DNA of 64,000 bases from Thermoguttaceae bacterium (GTDB taxonomy: Bacteria; Planctomycetota; Planctomycetia; Pirellulales; Thermoguttaceae): positions 45,504-109,503 of the forward strand of contig JANXBW010000017.1 of assembly GCA_025060325.1 (NCBI GenBank), written 5' to 3'. The translations under genes and the position numbers were made by a program. Below are positions 1 through 64,000 of the stretch, piece by piece; the first letter of the stretch is position 1; the number at the start of each line of letters is the position of its first letter. The notes beneath the pieces are model-generated. The model saw only the letters and a program-made list of their open reading frames with translations, was not told where the DNA came from and did not search any database.

Positions 1-1
1 C

Positions 2-286
2 ATGATTTTAGATGAAGCCCAGAACGCCTCCGTGGGTCAAATGAAGATGTTTTTGACCCGAATGGGCGTAGGGTCGAAAATAGTAGCCTCGGGTGACATA
101 ACCCAGATTGACTTGCCGCCGCAGACGCGTAGTGGTTTGGTCGACGCCCTGGGTCGGCTCCGCGGGATACCCGGGTTGGCAACCGTGGAGCTTACGCGGG
201 CTGACATTGTGCGGCACCCGCTTGTGCAAGCCATTGTTGACGCCTACGAACAAGCACCGGCGGGCAAAGGGCGTCGCAAAGAATAA
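2..286 (+). CDS. phoH: PhoH-family ATPase, C-terminal part (5' end outside window)
   Basis: Only the last ~94 residues are in the window; the reading frame is open to the left edge, so the ATG at 2 is not necessarily the start. The text ILDEAQNAS (Walker B), followed by FLTRMG, GSK, SGDITQIDLP and SGL, is the conserved second half of the PhoH P-loop domain. PhoH proteins are cytosolic ATPases linked to RNA metabolism or phosphate-stress responses. The gene is followed after 13 bp by the HD-domain gene and then ybeY, a common bacterial order (phoH - HD - ybeY), which supports the call and suggests one operon. Confidence 0.93.
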   Translation: MILDEAQNASVGQMKMFLTRMGVGSKIVASGDITQIDLPPQTRSGLVDALGRLRGIPGLATVELTRADIVRHPLVQAIVDAYEQAPAGKGRRKE

Positions 287-299
287 GGTAATTGAAGAT

Positions 300-1979
300 A
301 TGGCTTCCGGATCTCCTGCTAAGACGCGGGCGATGCGGGTGGCCAGCTTTGCCCATGCCGACTCGCGCTGGAAGCAACTGGCCCAGTTGCTGCTAAAACC
401 ACCGCTTTTCCGTTACATCGGCTTTGCCTGTCTGGCAGTGGCCCTGTGGGGCGTCCTTATCGGCGCTTGGGACCCTCCGTTCCCTTATCGGGCAGGGGAT
501 GTTCCCGACAGACCGATCGTCAGCCGGACCGATTTCTCAGCATCTAACCCGGTCACACCGGATGGCGAGCCGATCATGTTTCGTGCTGGCCAAAAGCTGG
601 CCGAGGCCGGCAGACCGTTGACAGCCGAGCAAGTGCGGCTTTTGCGGTCAGAGCATGCCGCCGTCCTTGCCCAACGGTCACTGGCGGAACGGATGGGGCG
701 GTTCCTGGGGATGTGGGTGTTGATGTTGTCCTTGTTGGGCCTAAGTGGCCTTTACCTTTATGTCCACGCAGCGGAGGTTTTTCGCGATGAGCGGCGGCTT
801 ATGGTGTTGGTGTTGATGTCGCTGGGTGCTTCGGCTATTGCCCAGTGGCTTGCCCACGAGGCCTGGCGCGGCGAGCTTGTGCCCGTCTTGGGGTTTACTC
901 AAGGTGTGGCCATTGCCTTGGGTAGGGAACTGGCCCTCCTCTTTGGAAGCTTGGTGGCGCTAGCAACCATAGTGGCCTTAGGGCAACCGGTAAGCGCCCT
1001 TTTGGTTCTCTTGGGCGTAATGGCCGTTGCTTGTATGCAATTGCGCCATGTTCGTACACGTAGCAAGTTGCTCCAAGTGGGGGTGGTGGCTGGCGGCGCT
1101 GCTTTTGTGTTGACGTTGGCGGGGTATGCCCTTCAGACGGGGATGCTCCCGGCGCCCGCTTGGCGATTGGCTCTGTACAACTCGTTGTGGACAATTGCTT
1201 CGGGCTTTTTAATCTTTGGCTTGCTCCAGCCGATTGAGCGGCTCTTTGGGGTGTTGACTGATATCAGCTTGCTTGAACTTGCGGACATGTCCCAGCCGCT
1301 CCTTCAAGAGCTTCTCCGGCGGGCACCAGGGACCCATAGCCATTCGGTACTGGTGGGGGCGATGGCGGAGGCCGCCGCGGAGGCCATCGGGGCAAGGGGA
1401 CTCCTGGCTCGGGTGGGGGCGTATTACCACGACATTGGGAAAATCCTGCAGCCGGAATATTTCGTCGAAAATCAAACCAATGGGGAGAACCGACACAATA
1501 ATCTCCGGCCGGCGATGAGTAGCCTTATTATCATGTCTCACGTGAAAGATGGGGTGAATCTGGCCCGCCAGTACGGATTGCCGCAGGCGATTATCGACTT
1601 TATCGAACAGCACCACGGGACGACATTGGTGCGGTATTTTTACGATCGGGCCACCGAAGAGTGGCGTGCTACTCGGGATTTGCCGGCTGTTGACGAAAGC
1701 ACCTTCCGCTATCGGGGACCAAAGCCAAAGACTAAGGAAGTGGCCATCGTCATGTTGGCCGATTCGGTAGAAAGTGCTTGCCGATGCCTTGACGAGCCAA
1801 CTCCCTCCCGAATTGAGCATTTGGTGCGGCAAATATCTCGGCATAAATTAGAAGACGGCCAATTTGACGATTGCGACTTGACCTTCGAGGAGCTCCGTAA
1901 GATCGAAAACAGTTTAATCAACACGCTGGTGGCCAACTATCACGGTCGCATCAAATACCCCACTGCAGCCGCCGTATGA
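300..1979 (+). CDS. PgpH/YqfF-type membrane HD-domain phosphodiesterase
   Basis: Predicted 559-residue membrane protein. The N-terminal half holds one anchor segment (about residues 37-58), a short extracytoplasmic part, then several hydrophobic helices (about 135-330) like the 7TM-7TMR_HD module. The C-terminal half is an HD domain with APGTHSHS, AYYHDIGK (H~377, D~378), FVENQ, HVKDG and EQHHGT, the pattern of PgpH proteins that hydrolyse cyclic di-AMP. Substrate is inferred from the family. The ORF track extends upstream to 108, but the ATG at 300, after the phoH stop, is the more sensible start. Its stop overlaps the ybeY start (ATGA), implying translational coupling. Confidence 0.9.
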   Translation: MASGSPAKTRAMRVASFAHADSRWKQLAQLLLKPPLFRYIGFACLAVALWGVLIGAWDPPFPYRAGDVPDRPIVSRTDFSASNPVTPDGEPIMFRAGQKLAEAGRPLTAEQVRLLRSEHAAVLAQRSLAERMGRFLGMWVLMLSLLGLSGLYLYVHAAEVFRDERRLMVLVLMSLGASAIAQWLAHEAWRGELVPVLGFTQGVAIALGRELALLFGSLVALATIVALGQPVSALLVLLGVMAVACMQLRHVRTRSKLLQVGVVAGGAAFVLTLAGYALQTGMLPAPAWRLALYNSLWTIASGFLIFGLLQPIERLFGVLTDISLLELADMSQPLLQELLRRAPGTHSHSVLVGAMAEAAAEAIGARGLLARVGAYYHDIGKILQPEYFVENQTNGENRHNNLRPAMSSLIIMSHVKDGVNLARQYGLPQAIIDFIEQHHGTTLVRYFYDRATEEWRATRDLPAVDESTFRYRGPKPKTKEVAIVMLADSVESACRCLDEPTPSRIEHLVRQISRHKLEDGQFDDCDLTFEELRKIENSLINTLVANYHGRIKYPTAAAV

Positions 1980-2698
1980 GTGCCGCAAGAGGTTCCGCCT
2001 ATCGCTCCGGTCAGCCGGCCGGGAAACAAAGATTCCGGCAGCCTCGGTCGTCCGACGCGGCGCCGCAGGCGGCAGGAGAGAGCTCCCCACGGGCAAGGCT
2101 CCGGGGAAAAGGAAGGAAGAAAAGTCGGGGACCGCAGGGTAAGCAGGCAGCGATCCGGTCGGCTTCCTCATCTTCCGCCAAAGTGTCGGGGCAGAAGGGC
2201 TCATCAACCGGCGAGCAGCTTGGGCCGCTAGCTGTTGACGAATTAGAGGTGCACATTGCCGATCATCAAAGCCGGCTGAAGATCGACCGTGTGCTTGTGC
2301 GGCGGGCGGTTCGGCAGGTTCTCACCGATTACGGCTTTCATCGCGGTGTGCTCACGGTGGCCCTGGTGGGTGACCGGGCTATTCGTCGACTCAATCGGCT
2401 TTTCCTCGGCGAGGATGAGCCGACCGACGTTCTGAGTTTCCCCCTGGAGAAGGCGCCGGGGGTCATCGAGGGGGAGATCATTGTCAGCACCGAAACGGCC
2501 CAACGGGAAGCACAGCGGTACGACAATGATCCCAAGGCGGAACTGCTGCTTTATGTGGTCCATGGGGCTCTCCACTTGGCTGGTCTTGATGACCAGCGAC
2601 TAAGAGACCGAAGGAAGATGCGAAGGGAAGAAAAGCGATACTTGCGACTCTTTGGATACAAGATTCGCATGGCGCCTTCGTCTACGACAAGGCCTTGA
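1976..2698 (+). CDS. ybeY: Endoribonuclease YbeY with basic N-terminal extension
   Basis: 240 residues against the usual ~150-170. The first ~85 residues are rich in Arg, Lys, Gly and Ser and look disordered. The YbeY fold follows: NRLFLGEDEPTDVLSFPL and GEIIVSTETAQREA are typical. YbeY is a single-strand endoribonuclease needed for 16S rRNA maturation and ribosome quality control. The zinc motif reads HGALHLAGLDD (about 196-206): the first two His are present, but the third ligand of the usual H-x3-H-x5-H pattern is Asp. It overlaps the upstream HD gene by 4 bp and ends 1 bp before the next start, so it is in an operon. The start is fixed by the ATGA overlap. Confidence 0.93.
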   Translation: MSAARGSAYRSGQPAGKQRFRQPRSSDAAPQAAGESSPRARLRGKGRKKSRGPQGKQAAIRSASSSSAKVSGQKGSSTGEQLGPLAVDELEVHIADHQSRLKIDRVLVRRAVRQVLTDYGFHRGVLTVALVGDRAIRRLNRLFLGEDEPTDVLSFPLEKAPGVIEGEIIVSTETAQREAQRYDNDPKAELLLYVVHGALHLAGLDDQRLRDRRKMRREEKRYLRLFGYKIRMAPSSTTRP

Positions 2699-2699
2699 T

Positions 2700-4040
2700 A
2701 TGAACCTCGACAGCACCGGCTTTTTAGCTCAGCTGTCGTCTGTCGACATCTGGCAGGCAACCCTCCGCTGGAGCTTTGCCGCTGTGATGGTTGCCTGTTT
2801 CTTTACGGCACTGGGGTGGCGAGCTTGTCAGGACTTTTCCCGCGCAGAACTCGAGGAGTTGTGTCGACGGCGAAAGAAACCGGAACTTCTTGGCACGATA
2901 CTCAAGCAGGATGATTGGGTAGCCACGGCATTGGAAGGGCTTTTCCTTGTCCTTCTTGCCCTGAGTGTTTACTTGGCCGTGGCGATCGTCGAGGGATTGT
3001 GGACAAATTTGACCTGGTTTAGTCGGGTAACCTATCTGGCTGGGCTTACCTTAACTGTGCTTACTGGTGCCCATTGGCTGCCGTGGGCCATCGCTCGGGT
3101 GTGGGCGGCCCCCGTTACTTACTACCTTTGGCCGTTGTGGCAGCGACTGGCCACATTGGGTAAGCCCTTGGCCTGGGGCAATAGGTTTTTCGAAGTTGTT
3201 CTTAAGCGACTTGGTGGACATGTGGATAATGCCCTGCCGGAAGAAGCACTAGAGGAAGAGCTCCGCACGGTGGTCAGCGAAGGTCATCGCGAAGGCATTC
3301 TGGAAGCCGATGCCCAGCATATGATCGTTAGCGTCATCGAGCTTTCCGACGCCACCGTTTCCAAAATCATGACGCCGCGTACTTATGTCGTCTCGATACC
3401 CAAAACGGCAGGCTGGCGGGAGATGCTGCAAACAGTTATCCAGAGCGGTCATACCCGCTTGCCCGTTTACGACAAAAATCGCGATGACATTGTCGGGGTC
3501 CTGTATGTGAAAGACCTGCTGCCAGTTTTGGCTGAATGCGCGGGCGAACCGGATCGCCACTGGAGCGAGCTTGTCCGCCAGCCGATGTTTGTCCCGGAGA
3601 CCAAACGTGTTGACGACTTGCTGCAGCAGTTCCAGCAAACGCGAAATCACCTGGCAGTAGTGCTGGATGAATACGGCGGTTTGGCCGGTGTGGTAACTCT
3701 TGAGGACATTCTTGAGGAAATTGTCGGGGAAATTGCTGACGAATCGGACCGCGAGGAAGTTCACGAAATCCGGCGACTCGACGATCGCCGCGCCGAGGTG
3801 CTGGGCCGAAGTCGACTAGATGAGATCAACGAGGCTTTTGGCCTTGAGCTTCCCGAAAATGGGGAGGTGGAAACTATTGGTGGCCTCCTTTTCTCCGAGC
3901 TAGGCCGGGTTCCTCAAGTTGGAGATGAGCTTCAGCTCGGCAATGTGAAACTAAGAGTGCTCGAAGCTACCCACCGCCGTGTGGAGAAAGTCCTGATCGA
4001 ACTTCTCGAGGGGACTTTCCCACCCGCCCCCGAAGAGTGA
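2700..4040 (+). CDS. CNNM/CorC-HlyC family CBS-domain membrane protein
   Basis: 446 residues from the ATG one base after the ybeY stop (the ORF track starts earlier, at 2652, inside ybeY). About three membrane segments lie in the first ~170 residues. An acidic linker and a CBS pair follow (from about 222, IMTPRTYVVSIP, to about 340, LAGVVTLEDILEEIVGEI), then a CorC_HlyC domain (from about 355, with VETIGGLLFSELGRVP). Proteins of this build are implicated in Mg/Co efflux or other ion transport, with the CBS pair sensing nucleotides. In many bacteria the CorC-type protein sits next to ybeY, as here. The membrane domain is divergent, so the transport role is less certain than the family. Confidence 0.88.
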   Translation: MNLDSTGFLAQLSSVDIWQATLRWSFAAVMVACFFTALGWRACQDFSRAELEELCRRRKKPELLGTILKQDDWVATALEGLFLVLLALSVYLAVAIVEGLWTNLTWFSRVTYLAGLTLTVLTGAHWLPWAIARVWAAPVTYYLWPLWQRLATLGKPLAWGNRFFEVVLKRLGGHVDNALPEEALEEELRTVVSEGHREGILEADAQHMIVSVIELSDATVSKIMTPRTYVVSIPKTAGWREMLQTVIQSGHTRLPVYDKNRDDIVGVLYVKDLLPVLAECAGEPDRHWSELVRQPMFVPETKRVDDLLQQFQQTRNHLAVVLDEYGGLAGVVTLEDILEEIVGEIADESDREEVHEIRRLDDRRAEVLGRSRLDEINEAFGLELPENGEVETIGGLLFSELGRVPQVGDELQLGNVKLRVLEATHRRVEKVLIELLEGTFPPAPEE

Positions 4041-4884
4041 AATGGTCCTCCAGATGGGCTTTCCGGCCCCGTCCCCGCGCGCACGGCAACCGCTACCCGG
4101 GTAAACAGATAAAAGCGCTACTATCGGCCCCGTCCCTGCGCCCACGGCAAGCGCGATTGCTCTTTCCATGATTTGCCGCTTCCGTTCGCGCCGTCCCTGC
4201 GCGCGGCGGCCGCCTATTTTGTCGACCCGGCACCCCCGTACCCGCAGGCTAACCTGGATTTGGAATGCAGCCGGAATATCGCCCCTTAACCCCAACCTTA
4301 TCGCCGACATTAGATGGGTTCGGATCGCCCCTATTAGTGGTGCCTTAGACAGGCCAGTTTTGGCGGTCGCTTGGCTGCCTCCTAAGACACATCTTTGTGC
4401 CTTCGGGAGCGCCTCGCCCGATAGCACCGATTTAACGTGGGCAACCTGCGAGCGAATCTTTTCTAACTAAGAGAGGATTAGTTGGTGCGCGGTCCTACTT
4501 TTGGACCATGGTCGGGTGCGCCTCGGTAAACCGATGTCGTTTTGCGCCGCCTGGGTAGGGAATCCCTTCGAAGCTGCTTGAATAAGCTGGGTCGAACCGG
4601 CGCAATTCCCCGGCTTCAGGAGCCGGAGAAGGTCAGGACCGGGAGCTACAGAGTGTGTGGGCTGAGAAGATGGGCTTTCACTTGCCTTCCGGGAAGCTTG
4701 GGAAATTGCCTCGTCGCACTCCGCCGCCTGCTCCTAAAGGGGCCTAACTGGGCACTCAAATCGGTCGCCTAGCTTCATCGAGAACCAACGCTTGAGGGTT
4801 TTGTGCGAGGAGACTCCGGTGTGGAAAAGGCTCAAGAAACCTGAGACGTCGAGGCCTTATAAAGGGGCGCGCTGGGAGCGCGCA
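4041..4884. other. Intergenic region without a convincing gene
   Basis: About 840 bp between the CBS protein and the tRNA terminator. I see no ORF with family features. It holds the 61-bp-period repeat set at 4064-4215 and, at its right end, a perfect GCGCGC/GCGCGC hairpin (4867-4883) next to the tRNA terminator. Confidence 0.6.
4064..4215. repeat. Degenerate direct repeats, three units with exact 61-bp period (CRISPR-sized)
   Basis: Units start at 4064, 4125 and 4186. The first two are 30 nt long and match at 27 of 30 positions, with sharp ends. The third matches in register at about 18 of 30, keeping an intact core CCGTCCCTGCGC. The two intervening 31-nt stretches are unrelated to each other. 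Repeat ~30 plus spacer ~31 is CRISPR geometry, and a worn last repeat is also typical. However, there are only three units, no cas gene in the window, and related single motifs occur in other intergenic regions (5683, 31371, 31432, 34377), so a dispersed non-CRISPR repeat is an equally good reading. Confidence 0.4.
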
Positions 4885-4909
4885 TGAAAAAACCCGGCCA
4901 AAAGCCGGG
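4885..4909 (-). terminator. Rho-independent terminator of the initiator tRNA gene
   Basis: On the minus strand a 6-bp stem CCCGGC/GCCGGG with a short loop is followed by a run of six T. It lies just downstream of the tRNA 3' end, so it ends that transcript. Confidence 0.8.
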
Positions 4910-4923
4910 AGCATGTGCCGAAG

Positions 4924-4997
<74 letters not shown>

Positions 4998-5956
4998 TCA
5001 GCGTCCCAAGGGGTATTCCCCCTTAGGGCTTGCTCATTTTAATTATCGCCGGAAGCCCGGACAAGGTTCGATAACAGCTTGAAAACTTCGGCGGCCTGAA
5101 AATCGGATTCCGCGGCCGTAAAGGAATTTTAAAAGCGTAAGTAGAAACCCGCCCATTCTTGGTAAGTCAATTTTTTAAGTCGAATTAGTCAAGATTCCAC
5201 CACGTTCCGGTGCAAATTCCGTTCGAGGTTTGTTTGGTTGGTTTCGGGTCTCCAACGGCTACGGTGCCGGGGGCAAAAAACTACCCGATCCCAAGTTTGC
5301 CAGGTCCGCGGAGCACCGGCACAACAGCCAATCTTCTCGACCATGCGCATAACTCGGCTGCCCGGAAACTCCGGGGCGACTGGGGCTTGCACGCTCACGG
5401 GTGCGTCCGCAAACTCGCCGAGTCGTCCGCGACTACGCCCCCGAGCCCCACGCTCTTCGTTGGACCTATTTAGTCCTGGATCCCCACCTACGTTGCACGC
5501 GCTTAGTTTTTCGGCAAAACCCTTGGGCTCCTAGCTTCCCTCCTATCTATTGCCTCCTTTTCACCGCACAGATTCCCGAGCCGGCCATCTAAGTTCCTTT
5601 GGGTCGCGGCGGCCCGGGTGATTTCCTCACGAAGGGCAGGCCGGAAATTGGCTTGATCGGTGCCCAAGGCCGGGCCCCTGGTGCGTGGCGGCAGTTCCTC
5701 TCTACCCCGGCCCATTCGAGGCCCTGCGTCGAGCGATTACCATAAAGCCCTACCCTGCCGCATGGCGTTGTCGCTGCGTTTTAACGCGTAAACAAAAGCG
5801 TGGGCGGAGCCAATTCCCCTCCCCAAGCTGCCAAGCTGCTTTTTGCACCCGCCGGTAGGGGACGAGTTGATAAATTAGCTTACGGTTGCCCTTGGCTTCT
5901 GCCCAGGGGGAGGTAATTTGCTAAGTCCACGTGGAAGACAGTCAAGGAGGGGTGGA
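4998..5956. other. Intergenic region without a convincing gene
   Basis: About 960 bp between the tRNA and the GH88 gene. Several overlapping short ORFs exist but none has a family motif or a good ribosome-binding site. A GC-rich motif related to the other intergenic repeats lies at 5683-5702. A strong AAGGAGGGG ribosome-binding site for the next gene ends the stretch (5944-5952). Confidence 0.55.
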
Positions 5957-7078
5957 ATGCTGACAAAGGACAGAATTGAAGAAGTTTTGCAATTTGCGGA
6001 AAGCCAGGTTCGCCGGCTTGTGGAAAATTACCCAGATTTTTTCCCCATCTATACCGTGGGTGGAAAATGGTTCCACACTGGGGAGCTTTGGACAGATTGG
6101 ACCGGCGGCTTTTTGGCGGGGATGATGTGGCAGTTCTATCGCCGGACTCGATCGCCGTATTGGCGCGAGAAAGCAGTCCACTATTCCAAACTGCTAGAAC
6201 ATCGCAAGGAGGACCGCAATGTTCATGATTTGGGCTTTATTTTCCTAAACAGCTATCTGCCTTGGTACGAAGAAACTGGCGATCCGGCGCTTAAGGACGT
6301 CATTATCACCGCCGGTCGGACGCTTGCCCTACGCTACCAGCCTAAGGGGAAGTACCTTTGCTCCTTCATTGGTCCCCATAGCCTATTTATCGACATCATG
6401 ATGAATGTGCCCATCGTCTTCTATGCTGCCATCCACACAGGCGACCAGCAGCTAATGGACATTGCCCTTAACCATTGCCGCACAACCCGCGATCGTCTTG
6501 TTCGTCCGGATGGTTCCGTGGCGCACGAGGGCCTTTTTGACGTGGAAACTGGCCAATTCCTTAGGCAAAGTACGCACCAGGGTCTTAGTGCCGAAAGCTG
6601 CTGGGCCCGGGGGCTTGCGTGGTCGCTTTATGGCTTTACCAAAGTCCACGCAATGACCGGGCTTGAGGAGTTCCTCGAGGTAGCCGAGCGAAATGCCCAG
6701 TATTGGATCCTTCACTTACCTGTGGACAAAATACCCTATTGGGACTTTTGTGCCGATCTCGCGCAGCCGCCACCGTGGGGAGCGCAAAAGGAAACATCGT
6801 CGGCAGCTATTGCCGCCAGTGGTCTTTTGGACCTAGCTCGGCAGACCAAGGTGCCGGAGCATTCCGTCGCTTACCGAAGTACCGCCCTTGCCATGCTTGA
6901 GGCCCTTACCGATCCTCAATATTTGGCCATCAGCACTCCGGGGTGGGAGGGGATATTAAAGCACGCAGTTTATCACACAAGAAAAAACCTGGGCGTTGAC
7001 GAATCGGTGATGTGGGGCGATTACTTTTTTGTCGAGGGGCTAACTAAGCTCGCCTTGGAAAAGGAGGCAAGCAACTAG
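5957..7078 (+). CDS. GH88 family unsaturated glucuronyl hydrolase
   Basis: 373 residues from the ATG at 5957, preceded by AAGGAGGGG at good spacing; the TTG at 5918 in the ORF track is less likely. The (alpha/alpha)6 glycoside hydrolase 88 signatures are visible: TDWTGGFLAGMMW, VHDLGF (Asp ~91) and IDIMMNVP (Asp ~146). The two Asp correspond to the catalytic pair of the Bacillus GL1 enzyme. GH88 enzymes hydrolyse the unsaturated uronic acid left on oligosaccharides by polysaccharide lyases. I see no clear signal peptide, so a cytoplasmic site is likely. The next gene, on the same strand, is an exported heparinase-like lyase, which would make the substrate. Confidence 0.92.
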   Translation: MLTKDRIEEVLQFAESQVRRLVENYPDFFPIYTVGGKWFHTGELWTDWTGGFLAGMMWQFYRRTRSPYWREKAVHYSKLLEHRKEDRNVHDLGFIFLNSYLPWYEETGDPALKDVIITAGRTLALRYQPKGKYLCSFIGPHSLFIDIMMNVPIVFYAAIHTGDQQLMDIALNHCRTTRDRLVRPDGSVAHEGLFDVETGQFLRQSTHQGLSAESCWARGLAWSLYGFTKVHAMTGLEEFLEVAERNAQYWILHLPVDKIPYWDFCADLAQPPPWGAQKETSSAAIAASGLLDLARQTKVPEHSVAYRSTALAMLEALTDPQYLAISTPGWEGILKHAVYHTRKNLGVDESVMWGDYFFVEGLTKLALEKEASN

Positions 7079-7287
7079 CGGCCAGCTTCCGATGAGAAGG
7101 TGTTCTCGGGTATGGGGAGTGGCCCTCCTTTTCGGCCATCCCGGGGAACTTGCCCGTGCGAATGTCAACAGAAATTTACGTGGGGTGGGGAGATAAACCA
7201 AGCGAGCGATAAGGGCAATTCGTAAACATTGGGTAGGCCGGGCGAGCTTTCCCTTAGTCCACGTCCTTCAAAGCTGGAGGAATTACC

Positions 7288-9186
7288 ATGCAAGCGGCGC
7301 GAGTTTGCTTTTGCGTCATGGTCATCGGGGTTATGGCAGCCGCAGGGTCTTATGTTCTGGCAGCTGACCATGAAGATTTCGCGAATTGTGTGGATGTCTT
7401 TTCCTCTTGGCCTCTTGCTTACGAAACCTCAGCTTACGAGCTTGCCCCCGTGTGGCGGCAACCCCAGCGAGCTTGGCAGCCGGAAGAGCTTCTCAGGGAA
7501 CTTCGCCGTCGCGTCTCCTGGGAGAAAAGTCGGCAAGAGCTCCAGGTTTACTATTACCGGATTGGCTATACGATTGCCTTTCCTCTGCCTGTTGACAAGA
7601 GACCTGATCCGGCTGGTTTTCCCGCCGGAATTCCCGAAATTACCTATCCGTGGCTAACATGGCTGAGTTGGGAGCTTGATGAAAGATGGCGGATCCTGCT
7701 GGCTGGCTGCGAATTGCTTGCCGACGATGAGGCTAAGGCCATTTTGCAAAAAGAGTTGGGCAATTTGGCCTGGGAGAACTACCGTGGTGACGGTAATGCG
7801 GTAGGATTACCCACCGGGCATTTTGCCGGTGTGCTTGCCCTGACCCTAAGCAAGGAGAATCTTTGGGATGAGTCAACACGTGCCGGCATGGAACAGGCGG
7901 CCAGGAAGCTTTTGGAAGAGGATATCGCTCCGTGGTTTGAAAAGAATTGGGCCGAGCCGAAACCGATCACCTCGCCTCGGCTTCACAACTATGTTCTCAT
8001 CCTGTTTCGGGCAGCACAGCTTGCCCGCGTTCTGAAGCATCCGATGACATCCTCGCTTGAAGCCAGGGCAGAAGATGTTTTTCGCGCCTGGTGTCAAGCC
8101 CGGAAGGCCCCGGTCTATCATAGCGAAGGTACGGCCTACGACGGGTATCTCCTTGATGCAGTAACCGAGTGGATAGAGGGTTTGCCGGCGGAAAAGCACC
8201 GGGAACTTGTTGACTTTGGCCAGGCGCCTCTTGTTGACTTTTGTCGGCAGGCAATTGCGCTTTGTCTGCCTGGGCGGGTGGACCTCCAGGCCCCCCTAGG
8301 CGATGTGGAGCCAGAAATGGCCTTTTGGGCTACGGTGCTTGCCCGACTTGCTAGGTGGTACGATATACCGGAAGCATGCTGGCTCCTAAAATTTTTCCCG
8401 CCCTCGCGCTTCCGGGCAGAAGCATTACGTCAACTTGTTTACCACAGTGAGTCTTTTGGTCGAGATTTCCCGGCGCCTTCCGGTGGGGCGCGGGAGCAGA
8501 TGGCCTCCGTTTCCCTCCGTACGGGCTTTTGGCCTTCCGACTGCCTTGTGGCAGTAGGGCTTCCCCGTTGTCAAATGGGGCATCTCCATCCGGATGCTGG
8601 CCAAGTGGTGATCGGTTGGCAAGGCCGGTTTTGGGTGACCGATCCCGGTTATCAACAGTATCGCCGTGGGGAGGAACGTGTTTACACCTTGGGGCCCCGG
8701 TCGCACAACCTCCCTGTCGTGGGTGGCGTTGCGGCCAGTAAGTTAGCGGGCCAGTTACTTGAACTTGGCGAGGGGGCCGACGAACTTCGCGCGGCTGTGG
8801 ACATCACGCCGGCTTACTCGGGTTTAGGATCGGAGGGAAGGATCGTCCGTACGATTGTGCTCCGAGGAAAAGGCCCTTCGTACACAGTAACTGTTTCGGA
8901 TCATTTTAAAGATTTTGCCCCGGGGACCGAGGTGATCTATCACTGGCTTGGCGGTGCTTACTTGGCGTGGGCATTTCGGGAGGGGTGGGCACGATTAAGC
9001 GACGGAAAGCACAGTCTGTGGATTGCCTGCGGGCAGGCACCGATCATGGCCCGACACCTTGACCGCCACCCCGGGAGTCGTGGCCCGCTGACACTGGCAG
9101 TGCCTTTAAAGATCGAGGATTCGTCAACAACCATCACCTGGTCTTTCCACCTTGTCCCTGGACCTTCGTGGACGCCACCCAAGTAG
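7288..9186 (+). CDS. Exported heparinase II/III-family polysaccharide lyase
   Basis: 632 residues with a good ribosome-binding site (GGAGGAATTACC-ATG). The N terminus is a Sec signal peptide (VMVIGVMAAAGSYVLAA, cut about residue 27). An alpha-helical toroid-like region fills about 50-400. A heparinase II/III beta-sandwich follows, with QMGHLHPDAGQVVIGW (His ~432, His ~434, Asp ~436), WVTDPGYQQY and GPRSHN. Enzymes of this class (PL12/PL15/PL21-like) cleave heparan sulfate, alginate or related uronans by elimination; the exact substrate cannot be read from sequence. It follows the GH88 gene by ~210 bp, and the two form a sensible lyase/hydrolase pair. Confidence 0.85.
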   Translation: MQAARVCFCVMVIGVMAAAGSYVLAADHEDFANCVDVFSSWPLAYETSAYELAPVWRQPQRAWQPEELLRELRRRVSWEKSRQELQVYYYRIGYTIAFPLPVDKRPDPAGFPAGIPEITYPWLTWLSWELDERWRILLAGCELLADDEAKAILQKELGNLAWENYRGDGNAVGLPTGHFAGVLALTLSKENLWDESTRAGMEQAARKLLEEDIAPWFEKNWAEPKPITSPRLHNYVLILFRAAQLARVLKHPMTSSLEARAEDVFRAWCQARKAPVYHSEGTAYDGYLLDAVTEWIEGLPAEKHRELVDFGQAPLVDFCRQAIALCLPGRVDLQAPLGDVEPEMAFWATVLARLARWYDIPEACWLLKFFPPSRFRAEALRQLVYHSESFGRDFPAPSGGAREQMASVSLRTGFWPSDCLVAVGLPRCQMGHLHPDAGQVVIGWQGRFWVTDPGYQQYRRGEERVYTLGPRSHNLPVVGGVAASKLAGQLLELGEGADELRAAVDITPAYSGLGSEGRIVRTIVLRGKGPSYTVTVSDHFKDFAPGTEVIYHWLGGAYLAWAFREGWARLSDGKHSLWIACGQAPIMARHLDRHPGSRGPLTLAVPLKIEDSSTTITWSFHLVPGPSWTPPK

Positions 9187-9343
9187 GCTGTTGGTATCCT
9201 TGGCCGGCATGTCGATTTAAGCTTGCTTGGTCTTGCGCCCGCCGAAGGTTGGCCAATTAGGAAAGCCGCCTCCTGCTAATATTTTTGAACCAGGAGCTGC
9301 TCCCCGGGTTCACCGAGGGCTATTTGGGAGGGCGACTTCTGCG

Positions 9344-11734
9344 TTAATGCGTCAGGAAATAGAGAAGGACATTTGCGACAAGCCGGAAGGCATCTTCGCG
9401 CACATAGCCTTGGCATTCTGGGCCGCTATAGCCTTCTAAAGCGCAACTGATGTCATAGGGGGAGAAGATGACCGCCCACCGGCCGTCGCGCTTGATCCCT
9501 TCGAGAACGGGCGGGCCAATTTCAACTTCCGCATTCGGTTGCCCAGGTCGGCGGACCTGCCGGCGGATTTGCCGCAGGTCGTAGCCCCCCAAGTCCGGGA
9601 GGAACAAAACTTCGTCAACAGGTATGGGAACAAGCGAAGAATCCGGGAAGAGCTCGGCCATCTCGCGGCGAAAGGACTCGGCAAAGGCCGGGCTGGAGCA
9701 GATAGCATCGGCCAGCACGGATCCGCCTCTGTCGACATATTCTCTTAACCGTTGCCGCTGAGCCTGCGAGAGGACAAAGGCATTTCTTCCTGGAAAGAAA
9801 AGTATGGGCAGCTGAAAGATGGCAGGATCGGCTAGATCCACGCTTTCTGCCACAGGATAGGAGTTAAGGCGAAGTTCCCGCTCAAGGGTGCTTGTTAGCT
9901 CCAGGAGCGCACGGGGCGTAACCGCGCAGCTTCCCCCATGACGAACCATGGCCAAGGGCAATTGGTGGCGCGATCGGGCCACGGCTGTGCGAAGCCGGGT
10001 GGCAGGACTAGCCGGGTCTTTAAACCGCAGCTCCCGACCCGTGGCATAAGCCAGGATGTTGACGCCTAAGGCGATCGCAGCGTCAATTTCCCCTTGGACT
10101 GGTGGCGGATAAACTTCACTTCGCCCCGGCCGAGCAAGCTCCCACAAACAGGAAAGTGACGGCCGGTCTCCATCCGGCGGGATGTACACGACAGAGGTCC
10201 GGCAGCCATACTGTATTCCCAGTAAAGGACGGATGTACCGTGCCGGAATCGGGAGCTCCATCCGCCAAAGAGGATGCTCCGGCGGCAGCGGTTCCAAGCG
10301 ATACTGCCCTTCCGGAAAGACAAGTTCCACAAGCCGCCGAAAGCCACTATCGAAATCGGAGCTAGCGCAATTACACTCCGCTAGAAGGAATCCTCCCTGA
10401 TCGAGGTAGCCGCGGATCTTGGCCGCCACAGCCTGAGCGCCTTCTGTTGACAAAGGCAGTGGGCTCGCCTTACCAGCCAAGTAGAGTACGGGCGCTTCTA
10501 ACAAGTCGGGGACATCGGCCCGATCCAGGGGAATGACCTGCCACACCAAATCCCGCCGCCACAAGCGTTCCACATGAAAGGTCAAATTGGCCAGGTCGTT
10601 GCGATGAGGATTCCAATCCCCCTCATTGCCGTAGCGAAGCTTGGCTGCCAACACTGGCCAGCGCCCCTTGGCCAAAAAGATAAGTGCCATGGATGTGGCG
10701 ATAAACTCGTTTGCTTCGTCACCGGCTGTGCCCCGCCAATGGTCACTGGCCTGCCCTTTGGCGCGTAAGAGTTGCTCAGCACCAGCGCGGTACCAGTCGT
10801 GTCGACCAATAAAGCGTTGGGAGGTCATCCGCCCGACGCGCTCCAGGCCATAAAGGTAGTAAAACCACCAGGCCCCGGGTAACCCGGGATTATGGCTTAC
10901 TGAAAAGACATCATCGCGGCCAAGCCACTGTAGCGCCCGAGCGACGCGGTCCGGCCCGGTCTCGCTAGGACGGCAACAAACGACTTTTTCCCCTTCCACT
11001 TGAGCATCCGGAGGTCGAAGCCGGCCGTTGCAGATAATAAGCGCCGCAATACCTGCCGCAGTCATACTCCCTGTGCCAAACAGCCCCTGCTTGTAACCCC
11101 ACGAGCCGTCGGCATTTTGTACACGCTCCCAATAGGCCTTCGCCAACCGATAGGTGCGTGCGTCCACCTGAACGCCCGCCAACTCTGCCTCGTAAAGAGC
11201 AAGGAGGGCGAATTGGGAATTGGAATTATCCCCTTGTAAGGCCGGATATCCCCAGGCACCAGCGGTGGCCGGATCATCCTTGATTTGCATCTGTTCCAGC
11301 CAGCGGACATTTCGCTCGATGAGTGCCCGATCCTTCTCCGGCTCGGCCCGGCAAAAGACCATCGTCTGAAGGGCCACGGAGTAGGTCTTGGCGGTGCGGT
11401 CAAGAGGGATTTTGCGGAGGTAGGTGAGCGCGGCCTGAATGGCCGGGTCACCCGGATCGACACCGGCGCTTAAAAGGGCTAGCGTGCACAGGGCGGTAAC
11501 CCCGCCGGGGTAGCCGGGCTTTTCCGGCCAGCTACCGTTCCGCTGCGTGCGTTTCAAAAAAGCCACCGCTCCATCAATCGCTTGCCGGACGTCTTCGGCC
11601 GTCACTTCGGCCAAGAGAGTCCTCGGGTTCCGGAATGTAAGGCCTACTAAGCATAGCCAAATTATCCACAAGCGAGGTATGAGAAAGGCCGCCGGCAGAA
11701 GGCGCCGGTAGGATCGGTGATTACGATTTGCCAT
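9344..11734 (-). CDS. Squalene-cyclase-like repeat plus DUF4159 protein
   Basis: 796 residues from the ATG at 11734 (the ORF track begins 33 codons earlier; the later Met directly precedes a signal-like segment, RLWIIWLCLVGLTF). Residues ~45-345 form prenyltransferase/squalene-cyclase-like alpha/alpha repeats (VTALCTLALLSAG, DGSWGYKQG, TAAGIAALIIC). Two DUF4159-like Rossmann segments follow: one about 390-540 (LYLAGKASP) and one about 600-796 (ILFFPGRNAF, YVDRGGSVLADAI, PYDISCALEGYSGPECQGY, LVANVLLYFL). Combined proteins of this type are common in planctomycetes; their function is unknown. It is probably secreted or periplasmic. No partner gene adjoins it. Confidence 0.85.
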   Translation of the reverse strand: MANRNHRSYRRLLPAAFLIPRLWIIWLCLVGLTFRNPRTLLAEVTAEDVRQAIDGAVAFLKRTQRNGSWPEKPGYPGGVTALCTLALLSAGVDPGDPAIQAALTYLRKIPLDRTAKTYSVALQTMVFCRAEPEKDRALIERNVRWLEQMQIKDDPATAGAWGYPALQGDNSNSQFALLALYEAELAGVQVDARTYRLAKAYWERVQNADGSWGYKQGLFGTGSMTAAGIAALIICNGRLRPPDAQVEGEKVVCCRPSETGPDRVARALQWLGRDDVFSVSHNPGLPGAWWFYYLYGLERVGRMTSQRFIGRHDWYRAGAEQLLRAKGQASDHWRGTAGDEANEFIATSMALIFLAKGRWPVLAAKLRYGNEGDWNPHRNDLANLTFHVERLWRRDLVWQVIPLDRADVPDLLEAPVLYLAGKASPLPLSTEGAQAVAAKIRGYLDQGGFLLAECNCASSDFDSGFRRLVELVFPEGQYRLEPLPPEHPLWRMELPIPARYIRPLLGIQYGCRTSVVYIPPDGDRPSLSCLWELARPGRSEVYPPPVQGEIDAAIALGVNILAYATGRELRFKDPASPATRLRTAVARSRHQLPLAMVRHGGSCAVTPRALLELTSTLERELRLNSYPVAESVDLADPAIFQLPILFFPGRNAFVLSQAQRQRLREYVDRGGSVLADAICSSPAFAESFRREMAELFPDSSLVPIPVDEVLFLPDLGGYDLRQIRRQVRRPGQPNAEVEIGPPVLEGIKRDGRWAVIFSPYDISCALEGYSGPECQGYVREDAFRLVANVLLYFLTH

Positions 11735-11900
11735 TGTTCTCGTCGACAATCTTAAGACGATGACAGGCGGCTCGTTTTTGGGTGCGGCAAGAATTTGACA
11801 CAAGAATTGGCCGCTAGGGCGACAAACGTTCACTTAGAGTTACCAGCATAGTATCTACCAAAAAGGCGGTCGAGGCTTTAAGCGTCGAAGCTCTCCGTGA

Positions 11901-12347
11901 TTACGCACTTGAGGGATTTTGTCCCGCGCGGGAGCCCGGCGCTTGCGAGTGGCTTGCCCTCTGGGTTGGGTGCCCCTCCCGCGGTGGATGGTAGGTGCGA
12001 AGCCAAACGGTCATTAGCGTAAACAGCCAGCGAACAGCAAGATACGATACCACAACATAAAGCGCAAAACGGAAAACAGTGTTTATATCCACCGAACGAA
12101 CTCCGAACCGGGCGAACTCCGAAGAATTTCTCCGCTTAGTGCCCTTAAGAATCTGGAGCGGCTGGCTTGCCCAGTCCCCCTTTTCGCTCCGCGGTTTTCG
12201 ATCCAAGGGGTAGTTGAGTTGTTCCCGGACAAGCTTAACGCAGTCGGCCATTCCAAACGAGCGGTCAACTGTCGATGAAACCACCCCCAGCTTTAGCCTA
12301 ATGGCAATGTCAGTCCATCTGGCACTCGTTTTGATCAGAGCTGGCAA
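11901..12347 (-). CDS. Possible small membrane protein of unknown function
   Basis: An open frame starts 11 bp after the P-II stop on the same strand. The first half has no recognisable content. The last ~63 codons contain a plausible membrane helix (VFRFALYVVVSYLAVRWLFTLMTVWL) and a polar, basic tail. A shorter gene from the GTG at 12092 would encode just this part. I do not recognise the family. The hydrophobic segment and placement behind the P-II gene favour a real short gene, but no strong ribosome-binding site is visible, so it could be chance. Confidence 0.35.
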   Translation of the reverse strand: MPALIKTSARWTDIAIRLKLGVVSSTVDRSFGMADCVKLVREQLNYPLDRKPRSEKGDWASQPLQILKGTKRRNSSEFARFGVRSVDINTVFRFALYVVVSYLAVRWLFTLMTVWLRTYHPPREGHPTQRASHSQAPGSRAGQNPSSA

Positions 12348-12358
12348 GCTCGGCTCGT

Positions 12359-12706
12359 CTATGACGCCTCTACCTCGATCGTTGCCGCGGCGGCCTTTTC
12401 GTCACCGGTAGGGTCCGCGGCCGGCACCACGAAGATCTTCCCGTCGCCCATACGTCCTGTTCGCGCCGCGGAAACAATCGCTCGGATCACCTGCTCGGTT
12501 TTCTCGTCTCTCACCCAAAGCGTAAGTTGCACCTTCGGCAAGTAAGCAAGCGAGTATTCGCTGCCCCGATATTCGTCGAGATAGCTTTTTTGTCGACCAA
12601 ATCCCTTCACCTCTCGGACAGCAAGGGCTTCGATCGCGGTCGGGTCAAGGGCCGCAAGCACTTTTTCTGCCAAAAACGGCCGAACAATGGCAATTATCTG
12701 CTTCAT
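12359..12706 (-). CDS. P-II-like signal protein with altered C terminus
   Basis: 115 residues from MKQIIAIVRPF (ATG at 12706; the ORF track begins 21 codons earlier). The body matches GlnB/GlnK: VREVKGFGRQK, a T-loop with RGSEYSLAYLPKV (Tyr at position 51 as in GlnB), and ARTGRMGDGKIFV. P-II proteins bind ATP and 2-oxoglutarate and control nitrogen-related targets. After GDGKIFV, the usual RIRTGE strand reads ADPTGDE, so both ATP-contacting Arg are missing, and an Ala-rich tail follows. No amtB, glnA or other nitrogen gene adjoins it. It may be a P-II-like protein with another ligand or partner. Confidence 0.85.
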   Translation of the reverse strand: MKQIIAIVRPFLAEKVLAALDPTAIEALAVREVKGFGRQKSYLDEYRGSEYSLAYLPKVQLTLWVRDEKTEQVIRAIVSAARTGRMGDGKIFVVPAADPTGDEKAAAATIEVEAS

Positions 12707-13255
12707 AGGTACGTTTATGCTTAGTCCACAGTTGCTTCGCAGGCGGTCAACGACTTGGGTCTGCCTCAAAAGCGTGTCTTTTGGCTCTTCGTTCCCTCGC
12801 CGAGGCTAAAGAGTCCCATGCGTCGGTGTGCTCCCCAGGCTCAACCTGCCCGCAATTTACTCCGATAGGTTGTTTCGGCGGTGATTGGCAAAGCATTTCT
12901 TGTTTTAACCGTTGCCGGTTTCAACTTGCGATTATACCGGCGAGTGGGATTTCCGCGGAGAGAACCTTCGCCTTACCACTAAGTTACGTTTGCCTGGGAT
13001 TGTTCAGCAGGAGGAGCACAACCGGCTTTGCGAGGAACATCGATCCTATTATCCGCGCCTGCAAGCGGGGCGTATGAAGGTACTTCCAAAGGGACACTGT
13101 GGAGTGAGGGGGGAGGCAAAGTTTACACGGGCAAAGAGTGGCCCGAAGCCGGGCTGATCATGGGAAGCATCTCGGACCGAACTGTCCGGCGGGATGACCG
13201 CGGCGGTAAGGAAAATCGGTTGTCCCGCTGCAAGGCATCTCAGCAAGGGTGCGGC
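12707..13255. other. Intergenic region without a convincing gene
   Basis: About 550 bp between the P-II gene and lpxB. Short plus-strand frames exist, but none shows a known motif or a persuasive start. Nothing else was seen here. Confidence 0.5.
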
Positions 13256-14623
13256 TTACCTTTCGGAGATCCGCACTGGCCGCGAGCTGGAAGCCTGGGG
13301 CCGCCCTGGCATACTCTCCTCGCCAAACCAATGGGGAGGTGGCACGGCAAAATTGGCTGCGGAGGAAAGATCCCTGCGTGCATCGGGGGAGGATTGGCCA
13401 AAGATGCGGCCGACGACGCAGGCGGCGGCTCTTCCGGCCGCCCCGGGTTGTCCATAGGCCTCCTTCAGTTGCCGCAGACGTCGCCGGCATTCATTGTAGG
13501 CTGCCGGGTCGGATAGCCATCCCAGGACATGTTCGGCAATGGCCGCAGATGGATCTCGGTAAGTCAAAAATTCGGGGTAGATCGTGCCATCTTGATCCTT
13601 AAGCCCTGGCCATCTGCGCCCTGGTTGGAGCGGATTTTGCGCGGCAAGCAGGTTGACTAAACAGATGTACCGTACCTGACGGAAAAATCCTTGCGCAAGC
13701 CACGCGGAGGCCGGAATATGATAAACAATGGCCGCAGGCTTCTCGTGATACAAAAGCTCAAGGCTCACCGATCCCGAAACGGCCACACAACACCGAGCAA
13801 TGTGGATGAGCTCCTGTGTCTTGCCAGCCCAAATGTGGAGGGGAAATTCAATCTCTGCCGAATGTTCTTGCAGCCACTGAGCATGTTCCGATGAGAAGGC
13901 AGCAACGGCAAAGCGTGTTGCCGGCCGACATTTGGCCACCTCTCTTGCCACCCGAAGCAGGATGTGATAGTTGGCCTCAAGCTCCTGCATTCGCGAGCCA
14001 GGCAGGAGCGTCACCCAGGGACCGGCGTCAAGTCGCAGGCTGTTAATGAACGCTCGATCTAGTGCTCGTTGCGAAAGATAGTCAAAGAAGGGATGGCCGA
14101 TATAAACAACTGAACAGCCATGCTGACGGAAGAAGTCGGCTTCAAACGGCAGTGTGCACAGGACAAGGTCGGTAAGCCGACGCATTTTGTGGACACGCCA
14201 TCGTGCCCACGCCCACACCTGGGGCGGCACGTAATAGAAGACGGGGATGCCGCATCGCTTTGCCGCTCGGGCAATCCACCAATTAAAGCCCGGAAAGTCA
14301 ACAAGAATCACCCCAGCTGGGGGGTTCGTTCGAAAGGTCTTGGCCGCCTTCTGCCAAAGGTTGACAAATCGTGGCAAATGGAGGAAAGCCCGGCCGAACC
14401 ACATCACCGCCCATTGCGTTAAGTCCGCATAGAGGTGACACCCGGCCGAAGCAAGGTGTCGCCCGCCGTATCCAAAGGCCAAGAGGTCCGGCATGAGTCG
14501 ACGAATTTCGCGCAGGAGTGTCGCCGCGTGGAGGTCCCCGCTTGGTTCGCCGGCAGAAAAGAATAAGCTCGGCGTTGACTGATTACCCGCTGGGAGTTTG
14601 GTGCGCGCCTCATCCGACATCAT
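13256..14623 (-). CDS. lpxB: Lipid-A-disaccharide synthase LpxB
   Basis: 455 residues (454 if the second of two adjacent ATG codons is used, which is better spaced from GGAGG). The GT19 LpxB motifs are clear: FFSAGEPSGDLHA near the N terminus, AFGYGGRHLASAGC, VDFPGFNWWIA, YYVPPQVWAWA, HPFFDYL and TLLPGSRMQELE. LpxB joins UDP-2,3-diacylglucosamine and lipid X to form the lipid A disaccharide at the inner membrane, so the cell makes lipid A. The C terminus runs ~60 residues past the usual end and is rich in Ala, Ser and Arg. It is not next to other lpx genes here. Confidence 0.95.
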   Translation of the reverse strand: MMSDEARTKLPAGNQSTPSLFFSAGEPSGDLHAATLLREIRRLMPDLLAFGYGGRHLASAGCHLYADLTQWAVMWFGRAFLHLPRFVNLWQKAAKTFRTNPPAGVILVDFPGFNWWIARAAKRCGIPVFYYVPPQVWAWARWRVHKMRRLTDLVLCTLPFEADFFRQHGCSVVYIGHPFFDYLSQRALDRAFINSLRLDAGPWVTLLPGSRMQELEANYHILLRVAREVAKCRPATRFAVAAFSSEHAQWLQEHSAEIEFPLHIWAGKTQELIHIARCCVAVSGSVSLELLYHEKPAAIVYHIPASAWLAQGFFRQVRYICLVNLLAAQNPLQPGRRWPGLKDQDGTIYPEFLTYRDPSAAIAEHVLGWLSDPAAYNECRRRLRQLKEAYGQPGAAGRAAACVVGRIFGQSSPDARRDLSSAANFAVPPPHWFGEESMPGRPQASSSRPVRISER

Positions 14624-15647
14624 CCCGCCTCCATGAGGGATGCCGCTTGGCCGGGTAAAATTAGTGGCAAAGAATCAATCGATCTGTGGACGAACTTTTC
14701 GGGCGGAGACTGGCCTCTTCCCTCCGCAGCAAAGCGATCTGAAGCCAGCTCGGCTATTTGTAAAAATCTCGTCAGCCACCTTGGGTAAACCGCGTTTTAA
14801 CTGGGCGCCCGTCAAGCACGGTTCTGGAAGGAATTGTCATCAACCGGTGCCTCCCATAGCTGGGTCGGGTCTTGCCCCAACCACCACGCGGTTTGTTTGG
14901 GCTTTAAAAGGGTTAAGGGAGTCAGTTTGGTCAAGAGCACCAATCGGGGGAAAGGCCAGTTTCTAGACGTGATGCTGTGGGAGTAACGGAGCTTCCCGAA
15001 AAGTCTTAGAGGCTAACGCCGGCCCGGCCGAACACCGGGTTGAGAGTGCGCAAGCACCTTGCAGCAAGGACCATTAAATATACAAGTAAGTTGCTAATTT
15101 AACTAATGTACTTTTGGCCTAGTCACCGGTTCCAGAAGGTCTTCTTGTCCGGCTTTCGCTGGGGAAATAAGGCCGGAGATTCGTTTTCGTCAACGTCCCG
15201 GTGTGGGTGGTGATCCCAGGAGCCCTAGCTGCTGAAAGGGGATCACGACCTCCGGTGCGGATTTCTCGCCAGACTCTTGACCGGCATATGTAATCGACTA
15301 ATCATTGGAGGGGTCATCAACCGAAAGCCATTTAGTAGAGTCGGGTTAATCCGCAAATTTCCCTATTAGCCAACGCCCCGGCAAGACTGCATGATTCGTA
15401 GCTTGAGCAACAAACTAATCATCTGGCGAAGGATCGCTACTTGTCGCTGTTGTTGTCCGGCGTGACGCCGGACAAGCCCACCTCTTTTCGCCGCTTTTAA
15501 CCTGCCGTTTGCTTTGGTGTAGCTCTGGCCGTGGAAGTTCGGAAGGAATAAGCCTTCCCCCCTTTACCACACACCGACTGGCGGACCACTCGCACCCAAC
15601 CATTCTGGCCGAGCGAACTTTGTCAAGGCACGATTGGAGTCATAGCG
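14624..15647. other. Intergenic region without a convincing gene
   Basis: About 1 kb between divergent lpxB and cysE. It holds the near-perfect palindrome at 15453-15475. I see no ORF with family features; the long spacing between divergent genes leaves room for promoters of both. Confidence 0.55.
15453..15475. promoter_or_regulatory. Perfect 11-bp inverted repeat upstream of cysE
   Basis: Arms TTGTCCGGCGT and ACGCCGGACAA flank a single central base; every arm base pairs. It lies ~170 bp upstream of the cysE start. No T-run follows on either strand, so an intrinsic terminator is unlikely; an operator or an RNA hairpin in the cysE leader is more likely. The regulator is unknown. Confidence 0.45.
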
Positions 15648-16637
15648 ATGATGCCCTTTGTGGTCCTGAGGAAGGACAAGATTCCGGAGATTACCGATCG
15701 GCTAGTGGCGACCTATCGCGAGGTAGAGAGCCTTACCCATCTCGGTCACTGCCCTTTGCCAAATTACGAGGTCGTCATTAGCTGCATTGAAGATCTAAAG
15801 GAGGTGCTTTTCCCGGGTTATCGCCGGCGGGAGTTTCTCCATTGGGAGAACATTGGCTACTACGTGGGCTCGTTGATCGACAGACTGCACGATCGGCTGC
15901 GGGCCCAGATTGCTCGGGCACTGTGCCACGCTGCCGGAGATGACATCAGTTGCACTTCGGAACAGAGGACGTTTTACGAAAGGCTCGGTGACGAGAAGGC
16001 GATTGCCTTTCTGGAACAACTCCCGGAGCTGCGGCGGATCTTGGCGTTGGACGCTCAGGCGGCCTACGATGGCGATCCGGCGTGTAAGTCGCTGGATGAG
16101 GTCATCTTCTGCTACCCGGGATTTGAGGCAGTAACTGTTTATCGACTTGCTCATTTGCTGCATGAGTTAGGCGTGCCGCTCATCCCGCGAATGATGACCG
16201 AATGGGCACATAGCCGCACGGGAATCGATATTCATCCGGGCGCAAAGATCGGCAAACATTTCTTCATCGACCACGGTACTGGTGTTGTCATTGGCGAGAC
16301 CTGCGAAATCGGCGACCACGTTAAGATCTATCAGGGGGTGACGCTGGGGGCACTCAGCTTTCCCACGGATGCTGAGGGGAAACTTGTCCGTGGACTAAAG
16401 CGCCACCCCACGATCGAGGATCGTGTTGTCATTTACGCCAATGCGACTATCTTAGGCGGTGAGACGGTGATCGGGCATGATTCAGTCATTGGATCAAGCG
16501 TTTGGTTGACAAGCTCCGTCCCGCCGTATACGACCGTCACCATGGAGAAGCCTCGTTTACGTATGCGGGGCAAGAACGGCGATGAGCTTCGGCCCGTGGT
16601 CAAAGAGCCGGTACCCGCGGCTGACTCGCAAGTCTAG
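15648..16637 (+). CDS. cysE: Serine O-acetyltransferase
   Basis: 329 residues. An alpha-helical N-terminal part (to ~185) is followed by a left-handed beta-helix of hexapeptide repeats (about 190-300): [63 protein letters not shown] and [14 protein letters not shown]. The DHGTG and RHPTIED segments are the active-site signatures of serine acetyltransferase, which makes O-acetylserine from serine and acetyl-CoA for cysteine synthesis. The length and long N terminus resemble the EpsC type. No cysK adjoins it. An upstream palindrome may be a regulatory site. Confidence 0.95.
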
Positions 16638-17339
16638 GTACCCTGGTGGCTGGGCTTTTTTCGGCAACAACTACCTTCCCTCTATCAGCGATTTACTACG
16701 CGCGATGGAAGACCGTGCCGCGATGGTGCTAAAGAAGGGAAAGTCGATCGAGTTTTGCGTGTAACCTTTGAAGTAACTTGTTAGGGGAAATCTCTATGGT
16801 TTAGGGGGGCTCGGCCTTAGCAACAAGTGCGGCGTGAAATTAACGCGGTGTGGCCATGCCCGCGGAGGAGGAACTAAGAGGAAGTCGGTGCATCGGAGAT
16901 TAAGGTCGCTCGATTATTTTCTGGGCATCCCTGGGGCCAAAACACGAGATCGGTTGAATACCACTCGGCTTTGTGCCAGGCTGCTTTTCCAGTTAAGCAA
17001 GGAGATCTTTCTTAGGCTTGCCTTCCGCGCGGAGTTTTTAATGACAAGATCGCGCTAACAAGCTAGCCTCCCGCATTGAGATATTCCTGTCGACTTTCAG
17101 CTTGATTCAGCAGAGGCTAGTAATGGGCCACAAGTTAGCAGTTACGGCTATCTTTTTCTCGTGAGCTTGTTGAAAGCGTGTCATGTTATAGCTCGAGGCG
17201 CTGCCAACCGGTCTGGAAATCACAAGTAAAAAATGGGGTGAGACACGGGTAATGCAGTTGGTACCTTCCGCCGTTTTCGCCCGGGATGACACGGTCTCTG
17301 AGGTTCTTATGCACAGTAACCGGCCCTGACGCGGTGCGT
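16638..17339. other. Intergenic region without a convincing gene
   Basis: About 700 bp between convergent cysE and the NACHT gene. No ORF, RNA gene or clear terminator hairpin was recognised. Confidence 0.5.
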
Positions 17340-20300
17340 TTATCCTACGGGCCTTAAATTGACGGCATTAAGAACGAGTTTGCCGCTGGATGGGTGTGTG
17401 GAAACCGCCAGTTGGAAAATGACGACCTGGCTTTGCATTAGGGCATGGCCGGGCTCAATTCGAAAATCCCTGTAATACGGCACAAAGAGCCACTCCGAGT
17501 TTTTCTGATAGCCGAACAAGTTTATCCCTTGCAACTCCTCGGGGGACGGAGCTGTGTCCGGAGAAGTCAGGCGCCGGTTAAGTGCCTCGATTCGCTCGTG
17601 TTCTGCGTGATTGTGGATCAACTGCTTTTGCGAAAAACGCAGATGGGCACAAAGACGGGCAAATTCAGCTTTAAGGTTGGTATCTTCTTTCTTTCGGATC
17701 TTTGGCAGCAAGTGGGAAGAGGCATACTCAATCGCCGCCTGAACATGGCCGCACTCGAAAAGAAGGAATAGCTCCAGGGCGTCAGCCGAATATTGTCGGG
17801 AAATAAGCCTAGGGAGTTCGCTGCAAAGCTCCTTGGCTTTCTCAGGTGGAGCTACCGATGCTAAAAGTTTTTCCAAGGTGGCTGTGGACAGTGTGCCATG
17901 GGCCCAAGCCGTCCGGATGAACCGGATGGCATCGGTTATTCGCCCCTGGGAAACAGCAGCTGCCACAAGCCGTTCACCCATCTCGTCAACTAATCGTAAG
18001 CAGCGCACATAGTGCCCGGCCTGTGGGAACTTCCCCTCGTCGATTAACTGCGTAATCAGACTCCCAACAAAGGTCCTGACGGCTTCCGACGCTTTCTGCC
18101 CTTGCCAACGGACTTTGTGGAAAGATTCCAGGATTTTGGCAGCTCCTTCCTCCTGAGCACGCTGCTCCAGCAGCTCAAGTATTCCACTTTGATCAGGTCG
18201 GGAACCAAGACGCCCTATCCAAGGAAGCGCAATCTCCAAATAACCGTTTGCTAAGCACCATGCGAGAAACCTGTCCCCAAGTTCCTGAAACTTTTTTCGT
18301 TCGCGTAAAGGGGATTCACGTGACCATTGACTTGGCAGCCAGTATAGGTACAGAGCGACGGTGTCCAGCGCGTTCACCTGAGACGCAATATCCAGAAAGT
18401 TTTCGAAAACCCCTGTTAATAGTCCGGTTTCTGCAAGCGCCTGCGTAACCGATCTGACGAGATCTGCGTGGCACAGGGCGTGTACAGCGCGAAGGAGCGA
18501 AGCTGTGGAAATTTTCGCTAGCCTTTTGAAGCATTCCTTAAGCTCGTTTAATTGAACCCCGGCTTTCCAAGGCCAAAGTAATGCTGCAAGCTCAGCTTGC
18601 TGTAAACCCAGTTTAATGCCCCAGACAATGGCCGCCCCTACGCGTCGTTCTTCGGCTAGCTTGTCAATCAAAAATTCCGGCGTCAACTCTGCCGAAAGAT
18701 TGAATTCCTCGATCAGACGAAGGGCCTCTTCCCACTGTCCTGCCTTGATATACCCATCAACTATTTTCCGGCCAAGCTGCGCGCGTAGTCCGAGGCGTCT
18801 TGTCCATTCTGTGGCCGCACCGAGCTTGCCTGACTCAACCAGCTTGCAAAGCCACTCTGCGACAGGATAGCTGTTTTGCTCCCCTAATGTTTCGACGATC
18901 AGCAGGGCATGCTCCCAGTTCCCGGAGGCTATCGTATTTTGGAGAATCTGCCGGGGAAATTGCGCCAACAGGTCTAGTTCCTTAAGAAAAGAGAGTGCGG
19001 CAGGTACTCCTTCGGTCTCGATTAGGTGTTGGGTAAAAGTTTTGAAACCCAGCTCTGGTTCTAACTGTTGACGAAGGCCGGCTGACAGACGCTCATGCCA
19101 CTCTCTTAGAAGTCTCAGGGCCGTTTTCCATTGACAAGCGTTCTTAAGGCCCTGGAGGATCGTCCGTGCGAATTGCTCCTCCAATCCAAACTGAGACACC
19201 CAATTGCCGGCGAGAGTAAATTTTCTTTTCTCGCATAGCTCCTCGATCCACCTGGCAGGAGGAAATTCATTTTCGAGTTGCAGCCGCCAGATACACTCCA
19301 AGATAATTTCGGTCTGGTCCTCGCGCTGGCAAGCTTGGATTAAGGTGGGAGCCAGTTTACGGAGCTGAAATTTTTCCATCCAATGAAGTGCTTCAGTTAC
19401 CGAGCCTTGTCGAATGAGTTTTTCGACGTATGGGGCCGGATCAACCATGTCTTCCAATTGGAAGCCCCATATGAACAACAAACAGAATCGGGGCGCGAAC
19501 TCGTACTTTGTCCACTTTTTGGTGAGGAGGTCAGCGGCCTCTTCTTGAAGGTTTGCAGGAATGGGGGCTTCCCTTGACTGAAGTGGAGCGAGCAATGCTT
19601 CCGCGTATCGTCGTGCATTCGGCCCCAGTCTCCGCAGGGCGCTGAAGGTCGCCTCGACGGCCGGGGCCTCCCCGGTAAACGCGCGGGCCAAAATCCGCGG
19701 AATGCCAGCTATGTGTTTGACTTGTCGGGCCTCCCGAAGCCAGTGGGCTAAAGTCTTCCCGTCCCCGAGGATATAGATGGTCCGGAACTTCTCCGTTAGC
19801 TCATTTTCCGACTGCCGTGGCAAGCTGGAGATGTCCAGACGCCCCAGAACGTTCGTTACGCGTTCAATGGAGGGAGCCAATTCGCTTTGTACACACCGGG
19901 CAGCCAAGGACAGTTCTCGTTCGACGACACTGTCGAAAAGTGCCTTCGGCGACCCAAGTAGGCCGTAGAGGAGCACCAATGGCTCTCGCCAAAACTCGTT
20001 GCCTCTGAGCGGCTCGATCGCTGTGGGCGAAAGCTCATAGCGGGCTTTCAACCCAAGCGCGGCGAAATACTCTTGGTACATTTCGTGGGCGAAAGCGAGG
20101 ATATCCCCTTGGTCGGTGAGAAGCCCATTGTCGACGATTTCGTGAACAAACGCTGCGGAGTCAACTTGGTAACCTACTGCGTTGGCACGAGAATTTATGA
20201 CCTCCCAAGCGTAAAGCCGCGGAAAACTTACGCGATTATCGAGCCGGGACTTATACCCCAGCTCACTTAACAGATCAAGCTTTATATCTCGACGTGTCTG

Positions 20301-21899
20301 TGGTCCTTTCGCTTCCTCCCGCGCTAAGAGATAGTTGACAAATTTTTGGAAAAGTAATCCACGATTGGGGGGCAGTTCCCCACCGGTTTTCCCACCGACC
20401 TGTGCTAGCATCCACAGGCGAAGTGGATTCCGCCCCCACTCCCACAAGCGAGGGTTGTTGCGCAGAAGCCGACTGAATTTTTCGCAGTCAACGCTGCGCT
20501 CAAAGTGCCGTCTCAGGAATTCGTCGATTTGTTGATCGGTCAAGGGATCGAGTCGAAAAACCGGAAGACCGAGACGCCAAAGCAGGGGATGAGGCCGGGA
20601 CGCCACAACTAGTGGCGCATCCGGAAAGTCATGGATAAGCTTTTCCAATTCCCCAGAAGCCCGCTCAAGAAGATCCGACCGAACCTCATTAAGTCCGTCT
20701 AGAAGGAGGATCCACTCGCCGGCGGCAAGGGAATTTTCAAACTGGCCGCGTTTGAGTGGCACTGTTTTCAAAGCTTGCCCAAGCAAATCCCACAAACCTT
20801 CCGGGCCGTAAAAACGTAGCTCGATGTAAACAGGTAGAGGCTTGAAGACGTGGGGACTTGCCAGGAGCTCAGTTGCCCGGCGATAGGCAAAATGTTGTAA
20901 GGAGGTTGTCTTACCAGCACCGGCTTCGGCAACAAGGGCAAGCCGCCCCACAGATTCGAAAAGCTGATGCACCTTTCCAGACCGGAGCGGTCGTCCCCAC
21001 GTTTTCTCCTCGGCGACTCTACCGCCAAAGAGCCGTTGACCCTCGCCGGCAATCTGTGCTTGTTGGTATGTCGAGGTGGCCGCCTCCTCAACTGGGAGAT
21101 CTATATCGCCGGAATCTCCCCACGCATCCCAACGAAGATCTAACTCGCCTGCGGAGAGTTCCAGAAGCTCCTCACTTGGCTGCTCGGCTGCGTCCAAAAG
21201 GATCCACCGGCGGAGATGCTCCTCCCACCTTTGCTGAATATGACAAACGTAACTCTTGCAGGATTCCACGCGGTTTCTGTTGCGAAATGCGGGTGCCACC
21301 TGGGCGGTGCACCAGAACATGACCAGGAGGCAATCCACAATTGATCGAGCCAACTGGAAGTCGGACCAAGCCGGGGCGACATGAACCTTGTTGCGGATCT
21401 CCCTAACGCGATAGCTAGCGTCTTGGATTGCTTTTGGCGCCTTTGCGCGAAGATCAAACCCCTTGGGACCTACCAAGTCGCCATAGGTCGGGTTATAGGT
21501 GGGCTGCCGCCAATCCGGTGGTGGTTCGTGAAGCGCTTCCCATCGCTCGGGACTGGCCACGATGAGAAGCCGTTTCAGCAATGGCTCCACAAGCTCTGTC
21601 AGCTTTTTAAAGCCGACGATCTTTTCTTCTCGATTGGCAGTCGAGAGGACATTCCAGATGGCTCCCCGGAAGTGATCTGCGAAGCCGTCATATTCGGGAT
21701 TGCCTATCGGAGTGTCGACGGCCTCGATGAAATCGGCAAGCACGCGAGAGAAGTCAGCGGAACACCTAGCAGATGTCCACTCCGGGAGACACTCCCGCTG
21801 GGCGTAGTCGCGAAACAGGTCCCAAAATTCGGACGAGTGCTCTGCCGAATACATCGGCCGAAAACTCCTGCCGGAACTTTCTTCTGCTCCTTCTATCAT
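17340..21899 (-). CDS. Large NACHT STAND ATPase with helical repeats and cold-shock-like C terminus
   Basis: 1519 residues. Residues 1-~270 are helical and contain VREIRNKVH, which resembles a HEPN-type motif. A NACHT module follows: Walker A AEAGAGKTT (324-332), Walker B ILLLDGLNE (397-405), VVASRPH (431-437), NPLRLWML (491-498) and a winged-helix end FAHEMYQEYFAA (603-614). About 620-1440 is a long alpha-helical repeat array rich in W..AL and GAA..W units (TPR/PPR-like). The last ~65 residues (WLFVPYYRDF ... GKLVLNAVNLRPVG) read like a cold-shock/OB domain. STAND NTPases of this build often sense phage, with repeats as sensor and an N-terminal effector; that role is inferred. It stands alone between long gaps. 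An internal start at 21854 has a better ribosome-binding site (GGCAGGAG). Confidence 0.82.
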   Translation of the reverse strand: MIEGAEESSGRSFRPMYSAEHSSEFWDLFRDYAQRECLPEWTSARCSADFSRVLADFIEAVDTPIGNPEYDGFADHFRGAIWNVLSTANREEKIVGFKKLTELVEPLLKRLLIVASPERWEALHEPPPDWRQPTYNPTYGDLVGPKGFDLRAKAPKAIQDASYRVREIRNKVHVAPAWSDFQLARSIVDCLLVMFWCTAQVAPAFRNRNRVESCKSYVCHIQQRWEEHLRRWILLDAAEQPSEELLELSAGELDLRWDAWGDSGDIDLPVEEAATSTYQQAQIAGEGQRLFGGRVAEEKTWGRPLRSGKVHQLFESVGRLALVAEAGAGKTTSLQHFAYRRATELLASPHVFKPLPVYIELRFYGPEGLWDLLGQALKTVPLKRGQFENSLAAGEWILLLDGLNEVRSDLLERASGELEKLIHDFPDAPLVVASRPHPLLWRLGLPVFRLDPLTDQQIDEFLRRHFERSVDCEKFSRLLRNNPRLWEWGRNPLRLWMLAQVGGKTGGELPPNRGLLFQKFVNYLLAREEAKGPQTRRDIKLDLLSELGYKSRLDNRVSFPRLYAWEVINSRANAVGYQVDSAAFVHEIVDNGLLTDQGDILAFAHEMYQEYFAALGLKARYELSPTAIEPLRGNEFWREPLVLLYGLLGSPKALFDSVVERELSLAARCVQSELAPSIERVTNVLGRLDISSLPRQSENELTEKFRTIYILGDGKTLAHWLREARQVKHIAGIPRILARAFTGEAPAVEATFSALRRLGPNARRYAEALLAPLQSREAPIPANLQEEAADLLTKKWTKYEFAPRFCLLFIWGFQLEDMVDPAPYVEKLIRQGSVTEALHWMEKFQLRKLAPTLIQACQREDQTEIILECIWRLQLENEFPPARWIEELCEKRKFTLAGNWVSQFGLEEQFARTILQGLKNACQWKTALRLLREWHERLSAGLRQQLEPELGFKTFTQHLIETEGVPAALSFLKELDLLAQFPRQILQNTIASGNWEHALLIVETLGEQNSYPVAEWLCKLVESGKLGAATEWTRRLGLRAQLGRKIVDGYIKAGQWEEALRLIEEFNLSAELTPEFLIDKLAEERRVGAAIVWGIKLGLQQAELAALLWPWKAGVQLNELKECFKRLAKISTASLLRAVHALCHADLVRSVTQALAETGLLTGVFENFLDIASQVNALDTVALYLYWLPSQWSRESPLRERKKFQELGDRFLAWCLANGYLEIALPWIGRLGSRPDQSGILELLEQRAQEEGAAKILESFHKVRWQGQKASEAVRTFVGSLITQLIDEGKFPQAGHYVRCLRLVDEMGERLVAAAVSQGRITDAIRFIRTAWAHGTLSTATLEKLLASVAPPEKAKELCSELPRLISRQYSADALELFLLFECGHVQAAIEYASSHLLPKIRKKEDTNLKAEFARLCAHLRFSQKQLIHNHAEHERIEALNRRLTSPDTAPSPEELQGINLFGYQKNSEWLFVPYYRDFRIEPGHALMQSQVVIFQLAVSTHPSSGKLVLNAVNLRPVG

Positions 21900-22894
21900 A
21901 GTCGGGGGAACGGAGGGATGTGGCGACGATGACTGCTTCCCCCTAAACGGTGTACTTCAATAATCACTAAAAAGGGGGGCAGTCGATTATTCTGTCCGGG
22001 ACTGGAGCTTTTTTAAACAGGCGTTCGCCCTGGGGGATGAGCGGAGCTCCTTAGGCCGAAGGAGATTTGATGAATAGGGTAGCGGTTGGTACCGTGGGCT
22101 CTTCCGGCGGATAGCGCGGCAGAGGTTACCTTTGGCCGGATAGGGCTCGGCTCCCGGATGGGGCAATTCCTCGGTTGCTTCGGAGGATCGTTTGGGAAAA
22201 AGTAGTGCACGGGTTGAGGGAACTCGGCCAAGCGCTTTGGGCTGGGAGGCCACAAGGGCTCCTGATGAGTGGCGGGTATTTTCTCCCACAACGCTTCTTC
22301 GTCGTGATGGCCGGGCATAGGCTCGCTCGCCGTTGCGGGCGTTGATGACTCGGGCAGGAGGCCCATATCTTCTCAAGCGGGGGCAGCGGGGGACTGATCC
22401 AGAGTCGAAGTTGGTCGTTAGGCAAAAGGTGCTGGCGTAGAGGTACTTTCGGAGACCCACCCGGCCGGGAACGGGCTGAGGGGCGAGCCAGGCTCGCAGC
22501 GGGATGTTGACACCGTGGAACTCCCGTTAACTGCCTTGATCCCTATGACGGCCTGCTCATTGCAATGCTGACAGCTTCCATGCTCTACACCCAAGTTGCG
22601 AAAGAGCTGCTAATCCACCCGACTTGCGCGGACAACTGGGCCCAACTTGGCGCGGGTGCGAGGGGTTCGTGGTTAGCTCCTTCCATTTCCTCCGATCGCC
22701 GTTTGTTGGCCGGTCCTTGGATTGCCGTTTATTGGCCGGCAGCCGGAATTCCCGGGCAAAGCGGTGGGCCTTAGTCGACGTTTTCGCGAAGACTGTCGCC
22801 GTGGCGGAAAAAAGCGAGAGAAGGTAAAATTTTCCGAGTGATCACCATTGTCCAGTATATTTCCGAACATTAGTTACATCGGTGGGCGATTAAG
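21900..22894. other. Intergenic region, possible decayed or orphan reading frames
   Basis: About 1 kb between the divergent NACHT and kinase genes. Three overlapping minus-strand frames (21987-22460) are Pro/Arg/Ser-rich and show no family motif or ribosome-binding site; I treat them as non-coding. GTTGAC occurs at 22506. Confidence 0.5.
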
Positions 22895-24631
22895 ATGCCT
22901 CGGGTGCTCCCTCGTGGACTGGGCGAGACCAGTTTAGAGCTGAAGTGTCTCCTTCTCTTTGGGGTCTCGATCGCCATCGTCATTGCGGTCAGCTTCTTCC
23001 TCTATTGGGTCGTCACGGGCAGTGTCGTTTATGGTCAGAATCCGATCAAAGCCCGGCTTTTGGTCGACCAGGTGATGCTTATCAAGCACTGGCAGCAGCT
23101 TGAGACGAACGAGCAATTTCGGCCTTATATCGAGCATTTGCGGCGTAACCTGAGCAATCAGGAGTACGAGTGGCGAGTGATTCATCGGCCGGATAGCCGC
23201 GCCGCTAACCCTGAACTTTTGGGCAGCCCCAACGACGAATTTGAGAAGCAACTCTTAGAGCAGTTTATGCGGCACCGTCGTGCGGGGGACTCGGCGGACA
23301 CTGGCCCAGAATATGCCGAGCGGTATATCAACAACGGCCTGAAGTATCAGTATTACCAGCCGGTGCGTGCTCAGGCGTCTTGTTTGACACTCTGCCATAA
23401 GACCTACTGGCAGCCGGGCGGCTTCGATGTCCCGATCGGTACGGTTCTTTTGGCCAGCGAGCCGCTGGAAGAAGGGGATCTGATGGCCATCGTGCAGGTG
23501 ACGATCCCCAACGGCCCGACACAGTCGGCTGTGACAGAAACATGGAACTGGCTGTTTGCCGTGTCGATTGTCACCGCCTTTTTGGCACTAGTTACTTTTT
23601 ACGTGGTCATTCGTTACGTGATCATTCGTCCCCTTCGACATCTTAAAGAAGTTAGCGAAGCGGTAAGCCGGGGGGACATCGATACCCGGGCGGAGCTTCA
23701 TACCGGCGATGAATTCGAGACGTTAGCTGACGCCTTTAACTGTATGCTCCATCATCTGATCACGGCACAGGAGCAACTGCGGCAGGTCAATGCTGACCTC
23801 GATGCCAAGGTGGACCAACTGGCCCAGCTTAATATGCAGCTTTACGAGATGAACCGAATCAAAAGCGACTTCATGGCCACAATGAGCCACGAATTGCGAA
23901 CGCCGCTCAACAGTATTTTGGGGTTTAGCGAGGTGCTGGCTTCTGCACCCAATTTGGACGAGCGGCAAAAGCGATTTGTGGGCAACATTCAAAAGGCGGG
24001 GCGGATGCTTCTGGAAATGATCAACAACATCTTGGATTTGGCCAAGATCGAAAGTGGGCGGATGGAATTGCGCCCCATCGAGTTTGATGTCGGGCAAATG
24101 ATTTCGGCCGAGTGCGACTTAGCGCGTCCCTTGAGCGAAAAGAAAAAGCTCGAACTTCAAGTGGACGTTCAGCCGAATTTGCCGCCGATGTTCCAAGATG
24201 AATACCGGCTTCGGCAGATTCTCAACAACCTGCTGTCCAATGCTATTAAGTTTACGCCGGAAGGTGGTCGCATTAAGGTCACGGCTCGGCGGGAAAATGG
24301 CTTCCTGGTGCTTCAGGTAAGCGACACGGGGGTGGGAATTTCCGAAGAGGATCAGCAGATTATTTTCGAGAAATTCCGGCAAGGCCGGACCGCGCGGCCG
24401 AGTGGCGATCCGTTTACCCGGGAACACTCCGGCAGCGGACTGGGCCTATCGATCGTCAAAGAGCTTTGTCGACTGATGGGAGGGGAAGTCTCGGTCCAAA
24501 GCCAATTAGGAGTAGGGAGCACGTTTACAGTGCGGATCCCGTGGACCTTGGAAAAATACCCTGCCGGGGAAGTACGCCCGGAGTGGGCCGTGGAGCAAGC
24601 TGTCGGCCTAGCCGGCGAAGGCAGGCGGTAA
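22895..24631 (+). CDS. Membrane histidine kinase with extracytoplasmic CX3CH sensor (Tll0287/DUF3365-like)
   Basis: 578 residues. TM1 (18-40) and TM2 (219-243) bracket an extracytoplasmic domain that looks like the Tll0287/DUF3365 sensor fold and carries CLTLCH (Cys163, Cys167, His168). HAMP follows (about 240-295), then a coiled coil, HisKA with FMATMSHELRTPLNSILGF (phospho-acceptor His332), and HATPase_c with the N box (LNNLLSNAIKFTPEGG), DTGVGIS and GSGLGLSIVKEL. It should autophosphorylate and pass the phosphate to a response regulator; none is adjacent. The related sensor family usually has CxxCH for heme c; here the spacing is CX3CH, so heme binding is uncertain. The input may be redox or gas. 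Confidence 0.9.
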   Translation: MPRVLPRGLGETSLELKCLLLFGVSIAIVIAVSFFLYWVVTGSVVYGQNPIKARLLVDQVMLIKHWQQLETNEQFRPYIEHLRRNLSNQEYEWRVIHRPDSRAANPELLGSPNDEFEKQLLEQFMRHRRAGDSADTGPEYAERYINNGLKYQYYQPVRAQASCLTLCHKTYWQPGGFDVPIGTVLLASEPLEEGDLMAIVQVTIPNGPTQSAVTETWNWLFAVSIVTAFLALVTFYVVIRYVIIRPLRHLKEVSEAVSRGDIDTRAELHTGDEFETLADAFNCMLHHLITAQEQLRQVNADLDAKVDQLAQLNMQLYEMNRIKSDFMATMSHELRTPLNSILGFSEVLASAPNLDERQKRFVGNIQKAGRMLLEMINNILDLAKIESGRMELRPIEFDVGQMISAECDLARPLSEKKKLELQVDVQPNLPPMFQDEYRLRQILNNLLSNAIKFTPEGGRIKVTARRENGFLVLQVSDTGVGISEEDQQIIFEKFRQGRTARPSGDPFTREHSGSGLGLSIVKELCRLMGGEVSVQSQLGVGSTFTVRIPWTLEKYPAGEVRPEWAVEQAVGLAGEGRR

Positions 24632-24781
24632 GGCTGGAACGGGCGGCCGGGCAGCAACCAAGAGAACTTTCCTCGCCCGTCAACACAATCGCCATCGTTT
24701 TTTCCGAGAGAGTACGAGCCGAAAAACTATCATTGGCCTTGTTGACAAATTTAATCAGGGAGGCAAGGGACGGGCCGAACT

Positions 24782-25351
24782 ATGGCTATTCGTGGGAAGG
24801 CTTCCGCAGATCAAGGAGGGCAAAGCCCACCGCGGAAAAAGCGGACCGCCAAGGAAGATTCGCTTCCTTTGGGCCAAGGGGCAAATAATTTGCCTCATGT
24901 CATCCTTTATACCGATGGTGCTTGCCATGGCAATCCTGGGCCGGGCGGGTGGGCGTTTATTCTTCGACACCCGAGGAGCGGCAGGGAGCTTGTTTGCTCA
25001 GGTGCGGAGCCAGACACCACAAACAACCGAATGGAGCTAACGGCCGTGGTGCGGGGGCTGGAGGCCCTCAAGCGGCCGTCGTATGTGGAGCTTGTTACCG
25101 ATAGCATTTACGTCGGTAAGGGGATCACCGAGTGGCTTCCAAAATGGAAAAGTCAGGGCTGGCGGCGAAAAGAGGGCCGGAGCTGGGGTGAGATTAAAAA
25201 CGAGGATTTATGGCGGCGTCTTGATGAGCTTCTCTCGCGACACCAGGTGGTTTTTCGCCATATACCGGGCCATAGCGGGCATCCCGAAAACGAGCGGTGC
25301 GACGCCATGGCGGTGGCGGCTTACAAGGAGCTAATGGGGCGGTTGCTCTAG
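24782..25351 (+). CDS. rnhA: Ribonuclease HI
   Basis: 189 residues, with a basic ~40-residue N-terminal extension before the RNase H fold. The active-site set is complete: YTDGACHGNPGPGGW (first Asp), NNRMELTAV (Glu), VTDSIYV (Asp) and NERCDAMA (Asp), plus HIPGHSGHPEN (active-site loop His). RNase HI cleaves the RNA strand of RNA-DNA hybrids. The start is ATG at 24782. It stands alone, 150 bp after the kinase gene. Confidence 0.96.
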   Translation: MAIRGKASADQGGQSPPRKKRTAKEDSLPLGQGANNLPHVILYTDGACHGNPGPGGWAFILRHPRSGRELVCSGAEPDTTNNRMELTAVVRGLEALKRPSYVELVTDSIYVGKGITEWLPKWKSQGWRRKEGRSWGEIKNEDLWRRLDELLSRHQVVFRHIPGHSGHPENERCDAMAVAAYKELMGRLL

Positions 25352-26322
25352 CGGTGGCTTGCACCGGCACTGTTGCCAGGCTTGACGGCCGCGCCCGGAA
25401 TCCTTCTCTTTTTCTTTCCGGTTTGCGGTCGACACGCCGTCGGCGCCTCGCGAATTGATAGTCCTCTTATCAAAAAAACCTCTCCGAAAATCTCTCCCGG
25501 AAGAGCAGTGGCTGACTTCGCGAAGTTTGTGGGCGGCTTAGGCATGTCCCCAGGTAAGGGCGTGGACGTGTTTGAAACGGGATGGGGTCACAAACCCGTT
25601 CGAAGCTGTTTCGCCCAGCTCGCGTAGTAAGTTCGCAAGGCAGTTATGGCTCAGGAAGAACTGTCCCATAACTCATTGCCCGCCAAAGAGTTTCCCCGTC
25701 TCCGTTGTTTCGGCCGGTTGGAGGGATTCCGGATCGCTCGCATTTACGGTTTGGAAGTTTCGGCCAATGACGGTGCGGTGGGGGCTGTTAATTCGAGCCC
25801 TTGAAAGAGGCGGGGTCTCCTCGCCCACAAAAGAGGGTGTTAAATGCTCGCTAAGCGGGGCAATCGACCGACAAGCAAATCACGCGCGGTCCATTCTCCT
25901 TCACCCTCCGGCAGCCGAGAAGTTTCGGGCAAAAAGAGGAGTTTTGGGCAAAAAAGACCAGAGAAGCAAAGTAAGCTGCCACCGCAATTGCCGCAGGGGA
26001 GCCCCGGCCTCGGGGGAGACTCCTATTGGGTTTGGGTTTTGCTTTTCAGGGCCGGTGGTACTGGCCTCCCTGGGGCTAATGGTCCGATCGGGTGGCAGCC
26101 TGAAAATATCGCCCACTTTATCCTTCTGCCTTAGCGCCTCCTACCGTTCCGGGGCGTAGTCGCCAGCAGTCGTTCGCCCCGGTTTGGCCGGGTTAGTCCG
26201 GCGCCTAATCGCTTCGTGAGCTAAAGTTTCCTTAGAAGGCTCTTTGCCATATCCGGCCAGTGGGCAAAGGGGCGTCATGTTCGATTTTGCCAGGTTCACA
26301 TTTGGGAGGAGTGGACGGTCCG
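25352..26322. other. Intergenic region without a convincing gene
   Basis: About 970 bp. Frames of 195 and 96 codons overlap here in different phases, but their composition (Arg/Ser/Pro/Gly-rich, no motif) and the lack of a ribosome-binding site argue against coding. Nothing else was recognised. Confidence 0.5.
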
Positions 26323-26574
26323 ATGACTCAGGCGGTTGAAACTCCGAGTATTTTCGTCGATCGGCGTAATTACGACCATCCTTCGGCCCCCCCGGTGGTG
26401 GAAAGACGGCAGTTTGCCAATAGCCACGAGGGCCTGTCCCCTGAGGCCAAAGAATTGGCTTTGGCAATTGACCGTTACAAAATGCTCCACCGGCGGCGAT
26501 TCATTTCCCACGAAGAGCTCCTTCTGGTAATCAAGTCGCTTGGTTACCACCGCGATGACTTCCCGCCTACCTAG
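26323..26574 (+). CDS. Small conserved-looking protein of unknown function
   Basis: 83 residues from the ATG at 26323, which has GGGAGGAG about 11 bases upstream; the ORF track start (GTG at 26260) is weaker. The protein is charged and probably helical in its second half (LSPEAKELALAIDRYKMLHRRRFISHEELLLVIKSLGY). I recall similar small proteins from planctomycetes, but no function is known to me. There is no signal peptide or membrane segment. It is convergent with nfo. Confidence 0.7.
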   Translation: MTQAVETPSIFVDRRNYDHPSAPPVVERRQFANSHEGLSPEAKELALAIDRYKMLHRRRFISHEELLLVIKSLGYHRDDFPPT

Positions 26575-26701
26575 GCCATTCTGTCTGACGAAAACACGCG
26601 CGTTTAGCCTGCCCGTAAGAGACTCTCCCGGGAAGCTCGGTTGTTTTCGCAGAAAAGAACTTGGGCTGTTGACGGCCTAGGCGTAAGTTAAGGTGGTAGC
26701 A

Positions 26702-27646
26702 CTAATGGGGCAAGGCTGCAGCTGAAGCTCTTTCGGGTGGGACGAGGCTGCGAAGGAGCTTCATATTAACTTGATCCATATCTTGGCCCTGGAGTTTCTC
26801 CTTCGGTGTTTCGATGTACATCGGGATGCCGAAGAATCTCTTGTCGTTGACGATAAGGCGAAAGGCCTCCAAGCCTAGCTGGCCGCGACCGATGTGCATA
26901 TGGCGGTCCACGCGGCTTCCCAGCTTTCCGCGACTATCATTGAGATGAATGGCCTTAATCCGCGCAAGGCCCACGGTCTTTTCAAGTAGCTTCGTCGTCT
27001 GTTCATAGGCACTTGCCGGAGCCAAGGGATAGCCTGCCGCAAAAAGGTGACATGTGTCCAGGCACACTCCTACGCGATCGGGCCGTGAAATTTCGGCCAG
27101 AAGGAAACGGATTTGTTCCAAGTCTGACCCCAGCGCATGGCCCTGGCCGGCTGTGACTTCGATGAGGCAGCCCACCTGTGTATTTGGCGGCAGTGTTTCC
27201 AGCGTTTGATTTAGCGCCCGCACGACCCGGCTTAGTGCGCGGTCGAGTTGGCCATCGGTAGCCGCCCCGGGATGAAAGACTACCCAGGGGATACCAAGCG
27301 CCGCGGCTCGGCGAAGCTCTCCGGCAAAAGCCCGTATGGACCGCCGCCATAACTGCCCGTCGGGGCTTGCCAAGTTGATGAGATAATTAGCGTGCACCAG
27401 TGGACAAACAATCTGATGTCGGACAAGAGCTTCGCGAAATAGCTTTGCCTCCTGCGTACTGACGCGGCGGGTTTCCCAGCGGAGATTATTCTGGGTAAAG
27501 ATTTGTACACAATCGCAGCCTAGTGCTGCCGCCCGTTCAACCGCCCGGTGGTAACCCCCAGCAATCGACATGTGTGCCCCGACAATAAAGCGATCCGTGC
27601 TAACCTGCCAAAAGTCCACCGCTACTGCCCTTGACGATTTGTGCAC
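26702..27646 (-). CDS. nfo: Endonuclease IV (AP endonuclease)
   Basis: 314 residues as listed (GTG start); the family usually starts close to FIVGAHMSIAGG (residue ~21), so the true start may be a little later. The TIM-barrel metal-binding motifs are all seen: GAHMSIAGG, CVQIFTQN, LVHANYLINLASPD, VFHPGAATDG, CLIEVTAGQG, VGVCLDTCHLFAAGY, AIHLNDSRGKLGSRVDRHMHIGRGQLG and PMYIETPK. Endonuclease IV cuts the backbone at abasic sites using three zinc ions. The following gene upstream on the same strand is lnt, 67 bp away, with no functional link. Confidence 0.96.
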   Translation of the reverse strand: MHKSSRAVAVDFWQVSTDRFIVGAHMSIAGGYHRAVERAAALGCDCVQIFTQNNLRWETRRVSTQEAKLFREALVRHQIVCPLVHANYLINLASPDGQLWRRSIRAFAGELRRAAALGIPWVVFHPGAATDGQLDRALSRVVRALNQTLETLPPNTQVGCLIEVTAGQGHALGSDLEQIRFLLAEISRPDRVGVCLDTCHLFAAGYPLAPASAYEQTTKLLEKTVGLARIKAIHLNDSRGKLGSRVDRHMHIGRGQLGLEAFRLIVNDKRFFGIPMYIETPKEKLQGQDMDQVNMKLLRSLVPPERASAAALPH

Positions 27647-27713
27647 TTTTTAAACCGGAACTTAAGTCCGATGTGGACGCGAGGCGCATTCGTTAATTGC
27701 GAAGGCTGAAAAC

Positions 27714-29756
27714 CTATCCCGCGGAGCGGCAAATCAACACTCTGCGGCCCGAAAGCTGATTGATGACTGGACTTAGGGCTACGAAAAGTGTCAAAGCTAG
27801 ACACAGCTGTCCCAGCCAGTCGCCCCAGCGTAAATAAAGTGTTTCTTGGTCGTTTGGTGTCACCTCAGCCAAGAGAAGGTCGGTTTGCCGTCGGGCACCT
27901 ACATCCCGGATTCGGCCCGCGCTGTCCACAAAAGCCGACAGTCCCGTATTGGCAGCGATGAGATGCGGTTTACGAAATTCCACCGCCCGAAGGACACTAC
28001 AGGCCAGGTGAAGATCAAGCGCTGCCGCACCGCGGAACCAACCGTCGTTTGTCAGATTGACTAAGACGTTTGGCCGATACCCCTGGTCGCGAAGAAAAAG
28101 AAGCTGTCGACGAATGAGGTGCGGCACAGTGGATTCGAAACATATGTTGGGTGCCATCTGAGCTTTGCCGAGGACGAAACACTTTGGCTCTCGCCCAGGC
28201 TCTGTGTTGACTTGCAAAGTGCTAAGAGGTCGAAGGTCCAAAATCCAACGTAGGTGCCGGGCATACGGGACATATTCCCCGAACATCACAAGATGAAGCT
28301 TGTCGTAAACATGGATTGCCGGGCGAAGGGACGGATTGGGCGACCGTTGAGGGGGGACATCGGCCTGAGGCCGGGCAGGGTGGGAGGAAGCGTCCTTGCG
28401 TGTTTTTCGAAAAGTAGGTTCGCCGGTCGCGCCGGGGGAAGTTCCGGTGTCGTCAACAGCTGGAACAAACACTGCGGAGTTGTACATCTTTGGCCCTTCA
28501 GCGGTCCATTCCTCTCGGTTGATCCCTACAATAAGCGGTGCTTTGAATTGAGAGGCGGATTGATGGAGAAGTTCTCTGCTTGCTTCGCAGGCTTGGGCTA
28601 AGCGCTTGCGGAAAAGTTCGGGCGAGTCTTGCCAATCGCCAGGCGGAATAGCATCGGGCGTTGCGTCAACAAGGGGGTAACCGTACACGCTTTCTGGCCA
28701 GATAATTAGGTCGATGTTCTTATAGGTCTCCACGCCTTTACTTGAAAGCATGGAATATTGTGTGTGCATGAGAAAAGGGGTAAGCGGAGGGGGTGGAAAG
28801 ACCACATCCACCGACCCTTGGACAAGAAGGACCCTCAGCTGTGGGTTACTGTCGGGAAATGCCGTTAGTCGCAACGCGCCGTAAACAGCAACGCTGAGGA
28901 CAATCATCCCGCCGAGCATTGTGCCGATGGCCGCCCGCGCTAGGTTCCTTGTAGCAACCGACACGGCCAGAATGGCCGAAACGGCCGCCATCACAAAACT
29001 GAGCGTGTACTGCCCTCCCAAATCGCACACTTGAAGAAAGAGACTCCACCGGTACTGTGTGTGCGCGAGGCTAGCCAACGTGAAGCCGGTAAGAAGATGA
29101 GCGCGGACATATTCGAGGGCTGTCCACACCACGGGCACAACTAGCGCAATGGGAAGCCGAAGCCGGTGGAATCCTACTCGGCAGATCGCTACGAACGCCG
29201 GGAGGTAGCAGGCCAAGTATGCGGAAAGAGCTACCCACCCTATGCTTACGGCCGGATGGGGATACCTTAGCCAATGGAGCGTGACAAGCCAAAACACAAA
29301 CCCAGCCCACCAAATTTGCCAGTACGGCTTTAGGAAAATGGGAGACAACTTTCGGGCCATTCGGCGTGGGAGCGATCGCGGGCCAGAACTGAGTTTGCGG
29401 GCCGTTCGCGGATCAGCAGCCTGCTTCGTCTTGCAAGGAGGGGGATCGGCCGCTGGAGGCGGGCAGTGTCCTGCATTATTTTTGCGGCGGGCAGCAGCCC
29501 CATTCGCGCCAGGATCCCTCGTCGGTTGTTGTGTCGTATGGCCCGGGGGAGCGCCCAGCTTTTTACGCATGACAAGCCAAACCCATGGGGTGAGCGCTAC
29601 CCACCCGATGAACGGCAGAACCCCTCCCTGGTGGGGACCAGGCAGGGCTAGCCAGTACAGGAAGGCTCCCCAGGCTGCTTCCGGCCAGGCAAGGTGCCGA
29701 TCGGGGGTGGGAAGGAGGCTTAAGACGAAAGTTTTTATCCGACTGCTTGCGATCAT
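27714..29756 (-). CDS. lnt: Apolipoprotein N-acyltransferase
   Basis: 680 residues against the usual ~500-540. Eight-helix-type membrane part first, then the nitrilase-like domain with the catalytic triad: IWPESVYGYP (Glu ~355), VYDKLHLVMFGEYVPY (Lys ~486) and NICFES (Cys ~538). Lnt adds the third acyl chain to outer-membrane-bound lipoproteins. The extra length comes from two low-complexity inserts: about residues 70-135 (Pro/Ala/Lys/Arg-rich, between the first and later membrane helices) and about 435-475 (Pro/Ser/Thr-rich, inside the nitrilase domain, on the periplasmic side). With lpxB it shows that a Gram-negative outer membrane is made. Confidence 0.95.
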   Translation of the reverse strand: MIASSRIKTFVLSLLPTPDRHLAWPEAAWGAFLYWLALPGPHQGGVLPFIGWVALTPWVWLVMRKKLGAPPGHTTQQPTRDPGANGAAARRKNNAGHCPPPAADPPPCKTKQAADPRTARKLSSGPRSLPRRMARKLSPIFLKPYWQIWWAGFVFWLVTLHWLRYPHPAVSIGWVALSAYLACYLPAFVAICRVGFHRLRLPIALVVPVVWTALEYVRAHLLTGFTLASLAHTQYRWSLFLQVCDLGGQYTLSFVMAAVSAILAVSVATRNLARAAIGTMLGGMIVLSVAVYGALRLTAFPDSNPQLRVLLVQGSVDVVFPPPPLTPFLMHTQYSMLSSKGVETYKNIDLIIWPESVYGYPLVDATPDAIPPGDWQDSPELFRKRLAQACEASRELLHQSASQFKAPLIVGINREEWTAEGPKMYNSAVFVPAVDDTGTSPGATGEPTFRKTRKDASSHPARPQADVPPQRSPNPSLRPAIHVYDKLHLVMFGEYVPYARHLRWILDLRPLSTLQVNTEPGREPKCFVLGKAQMAPNICFESTVPHLIRRQLLFLRDQGYRPNVLVNLTNDGWFRGAAALDLHLACSVLRAVEFRKPHLIAANTGLSAFVDSAGRIRDVGARRQTDLLLAEVTPNDQETLYLRWGDWLGQLCLALTLFVALSPVINQLSGRRVLICRSAG

Positions 29757-30064
29757 GACCCTCCGGCCAAGTCAGGTGGTCTTTCCAATCAAAAGTCCGG
29801 CGGTCATTGTCTCCGTAAAAGTTAGGTGCCCCGGGCCTTTCCGCCAAGCTCATATGGCCGTTGAGGGTTAAGTGCTGAAATGTGCGAAAGATGGCGAAAG
29901 ATTGGAAAAGATCGGCTACCTGGTTGATGATTTTTCAAGGTGCGGGGCGGGTTGGGCTCGTAGCATGAGAAAAAACGGCTCGTCCAATCGAAATCAGGAT
30001 CGACTCTGGGCCTCGGCCGCGGAGGAGCAAACGAGCGAAGTCACACCCTCAATCTTTTTTTGGA
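29757..30064. other. Intergenic region without a convincing gene
   Basis: About 310 bp between lnt and trpG/pabA, both on the minus strand. No ORF or structured element was recognised; the lnt promoter probably lies here. Confidence 0.5.
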
Positions 30065-30709
30065 TCAGCTCTCCTTCGCCGTCTCTTGATCGGTAAATTT
30101 GGTCTCGGCCACCTCGCCTGGGTCGGCTCGGACGTTTAAGAATCGCCGGAGGAGTTCGTGACCCACATCGGTCAAAAAGCTCTCTGGGTGAAATTGCACT
30201 CCAAAGACCGGGTACCGCCGATGGCGGATGCCCATGATGATCCCCCGCTCTTCTGGATCCTCACTCCAGGCGCAGACCTCGAAATCGGAAGAAAGTGTGT
30301 CCGGGGCGATCATCAGACTGTGATACCGTGTGGCGACAAACGGATTAGGTATCCCCTCGTAAAGATAACAACTATGGTGATAAATGAAGTCCGTCTTCCC
30401 GTGCATGACGCGCGGTGCCCGAACGATCTCGGCGCCGAAAGCCTCGCCGATCGCTTGGTGCCCAAGGCACACCCCTAATATGGGGATTTTGCCGGCAAAC
30501 GCCCGGACGCAGTCAACGGAAATGCCCGCCTCCTTCGGCGTACATGGCCCTGGAGAAATGATGATGTGCGTGGGACCCCGAGCCGCGATCTCCTCAAGGG
30601 TAATCTTGTCGTTGCGATACACCTCGATCTCTAAGTTCGGATCAAGCTCGCCAAGACGGTGGACGAGGTTGTAAGTAAATGAGTCATAATTGTCGATTAT
30701 CAGAATCAT
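30065..30709 (-). CDS. trpG: Glutamine amidotransferase of anthranilate/aminodeoxychorismate synthase
   Basis: 214 residues from MILIIDNYDSFTYNLV (ATG at 30709; the ORF track begins 37 codons earlier in non-homologous sequence). Class I amidotransferase motifs: ISPGPCTPKEAG, ILGVCLGHQAIGEAFG (Cys ~81) and FGVQFHPESFLTDVG (His and Glu of the triad). It supplies ammonia from glutamine to the TrpE or PabB synthase subunit. Neither partner nor other trp genes adjoin it, so trpG and pabA cannot be told apart, and it may serve both paths. The tRNA-Gln gene lies divergent upstream. Confidence 0.93.
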   Translation of the reverse strand: MILIIDNYDSFTYNLVHRLGELDPNLEIEVYRNDKITLEEIAARGPTHIIISPGPCTPKEAGISVDCVRAFAGKIPILGVCLGHQAIGEAFGAEIVRAPRVMHGKTDFIYHHSCYLYEGIPNPFVATRYHSLMIAPDTLSSDFEVCAWSEDPEERGIIMGIRHRRYPVFGVQFHPESFLTDVGHELLRRFLNVRADPGEVAETKFTDQETAKES

Positions 30710-30987
30710 CCCGGGGCTCCGGAGGAAACTTCTCGTCTGCGGAAAGGTTGAGGCGGACTTCCTCGCGCTTGCGCGAATTTTACGTGGGGCCCATGGGCGC
30801 TCGGGCCGGACTTCGGCCAAGCGCTGCCAGCCGAGCCAATTTCAAGAGGCCGCCCGCCCGAAAGTAACACCCGCGATTTGGTTCATATGTTACTTGGGCG
30901 GTGATAGTAGAGCATCTGTTGCCGAGGATTTTAGGCGGCGATAAATTTTTAATGCGATGGCCAAGTGCTTTTTGGCCCGCGTAGCAC

Positions 30988-31059
30988 TGCCCGGTGGTGT
31001 AATGGGTAACACACGGGATTTTGGTTCCCGTATTCCTGGTTCGAATCCAGGCCGGGTAG
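30988..31059 (+). tRNA. tRNA-Gln (anticodon TTG)
   Basis: 72-nt cloverleaf: acceptor TGCCCGG/CCGGGTA with U1-A72 and a G2-U71 wobble, anticodon stem CGGGA/TCCCG enclosing TTTTGGT (anticodon TTG at positions 34-36), T arm CCTGG TTCGAAT CCAGG, discriminator G as usual for tRNA-Gln. CCA is not encoded. Confidence 0.95.
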
Positions 31060-31370
31060 CTTGGCAAGAGCTCCTTGAGCGCCGTCCATTTGGCTAGCTT
31101 CGACCCCGCCCCAAAACGTCCCGCCTTTTCGTCCCTCGCATTGCGGTCGGACCTCGGTTTTTCGATGCCCATTTGAAAGTCTATCCGCCGGTGGGGCGAG
31201 CTTTACCCTCCGGAAGGGGATAGTTTGCTTGCACTTTTCCGCGCGGGTGCCAACTCCGTGTTCTTTGGCGGCCTCCATTGCTTGGCTCCACGGTCTTGGG
31301 CACCTCCCTTTCCGGCCCTTTATTGGCAAAGAATACTTCCCGAGTCTCCCTGGAATCCGGTTTTGCGATA

Positions 31371-31460
31371 GCTCCCCCGTGCTACTGGTCGTGGCTGCCT
31401 TTGCGAACTGCCTGAGGGGCTGCGTATGACCGCTCCCCTGTGCCCCTGGTCGTGGCCGGC
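31371..31460. repeat. Two-unit direct repeat, 61-bp period
   Basis: Units begin at 31371 and 31432; 24 of the first 29 bases match, and similarity continues for about 8 more bases (TTT-CGAA). The period equals that of the set at 4064-4215, and the units share a CCCC-GT-CCC-TGG-CGTGGC type core with motifs at 34377 and 5683. It lies just upstream of the FG-GAP pseudogene in non-coding DNA. Confidence 0.4.
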
Positions 31461-31539
31461 TTTTCGAAAGTATCCTCCTGCTGCGTTATCTTGCTGGTGC
31501 GTTTTCGAGCATTCAGGAGCGTGTGAAGAAACTGGCAAT

Positions 31540-33220
31540 CGCCGAGCTTAATTACGCTTGGGCTTCCGATATCGCTGCTTCCTACTTGCCGCCCCGATAT
31601 TTGGGCAGTGCCGGTGGAGCAGGGCAGAAACTGCGCGTCTTTATCAACGAACGTCGATTTTCTTTTCGGGACTGACGCGTCCGATTGTGGACTCCCGGGT
31701 TTTGCCGGATCGATTTGGCCGCGGTTACCTGCCGGTTCTCCCCGATTGTAACGGCGATAGATTTCATAAGATGTTTGTCACTTGCGATGCCGAGATCTTC
31801 GGCGGCCGGGCTTTTCCAGGCAGTGCGAAGCCGGCAAATAGTCTTTCCGTTACCGTCGGTCGGTAAGACGTAAGGCGGCACGTGTCGGACAAAGTCGGAT
31901 TTAAAATGCCGAGGCCTACAACGGCCAACCGAATCGCGGCGTTGTCAACAAGGCTGGATGTCGCGATATAGCCGTGGGGTGCGATAGTATTGGCAATGCC
32001 TTCGGTGGCTTTTCGTACAGCGGGCTCCACATTGATCGGTTTTCGGGGGCGCGGTTTGAGGATTGGCATTCAAAGGACATTGGCGGCTCTAATATTCTCC
32101 CCGATTTCGGCAGTTTTTATCGTGGCAGGTCTCCTGATAAAGCGGGGCTAGGTATTAACATGGGCGGCTTAGACAACGGCGGGGCTATGGATCTAGCTCC
32201 GTCCTAGTATGTTGACATCCGCGATCCGGTGCTTCCTAATTCCCCCCGTGGAATACCGGCAGGGGCTCTTTTCCTGGCGGAATCGGCTGGCTAGACCGGC
32301 GAATTTTCTTTGAGAAACTGACCGGTGATGGTTTGGCCTTTGAAGCTCGGTTGAAGCTTAATCCAGACAAGCGGACGCTTTGATCGGGCAGGAAAGCGCC
32401 GGGAGTTCGCTATTGGTCTCTTGCCGATGTGGAAATGAGGGGGATCTTAATGCTTTGGCGGTCGGTCTGGCTAATTGGCGCTAAGCACCGCGCCCCGAAT
32501 ATGTCGGCGCCTGCTTGCGGCGAAATGAAGGCAACCTCAATTTCCGGGAGGCGACCGAAGAAGCAGGCCTCAGCCCGATTCATTGGGCGTATCGCGAGGG
32601 TGCCAGTTTTCCGATGCCCCCCTTCTCCTGCGGTGCTTGGTGCTCGCGTCGGTCCGACTAATTGGCGGCTTCATTTGGCGGATGCTGTCTTTTGCGACTT
32701 TGACAACGCGGGCTGGCTCGACCTTGTTGTGCTTAACCGAAGTGAATCGATGAATCAGCCGGCAAGGGGATTTTATTTAGGAATTAGGGCAGCGTGTCTT
32801 TAAGCCAAGGTCCACCATATTGAGCGGCCTGGACGGTAGCGGCGTTTGGGGCGAAAAGGCGAGATCTTAATAACAACGGCGCTCTTGATCTTGTAATGGC
32901 CTCCGATCCTGACAATACTGGCCTGGCGGCAAGCATGGGTCGCCACGAAAGCAAAGTGTACCGGCATGCGGGTTTACCGGGGCAGGACAGTAATTGGCAC
33001 CGTTTGTGCTTCGTGGGGATTAAACATGCGGAGGCTCTCGGGGCTTGTGTTGACGCTTGGCAACCCGGCTTGGGTCGCTTGCTTGGTTGCCGCGTTATTG
33101 CTGCCGGGCGAAGCGGGGCACCTTTCAAAGGCCATTTGGTGCTGGAAAGGAAGCCGCCTGTTGACATCACGTTTAGGTTCCCTGGTGAAGGGTGTTTTAC
33201 GTATGGCGGGTAGAGGCTAA
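31540..33220 (+). pseudogene. Decayed FG-GAP repeat / ASPIC_UnbV (CRTAC1-like) protein gene
   Basis: No intact ORF spans this stretch, but pieces in several plus-strand frames follow the order of one family. Worn calcium-loop repeats appear at about 31740 (LPDCNGDRF), 32160 (NMGGLDNGGAMDLA), 32690 (CDFDNAGWLDLVVLN) and 32875 (DLNNNGALDLVMAS). NEGNLNFREATEEAGLSP at about 32515, in yet another frame, is a typical inter-repeat segment. The end (about 32985-33210) matches the ASPIC_UnbV pattern: NWHRLCFVG, LGACVDAW, RVIAAGRS, HLVLERKPPVDITFRFP. Frame changes and stops between the pieces make it a pseudogene. Its left limit is uncertain. CRTAC1-like proteins are usually secreted; they are abundant in planctomycetes. 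Confidence 0.72.
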
Positions 33221-33397
33221 CAGGTCTGTGGAGCTAAGCCTTGGGGTAGGTTTAGTCAGCTATCAAATAGGAGCCACCGGACGGTAGAATGCATCAGGCG
33301 GCCGAAGGTAGTTTGCGCAGTGCCCACGTGAGATCGGCTTGTGTGGTACCGACTGCAGTTGGTAGTCCTACTTTGAGATGTGAAGGGAGATCTGCCG

Positions 33398-34270
33398 ATG
33401 GCCAAGCACGCTGCGGGTCGCTTGTCAACATGGCATGGTGTGATTGTTGTCGTGATCGTCATGACTTCGGGGGTTTCCCCGGCCTTTGGGCAAGCGGAAG
33501 GGGTGACCGAGGATGAGCTGCGGGCAGGAAAAAATTTCATCCCCACACCGGTTTATTCGCCGGAAGAGGACGAAAGGATTCTCAAGCTTTATGAGGGCCT
33601 TCGGGTTGCCGACGTTTGCGATGGGATGGATAAGGCCGGGCTGCAGAATATCGGGCTTGTTTCCCCAGAGATCCAGCCCTTATGGCGCGACACGGAGAAT
33701 TTTACGCATCGGATCGTGGGCATTGCGGTGACGGTTCGCTATGTGCCCACCAATCGGCCGCCGATTGGCCGAAAGGAGACGGCCGAATTTAACGAAGCGG
33801 TCAGCCAGTGGTACCGCGAGTTGTCGCCCGAGCCATTTATTCCCCTTTTACGCAAAGGCACGGTGCTTGTTATCGAAGACGCTGAAGGCGCCGATGTGGG
33901 GACAATCGGCTCCAACAACATCTTGGCGTGGAAGCTTCGCGGCTGTGTGGGCGTGGTGACCAACGCTTCTGCCAGGGACACTGACGAGATCATTGCCCAG
34001 CGGGTGCCGCTTTATTTCAAGCAGCCCGGCCGAGGGATTCGTCCCGGTCGTAACCAGATCGAATCGGTCAATCGGCCGGTGGTCATCGGTGGGGTCCTGG
34101 TGGTGCCTGGGGATGTTATCGTTGCCGACGGTGACGGCGTGATCGTTGTGCCTCGGCAGTATGCGGAGGAAGTGGCTCTCTACGCCCGAGGAATTCTGGA
34201 GTCCGATAAGGCAGCTCGCCGCCGACTCTACGAAAAGTTGGGGATGCCCCTTGATCCGTCGGTAAAATAG
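33398..34270 (+). CDS. RraA-family protein with signal peptide
   Basis: 290 residues from the ATG at 33398, with AAGGGAGA seven bases upstream. A Sec-type signal peptide is clear (WHGVIVVVIVMTSGVSPAFG, cut near residue 28). The RraA/demethylmenaquinone-methyltransferase-like fold follows: LRVADVCDGMDKAGL, a phosphate-loop-like GTIGSNNILAWKLRGCVGVVTNASARDTDEI, and VVPGDVIVADGDGVIVVP. The G-x20-RD pattern and the DVCD acid are those of 4-hydroxy-4-methyl-2-oxoglutarate aldolase/oxaloacetate decarboxylase enzymes in this fold. Export is unusual, since the family is normally cytosolic. Substrate unknown. It precedes an exported esterase by ~380 bp. Confidence 0.85.
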   Translation: MAKHAAGRLSTWHGVIVVVIVMTSGVSPAFGQAEGVTEDELRAGKNFIPTPVYSPEEDERILKLYEGLRVADVCDGMDKAGLQNIGLVSPEIQPLWRDTENFTHRIVGIAVTVRYVPTNRPPIGRKETAEFNEAVSQWYRELSPEPFIPLLRKGTVLVIEDAEGADVGTIGSNNILAWKLRGCVGVVTNASARDTDEIIAQRVPLYFKQPGRGIRPGRNQIESVNRPVVIGGVLVVPGDVIVADGDGVIVVPRQYAEEVALYARGILESDKAARRRLYEKLGMPLDPSVK

Positions 34271-34654
34271 CCGATATTCGTCAACAAGCATTTAAAGAGC
34301 CGTAGGGCCAAAAGGCACTAAATCTGGCGACCGGGAACATATTTTCGTCAACACGGTGGGGGTTTGACCCCGGGAACGGCCCCTGGTCCGTGGCCGGCTA
34401 GGGTTGCTTATGTTCCGGGTACGGGAATTCTCTGTGGTGAATAAGGATTTCTGTCGGCTAAACCTCTTGGGATTAGGTTTGTTGATGCCGGCGATAGCCA
34501 GATTCGGCTACTCGGGGGCGAGCTGGACTCGGCTTCCCCTCGGCGGAGGCGACTGCTGGGTGACAGCTAAATCTTATCTGGGGCTTCACGGGGCAAGTAC
34601 GAGGAGCCTCAAGGATAAAGCATGCGGACCAGTTAATGCGGGACGAGATCGACC
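34271..34654. other. Intergenic region with one copy of the GC-rich motif
   Basis: About 380 bp. GTCAAC occurs at 34280 and 34347, and a GC-rich motif (CGGCCCCTGGTCCGTGGCC) related to the other intergenic repeats starts at about 34377. No gene recognised. Confidence 0.5.
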
Positions 34655-35833
34655 ATGGCGTTAACAAGTGGCATTCTTGTCACTTTAGCTGCTGTGGGGT
34701 TTTTCCTTCAGCTGCGTGCTGAGCTTGCTGATTGGCTAAGGCGACTTGATCGCAACGGTGACGGCCGAGTGTCCGCCGAGGAAGTTAAGGGGATTCAGCT
34801 CCTTGAGCGCGTCCTCTCTTTTGCTGACGAAGACCGCGATGGCATGTTGTCGACGGAGGAGCTCCGGGGAGCTTTGCGGCGGCGGGTGGCGCAGGGTGGC
34901 CAGGGCGAACGGTCGCTTTCTCCCCCGCCTCCTGGGGTGGAGCAAAAGGTTTGTCGCCTTACTGTGGATGGCCGGGAGCGATCGTTTATCATTCAGGTCC
35001 CGGAAAAGCGGGAAGGGAAATTGCCCGTTGTGTTTGTTTTCCACGGTGGTGGGGGCCAAGCGGAAAACATGCTCGTTCGCACTAACTTCGGGCCGCTTGC
35101 CGCCAAGGAGTACTTTCTTGTTGTCTATCCAAATGGCTGGAAAAATCACTGGAATGACGGTCGAAAGGCTGTCAGGATTGCTTCCCAGCAGGAAGGCGTG
35201 GATGATGTGAAATTCGTGCGGATGATCATTGAGCATTTAGCCAAGGAGTACCCGATTGACCGTGGGCGGATCTTCGCCACCGGCGTATCAAACGGCGGCA
35301 TTTTTTGCCATTATCTGGCGGCGCAGGCGGCAGACCTTTTTGCGGCCATTGCCCCGGTTATCGGCGGACTGGCCGAGCCGGTGGCAAAGAACTTTCGCCC
35401 CAGTCATCCGATCTCCCTTCTTGTCATTCAGGGGGATGCTGATCCACTTGTGCCGATTGCCGGTGGGCCAATTGCGGGAAGTGATCGCGGTGGCCGAATC
35501 ATCTCCACGGAAGAAATGCTCACGCTTTACCTTGCGCACAATGGGATTATAGGGCAACCTGTTGAGGAACCTTACCCCGATAACGACCCCAATGACGGAT
35601 GCCGCGTGGTGGTCCGGCGGTATCCGCCCGGCAGAGAGGGCGTTAAGGTCGAGTATTGGCTCATTCAGGGAGGGGGTCACACCTTGCCTGGCTCGCCGAG
35701 GGCTGGCTTGCGCTTGGCGGAAGCATTTGTCGGCAAAGTATGCCGGGATTTTGATTTCCAAGAAGTTATCTGGAAGTTCTTTCAATCATGTCCTGCGCGA
35801 TCAACGGATATTACCACTCCTGCCACCAAGTAG
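34655..35833 (+). CDS. EF-hand plus PHB-depolymerase/feruloyl-esterase-like hydrolase
   Basis: 392 residues. A hydrophobic N terminus (signal or anchor, ~5-20) is followed by two EF-hand loops, DRNGDGRVSAEE (32-43) and DEDRDGMLSTEE (58-69). An alpha/beta hydrolase follows, with LPVVFVFHGGGGQAEN (oxyanion region), ATGVSNGG (GxSxG nucleophile, Ser ~212), LVIQGDADPLVP (acid) and GGGHTLPGS (His). The hydrolase is of the LpqC/Esterase-PHB type, acting on polyesters or feruloyl-polysaccharide esters. Calcium binding through the EF hands is expected for an exported enzyme. It stands after the exported RraA gene; substrate unknown. Confidence 0.83.
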   Translation: MALTSGILVTLAAVGFFLQLRAELADWLRRLDRNGDGRVSAEEVKGIQLLERVLSFADEDRDGMLSTEELRGALRRRVAQGGQGERSLSPPPPGVEQKVCRLTVDGRERSFIIQVPEKREGKLPVVFVFHGGGGQAENMLVRTNFGPLAAKEYFLVVYPNGWKNHWNDGRKAVRIASQQEGVDDVKFVRMIIEHLAKEYPIDRGRIFATGVSNGGIFCHYLAAQAADLFAAIAPVIGGLAEPVAKNFRPSHPISLLVIQGDADPLVPIAGGPIAGSDRGGRIISTEEMLTLYLAHNGIIGQPVEEPYPDNDPNDGCRVVVRRYPPGREGVKVEYWLIQGGGHTLPGSPRAGLRLAEAFVGKVCRDFDFQEVIWKFFQSCPARSTDITTPATK

Positions 35834-35958
35834 CCGGGGTTAAACCACCGGGGTAAACCTCGCAAGAGTTTCTTCCTTTTCCGTTCCCTAGTTAAAGGAA
35901 TGGAAGATACGCGACGAGCCCAAGTGTTAGCAAAGGAAAAATGGCGGGGCCGGACCGG

Positions 35959-36978
35959 TTAACTTGGAGGTGATTTCACTCCCAACGAGCGGTAATGCCG
36001 TAGCTCTTCAAGGACACGAAGGATGTCGGCCGGCAAGGGGGCTTCCACTTTCATCCACTTTTCGGTGCCGGGATGGATAAACCCAAGTCGCCATGCGTGG
36101 AGGGCTTGCCGGGCAAGGAGTGGCTCTTCGCTCGGGCTAGGAACCTGCCGGCGGATTTCGCTTGCCGAAATGCTGGCCCGACCACCGTATTGCTTGTCGC
36201 ACAAGACGGGACAACCGATGTGGTCTAAATGAACACGAATTTGGTGGGTTCGGCCAGTCTTGGGCACGACCCGGAGAGCGGCAAAGCCGTCAAAGCGTTC
36301 GAGCACTTCGTAAAATGTTTCCGCCATTCGGCCTGCGGGGGTAATGGTTCGGATGGCCATCTTTTCCCGATGATGTGGATGAACCCCAATCGGCAGGGAA
36401 ATAACATCCCGATCCCGATCGGGTGTCCCGACCACGATGGCAAAGTACTCCTTTTCCACCACGCGGTCATGGAACTGGCGGGCAAGTTGCGAGTGGGCGA
36501 GGTCGTGCTTAGCGACAAGAAGGGCGCCGCTCGTATCGCGGTCCAAGCGATGAACCACCCCCGGCCGGGTCGGCCCGCCAAGACTGCTAAGCCTCCCTCC
36601 GAAGTGGTACACCAAAGCGCCGGCAATCGTTCCCGACCAATGTCCTCGGGAGGGGTGGACCACCATCCCCGGAGGCTTGTTGATGACCGCAAGCCACTCA
36701 TCTTCGTAGAGGATTTCCAGGGGGATATTTTCCGGCTTGGGAGATTGACGAGGTATCTCTGGCAAGACCACCGAAACGCGTTGACCTAATTTAAGCCGAT
36801 AAGCCGGCTTGCACCCGCGATCATCAACACGCACACCCCCAGCGGTGATGATCCGCCGCAAATGAGCCCGAGTATATTGGGGAAAATGATAGACAAGGAA
36901 TTGATCGAGCCGCCAGCCTACCTCGGCTGGTCCGACGCGAAGTTCAACCGGTTGCTCCGAAAGATAGCGATGCTCCAC
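35959..36978 (-). CDS. rluD: Ribosomal large subunit pseudouridine synthase, RluD type
   Basis: 339 residues (GTG start in the track; other starts nearby are possible). An S4 RNA-binding domain (about 20-75: WRLDQFLVYHFPQYTRAHLRRIITAGGVRVD) precedes the RluA-family catalytic domain with HRLDRDTSGALLVAK (catalytic Asp ~142), VVPKTGRTHQIRVHL and GCPVLCDKQYGG. The family converts specific uridines of 23S rRNA to pseudouridine; the S4 domain and size fit RluD. The upstream gene on the same strand encodes a TPR membrane protein. Confidence 0.93.
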   Translation of the reverse strand: MEHRYLSEQPVELRVGPAEVGWRLDQFLVYHFPQYTRAHLRRIITAGGVRVDDRGCKPAYRLKLGQRVSVVLPEIPRQSPKPENIPLEILYEDEWLAVINKPPGMVVHPSRGHWSGTIAGALVYHFGGRLSSLGGPTRPGVVHRLDRDTSGALLVAKHDLAHSQLARQFHDRVVEKEYFAIVVGTPDRDRDVISLPIGVHPHHREKMAIRTITPAGRMAETFYEVLERFDGFAALRVVPKTGRTHQIRVHLDHIGCPVLCDKQYGGRASISASEIRRQVPSPSEEPLLARQALHAWRLGFIHPGTEKWMKVEAPLPADILRVLEELRHYRSLGVKSPPS

Positions 36979-37045
36979 ACAAACAGGACACTTCTAGGCT
37001 GCCGCGACGTTCTGCTGATTTTCCCGGTTACGATTGGGAAAGCAA

Positions 37046-37975
37046 TCAAGGCTCTTGGGGTTGAGAGGAAGCCGTTGGCGGATTAGCCGGTGAATCGGCC
37101 TGGGAAGGTTGTGGCCCCTGTTGACTGTTTGGGGAAGGACTCGGTTGGGTGGGAGCCTCCCCGGGTTTTTCCTCGGATTTGGGGCTGACCTCTCCTGGGG
37201 ACACAAGGGGCGGCAAGGGTACTGTTGACACAGCGGACGATTCACCGGCCGGGGCCGGTTGCCCTTGCTGAGCGGTTGGTTCCGACGGCGGGTTTAGGCC
37301 CGTCTCCGGAAGTGGGGTGCTAACAGGTGCCTCTGGCTGGAGGGGTGGCCGCGGATCATACTTGGCAAACCGATCGTAGAAGCGTTTGGTGTCCTCAAGC
37401 TCCAAATCGGCCAGTCGCTGCTGGGCGAAAAAGGCAAATGGATCTGTGGGAAACTTTTGGACCACCTCGCGATATTTGGCCACAGCCTCACGCAGTAGGC
37501 CTTGGCCGGCTTCTGTGCCCGACATGGCTTCTAGCGTCCGGGCTACTCCGAAAATTGCCCGCGCATGAATCTCGGGGTTGCGGGCACTGCTTTCCACTTG
37601 GCGATAAAGTTCCAATGCCTTCTGAAGATCCTGGCGGGCAATCGTCTTGTTGATGAAAAGCTGTTGGGTCCCCTCGGAAAAGTAAAGGTCAGCTGCGGCC
37701 AATTGCGCAAGTTGCCCGACCGTACCGCCGTGCTGCCTAGCAACATCCTCTAACGCCCCTGGGCTTCGCTGGGCTAAGGCCTGAGCCAGGGCCTCGGACG
37801 CCCGGGCAGCTGCCGCACCGCTTGACGACCGCCAGATTGCCCCGACTAGGACGACAACCACGACTATTGTCGCTCCCCAAGCCAGGGGACGTGCGTATGG
37901 CCGAAGCCAACCCAAAAGTTTGCCCAGCCAAATAGCTAGCTCGTTTTGCTCAATGCGGTGGCGATCTTCAGCCAT
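37046..37975 (-). CDS. TPR membrane protein with Pro-rich C-terminal tail
   Basis: 309 residues from an ATG with GGGGGAG upstream. One membrane helix (about 33-50, WGATIVVVVVLVGAIW) follows a short cytoplasmic part. Residues ~55-215 are TPR-like helices (ALELYRQVESSARNPEIHARAIFGVARTLEAM, AVAKYREVVQKFPTDPFAFFAQQRLADLEL), similar to YfgM/TPR_21 or outer-membrane assembly TPR proteins. Residues ~220-309 are a disordered Pro/Ser/Gln/Glu tail. It is upstream of rluD on the same strand, 67 bp away. The partner is unknown; a chaperone-like or scaffold role in the envelope is inferred from its build only. Confidence 0.75.
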   Translation of the reverse strand: MAEDRHRIEQNELAIWLGKLLGWLRPYARPLAWGATIVVVVVLVGAIWRSSSGAAAARASEALAQALAQRSPGALEDVARQHGGTVGQLAQLAAADLYFSEGTQQLFINKTIARQDLQKALELYRQVESSARNPEIHARAIFGVARTLEAMSGTEAGQGLLREAVAKYREVVQKFPTDPFAFFAQQRLADLELEDTKRFYDRFAKYDPRPPLQPEAPVSTPLPETGLNPPSEPTAQQGQPAPAGESSAVSTVPLPPLVSPGEVSPKSEEKPGEAPTQPSPSPNSQQGPQPSQADSPANPPTASSQPQEP

Positions 37976-38418
37976 CGAAAACTCCCCCGGAAGATTTTGG
38001 GAGCCGCCAGATCGAAACGAATTCTCCTCGGGACCGTCTGCCCGCGTTCAACTTCGGTAACTAGCTTTCCCCTTTATTTCGCCCGACCCGGATCGGGATT
38101 CTGCGCCAGTCGGCTCTTGAAAGCGGTCCGATGAATGATGCTTTTATTGCTAACTTTATGCCTTTTGGAATTTTGGGACCATATTCCGTCCCCACTTGAC
38201 CGCCAATTTAGCCCACGTTTCCGAAAGTTGTCAATCTTGGGAGGCACCCGAAACTTTTCTTCGAGAGACTTAATAGGCGCGTTCTAAATTGGCCTATGCG
38301 AGAGAACACGCCCCCTGAGGGCGCACCCAGCGCCTTGCCTCTGCCCAGCCCGGAAGACCAACTAACGCCACCCCCATGAGGTCCCGTGCTGGGAATATTC
38401 CCGAAAGGATTGGCCCGG
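37976..38418. other. Intergenic region without a convincing gene
   Basis: About 440 bp between genes on the minus strand. No ORF, RNA or strong terminator hairpin recognised; the promoter of the TPR gene should lie near its right-hand start. Confidence 0.5.
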
Positions 38419-39795
38419 CTAAGTGGCTTTGGAAAGCTTACTTAGTTGACTTCTCAGGCGATATATCTTGCCAAACGCTTCGGCGATATCTTCCATGTCT
38501 TGCTTATCTCCTAAAAGGACGTTTTGGGGGAGCCAAATCCCCTGGGAGGCAAGGAGGTCATTGTTTGGGCAGTGGTTGGCCTCACGATAGCGGCGGAGAC
38601 GCTCTAGCGAAAAGATCCGCCGGAAGGTCCGCGATTCAAGAGCTGCCTCGATAAAAGGTTGCCGGTTCAGCCGGTCGAAATACATCGTGGTGTAAGGAAC
38701 GCCCTCGGCCCGAAGCGCCCGAAGGAATACATCCCGCGGCACTCCGTCCCAAGCCTCCGGCACGTACCGCAAGCCGAAGAGGTAATAAGCCCCTTGTGTC
38801 ACTGCGGGGTATCGCTTTTGTGGAATAATCCCGGGGATTTGCTCAAGCAGGCTTGCCAGGTAGAGGGCATTGCGATCTCGGCGGGCAATCTCCTCGGGCA
38901 GTGTCTCCAACTGGGGCAGGAGCACAGCGGCTTCGAATTCGTTCATGCGGTATTTAGTTCCGATGCCGACAGAATTTCCGTTTGGTCCAAGCCCCATGTT
39001 GTGGAAGACGTAGCAGGCCTCGGCAAGCGAGGGATCATCTGTCACCAATGCTCCGCCTTCCCCGCAGGCGATCTGTTTGCTGGTTTGGAAGCTAAAGCAA
39101 CCAATATGCCCGAATGTGCCGCAATACCGATCTTTGTATCGGGCAAGATGGGCCTGAGCAGCGTCCTCCACGACAGCCAACTTATGCTGCCGCGCAATCT
39201 TAAGGATTGGCTCCATGTCGCACGGCAGACCGGCAATGTGCACTGGCTCGATGGCGCGGGTCTCCGGGGTGATTAATGCTTCGATCTTGCTGGGGTCCAT
39301 CTGGAAGGTGTTAATGTCTACATCCACAAAGACAGGTAATGCCCCGTTGACAAGGATGGCTTGAACCGAAGCGATAAAGGTACAGGGGGAGACGAGCACT
39401 TCGTCCCCGGCTTCCACGCCCACGGCATGCAGAGCTGTGTGCAATGCCTGCGTACAGCTGCCGGTTGCCAAACAGTATTTAGCCCCCACAAGTTGAGCGA
39501 AGCGATTTTCCAGTTGGACCACTGCACCGGTTCCTTTCATGGGGCCTTGAAGGCTGCGGCCCCATTGGCGAGAACGAAGCGTGGTCAAAAGCGATGCCTC
39601 AATCTGCGGTGTGACCGGCGGCCAGGGGGTAAACGCCTTTTGGCGAACCGGTGTTCCGCCCAGCGCTGCCAACACGTCGGCTTTGCCCTCGGCCTGTGAC
39701 CAACGGCAGGGCCAAAAGCCACTCGTGCCTACTGTGCCAGTGGCCACTGCGGCTTGAGCCAAGAATCTTCGCCGGGGGAATAGGTAGTTTCGCAT
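38419..39795 (-). CDS. Tat-exported DegT/DnrJ/EryC1/StrS-family aminotransferase-like protein
   Basis: 458 residues from the ATG at 39795, which has GGGAGGGG at good spacing (the track starts 21 codons earlier). The N terminus is a twin-arginine signal (FPRRRFLAQAAVATGTVG). The PLP fold of the DegT family follows: GTPVRQKAF, YCLATGSCTQALHTALHA, EDAAQAHLARY, GCFSFQTSKQIACGEGGALVTDD (PLP-binding Lys ~240) and GTKYRMNEFEAAVL. Cytosolic members aminate keto-sugars; Tat export implies folding with the cofactor before export, and a periplasmic role that is not known to me. It lies 85 bp downstream of an exported ceramidase-like gene, probably in one unit. Confidence 0.86.
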   Translation of the reverse strand: MRNYLFPRRRFLAQAAVATGTVGTSGFWPCRWSQAEGKADVLAALGGTPVRQKAFTPWPPVTPQIEASLLTTLRSRQWGRSLQGPMKGTGAVVQLENRFAQLVGAKYCLATGSCTQALHTALHAVGVEAGDEVLVSPCTFIASVQAILVNGALPVFVDVDINTFQMDPSKIEALITPETRAIEPVHIAGLPCDMEPILKIARQHKLAVVEDAAQAHLARYKDRYCGTFGHIGCFSFQTSKQIACGEGGALVTDDPSLAEACYVFHNMGLGPNGNSVGIGTKYRMNEFEAAVLLPQLETLPEEIARRDRNALYLASLLEQIPGIIPQKRYPAVTQGAYYLFGLRYVPEAWDGVPRDVFLRALRAEGVPYTTMYFDRLNRQPFIEAALESRTFRRIFSLERLRRYREANHCPNNDLLASQGIWLPQNVLLGDKQDMEDIAEAFGKIYRLRSQLSKLSKAT

Positions 39796-39880
39796 CGGAC
39801 GGACCCCTCCCGAATGGTTGACCACATCAACAAGCGAGCGAAAACACCGATTTAGCAAACTGCCCAGGTGGTGGGGGTTG

Positions 39881-41239
39881 TTAATCCTTGAGAAGCTGAG
39901 CCAAAGCCTCCTTCATAACGCTCTCTGCTTCCGGGGCCAGGGCGCTTTCGGTCGGTTCGTAGCCACCTTCCGAAAAGGCCACCTCTGTACAGATATACCC
40001 AGTGGCAATATCGCCGTAGGCGGCCACAGCGACGAACTTTCCCGGCCGAAGCGACTGAGCATATAGTTGGTATTCCACGAAGCTTTCCCCCGGTAGGCCT
40101 ACAATCACTCCGTCGTTGATGAATAAGGCACAGAAGTTAAACGGTTGCGATGCCCTGTTGTGGAAAGCCAGATGACACGCAGCTCGAACACGTTGAACCG
40201 GGTTAAGGGCAGGGTTTTTCATGCGAGCTTCCATGTCCACAGGTGAATAACCGGGGTCACTTCGTGCCGGGAGCACCACCGGGAGGCTCTTCCACCGCAA
40301 GGACTTAAGGCTTTCGTAACGAGTTTGCCGACAGGCTTCCGCCATCGCCTTATAGAGCCGCTCGGTCAACGCATCGCGAGCCTCCCGGGAGCCGTCGTTA
40401 TATTTGCCCATAGTGATATTGCCGGCACAACCGGTGAAATAGATTTGAAAGACCGCTTCCTCTTTTTCCAAGCGCTCGCGGGCAAAGCCGGGGACATCGT
40501 ACGAGGCACGGGGATCGCCGTAAAAACTCTGTGGGTGTGTGGCGTAAAAATGGAGCCGTACTAAGGGCTTGCCATCACGGGCCAGTGTGACCGTGCGAAG
40601 TAGTGGGTCGATTAACCCTTCGGGCATGGCCCGAAGGTTAGGGTCTTTGCACGAGCTATAGCGCACAAGCATCTTTCCTTCCGGAGTTTTCACCCGGCGG
40701 TTGGACGCAACTTCGGCCACCGGCACAGCAGCAAACCCCACCTGATCGAAAGGCTCAAGCTGCGCCACGGCTTGCTTGACCGCCTGAGCCAACCGGCCGG
40801 CTGCCTCCTCCAGAAATTTAAAGTCAACATATAGCGGCTCGAAGCCCGCAGCGTTCAGAAGCCGCTGGGCGTCCCCATCTGTATAGGGAGCCGTATGCTG
40901 GTGCACGGTGTGCACGAAGACATGCTCCGGCGGGCAACTAGCGGCGGCAGCAGTTTTGTCAACAAAAAGCCGATAGGAGCTATTGGCTAAGCCGCACCAA
41001 TCGATCGAGCAAAGAACGTAGCGGCTGCCTCCGGCTTCAAGGAGGATCCCCTTGGCCAAAAGAGGTGTCTCTACGACTTTGACCGGCGTAAGCCAAATAA
41101 GCGGATGGCCGTCAACAGGCGGGGTCAAATCAGCCACAAAGGTGGCAAGACGCGCCTCACTAGCCGTCCCAGTTGCACTATCGGTGGGTCCCCAAATTAC
41201 CAAACCCAGGGCCACGAAGATCGCGCGGCTGACTTGCAT
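39881..41239 (-). CDS. Exported neutral-ceramidase-like protein
   Basis: 452 residues from MQVSRAIFVALGLVIW (ATG at 41239, with GGGAG upstream; the track start is 17 codons earlier). A Sec signal precedes a domain like the N-terminal part of neutral/alkaline non-lysosomal ceramidase: TPPVDGHP, HVFVHTVHQHTAPY (metal-binding-like His), ATHPQSFYG, YFTGCAGNITMGKYN and GVIVGLPGESFVEY. True neutral ceramidases hydrolyse ceramide using zinc; planctomycete proteins of this family are numerous and their substrates are unknown. The downstream neighbour is the Tat-exported DegT-family protein. Confidence 0.8.
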   Translation of the reverse strand: MQVSRAIFVALGLVIWGPTDSATGTASEARLATFVADLTPPVDGHPLIWLTPVKVVETPLLAKGILLEAGGSRYVLCSIDWCGLANSSYRLFVDKTAAAASCPPEHVFVHTVHQHTAPYTDGDAQRLLNAAGFEPLYVDFKFLEEAAGRLAQAVKQAVAQLEPFDQVGFAAVPVAEVASNRRVKTPEGKMLVRYSSCKDPNLRAMPEGLIDPLLRTVTLARDGKPLVRLHFYATHPQSFYGDPRASYDVPGFARERLEKEEAVFQIYFTGCAGNITMGKYNDGSREARDALTERLYKAMAEACRQTRYESLKSLRWKSLPVVLPARSDPGYSPVDMEARMKNPALNPVQRVRAACHLAFHNRASQPFNFCALFINDGVIVGLPGESFVEYQLYAQSLRPGKFVAVAAYGDIATGYICTEVAFSEGGYEPTESALAPEAESVMKEALAQLLKD

Positions 41240-41838
41240 CGGATAGCTCTCCCAACTGTCAGTCGCTTTTAACGAAAGCAGGGAAGCCAAAACCTAACCG
41301 GCAGGATACGTTTGAGCACGGCATCGCCAGTTCCAAACCTGGGGCGGGTTTTTATCTGTCGACATTCGGCAGCCCGTTAGGCGGCGGGACCATCCCATGG
41401 CGTTTAGTGTAGAACACTACTTCCGACTTTTCCTGCGGTCAATTGTTCGAGGGCAGAGACCTGAGTCAAGCAAGAAGTCCCAAGTGGAGACTCGCGCAGT
41501 GGCTTTGGCCGTTGGCCGGTCGGAAGATCGGCGATTTCCCCAATGGTCCACCGGCGGGATGGTTTCCAATTGCGACCCGTTGGGTGCAGATTGCCCGCAA
41601 ATTGGGCCGGGACAAGAAGGGCCTGATCGGCCGGAAATCCTCGGGGCCCGAAGCGCTTAGGAAAAAACTTCGGGCTACCTCTTTCGGAGCAAAATTTGGA
41701 GGGCGGACTAAGATAATGGGGACTTAAAATCGTTCTGGGAGTTATTTGGAACCGGGCCGGTTGGGTGGGTCCCTCTTGTCAGTCTGGTGGGCCGGCTGCT
41801 GCGGGATCCTAATCAACAGGCGGCAGGCTCCTAGGAAC
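41240..41838. other. Intergenic region without a convincing gene
   Basis: About 600 bp between the ceramidase-like gene and the end of znuB. A 94-codon plus-strand frame (41443-41727) is Arg/Lys/Trp-rich but matches no family I know and has no clear ribosome-binding site. I leave it uncalled. Confidence 0.5.
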
Positions 41839-42708
41839 TTAGGCTTTCGGTCCTTTTCCCACAAGTCGACCAAGACCTTCTCGCACAGCAAGCGCAGCGA
41901 GGTATGTGCCTACCGCAGCAATGACGATGGCCGACTCCGCGCTAATGACGGTGCCGTAAACAAGCATCCGCGGCAGTGTGGTTAGCACCGCCGCCACCAG
42001 GGTACTAACTAGGATGACCGCTGCGATAGAGTTTACGAAGATTGCTGCCGTTGCCGCCGGAAGGGTCAATAGCGTAATCACCATGACTAGTCCCACGACT
42101 TGAGCAAGGACGATGACGGCAATGGCGGCTAGCACAAGTAGGACGCCGTTGACTACTGCCGCCGAGACACCCTGGAGCTCTGCCTGTTCTCGATCAAGGC
42201 AAAAGGCTAAGAACTGTTTATGAAAAAGCGCCGTCGCAGCAGCCAGAAGAGCATCCAAAAGGACTAGTGTTTTCACCTGCCGCCAGCTCACATAGCTTAT
42301 GTTGCCAAAAAGAAAGGCCATGAGCTGGGACTGATAGCCGGGGGTCATTTTTGCAAGGAGGACTCCAAGGGACATTCCCAAAGCCCACATGGCCGCAAGG
42401 AGCGTTTCCGGCATGCTCCCCCAACGCGTCTCGGCAACGGCAATAAAAATTGCGGCCGCAACGGCTACTATAAGTCCGCCCGTCAGCGGATCAATCCAAC
42501 GGGAGGCTGTCGGGGCATAGGCGGCCAGGAAAATGGCTAGTCCCACTCCGCCCACGGCTGCATGGGCAATTGCCCCAGACAGAAGCACCATTCTTCGCCC
42601 AACCACATAGGGACCAATAAGTCCACAAGCAAGAGCGCTTAAAAGCCCGGCCAGTAACCCCGTCAGTAAAAAGGGATTATCCGGCAAATCGCGTAGGAAA
42701 CCGATCAT
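41839..42708 (-). CDS. znuB: Zinc/manganese ABC transporter permease
   Basis: 289 residues and about eight membrane helices, as expected for the ZnuB/MntB (ABC-3) family. LLSGAIAHAAVGGVGLAIFL, MAALWALGMSLGVLL and the NGVLLVLAAIAVIVLAQVVGLVMVITLLTLPAATA segment are typical. It forms the membrane channel of a metal importer. It is the last gene of the znuA-znuC-znuB unit, 55 bp behind znuC. Zinc is inferred from the His-rich ZnuA and the divergent Fur-family gene; manganese cannot be excluded. Confidence 0.93.
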   Translation of the reverse strand: MIGFLRDLPDNPFLLTGLLAGLLSALACGLIGPYVVGRRMVLLSGAIAHAAVGGVGLAIFLAAYAPTASRWIDPLTGGLIVAVAAAIFIAVAETRWGSMPETLLAAMWALGMSLGVLLAKMTPGYQSQLMAFLFGNISYVSWRQVKTLVLLDALLAAATALFHKQFLAFCLDREQAELQGVSAAVVNGVLLVLAAIAVIVLAQVVGLVMVITLLTLPAATAAIFVNSIAAVILVSTLVAAVLTTLPRMLVYGTVISAESAIVIAAVGTYLAALAVREGLGRLVGKGPKA

Positions 42709-42762
42709 CCTCGAGATTCCGTTTGGGACCAGGAGGAAAAGGCTTCTGCTTGCCTTGACAAT

Positions 42763-43566
42763 TCACAGCGAGCTGGTCTCCCCGGCCAGGCGGCAGCCTT
42801 GGCGACACCCGCTATCAAAGAGAGGACAACCCGGCCGGTGAACTATCGTACACACATCTTGACCGTATATCTCCCGAAGGCGGTCCGAGGATAGTTCGTC
42901 GACGCGATGCACAGTCAGCCGGCGGTTTAAGCATGCCACCCGCTTCATGTGCGTGGTGACAAATGCAATGTCGTGACTGGCGAGCACAATCGGAATATGC
43001 CGGCTCAGTTCGTGGAGGAGGTCGGTAAGGGTTTGCTCGGACGGCAGATCGATGTTGGCCGTAGGCTCATCCAGTAAAAGAAGTTGCGACTCGGCGGCCA
43101 GGGCGCGAGCGATTAACGCCCGTTGACGTTGTCCTCCGGAGAGGCTTTGCCATGGTCGGCCGGCAAGATGCTTGAGGCCTACACGCTCTAAGGCATTCTC
43201 GGCCGCCAGACGGTCCGCGCGGCCGTAGCACACGCCCCACCGGGACCGGTGCAATCGCCCCGTGAGAACAACATCCAGAACGGTGGCCGGGATCGCTACG
43301 TCCACACGAGCATGCTGCGGCACATAACCGATGCGATGGCGGACCTGAGCCGGGCTAGTTCCGAAGACGCGAATCGTCCCCCGCTGCGGCCGAATCAGCC
43401 CCAGGATAAGCCGAAGCAATGTGGTCTTTCCACCGCCATTTGGCCCCACAAGTCCCAGGAAATCGTCAGCGAAAACGGTTAGAGAAATGTCTTCCAATAC
43501 GGGCTGACTTGCTGGGGGAAATGTGTACCAGAACCAGACATGTTCAATTTCCACGACAGGGTTCAT
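42763..43566 (-). CDS. znuC: Zinc/manganese ABC transporter ATP-binding protein
   Basis: 267 residues from the ATG at 43566. All ABC motifs are present: Walker A GPNGGGKTT, Q-loop YVPQHARV, signature LSGGQRQRA, Walker B LLLLDEPTANID and H-loop LASHD. It powers metal import with the ZnuB permease. The C-terminal end carries an extra Cys/His cluster (HRPGCPLFDSGCRQGC) that could bind metal; similar Cys tails occur in some ZnuC-like proteins. It sits between znuA and znuB on the same strand. Confidence 0.94.
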   Translation of the reverse strand: MNPVVEIEHVWFWYTFPPASQPVLEDISLTVFADDFLGLVGPNGGGKTTLLRLILGLIRPQRGTIRVFGTSPAQVRHRIGYVPQHARVDVAIPATVLDVVLTGRLHRSRWGVCYGRADRLAAENALERVGLKHLAGRPWQSLSGGQRQRALIARALAAESQLLLLDEPTANIDLPSEQTLTDLLHELSRHIPIVLASHDIAFVTTHMKRVACLNRRLTVHRVDELSSDRLREIYGQDVCTIVHRPGCPLFDSGCRQGCRLAGETSSL

Positions 43567-43704
43567 CAACTCTTACTCCAGGCAAAAATGCCCGTTCTGG
43601 CTCCGCCTTGAAACCATTGACCTGGGGAGAGCCGAATTATTGTAAATGAAGACCTCTTCACGCATAGGAGCCCGTCACCTGATGCGTCGGCAAGCGGCCT
43701 TCGG

Positions 43705-44814
43705 TTAAAACGCATACGCCAGAGCAAAATCGGAAAACTCACGCAGGGTTTGCTCAATGTTTTCGCCGATGGGACTAATGACAATAGTTTTTAGTCCTAT
43801 TGTTTCAGCAAAAGCCCGAGCGGGATGGCCCGGGTCGGCCGATTCGATGACAATCGCTTTGGCACCGGCTTCACGAAGTTCTTTTCGTAGCCGGGTGAGC
43901 TCCGCATCGCTCGGGAGTTTACCTTCTTTCTCGACAGCCACCTGGGCCAGGCCATATCGGCTGAGGAAGTAATGCCATCCTGGATGGAAGACCAAAACCC
44001 GCCGGCCTTTAACCCCGGCCAGTTTGCTAGCAAGCTCCGCGTCAAGCCTCTTGAGGCGATCTTCCAGCTTGCGAGAGTTTTCCGTGTACAGGGAAGCATG
44101 CTGGGGATCTATCCGACAAAGTTCGTGCGCAATAGTGGCCACTTGGGCGACAAGCAGATTGGGCTCAAGCCAAATGTGCGGATCAGCCTCATGGGAGTGA
44201 TTGTGGTTGTGTCCATGTAGATGAGGGTCGCCGTCGGTCTTGGCACCATGATGTTCCTCGTGAACTTCTGCCGCGGAGCCATTAGCTTTTTCTTGTGGGT
44301 GGCTGCTATGGGCCACTTCGTCAACGACCAGCGAATTCTCTTTAGCCGCCTGAGACGTGGCCCCATGTTGTGAAAGTAAGCCCGTTGATAAAACGCTCTC
44401 CCGAAGATCAACCACGCGGATGCTTGGATGGGTTAGCAGGCTTTGAAACCACGGACTCTGCTCGAAGGGTAAACCGACACGGAAGAGAAGGTGGCAGGAA
44501 AGGACGCGGGAGACCTCGGCGTCGGTGGGCTGGTAGGCTTCCGAGCAAATCGCTCCTTCGCCAAGCGTGACTATATCCACACGCTCGCCTGCTATCTGGT
44601 GCAAGAGCCAGCGGTAAGGCGTCGCCACTACAGCGACACGCAGCTTGTTGCCCGGTCTCCCAGGCGTAGGAACTCCACTTTCCATTTGCGAGCACCCAAC
44701 GGTGCACGCGAAGATAAGTAATGGGAGAGCGATCAAAAAGGCAGCAGCTATCCGGTCCCCAAGTGTGGCGTGCTGATTGATGGCTGACTTATGCCCGCTT
44801 TTGTGGTCCTTCAT
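43705..44814 (-). CDS. znuA: Zinc-binding lipoprotein of ABC importer
   Basis: 369 residues, with AAGGAGGGG before the ATG. A signal peptide ends in a lipobox (CTVGC, Cys ~40), so it is a lipoprotein. The cluster-9 solute-binding fold shows ADPHIWLEPN (metal ligand His), VFHPGWHYF and ESADPGHPARAFAETIG. A long charged loop with many His (EVHEEHHG, HGHNHNHSHE; about residues 175-205) is the classic zinc-capture loop. It delivers metal to ZnuB-ZnuC. A Zur/Fur-type palindrome 86 bp upstream of the start suggests repression when zinc is plentiful. Confidence 0.94.
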   Translation of the reverse strand: MKDHKSGHKSAINQHATLGDRIAAAFLIALPLLIFACTVGCSQMESGVPTPGRPGNKLRVAVVATPYRWLLHQIAGERVDIVTLGEGAICSEAYQPTDAEVSRVLSCHLLFRVGLPFEQSPWFQSLLTHPSIRVVDLRESVLSTGLLSQHGATSQAAKENSLVVDEVAHSSHPQEKANGSAAEVHEEHHGAKTDGDPHLHGHNHNHSHEADPHIWLEPNLLVAQVATIAHELCRIDPQHASLYTENSRKLEDRLKRLDAELASKLAGVKGRRVLVFHPGWHYFLSRYGLAQVAVEKEGKLPSDAELTRLRKELREAGAKAIVIESADPGHPARAFAETIGLKTIVISPIGENIEQTLREFSDFALAYAF

Positions 44815-45173
44815 TGATGCCCCTCCTTACCCGGCAGGTTCAACCCATTGGGGAAGTGGTGAACGGGTGGTAGTATTTTTGGTTTTTTTTCGAAAGAAAG
44901 TGATAATGGATTATCGTTATCACGGAAAATTTTACAGATACTTAACCAGGCCGGCAAGTGTGCGGCAAACATGGTGAGAGGGCGTCATGAGCTTCGCGAA
45001 CCAGACCCGGGTCGGCCGCCAATTGGCTGGCCCGCGCGCACAAAGGACAGGCGTCTGAGGACTAAATAATCGGTCCGCACATAATTAAGGGGACTGTTGA
45101 CTAAATGTCGACAAATCCCAGGCCTTTCGATACCATGTCATTTTGCAAGTCTGGGAAAGCACAGGAGTCAGCC
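44815..45173. other. Divergent znuA-zur promoter region
   Basis: About 360 bp between the divergent starts. It holds the Zur-type palindrome (44900-44923) and, 73 bp before zur, a TGTTGACT that could serve as a -35 element. A T-run (44884-44890) lies beside the palindrome. Confidence 0.6.
44900..44923. promoter_or_regulatory. Zur/Fur-type operator between znuA and zur
   Basis: The 24-bp site has outer arms GTGATAA and TTATCAC and an inner ATAAT/ATTAT pair, close to known Zur boxes. It lies 86 bp upstream of znuA and ~250 bp upstream of the Fur-family gene. The likely ligand is the protein encoded at 45174-45593; regulation is inferred from site and position. Confidence 0.8.
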
Positions 45174-45593
45174 ATGCATACCAGGAAGAGCGTTCGGATA
45201 GGACGGGACACTCGGCAACGTCGGGCTATTCTGGAGGTTCTTCGGAAGGCCAATGGGCCGCTTACTCCCAGCGAAATCTGTCGTTGGGCGCGCAGACGTG
45301 TCCCTTCCCTGGGAATAGCGACGGTCTACCGGCATTTGCGCGTGTTGACAGCGGCTGGGCTTTTGCGGCGGGTGGAGCTGCCTGGCGGCAGCGCTCGCTT
45401 TGAATGGGGCGATATTCCCCATCATCACCATTTTCTCTGTCGAAGATGTACTCGTGCTTTTTGCACCAGCTCTTGTCGGCGGAGGCTCATCGAGGCGGTT
45501 CCCCGGGGATTTAAAGTGGAAAGCCACGAGGTGACTTTAATTGGCATCTGCCGGCAGTGCTTCCACCGACGAAAACAGCCGCGGCCCGGGTGA
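45174..45593 (+). CDS. zur: Fur-family regulator, probably Zur
   Basis: 139 residues from the ATG at 45174, with AGGAG six bases upstream (the track starts 23 codons earlier). A winged helix (RQRRAILEVLRKANGPLTPSEICRWARRRVPSLGIATVYRHLRVLTAAGLL) has the Fur-type STVYR-like recognition region. The metal part shows HHHHFLCRRC and ICRQC, two CxxC structural zinc sites, plus the His run. Fur, Zur, PerR and Mur share this build; position opposite the znu operon and the operator between them favour Zur. It probably represses znuACB when zinc-loaded. Confidence 0.9.
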   Translation: MHTRKSVRIGRDTRQRRAILEVLRKANGPLTPSEICRWARRRVPSLGIATVYRHLRVLTAAGLLRRVELPGGSARFEWGDIPHHHHFLCRRCTRAFCTSSCRRRLIEAVPRGFKVESHEVTLIGICRQCFHRRKQPRPG

Positions 45594-46393
45594 TTGGCGG
45601 TGTAGCCGTGGTCCTTGTTCAGAAAGATTTATGCCAGCTATCCCCTAGTTTTTTTCTGCTAATGCAAATGCCTGAACTCCGGCAGAAGCAAGGACGCCTC
45701 CTGGGCTGGCCTTGTCGGTGGATGGACCACAGCCATTCAAGTTAAGCCAGAAATGTCAGAAAAGTCGCCAGTTGGGCTTAGTTCCTCATCCGGAAAATTC
45801 ACCCCGTTTTGGGCGCCCACCATTTCGCAACATAAATTTGTGTCAGAATCGGGCTAAGTTTCGATCGCTATGCCCCCCAAGCCTCCCTGATGTGGCACCT
45901 GTGTGGCGGGGCAAATCCCCCTTCCGGGTGGCAATGCCCATCTTAAAGGACGACCGGACTAGGGATTCCCAGGAAAAACCCCGCTTTGGAAGCTGGTGAG
46001 ACTGACCGGCGCCTGTGTGACCCTCACCGTGTGGGGAAAGAGGGACAGAATCGGAGAATTGCCCGGGGCCGGATGAGTCTCAGGCGGCTTCCAGTTCCGG
46101 TGGCTGGGACGTTAGGCATTGACCACGTCCCGGGAAGGGTTCGGCTGACGCCGAGGACAATGCGGCTAAGTGTTATCGCCTGACGGAAGGGCAGCACCGC
46201 CGTTTGCCCGGCGGGAATTGGCTTCGGAACTCGCCCGCAGCCCGGCCTGGTTGGCGGGCCGTATGGAGGCAGGCCGTGCGGAGTTGTCGTCTCTTCGATA
46301 ACCCGCTCGCCTGCTTTGAGGGCAAGTGGGCAAAATCGGCGGGACGCACACGTCCACCAGCGTAAGTGTTTTTGGCCACGGAGGTGCACGGCG
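45594..46393. other. Intergenic region without a convincing gene
   Basis: About 800 bp. A 7-bp inverted repeat, GGGACGT/ACGTCCC, lies at 46106-46131, followed by a short CGGC/GCCG hairpin. No gene recognised. The ribosome-binding site GGAGGTG for the next gene is at its end. Confidence 0.5.
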
Positions 46394-48991
46394 ATGGAAA
46401 AGATCTCAATCGTGGCCGCAAGGGTCCTAGGGAGGCTGAGAGGGCTGGTAAACGAAGTGAGTGCTCAGTTTCGTTCCCTTTCCTGTTGTCAAAAGATTTG
46501 TGTAAGCTTGGCTCTTCTGGCGTTGATTGTCCTTGGCGGGCTCCTGGTAAGTCTTTCGTGGACCCTTGCTGCGGCATTTGCCGCGCTGGCGATGGGGGTG
46601 GCACTAGGAATTCTCATCGGCCGACGCTCCCCTGGGCCAAAAGAGAGCCAGCTAGTTCGGGAACTGGCCAATGCCAGACAGGAACTTGATCAACTGCGGA
46701 TTGTCCTCCGGGAGAAGCTTGATCGGATCACCAATCTGGAAAACGAGTTACGCCGGATTCAGCTTCGACTGGAAACGTTGCTTGCGACTATTCCTGACAT
46801 TGTTGTCGAAGTGGACCGGAATTTTGTTTTCACCGCGGCCAATCCGGCGGCCCTGCGATTTTATGGCAACGACCTTTTAGGGCGAGAGGCTAGGGAATTT
46901 CTTTACTATCCGCAGCCGGTGTATGACCGTTCCCTGCCTCTTCTTTCTGGGGAAGCGGAAGCGCTTTATCTGGAAGATTGGCTTCGGCGTCGCGACGGTG
47001 CTTGCCGGCTCGTCGCATGGCACGCTCGGGCCTTGCGCTCGCCTGATGGGGAAATTGTGGGCATTCTGGGTGTTGGCCGCGATATTACTGACCTTCGCGA
47101 GTTAGAGGAGGAAAACAAAAGCAAATCCGACTTGTTTACTGCGGTGGCCTCGGCTGCCCAGGACGGCGTGGTGCTCATTGATCAGCAGGGGCAGGTGACA
47201 TTCTGGAACCAGTCGGCAACTCGGATCTTCGGTTACTCCGCCGAGGAGATGTTGGGCAAAGACGTCCATCGCGTTCTTTGTCCGCCTGAGCTTCTGCCTG
47301 TGTACGAAAAAAATTACATTGTCTTTGCTCGCACTGGTCAAGGTCCGGTCGTCGGGCGGACTTTACGGCTAGAAGCGATACGCAAGGATAAAACCCGGGT
47401 GCCCATCGAGCTTTCTGTCGGGGCTTACCGCTTGCATGGCCGCTGGTGTGCCGTCGCGGTCATTCGCGACATCACAAAACAGCAAGCTTTGGAGAGCAAT
47501 TTGCGGGACAGCGAGGCCCGTTACCGCTTCTTGGCGGAAAATATCGACGACGTCATCTGGGCAACCGATAGCCAGTGGCGAATCACTTATGTCAACGAAG
47601 CCGTGCGGAGCTATCTAGGTTTTGAGCCCGAAAAGTTGTTGGGGCAAGATCTGACGGCCCTTTTCCCGCCCGAAGCATCGGAATTCATTAAGGAGTTCAC
47701 CCGTGCGGAGCAGCGCAATGGGGAGTCTTCCCGGCCGGTGGCGACGACCATTGTGGACCATCAGACGGCGTGGCAATTCCGCCGGTCGGGGCAGGTGCGG
47801 ATAAAGCCGCTCCAGGATGAAGCCGGCCAATTTTGTGGACTTTTAGGTGTTAGCCGGATCATCTTGCCGACCGAGGGCGCGTTGCGGCCAGCCGAGGAGG
47901 AAAGCCCGGTTGCGGAGTTTTTCGATGCGCTTTTGACTCTGGCCAGAAAAGGCGCAAGGGTTGACGCGATTTTGGCGCAAACGGAAATGTTCCTGAAATC
48001 AGCCCGACTTCTTGCGCCCAACGGAGCTGTCGGCCTATGTCGGCCCCGCTCCACGCCGGCCTTGCCGTTTGCATCAGCAGTTGCTGATTCGCATTCGGAC
48101 CAGGCTAGTGAACCTCAGCAGCCGGGTCAATCACGGGGCCTGCCGGAGAGTTTAGACAACTCGGCGGTTGCCCATAAGATCGGTGCAGAAGCGGTCAGTT
48201 GCTGTGCCGGGGTTGGATCGCCAGGAGTTGGGCGTTCTGATTGCGCGGGGTGGGACGCGGTTTGCCACTCACAGCAGGCTCCGTCTTACCTCGTCAACTT
48301 GTCGAGCGGGGAGTTTGAAGGCCAGTTTCCGTTCCAGAATGTGAACGCGGAGAAGCTAGCTGATTCCAATCTGCTTGTGCCGATTTTTGCCTCCAGCGGC
48401 GAGGTTTTGGGCGTACTTTGTTGCCAGGGGGTGATTTCCGGCCCGGAAGTCCGCCGAATAGTCACCACCCGAGTTGTGCCAATTCTTTCGCTCGTGTTGG
48501 CCCGGGAAGAAGACGTCCGGCAGACCCAGGCGTTGCGGGAAAGCCTTGCCCGAAAGAGCCGCTATCTCCGCGCATTTCTCGACTTAGGCAGTTGGTGCAG
48601 TGCCATCAAATGGGACGAAATTGTCGACGAGCAGGATTTGCTCAACAAGATCGTTGGCGTATTCTCCCAGTGCGTGCCCGGTGACTACCTTAATGGCGTC
48701 CGCGTCGTGCTTTTTGGGAAAGAGGCAAGTAGCGTTCAATTCTGCGATTCTCTTTTCAAACTAGCAGCTCCGATTTATTGGAACGGTCAGCTCGTGGGGG
48801 CCATCGAAGTTTCGCTGCCAGCAGCAAGGGCCGAGAATCTTGATCCCTATCGGTGGCAGGAAGAACAACTCTACCTGACGCATCTTGTCAACTTATTAAG
48901 CCAAATCCTGGGCCATCACTTATCCCGATTTGCCATGTCCACAACTGGCTATTGGGCGGCCCACGCCTATGCCACCACAAGCGGCAACTAA
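46394..48991 (+). CDS. Membrane PAS/GAF sensor protein without recognised output domain
   Basis: 865 residues from the ATG at 46394 (GGAGGTG upstream; the track starts 26 codons earlier). Two close membrane helices (about 33-80) are followed by a coiled coil, then three PAS domains: about 130-240 (TIPDIVVEVDRNFVFTAANP), 250-365 (DGVVLIDQQGQVTFWNQSA) and 375-505 (DVIWATDSQWRITYVNEA). The C-terminal third looks like two GAF-like halves (LLVPIFASSGEVLGVLCC and APIYWNGQLVGAIEVSL) separated by a Cys-rich, variable stretch. I see no histidine kinase, GGDEF, EAL, HTH or phosphatase domain. Its signal output is therefore unknown; it may act through a partner protein. Confidence 0.8.
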   Translation: MEKISIVAARVLGRLRGLVNEVSAQFRSLSCCQKICVSLALLALIVLGGLLVSLSWTLAAAFAALAMGVALGILIGRRSPGPKESQLVRELANARQELDQLRIVLREKLDRITNLENELRRIQLRLETLLATIPDIVVEVDRNFVFTAANPAALRFYGNDLLGREAREFLYYPQPVYDRSLPLLSGEAEALYLEDWLRRRDGACRLVAWHARALRSPDGEIVGILGVGRDITDLRELEEENKSKSDLFTAVASAAQDGVVLIDQQGQVTFWNQSATRIFGYSAEEMLGKDVHRVLCPPELLPVYEKNYIVFARTGQGPVVGRTLRLEAIRKDKTRVPIELSVGAYRLHGRWCAVAVIRDITKQQALESNLRDSEARYRFLAENIDDVIWATDSQWRITYVNEAVRSYLGFEPEKLLGQDLTALFPPEASEFIKEFTRAEQRNGESSRPVATTIVDHQTAWQFRRSGQVRIKPLQDEAGQFCGLLGVSRIILPTEGALRPAEEESPVAEFFDALLTLARKGARVDAILAQTEMFLKSARLLAPNGAVGLCRPRSTPALPFASAVADSHSDQASEPQQPGQSRGLPESLDNSAVAHKIGAEAVSCCAGVGSPGVGRSDCAGWDAVCHSQQAPSYLVNLSSGEFEGQFPFQNVNAEKLADSNLLVPIFASSGEVLGVLCCQGVISGPEVRRIVTTRVVPILSLVLAREEDVRQTQALRESLARKSRYLRAFLDLGSWCSAIKWDEIVDEQDLLNKIVGVFSQCVPGDYLNGVRVVLFGKEASSVQFCDSLFKLAAPIYWNGQLVGAIEVSLPAARAENLDPYRWQEEQLYLTHLVNLLSQILGHHLSRFAMSTTGYWAAHAYATTSGN

Positions 48992-49994
48992 TGAAATGGA
49001 TGTTAGGACCTAAAGGCTCGGCCTGCAGATGAAGTCAAAGTGCTTCGCCTTTGTTTACCCCTTCGCACCCACCTGGCCCGGCTAGCGGTTAATGGGAGGG
49101 GACAAAGGGCTTTTTGTTCTTGTGCTGGTTGGAGATTGCTCATGGCAAGCACACGGACTTGCTGATCTGTAGACACCTTCGAGTGGGCTCCCGGTTAGAG
49201 GCCAAAAAGCTTAAAGCAAACTGGGCACTTGGTCTTAAGGCCGGAGGAGGGATAAACACTTGCCCCAATCAAAGTTAATTTGCTGCCGTAGAGTTTGCGT
49301 CTGAGAAGAGTTGTTCCTCATTGCCTCTCCTTGGGTTGGCAAGTCTCGATGCAACTCGGATGACCTGCTCCTCCGCCTGTAGCGTAATTCCTCGCAGCTC
49401 GGGAGATAGTCGAGCATTATCCCGTCCTTAACTGTCTTCCTGGGGTTTGTGCGGGTGAAGCGGGGAAGTCGAAGTGTCCGTCTCGGGAGCGCGCGATCGA
49501 AGATCTCACGGTTCGCTAGGTAACCCGGGACTAAATAGCGGTCAGGCTTTGCCGACTGGTAAAGGGCCCGAGGGGCGGCTCGGAAGAGCAAAGGGTTAAA
49601 TTGGCTCACTTGTCTCTCGATAAGGTGGGTACAGCCTCCTGCGCACACCGAGGCGACTGCCGAACACCTTGGGCGGAGCCTACCCGCCGGAGGCTTCAAG
49701 GTGGGTAGCAGAGCGGCAACTTGCCCGTTTAAGGGCATATCAATAGAGCTCACGTCGCGAATTTTGCCAAATTTTGGACACGATTGTAACACTGAGTGTA
49801 TAATGCGGCCGGGTGGCCCCGCCAACGATCTTTTATAGGGAAGCGTGTTTTCCAAGTTCTGTTACTAGTGGCTAATTTTGTCCGCGTTTAGCCGAGGCAA
49901 GCTCCGAGGCCTACTGAGTTGGCGGGAACTGGGGTAACGGAGAACCGTAGTGGGCGAGTCGAGCGTTGGTCTTTTAAGGTGAGGAGGATCGACT
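48992..49994. other. Intergenic region; a 206-codon minus-strand frame not called
   Basis: About 1 kb. The minus-strand frame 49235-49855 is long for chance, but it is Arg/Ser/Pro/Leu-rich, has no motif and no ribosome-binding site. It could be a gene remnant. A GTGAGGAGGATCGACT ribosome-binding site for the next gene ends the region. Confidence 0.5.
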
Positions 49995-51035
49995 ATGCGC
50001 AGCTGTGTGGTCCAACATGACAAGCATTATCGTGGCTTTACGTTAGTCGAGTTGCTTGTTGTCATTGCCATTATCGGGATTTTGATCGCTTTATTGCTTC
50101 CGGCGGTGCAGGCGGCGCGAGAGGCCGCCCGTCGAACCCAGTGTGTCAACAACCTCAAGCAATTAGCGTTGGCGATGCACAGTTACCACGACGTGCATCA
50201 AATCTTCCCGAAAAACGCGTACGGCGGGTCGGCTTACGGTTGGAATGGCTGGGAATGCTTTAGTGCGAACGTCATGATTCTGCCTTACATCGAGCAAGGG
50301 GCTCTTTACGATCGATTCCGACCAGCACCGGCCGGCGGGTGGGGACAGTACCATGGGGGACCAATGAAGCAAAAGCTGGCAGCTTTCTTGTGCCCGACCG
50401 TGGGGCAGTTCCCCAACCCCACTTTTAATTACTGGGCCGGTCCTGGGAGTAACTACGCTTGGTGCTCGGGAAGCTCGGTTCACACGGCCTGGAACAACGC
50501 GTTGAACCAGAACGGTATGTTTAATGTCGCCCAGGAGCGCCGGATGTCGGATGTCCGCGATGGACTTTCCAACACCATAATGGCTTCAGAAATCTTGTCT
50601 GGCGACGGAGACCAGGGTCGGGCAACGTACCCCAACGACGTCTTTTATGCCGGCGACGGTGTATTCAACGCCGTGGCGGATAAGTACTGGCCAACTCAGG
50701 CCGAGTTGGATGCCATCGGCCAGGCGGCGTTAAATAGCCCTCAGGGGCATCTGAGCAACAACGGGGCGCTATGGGCTTGGTATGCCCACGCGCAAACGCT
50801 GTTTAATACCGCGGCCCCGCCAAATTGGCGATTCCCCACAGCCGGGGGCAATTGTTGCCCGGGAGGGGCGCACGACTGGGGCTGGGGCGTTATCCCGGCC
50901 AGAAGCTTCCATCCAGGTGGGGTGAATGCTGCACTGGGTGATGGCTCAGTGCGATTCATCAGCAACACTATCGATCTGCTGACCTACCAGCGTCTCGGAG
51001 CCGTGGCCGACGGCAACGCGGTGACGAATTTCTAG
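49995..51035 (+). CDS. DUF1559 pseudopilin-like protein (H-X9-DG)
   Basis: 346 residues with a strong ribosome-binding site (GAGGAGGATCG). The N terminus is a type IV prepilin-like signal, [25 protein letters not shown], followed by [28 protein letters not shown], then the DUF1559 (SBP_bac_10) body, ending in [18 protein letters not shown], the H-X9-DG motif. These proteins are multiplied many times in planctomycete genomes and are probably surface or pseudopilus components; the function is not settled. The next gene is a small lipoprotein, a recurrent pairing in these bacteria. Confidence 0.95.
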
Positions 51036-51187
51036 CCCTTCTTCTGTTGAGAATTCCCCTCGATTGCCAAAGGGCGGGGTATCTTGCCTCTCGGATATGC
51101 CGCACGTCCGAGGCTCGGAAGTCACAGATCGGCGCGGATTTTGTGGGAAAACCGATTTCGCTGCACCTTAGGTTTGGGAGTGGGACA

Positions 51188-51511
51188 ATGAGGCGAGGCT
51201 TTTTGTTGCTTGTTGTTATGCTGCTGACCGTGCCCATAACCGTTTGGGGATGCGGCGGCGGGAATGTTCCTCAGAAAAAGGTTGTGGAAGTCCCCATGCC
51301 CAAAGGGGTGGAGCGGGCCAAGATACTGCTCCAAAATTACGCTAAAGGCCAACCGCTAGGGAGCGAGGTCTCAAGCTTTCCGGAAATAGTCGAGGAGGCT
51401 AAGAAAACCGATCCGGACAAAGCGGCAATTCTGGAGCAAGGGTTGGCGGAACTGCAGAAAAATCCAGCCAAGCGTCAACAAATCGCCCAGGATTTGTTGA
51501 AAAAGCTTTAG
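51188..51511 (+). CDS. Small lipoprotein linked to DUF1559 gene
   Basis: 107 residues from the ATG at 51188; the ORF track start at 51047 gives a non-signal N terminus. A lipoprotein signal is clear (RRGFLLLVVMLLTVPITVWGC, lipobox Cys ~22), followed by a Gly-rich step and a charged helical region (ERAKILLQNYAKGQPLGSEV, FPEIVEEAKKTDPDKAAILEQGL). I do not recognise a named family; small lipoproteins like this often follow DUF1559 genes in planctomycetes and may be their partners. Spacing is ~150 bp on the same strand. Confidence 0.78.
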   Translation: MRRGFLLLVVMLLTVPITVWGCGGGNVPQKKVVEVPMPKGVERAKILLQNYAKGQPLGSEVSSFPEIVEEAKKTDPDKAAILEQGLAELQKNPAKRQQIAQDLLKKL

Positions 51512-52649
51512 CAGCTGGATGCCTCAGCCCGCTCTCATTCCGCGGAAATGCTGTTACATTTGGACGCGCCTGGCACGGGGCGCTCAAAGTGCGGATCAGA
51601 CCGGAAAGCTCCCCTTGAGCCGCGGCTTGGGAGGCCGTGAGACCGCGGGAGCGCTCCCGGCGATTGGGTCGGCCTCAGGACGGCGCGTGTGCCTGGCGTG
51701 CCTAGATCGTTTATTTGTTCGTTATCTTTCGCTTTGTCGTATTTAACCAGAGGCCTGGGTTATAGCCTGGCCAGGCGTGTTAAAGAAGCTGCTTCCCTTT
51801 GGCATGGGTTTGACCAAGCGAGGGGTGAGGATCTATCAGGGGGGAAACTTCGTGTCTGACGAGCGGTAGGGGCGATTACCGAAAGTCGCCCTGACCGACC
51901 TTTTTGATTTTTGTCGGAAGAATCGGCCCCTTGCGGACGCGGCAATCCGGGGGGATGGCGCCGGTGGATGTGGACCGCCAGTGACTTCCCGCCCAGGTCG
52001 GGGAGTGATTGCCCCTTTAGTCCGAACGCGATTTCGATCTTGAGCGGGAAATCGGCCGCTGCCCTAATCGTGCGCGGGCCAACCGGGTATGTCTCTTATC
52101 TCGGACGCCCCTCACACCCGCCTTCCCACTGTCTGAACCACCTCGGCCGGCGCGTCGAAACATAACTAAGTCTGTTGGTTTTGTGATCTCTTCCGCGGTT
52201 TGCTTTCTGGAAGAGGGTCTCCTCTTGTGGTCGAGTTAATCTTTTCCGTTAAGCGGGCGGTCTTCATAATCTGGCTTGACCAGCGGGTTAAGTTCGGTAA
52301 ACCAGGGAACTTGGCCGGGGAATGCCGGGGCGGGCCGGTCGGATGCGACGGCGCTCTGGCCCTCATTTTAGGGGGATGGAACCGAGAGCTTCGCCGTGGG
52401 TTTCGCGGGCTTTGGGAGGGTTGGCCTGGCGGCGAGGCCGGCCTTCACGGGCTGGGGGTTCCTTGGTGGATTATCTGCATTATCTAGAGAAGGATACTTA
52501 GGTCCTCCCTAGTTGTGCCACTTGGGGAGGATTAGCTCGCAAGTGGTTTAGGAGCGGTTCGGATACCGGACCTTTCGGGGAGCCGAACGTCCTAAGCCAA
52601 GGTGAGAACGTTCTTTGCCGCGGTATTGGGGCTTCTTGAGGGGACGCAA
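51512..52649. other. Intergenic region without a convincing gene
   Basis: About 1.1 kb before the sulfotransferase gene. Short frames on both strands lack motifs. No RNA gene or clear terminator was recognised. Confidence 0.5.
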
Positions 52650-53867
52650 ATGGGCGAAGTCCAGTTGGTCGGCAAGACGGCAAACACTCCTGAACGGGCA
52701 ATCGGGGAGGCTCCGAACCAAGCCGTGCAAGTTGGCGGGGTAGTGGTGGCACGGGCTGGCGGAGGCGATTACAAGCCGTGGATGCCCCGGATTTGGTCCG
52801 GGATCACATTGGGCCCGTGGCTCCGGCTTCTTGCCCGGAATCGTTTCCGGATTGCCCCGCACCGCCTTCCCATGGCACTCATCATCACGACTCTTGCGGC
52901 GCTTGTGAATTCACCCTCAAGCTGGGTTCAGCGGTTGATTTACGGCCGCCGCATCGCCCGCACGAAGATCGATCCACACCCCATTTTTGTTGTCGGTCAC
53001 TGGCGGACGGGAACAACGTTTCTGCATGAGCTGCTGGTGGCCGATCCCCGGCATGCTTCGCCCACGTCTTACCAGTGTTTTGCCCCGGGGCATTTTTTGG
53101 TTTCCCGAAGTTGGCTAGGCAAGGTTGCCGAAATTCTTGCTCCTCGGCACCGACCGCAAGACGACATGCCCTTTAGTTTGGACAATCCTCAGGAAGATGA
53201 ATTTGCGCTGTGTAATTTGGGCATACCCTCTCCGTATTGGACGATGGCTTTCCCTAATCATCCCCCGCAGTGTCAACAGTATATCGACATGGAGGGATTA
53301 ACCTCGGCGCAGCTGGAGCGGTGGAAGCGAGGGTTATATGGCTTTCTCCAAGCAGTGACCTTTGCTACTGGAAAGCGGCTGGTATTAAAGTCGCCAGCGC
53401 ATCTAGGTCGCATTCGTGTGCTTGTTGAGCTTTTCCCGAAAGCGAAGTTTGTCCACATCTATCGCGAGCCGCTTACGGTATTTGCCTCAACAATGAATTT
53501 GTGGCGGCGATTTTATCGCGACCAGGGCCTCCAGCGGCCAAGTTACGAGGGGTTAGAAGATTACGTTCTTGAGACCTTCAACCGGCTTTACCGGGCCTTT
53601 GAGCGGGATCGGTTGCTCTTAGCGCCGAACCAATTGGCGGAGGTTCGCTTCGAGACCCTCGTGGCCAATCCCATCGGCGAAATGGAGCGAATCTACCGCG
53701 AGCTGGATTTGGGACCGTTTGACCTGGCCCGGCCGGCGGTGGAAAAACTTCTGGAGGGCCGAAAGGACTACAAGCCGAATCGCTTTTCCGTCGCAGAGGA
53801 GACCCGCCGCAAAGTCCGCGAAAGTTGGGGTTGGTTTGCCGTCAAGTACGGATATCCTGAACCTTGA
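52650..53867 (+). CDS. Sulfotransferase family protein
   Basis: 405 residues from the ATG at 52650, with GAGGGG upstream (the track uses a GTG 16 codons earlier). The 5'-phosphosulfate loop of PAPS-dependent enzymes is seen in FVVGHWRTGTTFLHELL (about residue 112-128). The 3'-phosphate region is LVLKSPAHLGRIRVLVELFPKAKFVHIYREP. It belongs to the Sulfotransfer_3-like group, which transfers sulfate from PAPS to sugars, lipids or proteins. Acceptor unknown. There is a hydrophobic patch near the N terminus (PMALIITTLAALV) but no clear signal. A good terminator follows it. Confidence 0.9.
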   Translation: MGEVQLVGKTANTPERAIGEAPNQAVQVGGVVVARAGGGDYKPWMPRIWSGITLGPWLRLLARNRFRIAPHRLPMALIITTLAALVNSPSSWVQRLIYGRRIARTKIDPHPIFVVGHWRTGTTFLHELLVADPRHASPTSYQCFAPGHFLVSRSWLGKVAEILAPRHRPQDDMPFSLDNPQEDEFALCNLGIPSPYWTMAFPNHPPQCQQYIDMEGLTSAQLERWKRGLYGFLQAVTFATGKRLVLKSPAHLGRIRVLVELFPKAKFVHIYREPLTVFASTMNLWRRFYRDQGLQRPSYEGLEDYVLETFNRLYRAFERDRLLLAPNQLAEVRFETLVANPIGEMERIYRELDLGPFDLARPAVEKLLEGRKDYKPNRFSVAEETRRKVRESWGWFAVKYGYPEP

Positions 53868-53890
53868 CGGCAGCGGATGATCCGCCATTG

Positions 53891-53939
53891 AGCGGGCGGA
53901 AGCTATGTTTTTAGCTTAGGCGAACGCGCCCGCTTTTTT
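53891..53939 (+). terminator. Rho-independent terminator of the sulfotransferase gene
   Basis: Outer stem AGCGGGCG/CGCCCGCT is followed by six T; a second stem AAGCTA/TAGCTT sits inside the loop. It lies 24 bp after the stop codon. On the other strand no T-run follows, so it works for the plus strand. Confidence 0.8.
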
Positions 53940-54013
53940 CGGCCCCTCCGACAGCCTTTGGTGAAAAATCAGGGCGGTGGTACCCCAAAAGCACTGTGTG
54001 ATTTTTGGCCCAC

Positions 54014-55093
54014 TCACGCAGCCGTCCGTGGGATGGTCTTGCCTTTAAGCTTGTAGACATAAGCGAGGACTTCCGCCACGGCGGCGTAAAGCTCGCGGGG
54101 GATGGGCCTGTTGACGTCTACCTGTCGATAAAGGGCCTGGGCTAGCTCTCTGCGTTCCACAATGGGTATGCCGTGCTGAATGGCAAGTATGCGGATCCGC
54201 TGCGCCAATAGGCCGGCACCTTTGGCAACGACCACCGGGGCGATCATGGTCTGCGGTTCGTATTTAAGGGCAACGGCGTACTCGGTGGGGTTGGTAATGA
54301 CAACGTCAGCTTTTGGGACAGCCGCCGACAGCCGATGGAGCACAAGTTGACGCTGGATGGCTCGGCGCCGGGCAATGATCTGGGGATCGCCCTCGAGGTG
54401 TTTGAGCTCCTCGCGGACCTCCTGGGGAGTCATCCGCAGGTCAAGCTCGTACCTCCAGCGCTGGAGGCCGTAGTCGACAATGCCCAGCACAAGGATGGCA
54501 AGAGCCGCCCAAGCCGAAAGGCGGTAGAGAAAGGTCGCGGCAAACTGGAGGATCTCCGGAAGTTCAAGGGCCGAAAGGTTAAGGATAGTTGTCAACTCGT
54601 TCCAAATGACAACAATCCCGATCGCGAAAATGATGGCTACCTTTGCCAAACCTACCAGTAGTCGGATGACACCTGACCAGGAAAAGATCCGGCGAAACCC
54701 TTGAATCGGGTCAATCCGGCTCAGGTCGAAGGCCACTCGCTTGGGCACAATCAAAAGGCCCATTTGGGCAAGGTCAACGGCAACCCCGGCCGCCACCGCT
54801 AAAGTAAGCAAAGGCAAAAGCACCTGGGCCATCTGGGCCAAAAGTTCCCGGGTAAGCCCCACCCAACTGTCGACATCGCCTAAGGGAGAGGCGAGCGTTC
54901 CTAAATAAGTTTTTGTCAGGTCAACGGTCCAGGAAAAAAGCGAGGTGGCAAAAAGCCCCAGGGCCAAAACCCCACCCACCAAAATGGCGGCCGAGGTAAG
55001 TTCGTGGCTACGAGCGACATGGCCTTCTTCGCGGGCCTTTTGTCGCCGAAATGGCGTCGGTTCCTGAGATTTTTCCCCATATTGGTCCGGCAT
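54014..55093 (-). CDS. flhB: Flagellar export gatekeeper FlhB
   Basis: 359 residues. The N terminus has the typical PTPFRRQKAREEGHVARSHEL; four membrane segments follow (about 34-60, 88-110, 145-170, 185-210), then the cytoplasmic domain with RWRYELDLRMTPQEVREELKHLEGDP. The autocleavage site reads NPTEYAVALKYE; the usual sequence is NPTH, so the residue after Thr is Glu. FlhB switches flagellar export from rod/hook to filament substrates. It is the last gene of the fliL-N-O-P-Q-R-flhB unit, 39 bp after fliR. Confidence 0.95.
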   Translation of the reverse strand: MPDQYGEKSQEPTPFRRQKAREEGHVARSHELTSAAILVGGVLALGLFATSLFSWTVDLTKTYLGTLASPLGDVDSWVGLTRELLAQMAQVLLPLLTLAVAAGVAVDLAQMGLLIVPKRVAFDLSRIDPIQGFRRIFSWSGVIRLLVGLAKVAIIFAIGIVVIWNELTTILNLSALELPEILQFAATFLYRLSAWAALAILVLGIVDYGLQRWRYELDLRMTPQEVREELKHLEGDPQIIARRRAIQRQLVLHRLSAAVPKADVVITNPTEYAVALKYEPQTMIAPVVVAKGAGLLAQRIRILAIQHGIPIVERRELAQALYRQVDVNRPIPRELYAAVAEVLAYVYKLKGKTIPRTAA

Positions 55094-55132
55094 GGGCCGG
55101 CGTTACTCTCCCGGGTTAGCGAAGGGATTTGC

Positions 55133-55948
55133 CTATGGTGTGATCGCAGGCAGAAGATCAGTTAACGCCGTTTCTTGCCAAACTTCTAACTCTTCGGCAA
55201 AAAACCAGATCATCCCTCCGAGGGCTAGTCCTACGCCAATGATCGTTAGCAAGCCGTTTAGAGTAAGCCCTACGGCAAGGACGTTTAGTTGTGGAAATGT
55301 TCGCGCCACAAAGCCAAGGATGAGCGTGCAGGCAAGAAGGGCAACAAGGAGGGGCGCTGCCAGACGAAGACCGCACACAAAACTTTCGCTTAGTACCGCG
55401 GTTAGGCCGGTCCAGTAGCGCTCCGCGGGGATGACGCCTGTCGCCGGCAGATAAACGAAGCTTTCCAGAACGGCCTCTATCAACAACCGATAACTGCCGC
55501 TTACCAAGAGTGTGGCTGTGGCCAGCCATGCACAAAGTTGCGCAAGCGGTGAAATTTCTGTGTTACTCAGCGGATCGAAAATGTCGGCCAGCATTAGCCC
55601 CGCCGTGCGGGCGATGGCCTCGCCGGCAAGCTGAAGACTGCCAAAGATTACGCCAAATCCGATTCCCAAAACCACCCCCACAAGCCATTGACTAGCAAGA
55701 AGCAGGCCCACATCCACAACACCCATCGCTTGTGGTGGAGCAAGGTGCCATTGTGTCGGCAAGATGACAAGGCTGAAAGCGATGGCAAAAAAGGCTCGGA
55801 ACTTAATCGGGAGATAAACGGCCGAAAATAGCGGGGCGGCCGTCACCAGCCCACTGATGCGGGCAAGGACGAGGGCAAAAAGCCAAAGCTTTTCCACAGG
55901 CGGCAGGGGAATTCCCCACAGTGTGGGCAAAGGATGGCTTGGCCACAT
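55133..55948 (-). CDS. fliR: Flagellar export protein FliR
   Basis: 271 residues with six or so membrane helices. Typical FliR segments: LFALVLARISGLVTAAPLFS near the N terminus, PIKFRAFFAIAFSLVILP, GVIFGSLQLAGEAIARTAGLMLADIFDP and LAAPLLVALLACTLILGFVARTFPQLNVLAVGL. FliR is part of the FliP5Q4R1 export gate of the flagellar type III system. It lies between fliQ and flhB, the standard order. Confidence 0.96.
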   Translation of the reverse strand: MWPSHPLPTLWGIPLPPVEKLWLFALVLARISGLVTAAPLFSAVYLPIKFRAFFAIAFSLVILPTQWHLAPPQAMGVVDVGLLLASQWLVGVVLGIGFGVIFGSLQLAGEAIARTAGLMLADIFDPLSNTEISPLAQLCAWLATATLLVSGSYRLLIEAVLESFVYLPATGVIPAERYWTGLTAVLSESFVCGLRLAAPLLVALLACTLILGFVARTFPQLNVLAVGLTLNGLLTIIGVGLALGGMIWFFAEELEVWQETALTDLLPAITP

Positions 55949-56065
55949 CTGATTACTTGTCGCCCTCGGTGTCTACGCCCTAAGCAAAAATCGGCCTCAT
56001 GCCTTGAGGCAACCGGTTGTTGACAGCGAGAGGTGGCAGGTCCATAAGCCCCCTAGCCCGTTGCA

Positions 56066-56329
56066 CTAAGGAACGACCCCAAAATGGAATAGCCTTTCCG
56101 AATACTCCAGGATGATAGCCAAAAGCCATGGCAACGCCACAGCAAAGACAAGACCCATGGCGACCACCTTGGGCACGAAAGCAATCGCTTGGTCCTGGAT
56201 TTGTGTTAGCGCCTGAAGAAAGCTGATCACCAGGCCCACGAGCATCCCGGCCCCTAACATGGGTGCAGCAACTAGGAAGGCTATCCACAGAGCCTCGCGA
56301 CCGAGGTCGACAACATCGGCAACTTCCAT
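56066..56329 (-). CDS. fliQ: Flagellar export protein FliQ
   Basis: 87 residues with two membrane helices and the usual FliQ sequence: DLGREALWIAFLVAAPMLGAGMLVGLVISFLQALTQIQDQAIAFVPKVVAMG. It is a subunit of the inner-membrane export gate. The gap to fliP is ~270 bp, longer than in most operons, and the gap to fliR is ~115 bp; no extra gene was seen in either. Confidence 0.96.
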   Translation of the reverse strand: MEVADVVDLGREALWIAFLVAAPMLGAGMLVGLVISFLQALTQIQDQAIAFVPKVVAMGLVFAVALPWLLAIILEYSERLFHFGVVP

Positions 56330-56600
56330 AATCGACTAGTCTCCGAACGCCTGCTTGTTGCCTTCAAATGATATTTGCGTTTAAGTTAGGGCAACGACGA
56401 TCTTCGTTTGTCTTCGCTTTCTTGGAGCTCATTCGGTGTACTTCGAAGAATTAGCTCCGAGCTCCCAAACGTTTGCTGCGAAGGTGCCGTATCCTTTAGG
56501 CTTCGGGGCCAAAGTCTTGGGGGACTGCCTTGAGGCGCCTTTTTGCACCCGATAACCAAGTGAGTGTGTCGATACCCCTGCAAGCCGAAAATTTTGTTTA

Positions 56601-57440
56601 CTACGCCACGGGGGCGAAGCTTTCTAGCAGCATCCCAACCACAAGATGCCAGCCATCAAGCAGAACAAAAACTGCAAGCTTTAACGGCAGGGAGACAAGC
56701 GCCGGCGGAACCATCAACATCCCCATCGACACAAGGACTGTGGCCGTCACCATGTCGATGACTAAAAAAGGCAAAAAGATCTGAAAGCCAATCAAAAAGG
56801 CCGTCTTTAGCTCGCTTAGCATAAACGCCGGTACCAACGCATGGAGCGGTACCTCATCGTAGGTAGCTGGCTGGGCCTCGGGAGATGTGTACCGGAGGAA
56901 AAGCCACACGTCTTCGCTATTGCCGGCGCGGTCGATTTGTGCGCTCATAAATCGCCGAATCGGTAGCACCGCCTTATCCCAAGCATCGGCAAGCTCAAGT
57001 TGTCGTTCCGTGTACGGCTTAAGGGCGGAGTGATAGACCTCTTGCCAGACTGGTGCCATGATCGCCACTGTCACAAAGAAGGCAAGAGCGGTAATGACTT
57101 GTGACGGAGGAAGTTGCTGCGTGCCGATCGCCTGGCGGAGGAGGGCCAGCACCACAAGAATCCGGACGAAACTTGTGGTCATAAGGAGGATCGCCGGTAC
57201 CAAGCTCAGAACAGTAAGCAGAATGAGAATCTGGAGCGAGGCACTTAAGCCCTCAGGTCGCAAAGGCGCTGGCGGATCAAGGGGCAGGACGGGTCTTTCC
57301 GGCGCTAAAGTCCGGGGCTGGTTGAAGGCATCTTGGGCAAAGATGGATCTATCCCCTGCCAACGCCAAAGCCAAGGCCAGGCTAAGGAAGATCCCTGTTG
57401 CAAGCCAGCCGCCCTTCCCGTGCAACTTTCCGTCCCCCAC
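56601..57440 (-). CDS. fliP: Flagellar export protein FliP
   Basis: 279 residues with a cleavable signal peptide (ATGIFLSLALALALAG) and four membrane helices. FliP signatures: LQILILLTVLSLVPAILLMTTSFVRILVVLALLRQAIGTQQLPPSQVI and PAFMLSELKTAFLIGFQIFLPFLVIDMVTATVLVSMGMLMVPPALVSLPLKLAVFVLLDGWHLV, given here as landmarks rather than quoted exactly. It forms the core of the export gate with FliQ and FliR. The order fliO-fliP-fliQ-fliR is kept. Confidence 0.96.
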   Translation of the reverse strand: MGDGKLHGKGGWLATGIFLSLALALALAGDRSIFAQDAFNQPRTLAPERPVLPLDPPAPLRPEGLSASLQILILLTVLSLVPAILLMTTSFVRILVVLALLRQAIGTQQLPPSQVITALAFFVTVAIMAPVWQEVYHSALKPYTERQLELADAWDKAVLPIRRFMSAQIDRAGNSEDVWLFLRYTSPEAQPATYDEVPLHALVPAFMLSELKTAFLIGFQIFLPFLVIDMVTATVLVSMGMLMVPPALVSLPLKLAVFVLLDGWHLVVGMLLESFAPVA

Positions 57441-57597
57441 TAATGCTTACATTCCGCGTCCTTAACAGCAAGGACCATTCATGCCGCCTTTTCTGTGAAC
57501 GATTGTCGTCGCGTTCGGCCTTCTTGTGCTTCGTTGACGAATGGAGAATGTCCACGCTATGGATCGCCGGCCTGCAAGCCCGTAATCCCAGCCGGTA

Positions 57598-58833
57598 CTA
57601 CCCAGCTAATTCTTTGCTACGGGACAACTGCTCAAATACTTGTCGAAAACTTTCGGTGATAGCGCCCGGGGCGCTTCGCCGACATAGAGCAAGCAGTTGG
57701 TTGACCTCACAAGGCTCTGTGATTTCCGACAAGGTGTTGACACCATCAGGAGTAGCCGCTACGAGAAGTAGGCGGTTCCCGCAGCGAATAAGTTGAAGCG
57801 ATAGCCGAGGCGTCAGGGGGCGTCGCCCGAGAACCTCCACCACTTCCGACGGCAAAAGCCCGCCCGGGCGGGAGGCTCGCATGCTGCCCATCCAGCCGAT
57901 GACAGTTAGACAGACAACTACCACACCAACTGTAAGCAGGACCAAAGGTGTTGACAGCGACCAGGGTTGTTTCGAGGATAGGGGACTACCGGAGGAGTTG
58001 GTTCTCCTGTCCGGGGCATTTGGCCGACCTTGCGCGGGCGGAAGTGGTAGGCCACTTCGCTCCGGGTGGTTTTGCCTTTCTTTAACGTTGTTTATACTTG
58101 GGGAAGAATCTGCTTCGGCCACTGGTCGCGCCAGTTCGGGGGTGTTTCCGTCGTGTTGCTCGGCTTTGTCATCTTCGGAACGCGCTTGGCCGCTACTCGA
58201 AATAGCCTGCTCGACCGGCGGAGGTAACTCCGGTAATTCCTCCGTGGATGAGGTCTGCCTTACCGGCCGGCTTGCCGAGTTGCCAAGTTCGCCGGAGCCG
58301 GTGGGCTCGTTGTCCGCCAGACCGGGAATGGGTATCGTCTCGGACTCGCGTGTCGGCTTAAGTCCTGGCAGTTGTGGACGCGATGAGGCTGATTCTTCAT
58401 AAACTGCCGGCATGGTGGAATTTTGGCTAGTGGCAGGGATTGGCTCGCTTTGTCCTTGCTGGGCCGACATTGCTGGTACGCGCGGTGATTGGGAGGACAA
58501 GTTGGGCAAGCTAGATTGGCTGCTTCCGGCTGCGCCGTCTTCCGACATTGGTTGGGCCGATTTACTCGGGTCGTCGAAGACCCTGTCGGCCGGCGGAAAG
58601 TTTGTCGACAGCGAAAACCGAAGATCAAATCGCTCCACCGGCGATGTGTCAACGAATCCTCCTCGGTTAACTGCAAGTAGCGGAGACTGAGCCTCAGCAT
58701 CTGCGGTAGGCCCCCGCTGAGAGGCAGAATGCCTCCCTTCCCAGTCCTGGGCGCTCCCAACCGAGGCGCTCAAGACGGTGGGCCATAAAAAGCAAAGGGT
58801 GGTTAAGAGTTTAAGTACCTCCTTGTACACCAC
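57598..58833 (-). CDS. fliO: FliO-like flagellar assembly protein with long disordered region
   Basis: 411 residues (GTG start), far longer than the usual ~100-200. A signal peptide (LLTTLCFLWPTVLSASVG) is followed by ~260 residues of Ser/Pro/Glu/Gln-rich low-complexity sequence, a membrane helix (LVLLTVGVVVVCLTVIGW, about 298-316) and a small cytoplasmic FliO domain (VEVLGRRPLTPRLSLQLIRCGNRLLLVAATPDGVNTLSEI). FliO helps FliP assemble into the export gate. The disordered part would be periplasmic. The call rests on the C-terminal domain and on its place between fliN and fliP. Confidence 0.83.
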   Translation of the reverse strand: MVYKEVLKLLTTLCFLWPTVLSASVGSAQDWEGRHSASQRGPTADAEAQSPLLAVNRGGFVDTSPVERFDLRFSLSTNFPPADRVFDDPSKSAQPMSEDGAAGSSQSSLPNLSSQSPRVPAMSAQQGQSEPIPATSQNSTMPAVYEESASSRPQLPGLKPTRESETIPIPGLADNEPTGSGELGNSASRPVRQTSSTEELPELPPPVEQAISSSGQARSEDDKAEQHDGNTPELARPVAEADSSPSINNVKERQNHPERSGLPLPPAQGRPNAPDRRTNSSGSPLSSKQPWSLSTPLVLLTVGVVVVCLTVIGWMGSMRASRPGGLLPSEVVEVLGRRPLTPRLSLQLIRCGNRLLLVAATPDGVNTLSEITEPCEVNQLLALCRRSAPGAITESFRQVFEQLSRSKELAG

Positions 58834-58963
58834 TGTCGTCCTCGAGGGCCGGTCACTGGGGACGGCTCACGCGGTGCTCCCAATATCAACAGGGGCAGCA
58901 AGTTTTTGATTTCAATGTAGCAAAGTGCAAGTTTGCTCCCATCAAAGGGAGTACTCCCACAAG

Positions 58964-59698
58964 TCACTTGGGCACCACAAGCTCTGCCACCCGAACGCAG
59001 AAATTATCGTTGAGGACCAGTACTTCTCCCCGGGCGATTAGTCGTCCGTTGACATAAATATCGACCGGATCGCCGGCTAGTTTGTCCAAGGTGACGACCG
59101 ATCCCTTCCTTAGTTTGAGCACATCTTCTAGGTAAAGTCGGGCTTGGCCCAGTTCGATCCGCACCTCAAGCTCAACCTCGCCCACCAGGTCAAGATTGGC
59201 TGTCTCCTGGGAGGGTTGGGTTGGGGCAAACTGCTCGAACTGAAAGGGCTTTAGCCCAGGCAGTGAGGGAAGTTCCGCCGGTTCCTCCACTGACCGAAGG
59301 GCCTTTTCCGCCTGCTCCAAAAGGAACTCTAAATCTCGAGGGGAGATCGTCTCCTCCGGCGGTGGCGGCGGAGGGGGCGGTTCAGAGCGGGGTTTGGGCG
59401 CAGGTTTTGTGCGAGCTACACCGGCCTGTTCCAAAAGCCGATCAATCTCGGCCTGTTTGAGCGGACGGGTCGGATCGCCAAGATCCACTCCGGCAGCTCC
59501 TGCAGCGGGGGGCGGGGAGCCGGGTTTGGCTGTTGGCGCCTCACCGGAGAGACGGTCCTTAGAGGGGCCTCCACTTGCAGCTTGTCCGAGGGGGCCCCGG
59601 GGCGGGACCGGCTCCTCTTTCGGCGGCTCGGCCGCCGCCGACTGCCGGAATAGTTCCTCAAGCTCGTCCTGGCGGAGAAGGCCTTCTCCTTCGCTCAT
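58964..59698 (-). CDS. fliN: Flagellar switch protein FliN with FliM-like CheY-binding motifs
   Basis: 244 residues from the ATG at 59698, with GGAAGG upstream (the track starts 16 codons earlier). The C-terminal ~80 residues are a SpoA/FliN domain (VEVRIELGQARLYLEDVLKLRKGSVVTLDKL, DPVDIYVNGRLIARGEVLVLNDNFCVRV, in part). The N-terminal ~160 residues are Pro-rich and carry three short motifs like the FliM N-terminal CheY-P-binding peptide: RQDELEELF (9-17), KQAEIDRLL (81-89) and SPRDLEFLL (118-126). FliN forms the lower C-ring. No fliM lies between fliL and fliN, where it is normally found. Confidence 0.9.
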   Translation of the reverse strand: MSEGEGLLRQDELEELFRQSAAAEPPKEEPVPPRGPLGQAASGGPSKDRLSGEAPTAKPGSPPPAAGAAGVDLGDPTRPLKQAEIDRLLEQAGVARTKPAPKPRSEPPPPPPPPEETISPRDLEFLLEQAEKALRSVEEPAELPSLPGLKPFQFEQFAPTQPSQETANLDLVGEVELEVRIELGQARLYLEDVLKLRKGSVVTLDKLAGDPVDIYVNGRLIARGEVLVLNDNFCVRVAELVVPK

Positions 59699-59980
59699 GG
59701 GATTACCTTCCGTGGCCGCTGGCCTCTCCGATGGTCTGGTTTCCAAGTACTACGACGTTACAGCAGCTGCCCCAGCCTAAGCCGGTGGCCGCCCCTTAAA
59801 GTGGGAGCCGCCCGGGCGTATGGGCTCCGCTCCGGCAATGCCCAGCCCATCTGATGCCTCACTCGTCGGGGGGCAGTCACTCCTGCCTAAGTTCGAGGAA
59901 AGTGACCCGATTAAATCGGGCCAGCCAGCGCAGAAAAGACCCAACGATAGGGGCTAAGCGCAATATTTACCCTGGCCGCT
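59699..59980. other. Gap between fliL and fliN where fliM is usually found
   Basis: About 280 bp with no reading frame resembling FliM (~320 residues expected). It contains only the fliN ribosome-binding site and Pro/Gly-rich chance frames. Confidence 0.6.
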
Positions 59981-60502
59981 TCATTGTTCCACGAGTGAAA
60001 AGTTACTCACGATCAGCGCCTGAATAAGCGGCTTTCCGAATAGACGGTTACTTTTCTCCAATATCTGGCGTTTGATCAAGGCCAAACTTGGATCGGCTAA
60101 GTCGGCAGGTTGGGCCGCCCGGACGGTGGTGATCACAATCTCGCGGAAGCGATTAACCGCATTGGGCCAAAGTTTATTAAAATCATCAACTTCTTCATTT
60201 GCGATGAGTCCAAAGAGGTGAAAATCTGCCCGAAGCGTCGTGTTGGTGGAAAGACGTACGCAGGTGATAGTGTATTCGCCCAGATCGACTTCTACCCCCT
60301 CCTTTTGGGGAATTTGATCAGGGGTACTGGCCGGGGGTACAGTCGGCCTGGAAGATTCGCCGGACTCATTAAGGCCTGCCGCGGGGGTTTCAGCGCCTCC
60401 AGCTGCGGTGCTTTCCGCCCGGGTTAAGAGAAACCACACAGCCGCACATTCCATCCCCACTATGGCCGTCAAGAATCCGACAATTCCGAGCGATCGCACC
60501 AT
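59981..60502 (-). CDS. fliL: FliL-family flagellar basal-body protein
   Basis: 173 residues. One N-terminal membrane helix (about 5-27, LGIVGFLTAIVGMECAAVWFLL) and a Ser/Pro/Ala-rich linker precede a stomatin/SPFH-like FliL periplasmic domain (VDLGEYTITCVRLSTNTTLRADFHLFGLI, then NRFREIVITTVRAAQPADLADPSLALIKRQILEKSN, ending QALIVSNFSLVEQ). FliL surrounds the stator units and supports torque. It is the first gene of the flagellar unit here. Family members are divergent, but the domain pattern and position next to fliN make the call good. Confidence 0.87.
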   Translation of the reverse strand: MVRSLGIVGFLTAIVGMECAAVWFLLTRAESTAAGGAETPAAGLNESGESSRPTVPPASTPDQIPQKEGVEVDLGEYTITCVRLSTNTTLRADFHLFGLIANEEVDDFNKLWPNAVNRFREIVITTVRAAQPADLADPSLALIKRQILEKSNRLFGKPLIQALIVSNFSLVEQ

Positions 60503-62666
60503 CGCTGCGCATTATCCTCCCTCGTGTTACGACCAGACTGCCCCCGCTGAATTTGCACGGGCTAAAAGATGCCGCCAACGCCGCTCAATTCGGGGACGAG
60601 AATAACCTTTTCGCCCGCCAAATCGGCCCGTCCGCCCATGTTACCAGCCTATCTTCATCTGGAAGCTTAGCTTATTTCGGCTTTTCTTGTCGAAAACCGG
60701 CCGCTGGCCAGGTGACTCGACTCAGAGCCGATGGGTCATCGAAGCCCAACCGTGAATTAGCTTCGCCCTGTGTGGAGAAGGAAAATGACAACTCCTTGAC
60801 GACGCCTCGCTAGGGGATGGTCAAGTTAGAGCTGGCGCTGCCGGCAGATACTTTGCTCAATCCCCCGAAGGACCAGAGGATGGTTGCAAGGCTGCTTGGG
60901 CGGTGGGACTCGAATCTGCGTTCTTGTTGCCGGGATCGGGTAATTTCCGACCCTTCCCCCCTAATTCGAGTTTGAGTGCTTGGCTCCGAGTTCACGTCTC
61001 CGCGACCCTCACCGCTCCCGGGGGCCACCCTAAAAAACTTTTCTCCCTTTTAACTTCCCGAGGTGCCCCTGTGCACGGAGTGGAATGCGGTACACCCTTT
61101 TTGCTCCAAATGTTAGGCCTTGGGACAAGTCCCCCTTTCCGAACCAATGACTTAACGTGAGAGCCTGGCGCCTGGCTTAATCCGCGGTGAGCTCTAAAGG
61201 AGGAAACAAAGGGTGAGCGGATTGAACCTCATTGAGCACTGGTTGCGGCCCTATTCCGATTGTTTCGCTTAAGATACTGTAAAAACGGTGAAACCCAAGC
61301 GCGGCCGGCAGCCGGTCGGCGGCTCGGCATGCGAGACGAATTCGGTCGTGAAGGGGGAAGATGGGGCCTCTCGTATTAAGTTGGGACGCGATGTACGGTT
61401 TCGTTTGAGCTTGGGTGCTTGGTGGAATTTTGAGCGTACTCTGGAAGCACAAAGAGAATATCGGCCAACAGCTGGCGGCTACCTTCTGGCAGGCGAGGGC
61501 GTACGGGCAGGGTTTCCCAAGCGTCTTCACTGGGAGATCGAAAAGTTAACAGGCACCGTAACCCCGGCGGGGTGAGGGAAGCGTCTGGGCTTCACAAAAA
61601 AGGTACTCTTGCAAATGCTCAAAACCTTGCGTGGACCAAGCGGCTAGGCTTGGTCACGGAGGAGGGGACTTAATTTCCGCGCAGAGTTCGTAGTCCAGAA
61701 TGGGTTCGACCAACTTCGCACCTCCATGTGGTTTGCTCAGTTTACCATTGCCGACCAACTGTCTGGTCGGAGTGTAACCAGTGCTTCCAACCACCCCTAG
61801 GCCATTTTGTTAAACGCTCTTAATACCCCTGGCCGGGAATGCAGATGTTTTCTACAAAATTCCGACCGGAAAGGGGAACATGCGCGTCCATCTGGAAGAG
61901 TCAATCGCGCCCTGGAAGGGCACGAACTTCGCAAGGCAACTTACGGCAGCCGGGTGCGCCTTTACTACCGCAGTTGAACCGATTTGCGCAAGTTGACGAA
62001 CTGCCCATTAGCTTCTTGCAGGATTGTGGACATATCCCATTTACTTAGGGCTCACGCGGCCGAGCGTAGCAAAGCCCGACAAAGCGGCATTTGTCATCCA
62101 CAAGCGGCGCTTTCCATATGCTGCGCCTGGTCGAAAATGTTCGCCGTCCTGCCATTTTCCGTCCCTAAAAAGGTGAGACGTGTTTTCGCCTCCTGCCGAA
62201 CGACTGTTCACCCGGGCAAAGATGCATGCTATTCGACATGCGCTGGCCAGTTGCCGCCCTTTCCGCGGAAAGGCGTTTACTTCGACCTTACTCGATACGA
62301 AGACTCTAAGTCGTAATTAAACAGTCGTATATCGAGGTCTGAACGCCACAACTGCTGGAAACTTCTCGTGAATTCTTCGCTCCTATGGGCGGGGAAAGTT
62401 TCCCTTCCGAGTCAATTCCTGGAGAGTTCGCCCGAAGCGCGATTACCTCACGAGATTGACCTCTTCCACAGCGCCGCGCTAAGCCTATTGCGAATGGCTT
62501 GCTGGCAAGCGGCGGATTGGGTCGCCAACTGAACGTTTAGCTATCCGTTCGGCAAGCACACTAGGGGGCCTGCCAATTGTGTCCGGAGGTAAACGGCCTA
62601 AGTCCTTTCGCCAAAGCCCCTTTTTCGTCCGAAGCCGATCGGCGCAACTTGTGGAGGCTCCTGAAC
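60503..62666. other. Long intergenic region, no intact gene recognised
   Basis: About 2.2 kb between the flagellar unit and the GH28 gene. No ORF over ~115 codons and none with a family motif. A CCGACCA/TGGTCGG hairpin lies at about 61751-61773. The frame breaks and length suggest it may hold a decayed gene, but I could not identify one. Confidence 0.5.
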
Positions 62667-64000
62667 ATGAACTGGTGCCGAGTAACAACATTTACCATGG
62701 TTGCATTTGCGCTTTCGGCCGTGAGGACGGTCGCGGCTCAGGACGAAGCGGTTGTTGTTTATCCCGCTGCGGACGGTGCTCCCTTGATATCGGAATATCG
62801 CGTTGAAGTCAACGGCAAACCGGTCCCTGTTTATTTGGGATCTCCCGTCCGATTTTACGGATTTTGTCAATTTGACGTCAAGGGACCGGTGACCGTGCGG
62901 GTTACAACCACACTTCCGCTAGTCAATCCGCGCCTGATTCCGGAGAGGTTTCAAATTGCGATTAGTCAGGAGGGAAATTCTGTTGTCTTTCGCTTGGCGC
63001 ACCCGTGCCACATTACTCTGCTCCCCGACGGTGGAAGTCCTGCCAACGCTCTCCATCTGTTTGCAAATCCACCCGAGGAGAATATCCCTCGCCCGGATGA
63101 TCCCTCAGTCATTTACTTTGGGCCGGGAATTTACAAGAGGGACGTCGTCGTGGAAGATGGACAAACCCTCTATTTGGCCGGAGGTTGCATCCTGAAGGGT
63201 GCCGTTTCGCTGCGGGGCCGCAATGCTCAGGTACGCGGCCGAGGAATCATCGACGGCAGCGATTGGGGCCACTTCGAACGGCGGGAGGTTCCCCTGCGGA
63301 TTACCGGCCCTTCGACGATGGTGGAGGGGATCGTCGTGCGTCTTTCGTGGCGAGCCGGTGTGTACGTATCGCGGACAAGCGATGTGGTGATTAAAAACGT
63401 AAAGGTTTGCGCAAGCCGATTTGCCAACGATGACGGAATCACGGTAAGCAATGGGGATAATGTCCGCGTCTCCGGATGCTTTGTGCGTACCGACGACGAT
63501 TGTATCGCTCTTAAAGGCTATTCTGCCGACCGCCGCGATGTGTTCGCCTGTGTCTTTGAAGATTGCCAACTGTGGTGCGATCGCGCCCGGATTATCCTCA
63601 TTGGACACGAGACGATGGTCCACCACATGCGGGACATCCAGTTTAAAAACATCGATATTCTTCGTTTCTCCATGACGCCGTTTTTAATCGAACCGGGCGA
63701 GTTGGGCACGGCGGGGCCCAATATTGTTTTCGAAAACATTCGGCTCATCGGTTGGGGCGACAGTCAACGACCCCTCATCCAAATTCAACCCACTGTTAAC
63801 CGGTGGATGCAACTGAAAAAACCCGGTTGGGTCGACGGCATAACTTTGCAAAACATTGAATTTGTGGGCCGACATGGTGGCCCTTGGGTGGTCATTCGCG
63901 GATATGACACTGCTCATACCACCCGAAATGTGAGCGTGATCAATCTGCGCGTAAACGGAAGGCCTTTGCAGCCGGAGGATCCTGGTGTCAACGTCGGAGA
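62667..64000 (+). CDS. Exported GH28-type (polygalacturonase-like) enzyme, 3' end outside window
   Basis: The frame is open from the ATG at 62667 (GGAGG nine bases upstream) to the window edge, ~444 codons; it is absent from the ORF track because it has no stop. A Sec signal peptide (TFTMVAFALSAVRTVAA) precedes an N-terminal beta domain and then a right-handed beta-helix: AQVRGRGIIDGSDWG, FANDDGITVSNGDNVRVSG, RTDDDCIALKGYS, FKNIDILRF. The NDDG and DDDC motifs match the catalytic Asp pattern of glycoside hydrolase family 28, though the His/RIK motifs are not obvious (WCDRARIILIGHE stands in their place). It probably cleaves pectin-like or other uronans outside the cytoplasm. Confidence 0.85.
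   Translation, partial: MNWCRVTTFTMVAFALSAVRTVAAQDEAVVVYPAADGAPLISEYRVEVNGKPVPVYLGSPVRFYGFCQFDVKGPVTVRVTTTLPLVNPRLIPERFQIAISQEGNSVVFRLAHPCHITLLPDGGSPANALHLFANPPEENIPRPDDPSVIYFGPGIYKRDVVVEDGQTLYLAGGCILKGAVSLRGRNAQVRGRGIIDGSDWGHFERREVPLRITGPSTMVEGIVVRLSWRAGVYVSRTSDVVIKNVKVCASRFANDDGITVSNGDNVRVSGCFVRTDDDCIALKGYSADRRDVFACVFEDCQLWCDRARIILIGHETMVHHMRDIQFKNIDILRFSMTPFLIEPGELGTAGPNIVFENIRLIGWGDSQRPLIQIQPTVNRWMQLKKPGWVDGITLQNIEFVGRHGGPWVVIRGYDTAHTTRNVSVINLRVNGRPLQPEDPGVNVG

Follow-up and report, generated by a model that had tools for sequence, protein, structure and literature searches.

Positions 31442 to 33242 of the window (the whole 64,000-nucleotide stretch of DNA analysed, G000:C8:45504-109503) carry an inactivated gene, apparently truncated at its 5' end, for a large FG-GAP/UnbV protein of a rare planctomycete subfamily, a reading to which a probability of about 95% is given. 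Homology over most of its length, several inactivating lesions and relaxed constraint at conserved residues mark the region as a pseudogene, and it is classed as a relic of an FG-GAP/UnbV enzyme-fusion subfamily, not as a working member. In all likelihood, the remnant no longer has a function.

Identity and extent of the remnant

Frameshift-aware profile alignment to homologues delimits the remnant as follows, with its left neighbour:

30988..31060, + strand: tRNA-Gln(TTG), left neighbour and 5' limit of the remnant
31177..31441, + strand: probable 5' extension, a linker and the tail of a second glyoxalase (VOC) domain, as residues 344-428 of the homologue L182 (score 53; colinear with the main alignment)
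31442..33242, + strand: certain part of the pseudogene, a seven-loop FG-GAP (integrin-type) propeller region followed by a degraded UnbV/ASPIC end

The region was compared with intact proteins by means of a frameshift-aware local aligner written for the purpose, with dinucleotide shuffles, the reverse complement and reversed proteins as controls. Against L182, an intact 1033-aa homologue from the planctomycete G396, it scores 1213, while shuffled DNA scores 47 ± 5.5 against the same protein, with a maximum of 69 in 60 shuffles. The certain part is fully colinear with L182, matching its residues 429-1021 with 51% identity over 586 codons, and the scores against the corresponding proteins of G469 and G653 are 1055 and 708, respectively. 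This alignment bears out the preliminary description, which had read the region as a pseudogene of an FG-GAP/UnbV-ASPIC protein and had proposed a frameshift-aware comparison as a check; the span that it gave does fall on the remnant, with a start at 31540 that has to be moved upstream, to 31442 with certainty and probably to 31177. Support for the 5' extension is moderate, its score being equalled by 4 of 500 shuffles. The N-terminal domains are absent, and of a VOC or esterase part the remnant shows only what is probably the tail end of a second VOC domain, a weak match from 31177.

In Pfam scans, the read-through product reaches 26.4 bits for FG-GAP_3, just below the cut-off of 26.9, with a weak match to the same model also at loop 7 (32863..32892), and gives no UnbV_ASPIC match, whereas the homologues carry UnbV_ASPIC at 27-53 bits, above the Pfam cut-off. 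Thus, as regards the marks of the fusion subfamily, the seven loops are present in order and a UnbV_ASPIC domain above the cut-off is absent; the ASPIC-like end that had been proposed is real insofar as the homologues reveal it, and is recognisable only through them. Pfam scans of the separate open pieces yielded nothing useful, and a weak DUF3325 match in one of them (E 0.0099) was judged spurious.

The own genome, a 4.78 Mb draft in 89 contigs, contains eight intact UnbV/ASPIC genes, three of which share the contig of the window, and the remnant could in principle be a decayed duplicate of one of these, recently duplicated and then lost. Moreover, each of the seven paralogues compared gives a score above chance with the region (mean score 80, dinucleotide shuffles 44 ± 2.2), and the controls remain near shuffle level (reverse complement 32-45, reversed proteins 40-62), thus homology to the own paralogues is real. 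The alignments with them are nevertheless poor, needing more than 20 frameshifts at the most permissive penalty, and a PSSM built on these paralogues ran on into noise. At the same frameshift penalty, the best of them scores 105 and the rare subfamily up to 1213, by which the duplicate reading is treated as refuted and retains next to no probability; furthermore, the stretches around DPDNSGL and EYRQG align with the subfamily only. The closest relatives of the ASPIC genes come from planctomycetes such as Thermoguttaceae and Pirellulaceae. Upstream of the window, on its contig, three intact UnbV/ASPIC genes form a local paralogue cluster that fits within 12 kb (L056:819-12562, that is G000:C8:29318-41061).

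The subfamily to which the remnant is assigned is rare, being present in 5 of 391 other planctomycete genomes and, as a truncated copy, in the sister species G002. The core, read through with X in place of each break, matches this copy, a C-terminal fragment held in an open frame of 229 aa, with E = 2.5e-17. When the fragment itself is used as query in a plain translated search of 347 genomes, that of the window included, only G002 and this place in the own genome (G000) are found (E = 2.4e-17), and in a 392-genome phylum-wide sample it has closer, full-length relatives in G396, G469, G653, G672 and G692. With a full-length propeller query, these five and G000 alone pass E 1e-25. Full-length relatives carry FG-GAP_3, FG-GAP and UnbV_ASPIC, preceded in G396 and G469 by glyoxalase (VOC) domains and in G653 (L184, 1070 aa) by EF-hands and an Esterase_PHB domain; in G672, an EF-hand and an esterase are likewise fused with FG-GAP/UnbV, save for one in-frame stop. 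Among the seven copies, a small sample, three are intact (G396, G653 and G469, the last of which is counted as intact and ends at its contig end), two carry one TAA, one is truncated and one is decayed. No intact orthologue is known at this exact locus, a protein search gave no plasmid match and a DNA search gave no phage match.

The single in-frame TAA codons lie at L185:8310-8312 in G672 and at L186:8803-8805 (- strand) in G692, in genes that are otherwise intact and at sites occupied by Tyr, Trp, Phe or Leu in relatives. Both copies could be young pseudogenes or errors. Recoding of TAA is unlikely, as some flanking open frames in both loci end in TAA.

Lesions, calcium loops and loss of constraint

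A stringent profile alignment places 11 frameshifts and five in-frame stops over about 580 codons, eight of the frameshifts reading as losses of one or two bases and three as gains. All seven calcium loops are present in order, and every one of them is damaged:

worn loop 1: ELNYAWASD
worn loop 2: DCNGDRFHK
worn loop 3: VVNKAGCRD
about 32166..32194, + strand: worn loop 4, GLDNGGAMD (intact DLDNDGDLD)
worn loop 5: DV/NEGDLN
about 32696..32722, + strand: worn loop 6, DFDNAGWLD (intact DFDNDGWID)
about 32863..32892, + strand: worn loop 7, DLNNNGALD (intact DLDGDGLLD)

The preliminary description was right that worn loops follow one another in order and, at four, undercounted them; the motifs that it quoted (LDNGGAMDL, FDNAGWLDL and LNNNGALDL) all lie on the + strand in different frames. 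Its view that key Asp residues had been replaced also holds: out of 36 Asp that are invariant in four homologues, one of which is the G672 copy with its in-frame stop, the remnant keeps 19 and has lost 17, most commonly by a change to Asn (6) or Ala (3). Of 193 columns that do not vary among three outgroup copies, G396 keeps 81% and G469 80%, whereas the remnant keeps 56%, and over 54 shared C-terminal columns the remnant retains 63%, compared with 87% for the G002 fragment. Because retention at outgroup-fixed columns is 56% versus about 80% in relatives, the remnant is under relaxed selection and its state is not due to sequencing error alone, in agreement with the decay proposed earlier.

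An intact gene split by sequencing or assembly errors would give a similar picture, and the draft state of the genome as well as one frame break in a run of six C would fit such an origin; the few lesions in short homopolymers could, taken singly, be sequencing errors. However, this explanation is very improbable, since 11 frameshifts and five stops fall within 1.8 kb, conserved Asp and other fixed residues have also been lost, which indel errors cannot cause, and the sister species has a broken copy as well. The flanking genes, moreover, are clean open frames (66% to orthologues for the esterase and 83% for the RraA-like gene), and their intactness speaks against a locally bad assembly.

The decayed gene still looks coding-like when compared with G396, with differences of 0.37, 0.25 and 0.67 at first, second and third codon positions. 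Third positions vary far more than second positions, thus most of the divergence predates inactivation and gives no date for the decay. This visible codon periodicity, together with open pieces of 77-124 aa, might suggest that the remnant still yields functional partial products, either from short open frames or by recoding. Such a possibility is extremely slight, given the scatter of the lesions, the damage to every loop and the drop in constraint at fixed sites; one frame break lies at approximately the same place as the G672 stop, but it is a different lesion, and the intact copies have none there.

Neighbourhood and the probable esterase link

Upstream of the pseudogene lie the tRNA-Gln and then a glutamine amidotransferase gene, and downstream of it two intact genes follow:

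33380..34270, + strand: RraA-like gene, intact, between the pseudogene and the esterase (Pfam PF03737)
34655..35833, + strand: EF-hand and PHA-depolymerase-like esterase gene, intact, 392 aa (Pfam; homology to the N-terminal half of L184)

A second copy of the tRNA-Gln 3' end, as a mark of integration, was not found in the window, nor were Rfam features other than the tRNA at the locus. In a DNA search of 60 relatives, tRNA-Gln and RraA were matched and nothing else was. The window also contains, on the - strand at 27714-29756, a gene for a 680-aa apolipoprotein N-acyltransferase, of which Pfam covers only a part and which has a long insert rich in Pro, Arg and Lys close to the N-terminus.

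The esterase of the window aligns with the N-terminal half of the G653 fusion (L184) at 31% identity (E = 3e-53). Furthermore, G002 has an esterase orthologue (61%) that follows the truncated FG-GAP fragment downstream, in the same orientation and after two intervening genes. On the basis of these two neighbourhoods and one fusion type, the esterase gene is the probable partner of the propeller. In G001 and G009 the esterase is present without an FG-GAP partner nearby. A linkage with RraA was ruled out, since the orthologues in G009 and G026 stand without this FG-GAP partner and G002 has no RraA at the locus.

To the right of the same tRNA-Gln, G001 has no FG-GAP remnant. About 8.5 kb to the right of this syntenic tRNA-Gln, it contains a decayed second EF-hand esterase (L058:18561-19351, - strand), which shares 128 of 261 residues with the esterase of the window and has four frameshifts and one stop; the intact G001 copy is located elsewhere (G001:C22). 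Directly after the tRNA-Gln, another decayed gene in several frames (L058:10700-11640) seems, by eye, to be glycoside-hydrolase-like.

Relation to known systems and proposed history

Through its homologues, the remnant resembles FG-GAP/UnbV_ASPIC proteins (PF13517, PF01839 and PF07593; "CRTAC1 family") in having seven DxDxDGxxD-type loops and a C-terminal UnbV part; unlike them, it is broken and itself falls below every cut-off. Its subfamily has long N-terminal enzyme-like domains, whereas the paralogues of the own genome are roughly 600 aa long and lack them. The seven-bladed propellers of integrins, whose blades are stabilised by calcium, are built from FG-GAP repeats with DxDxDG loops, and such domains also occur in bacteria (PMC3192720). 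The FG-GAP repeats and the DxDxDG calcium loops, seven here, agree with those bacterial propellers; the fold is here read from the repeats alone, and the calcium loops of the remnant are damaged. As for extracellular short-chain-length PHA depolymerase type 1 (NF050058), the likeness lies in L184, where the catalytic domain is fused to FG-GAP/UnbV and scores 160.8 bits, whereas the putative esterase of the window, at 135.5 bits, is below the cut-off of 150 and carries EF-hands.

In Salmonella, few pseudogenes carry many lesions, since young ones are quickly eliminated (PMC2916853). The remnant, with more than ten frameshifts, is like the few persisting ones described there; unlike them, it belongs to a planctomycete draft genome. 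Given this scarcity, it is somewhat unusual and not unprecedented (PMC2916853).

The FG-GAP gene may have been acquired by the genus as an accessory gene, in company with the EF-hand esterase gene or next to it; it would then have lost its function and would now be drifting, while the esterase would have stayed under selection. Judging from the FG-GAP repeats and the fusions, the living version would be an extracytoplasmic, seven-bladed and calcium-stabilised propeller that could serve as a binding or accessory module for the enzyme fused to it or encoded beside it, which may be a short-chain-length PHA-depolymerase-like esterase or glyoxalase-like domains. Going further, it is conceivable, though doubtful, that planctomycetes possess an undescribed two-part surface system, in which an EF-hand PHA-depolymerase-like esterase and a seven-bladed calcium propeller would work together, split or fused according to lineage, the propeller being repeatedly lost and the esterase kept.

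As a dead gene, the remnant is ordinary; it is a further case of a bacterial pseudogene persisting in a heavily degraded state, and the matching locus of another species holds different decayed genes. The architecture of its family, on the other hand, is scarcely described, and the remnant is a pointer to this rare FG-GAP/UnbV arrangement, whose fusions and gene neighbourhoods connect a functionally uncharacterised family with a PHA-depolymerase-like esterase. This link by fusion and neighbourhood, judged to be the sole lead worth pursuing, can be tested at the bench with an intact fusion.
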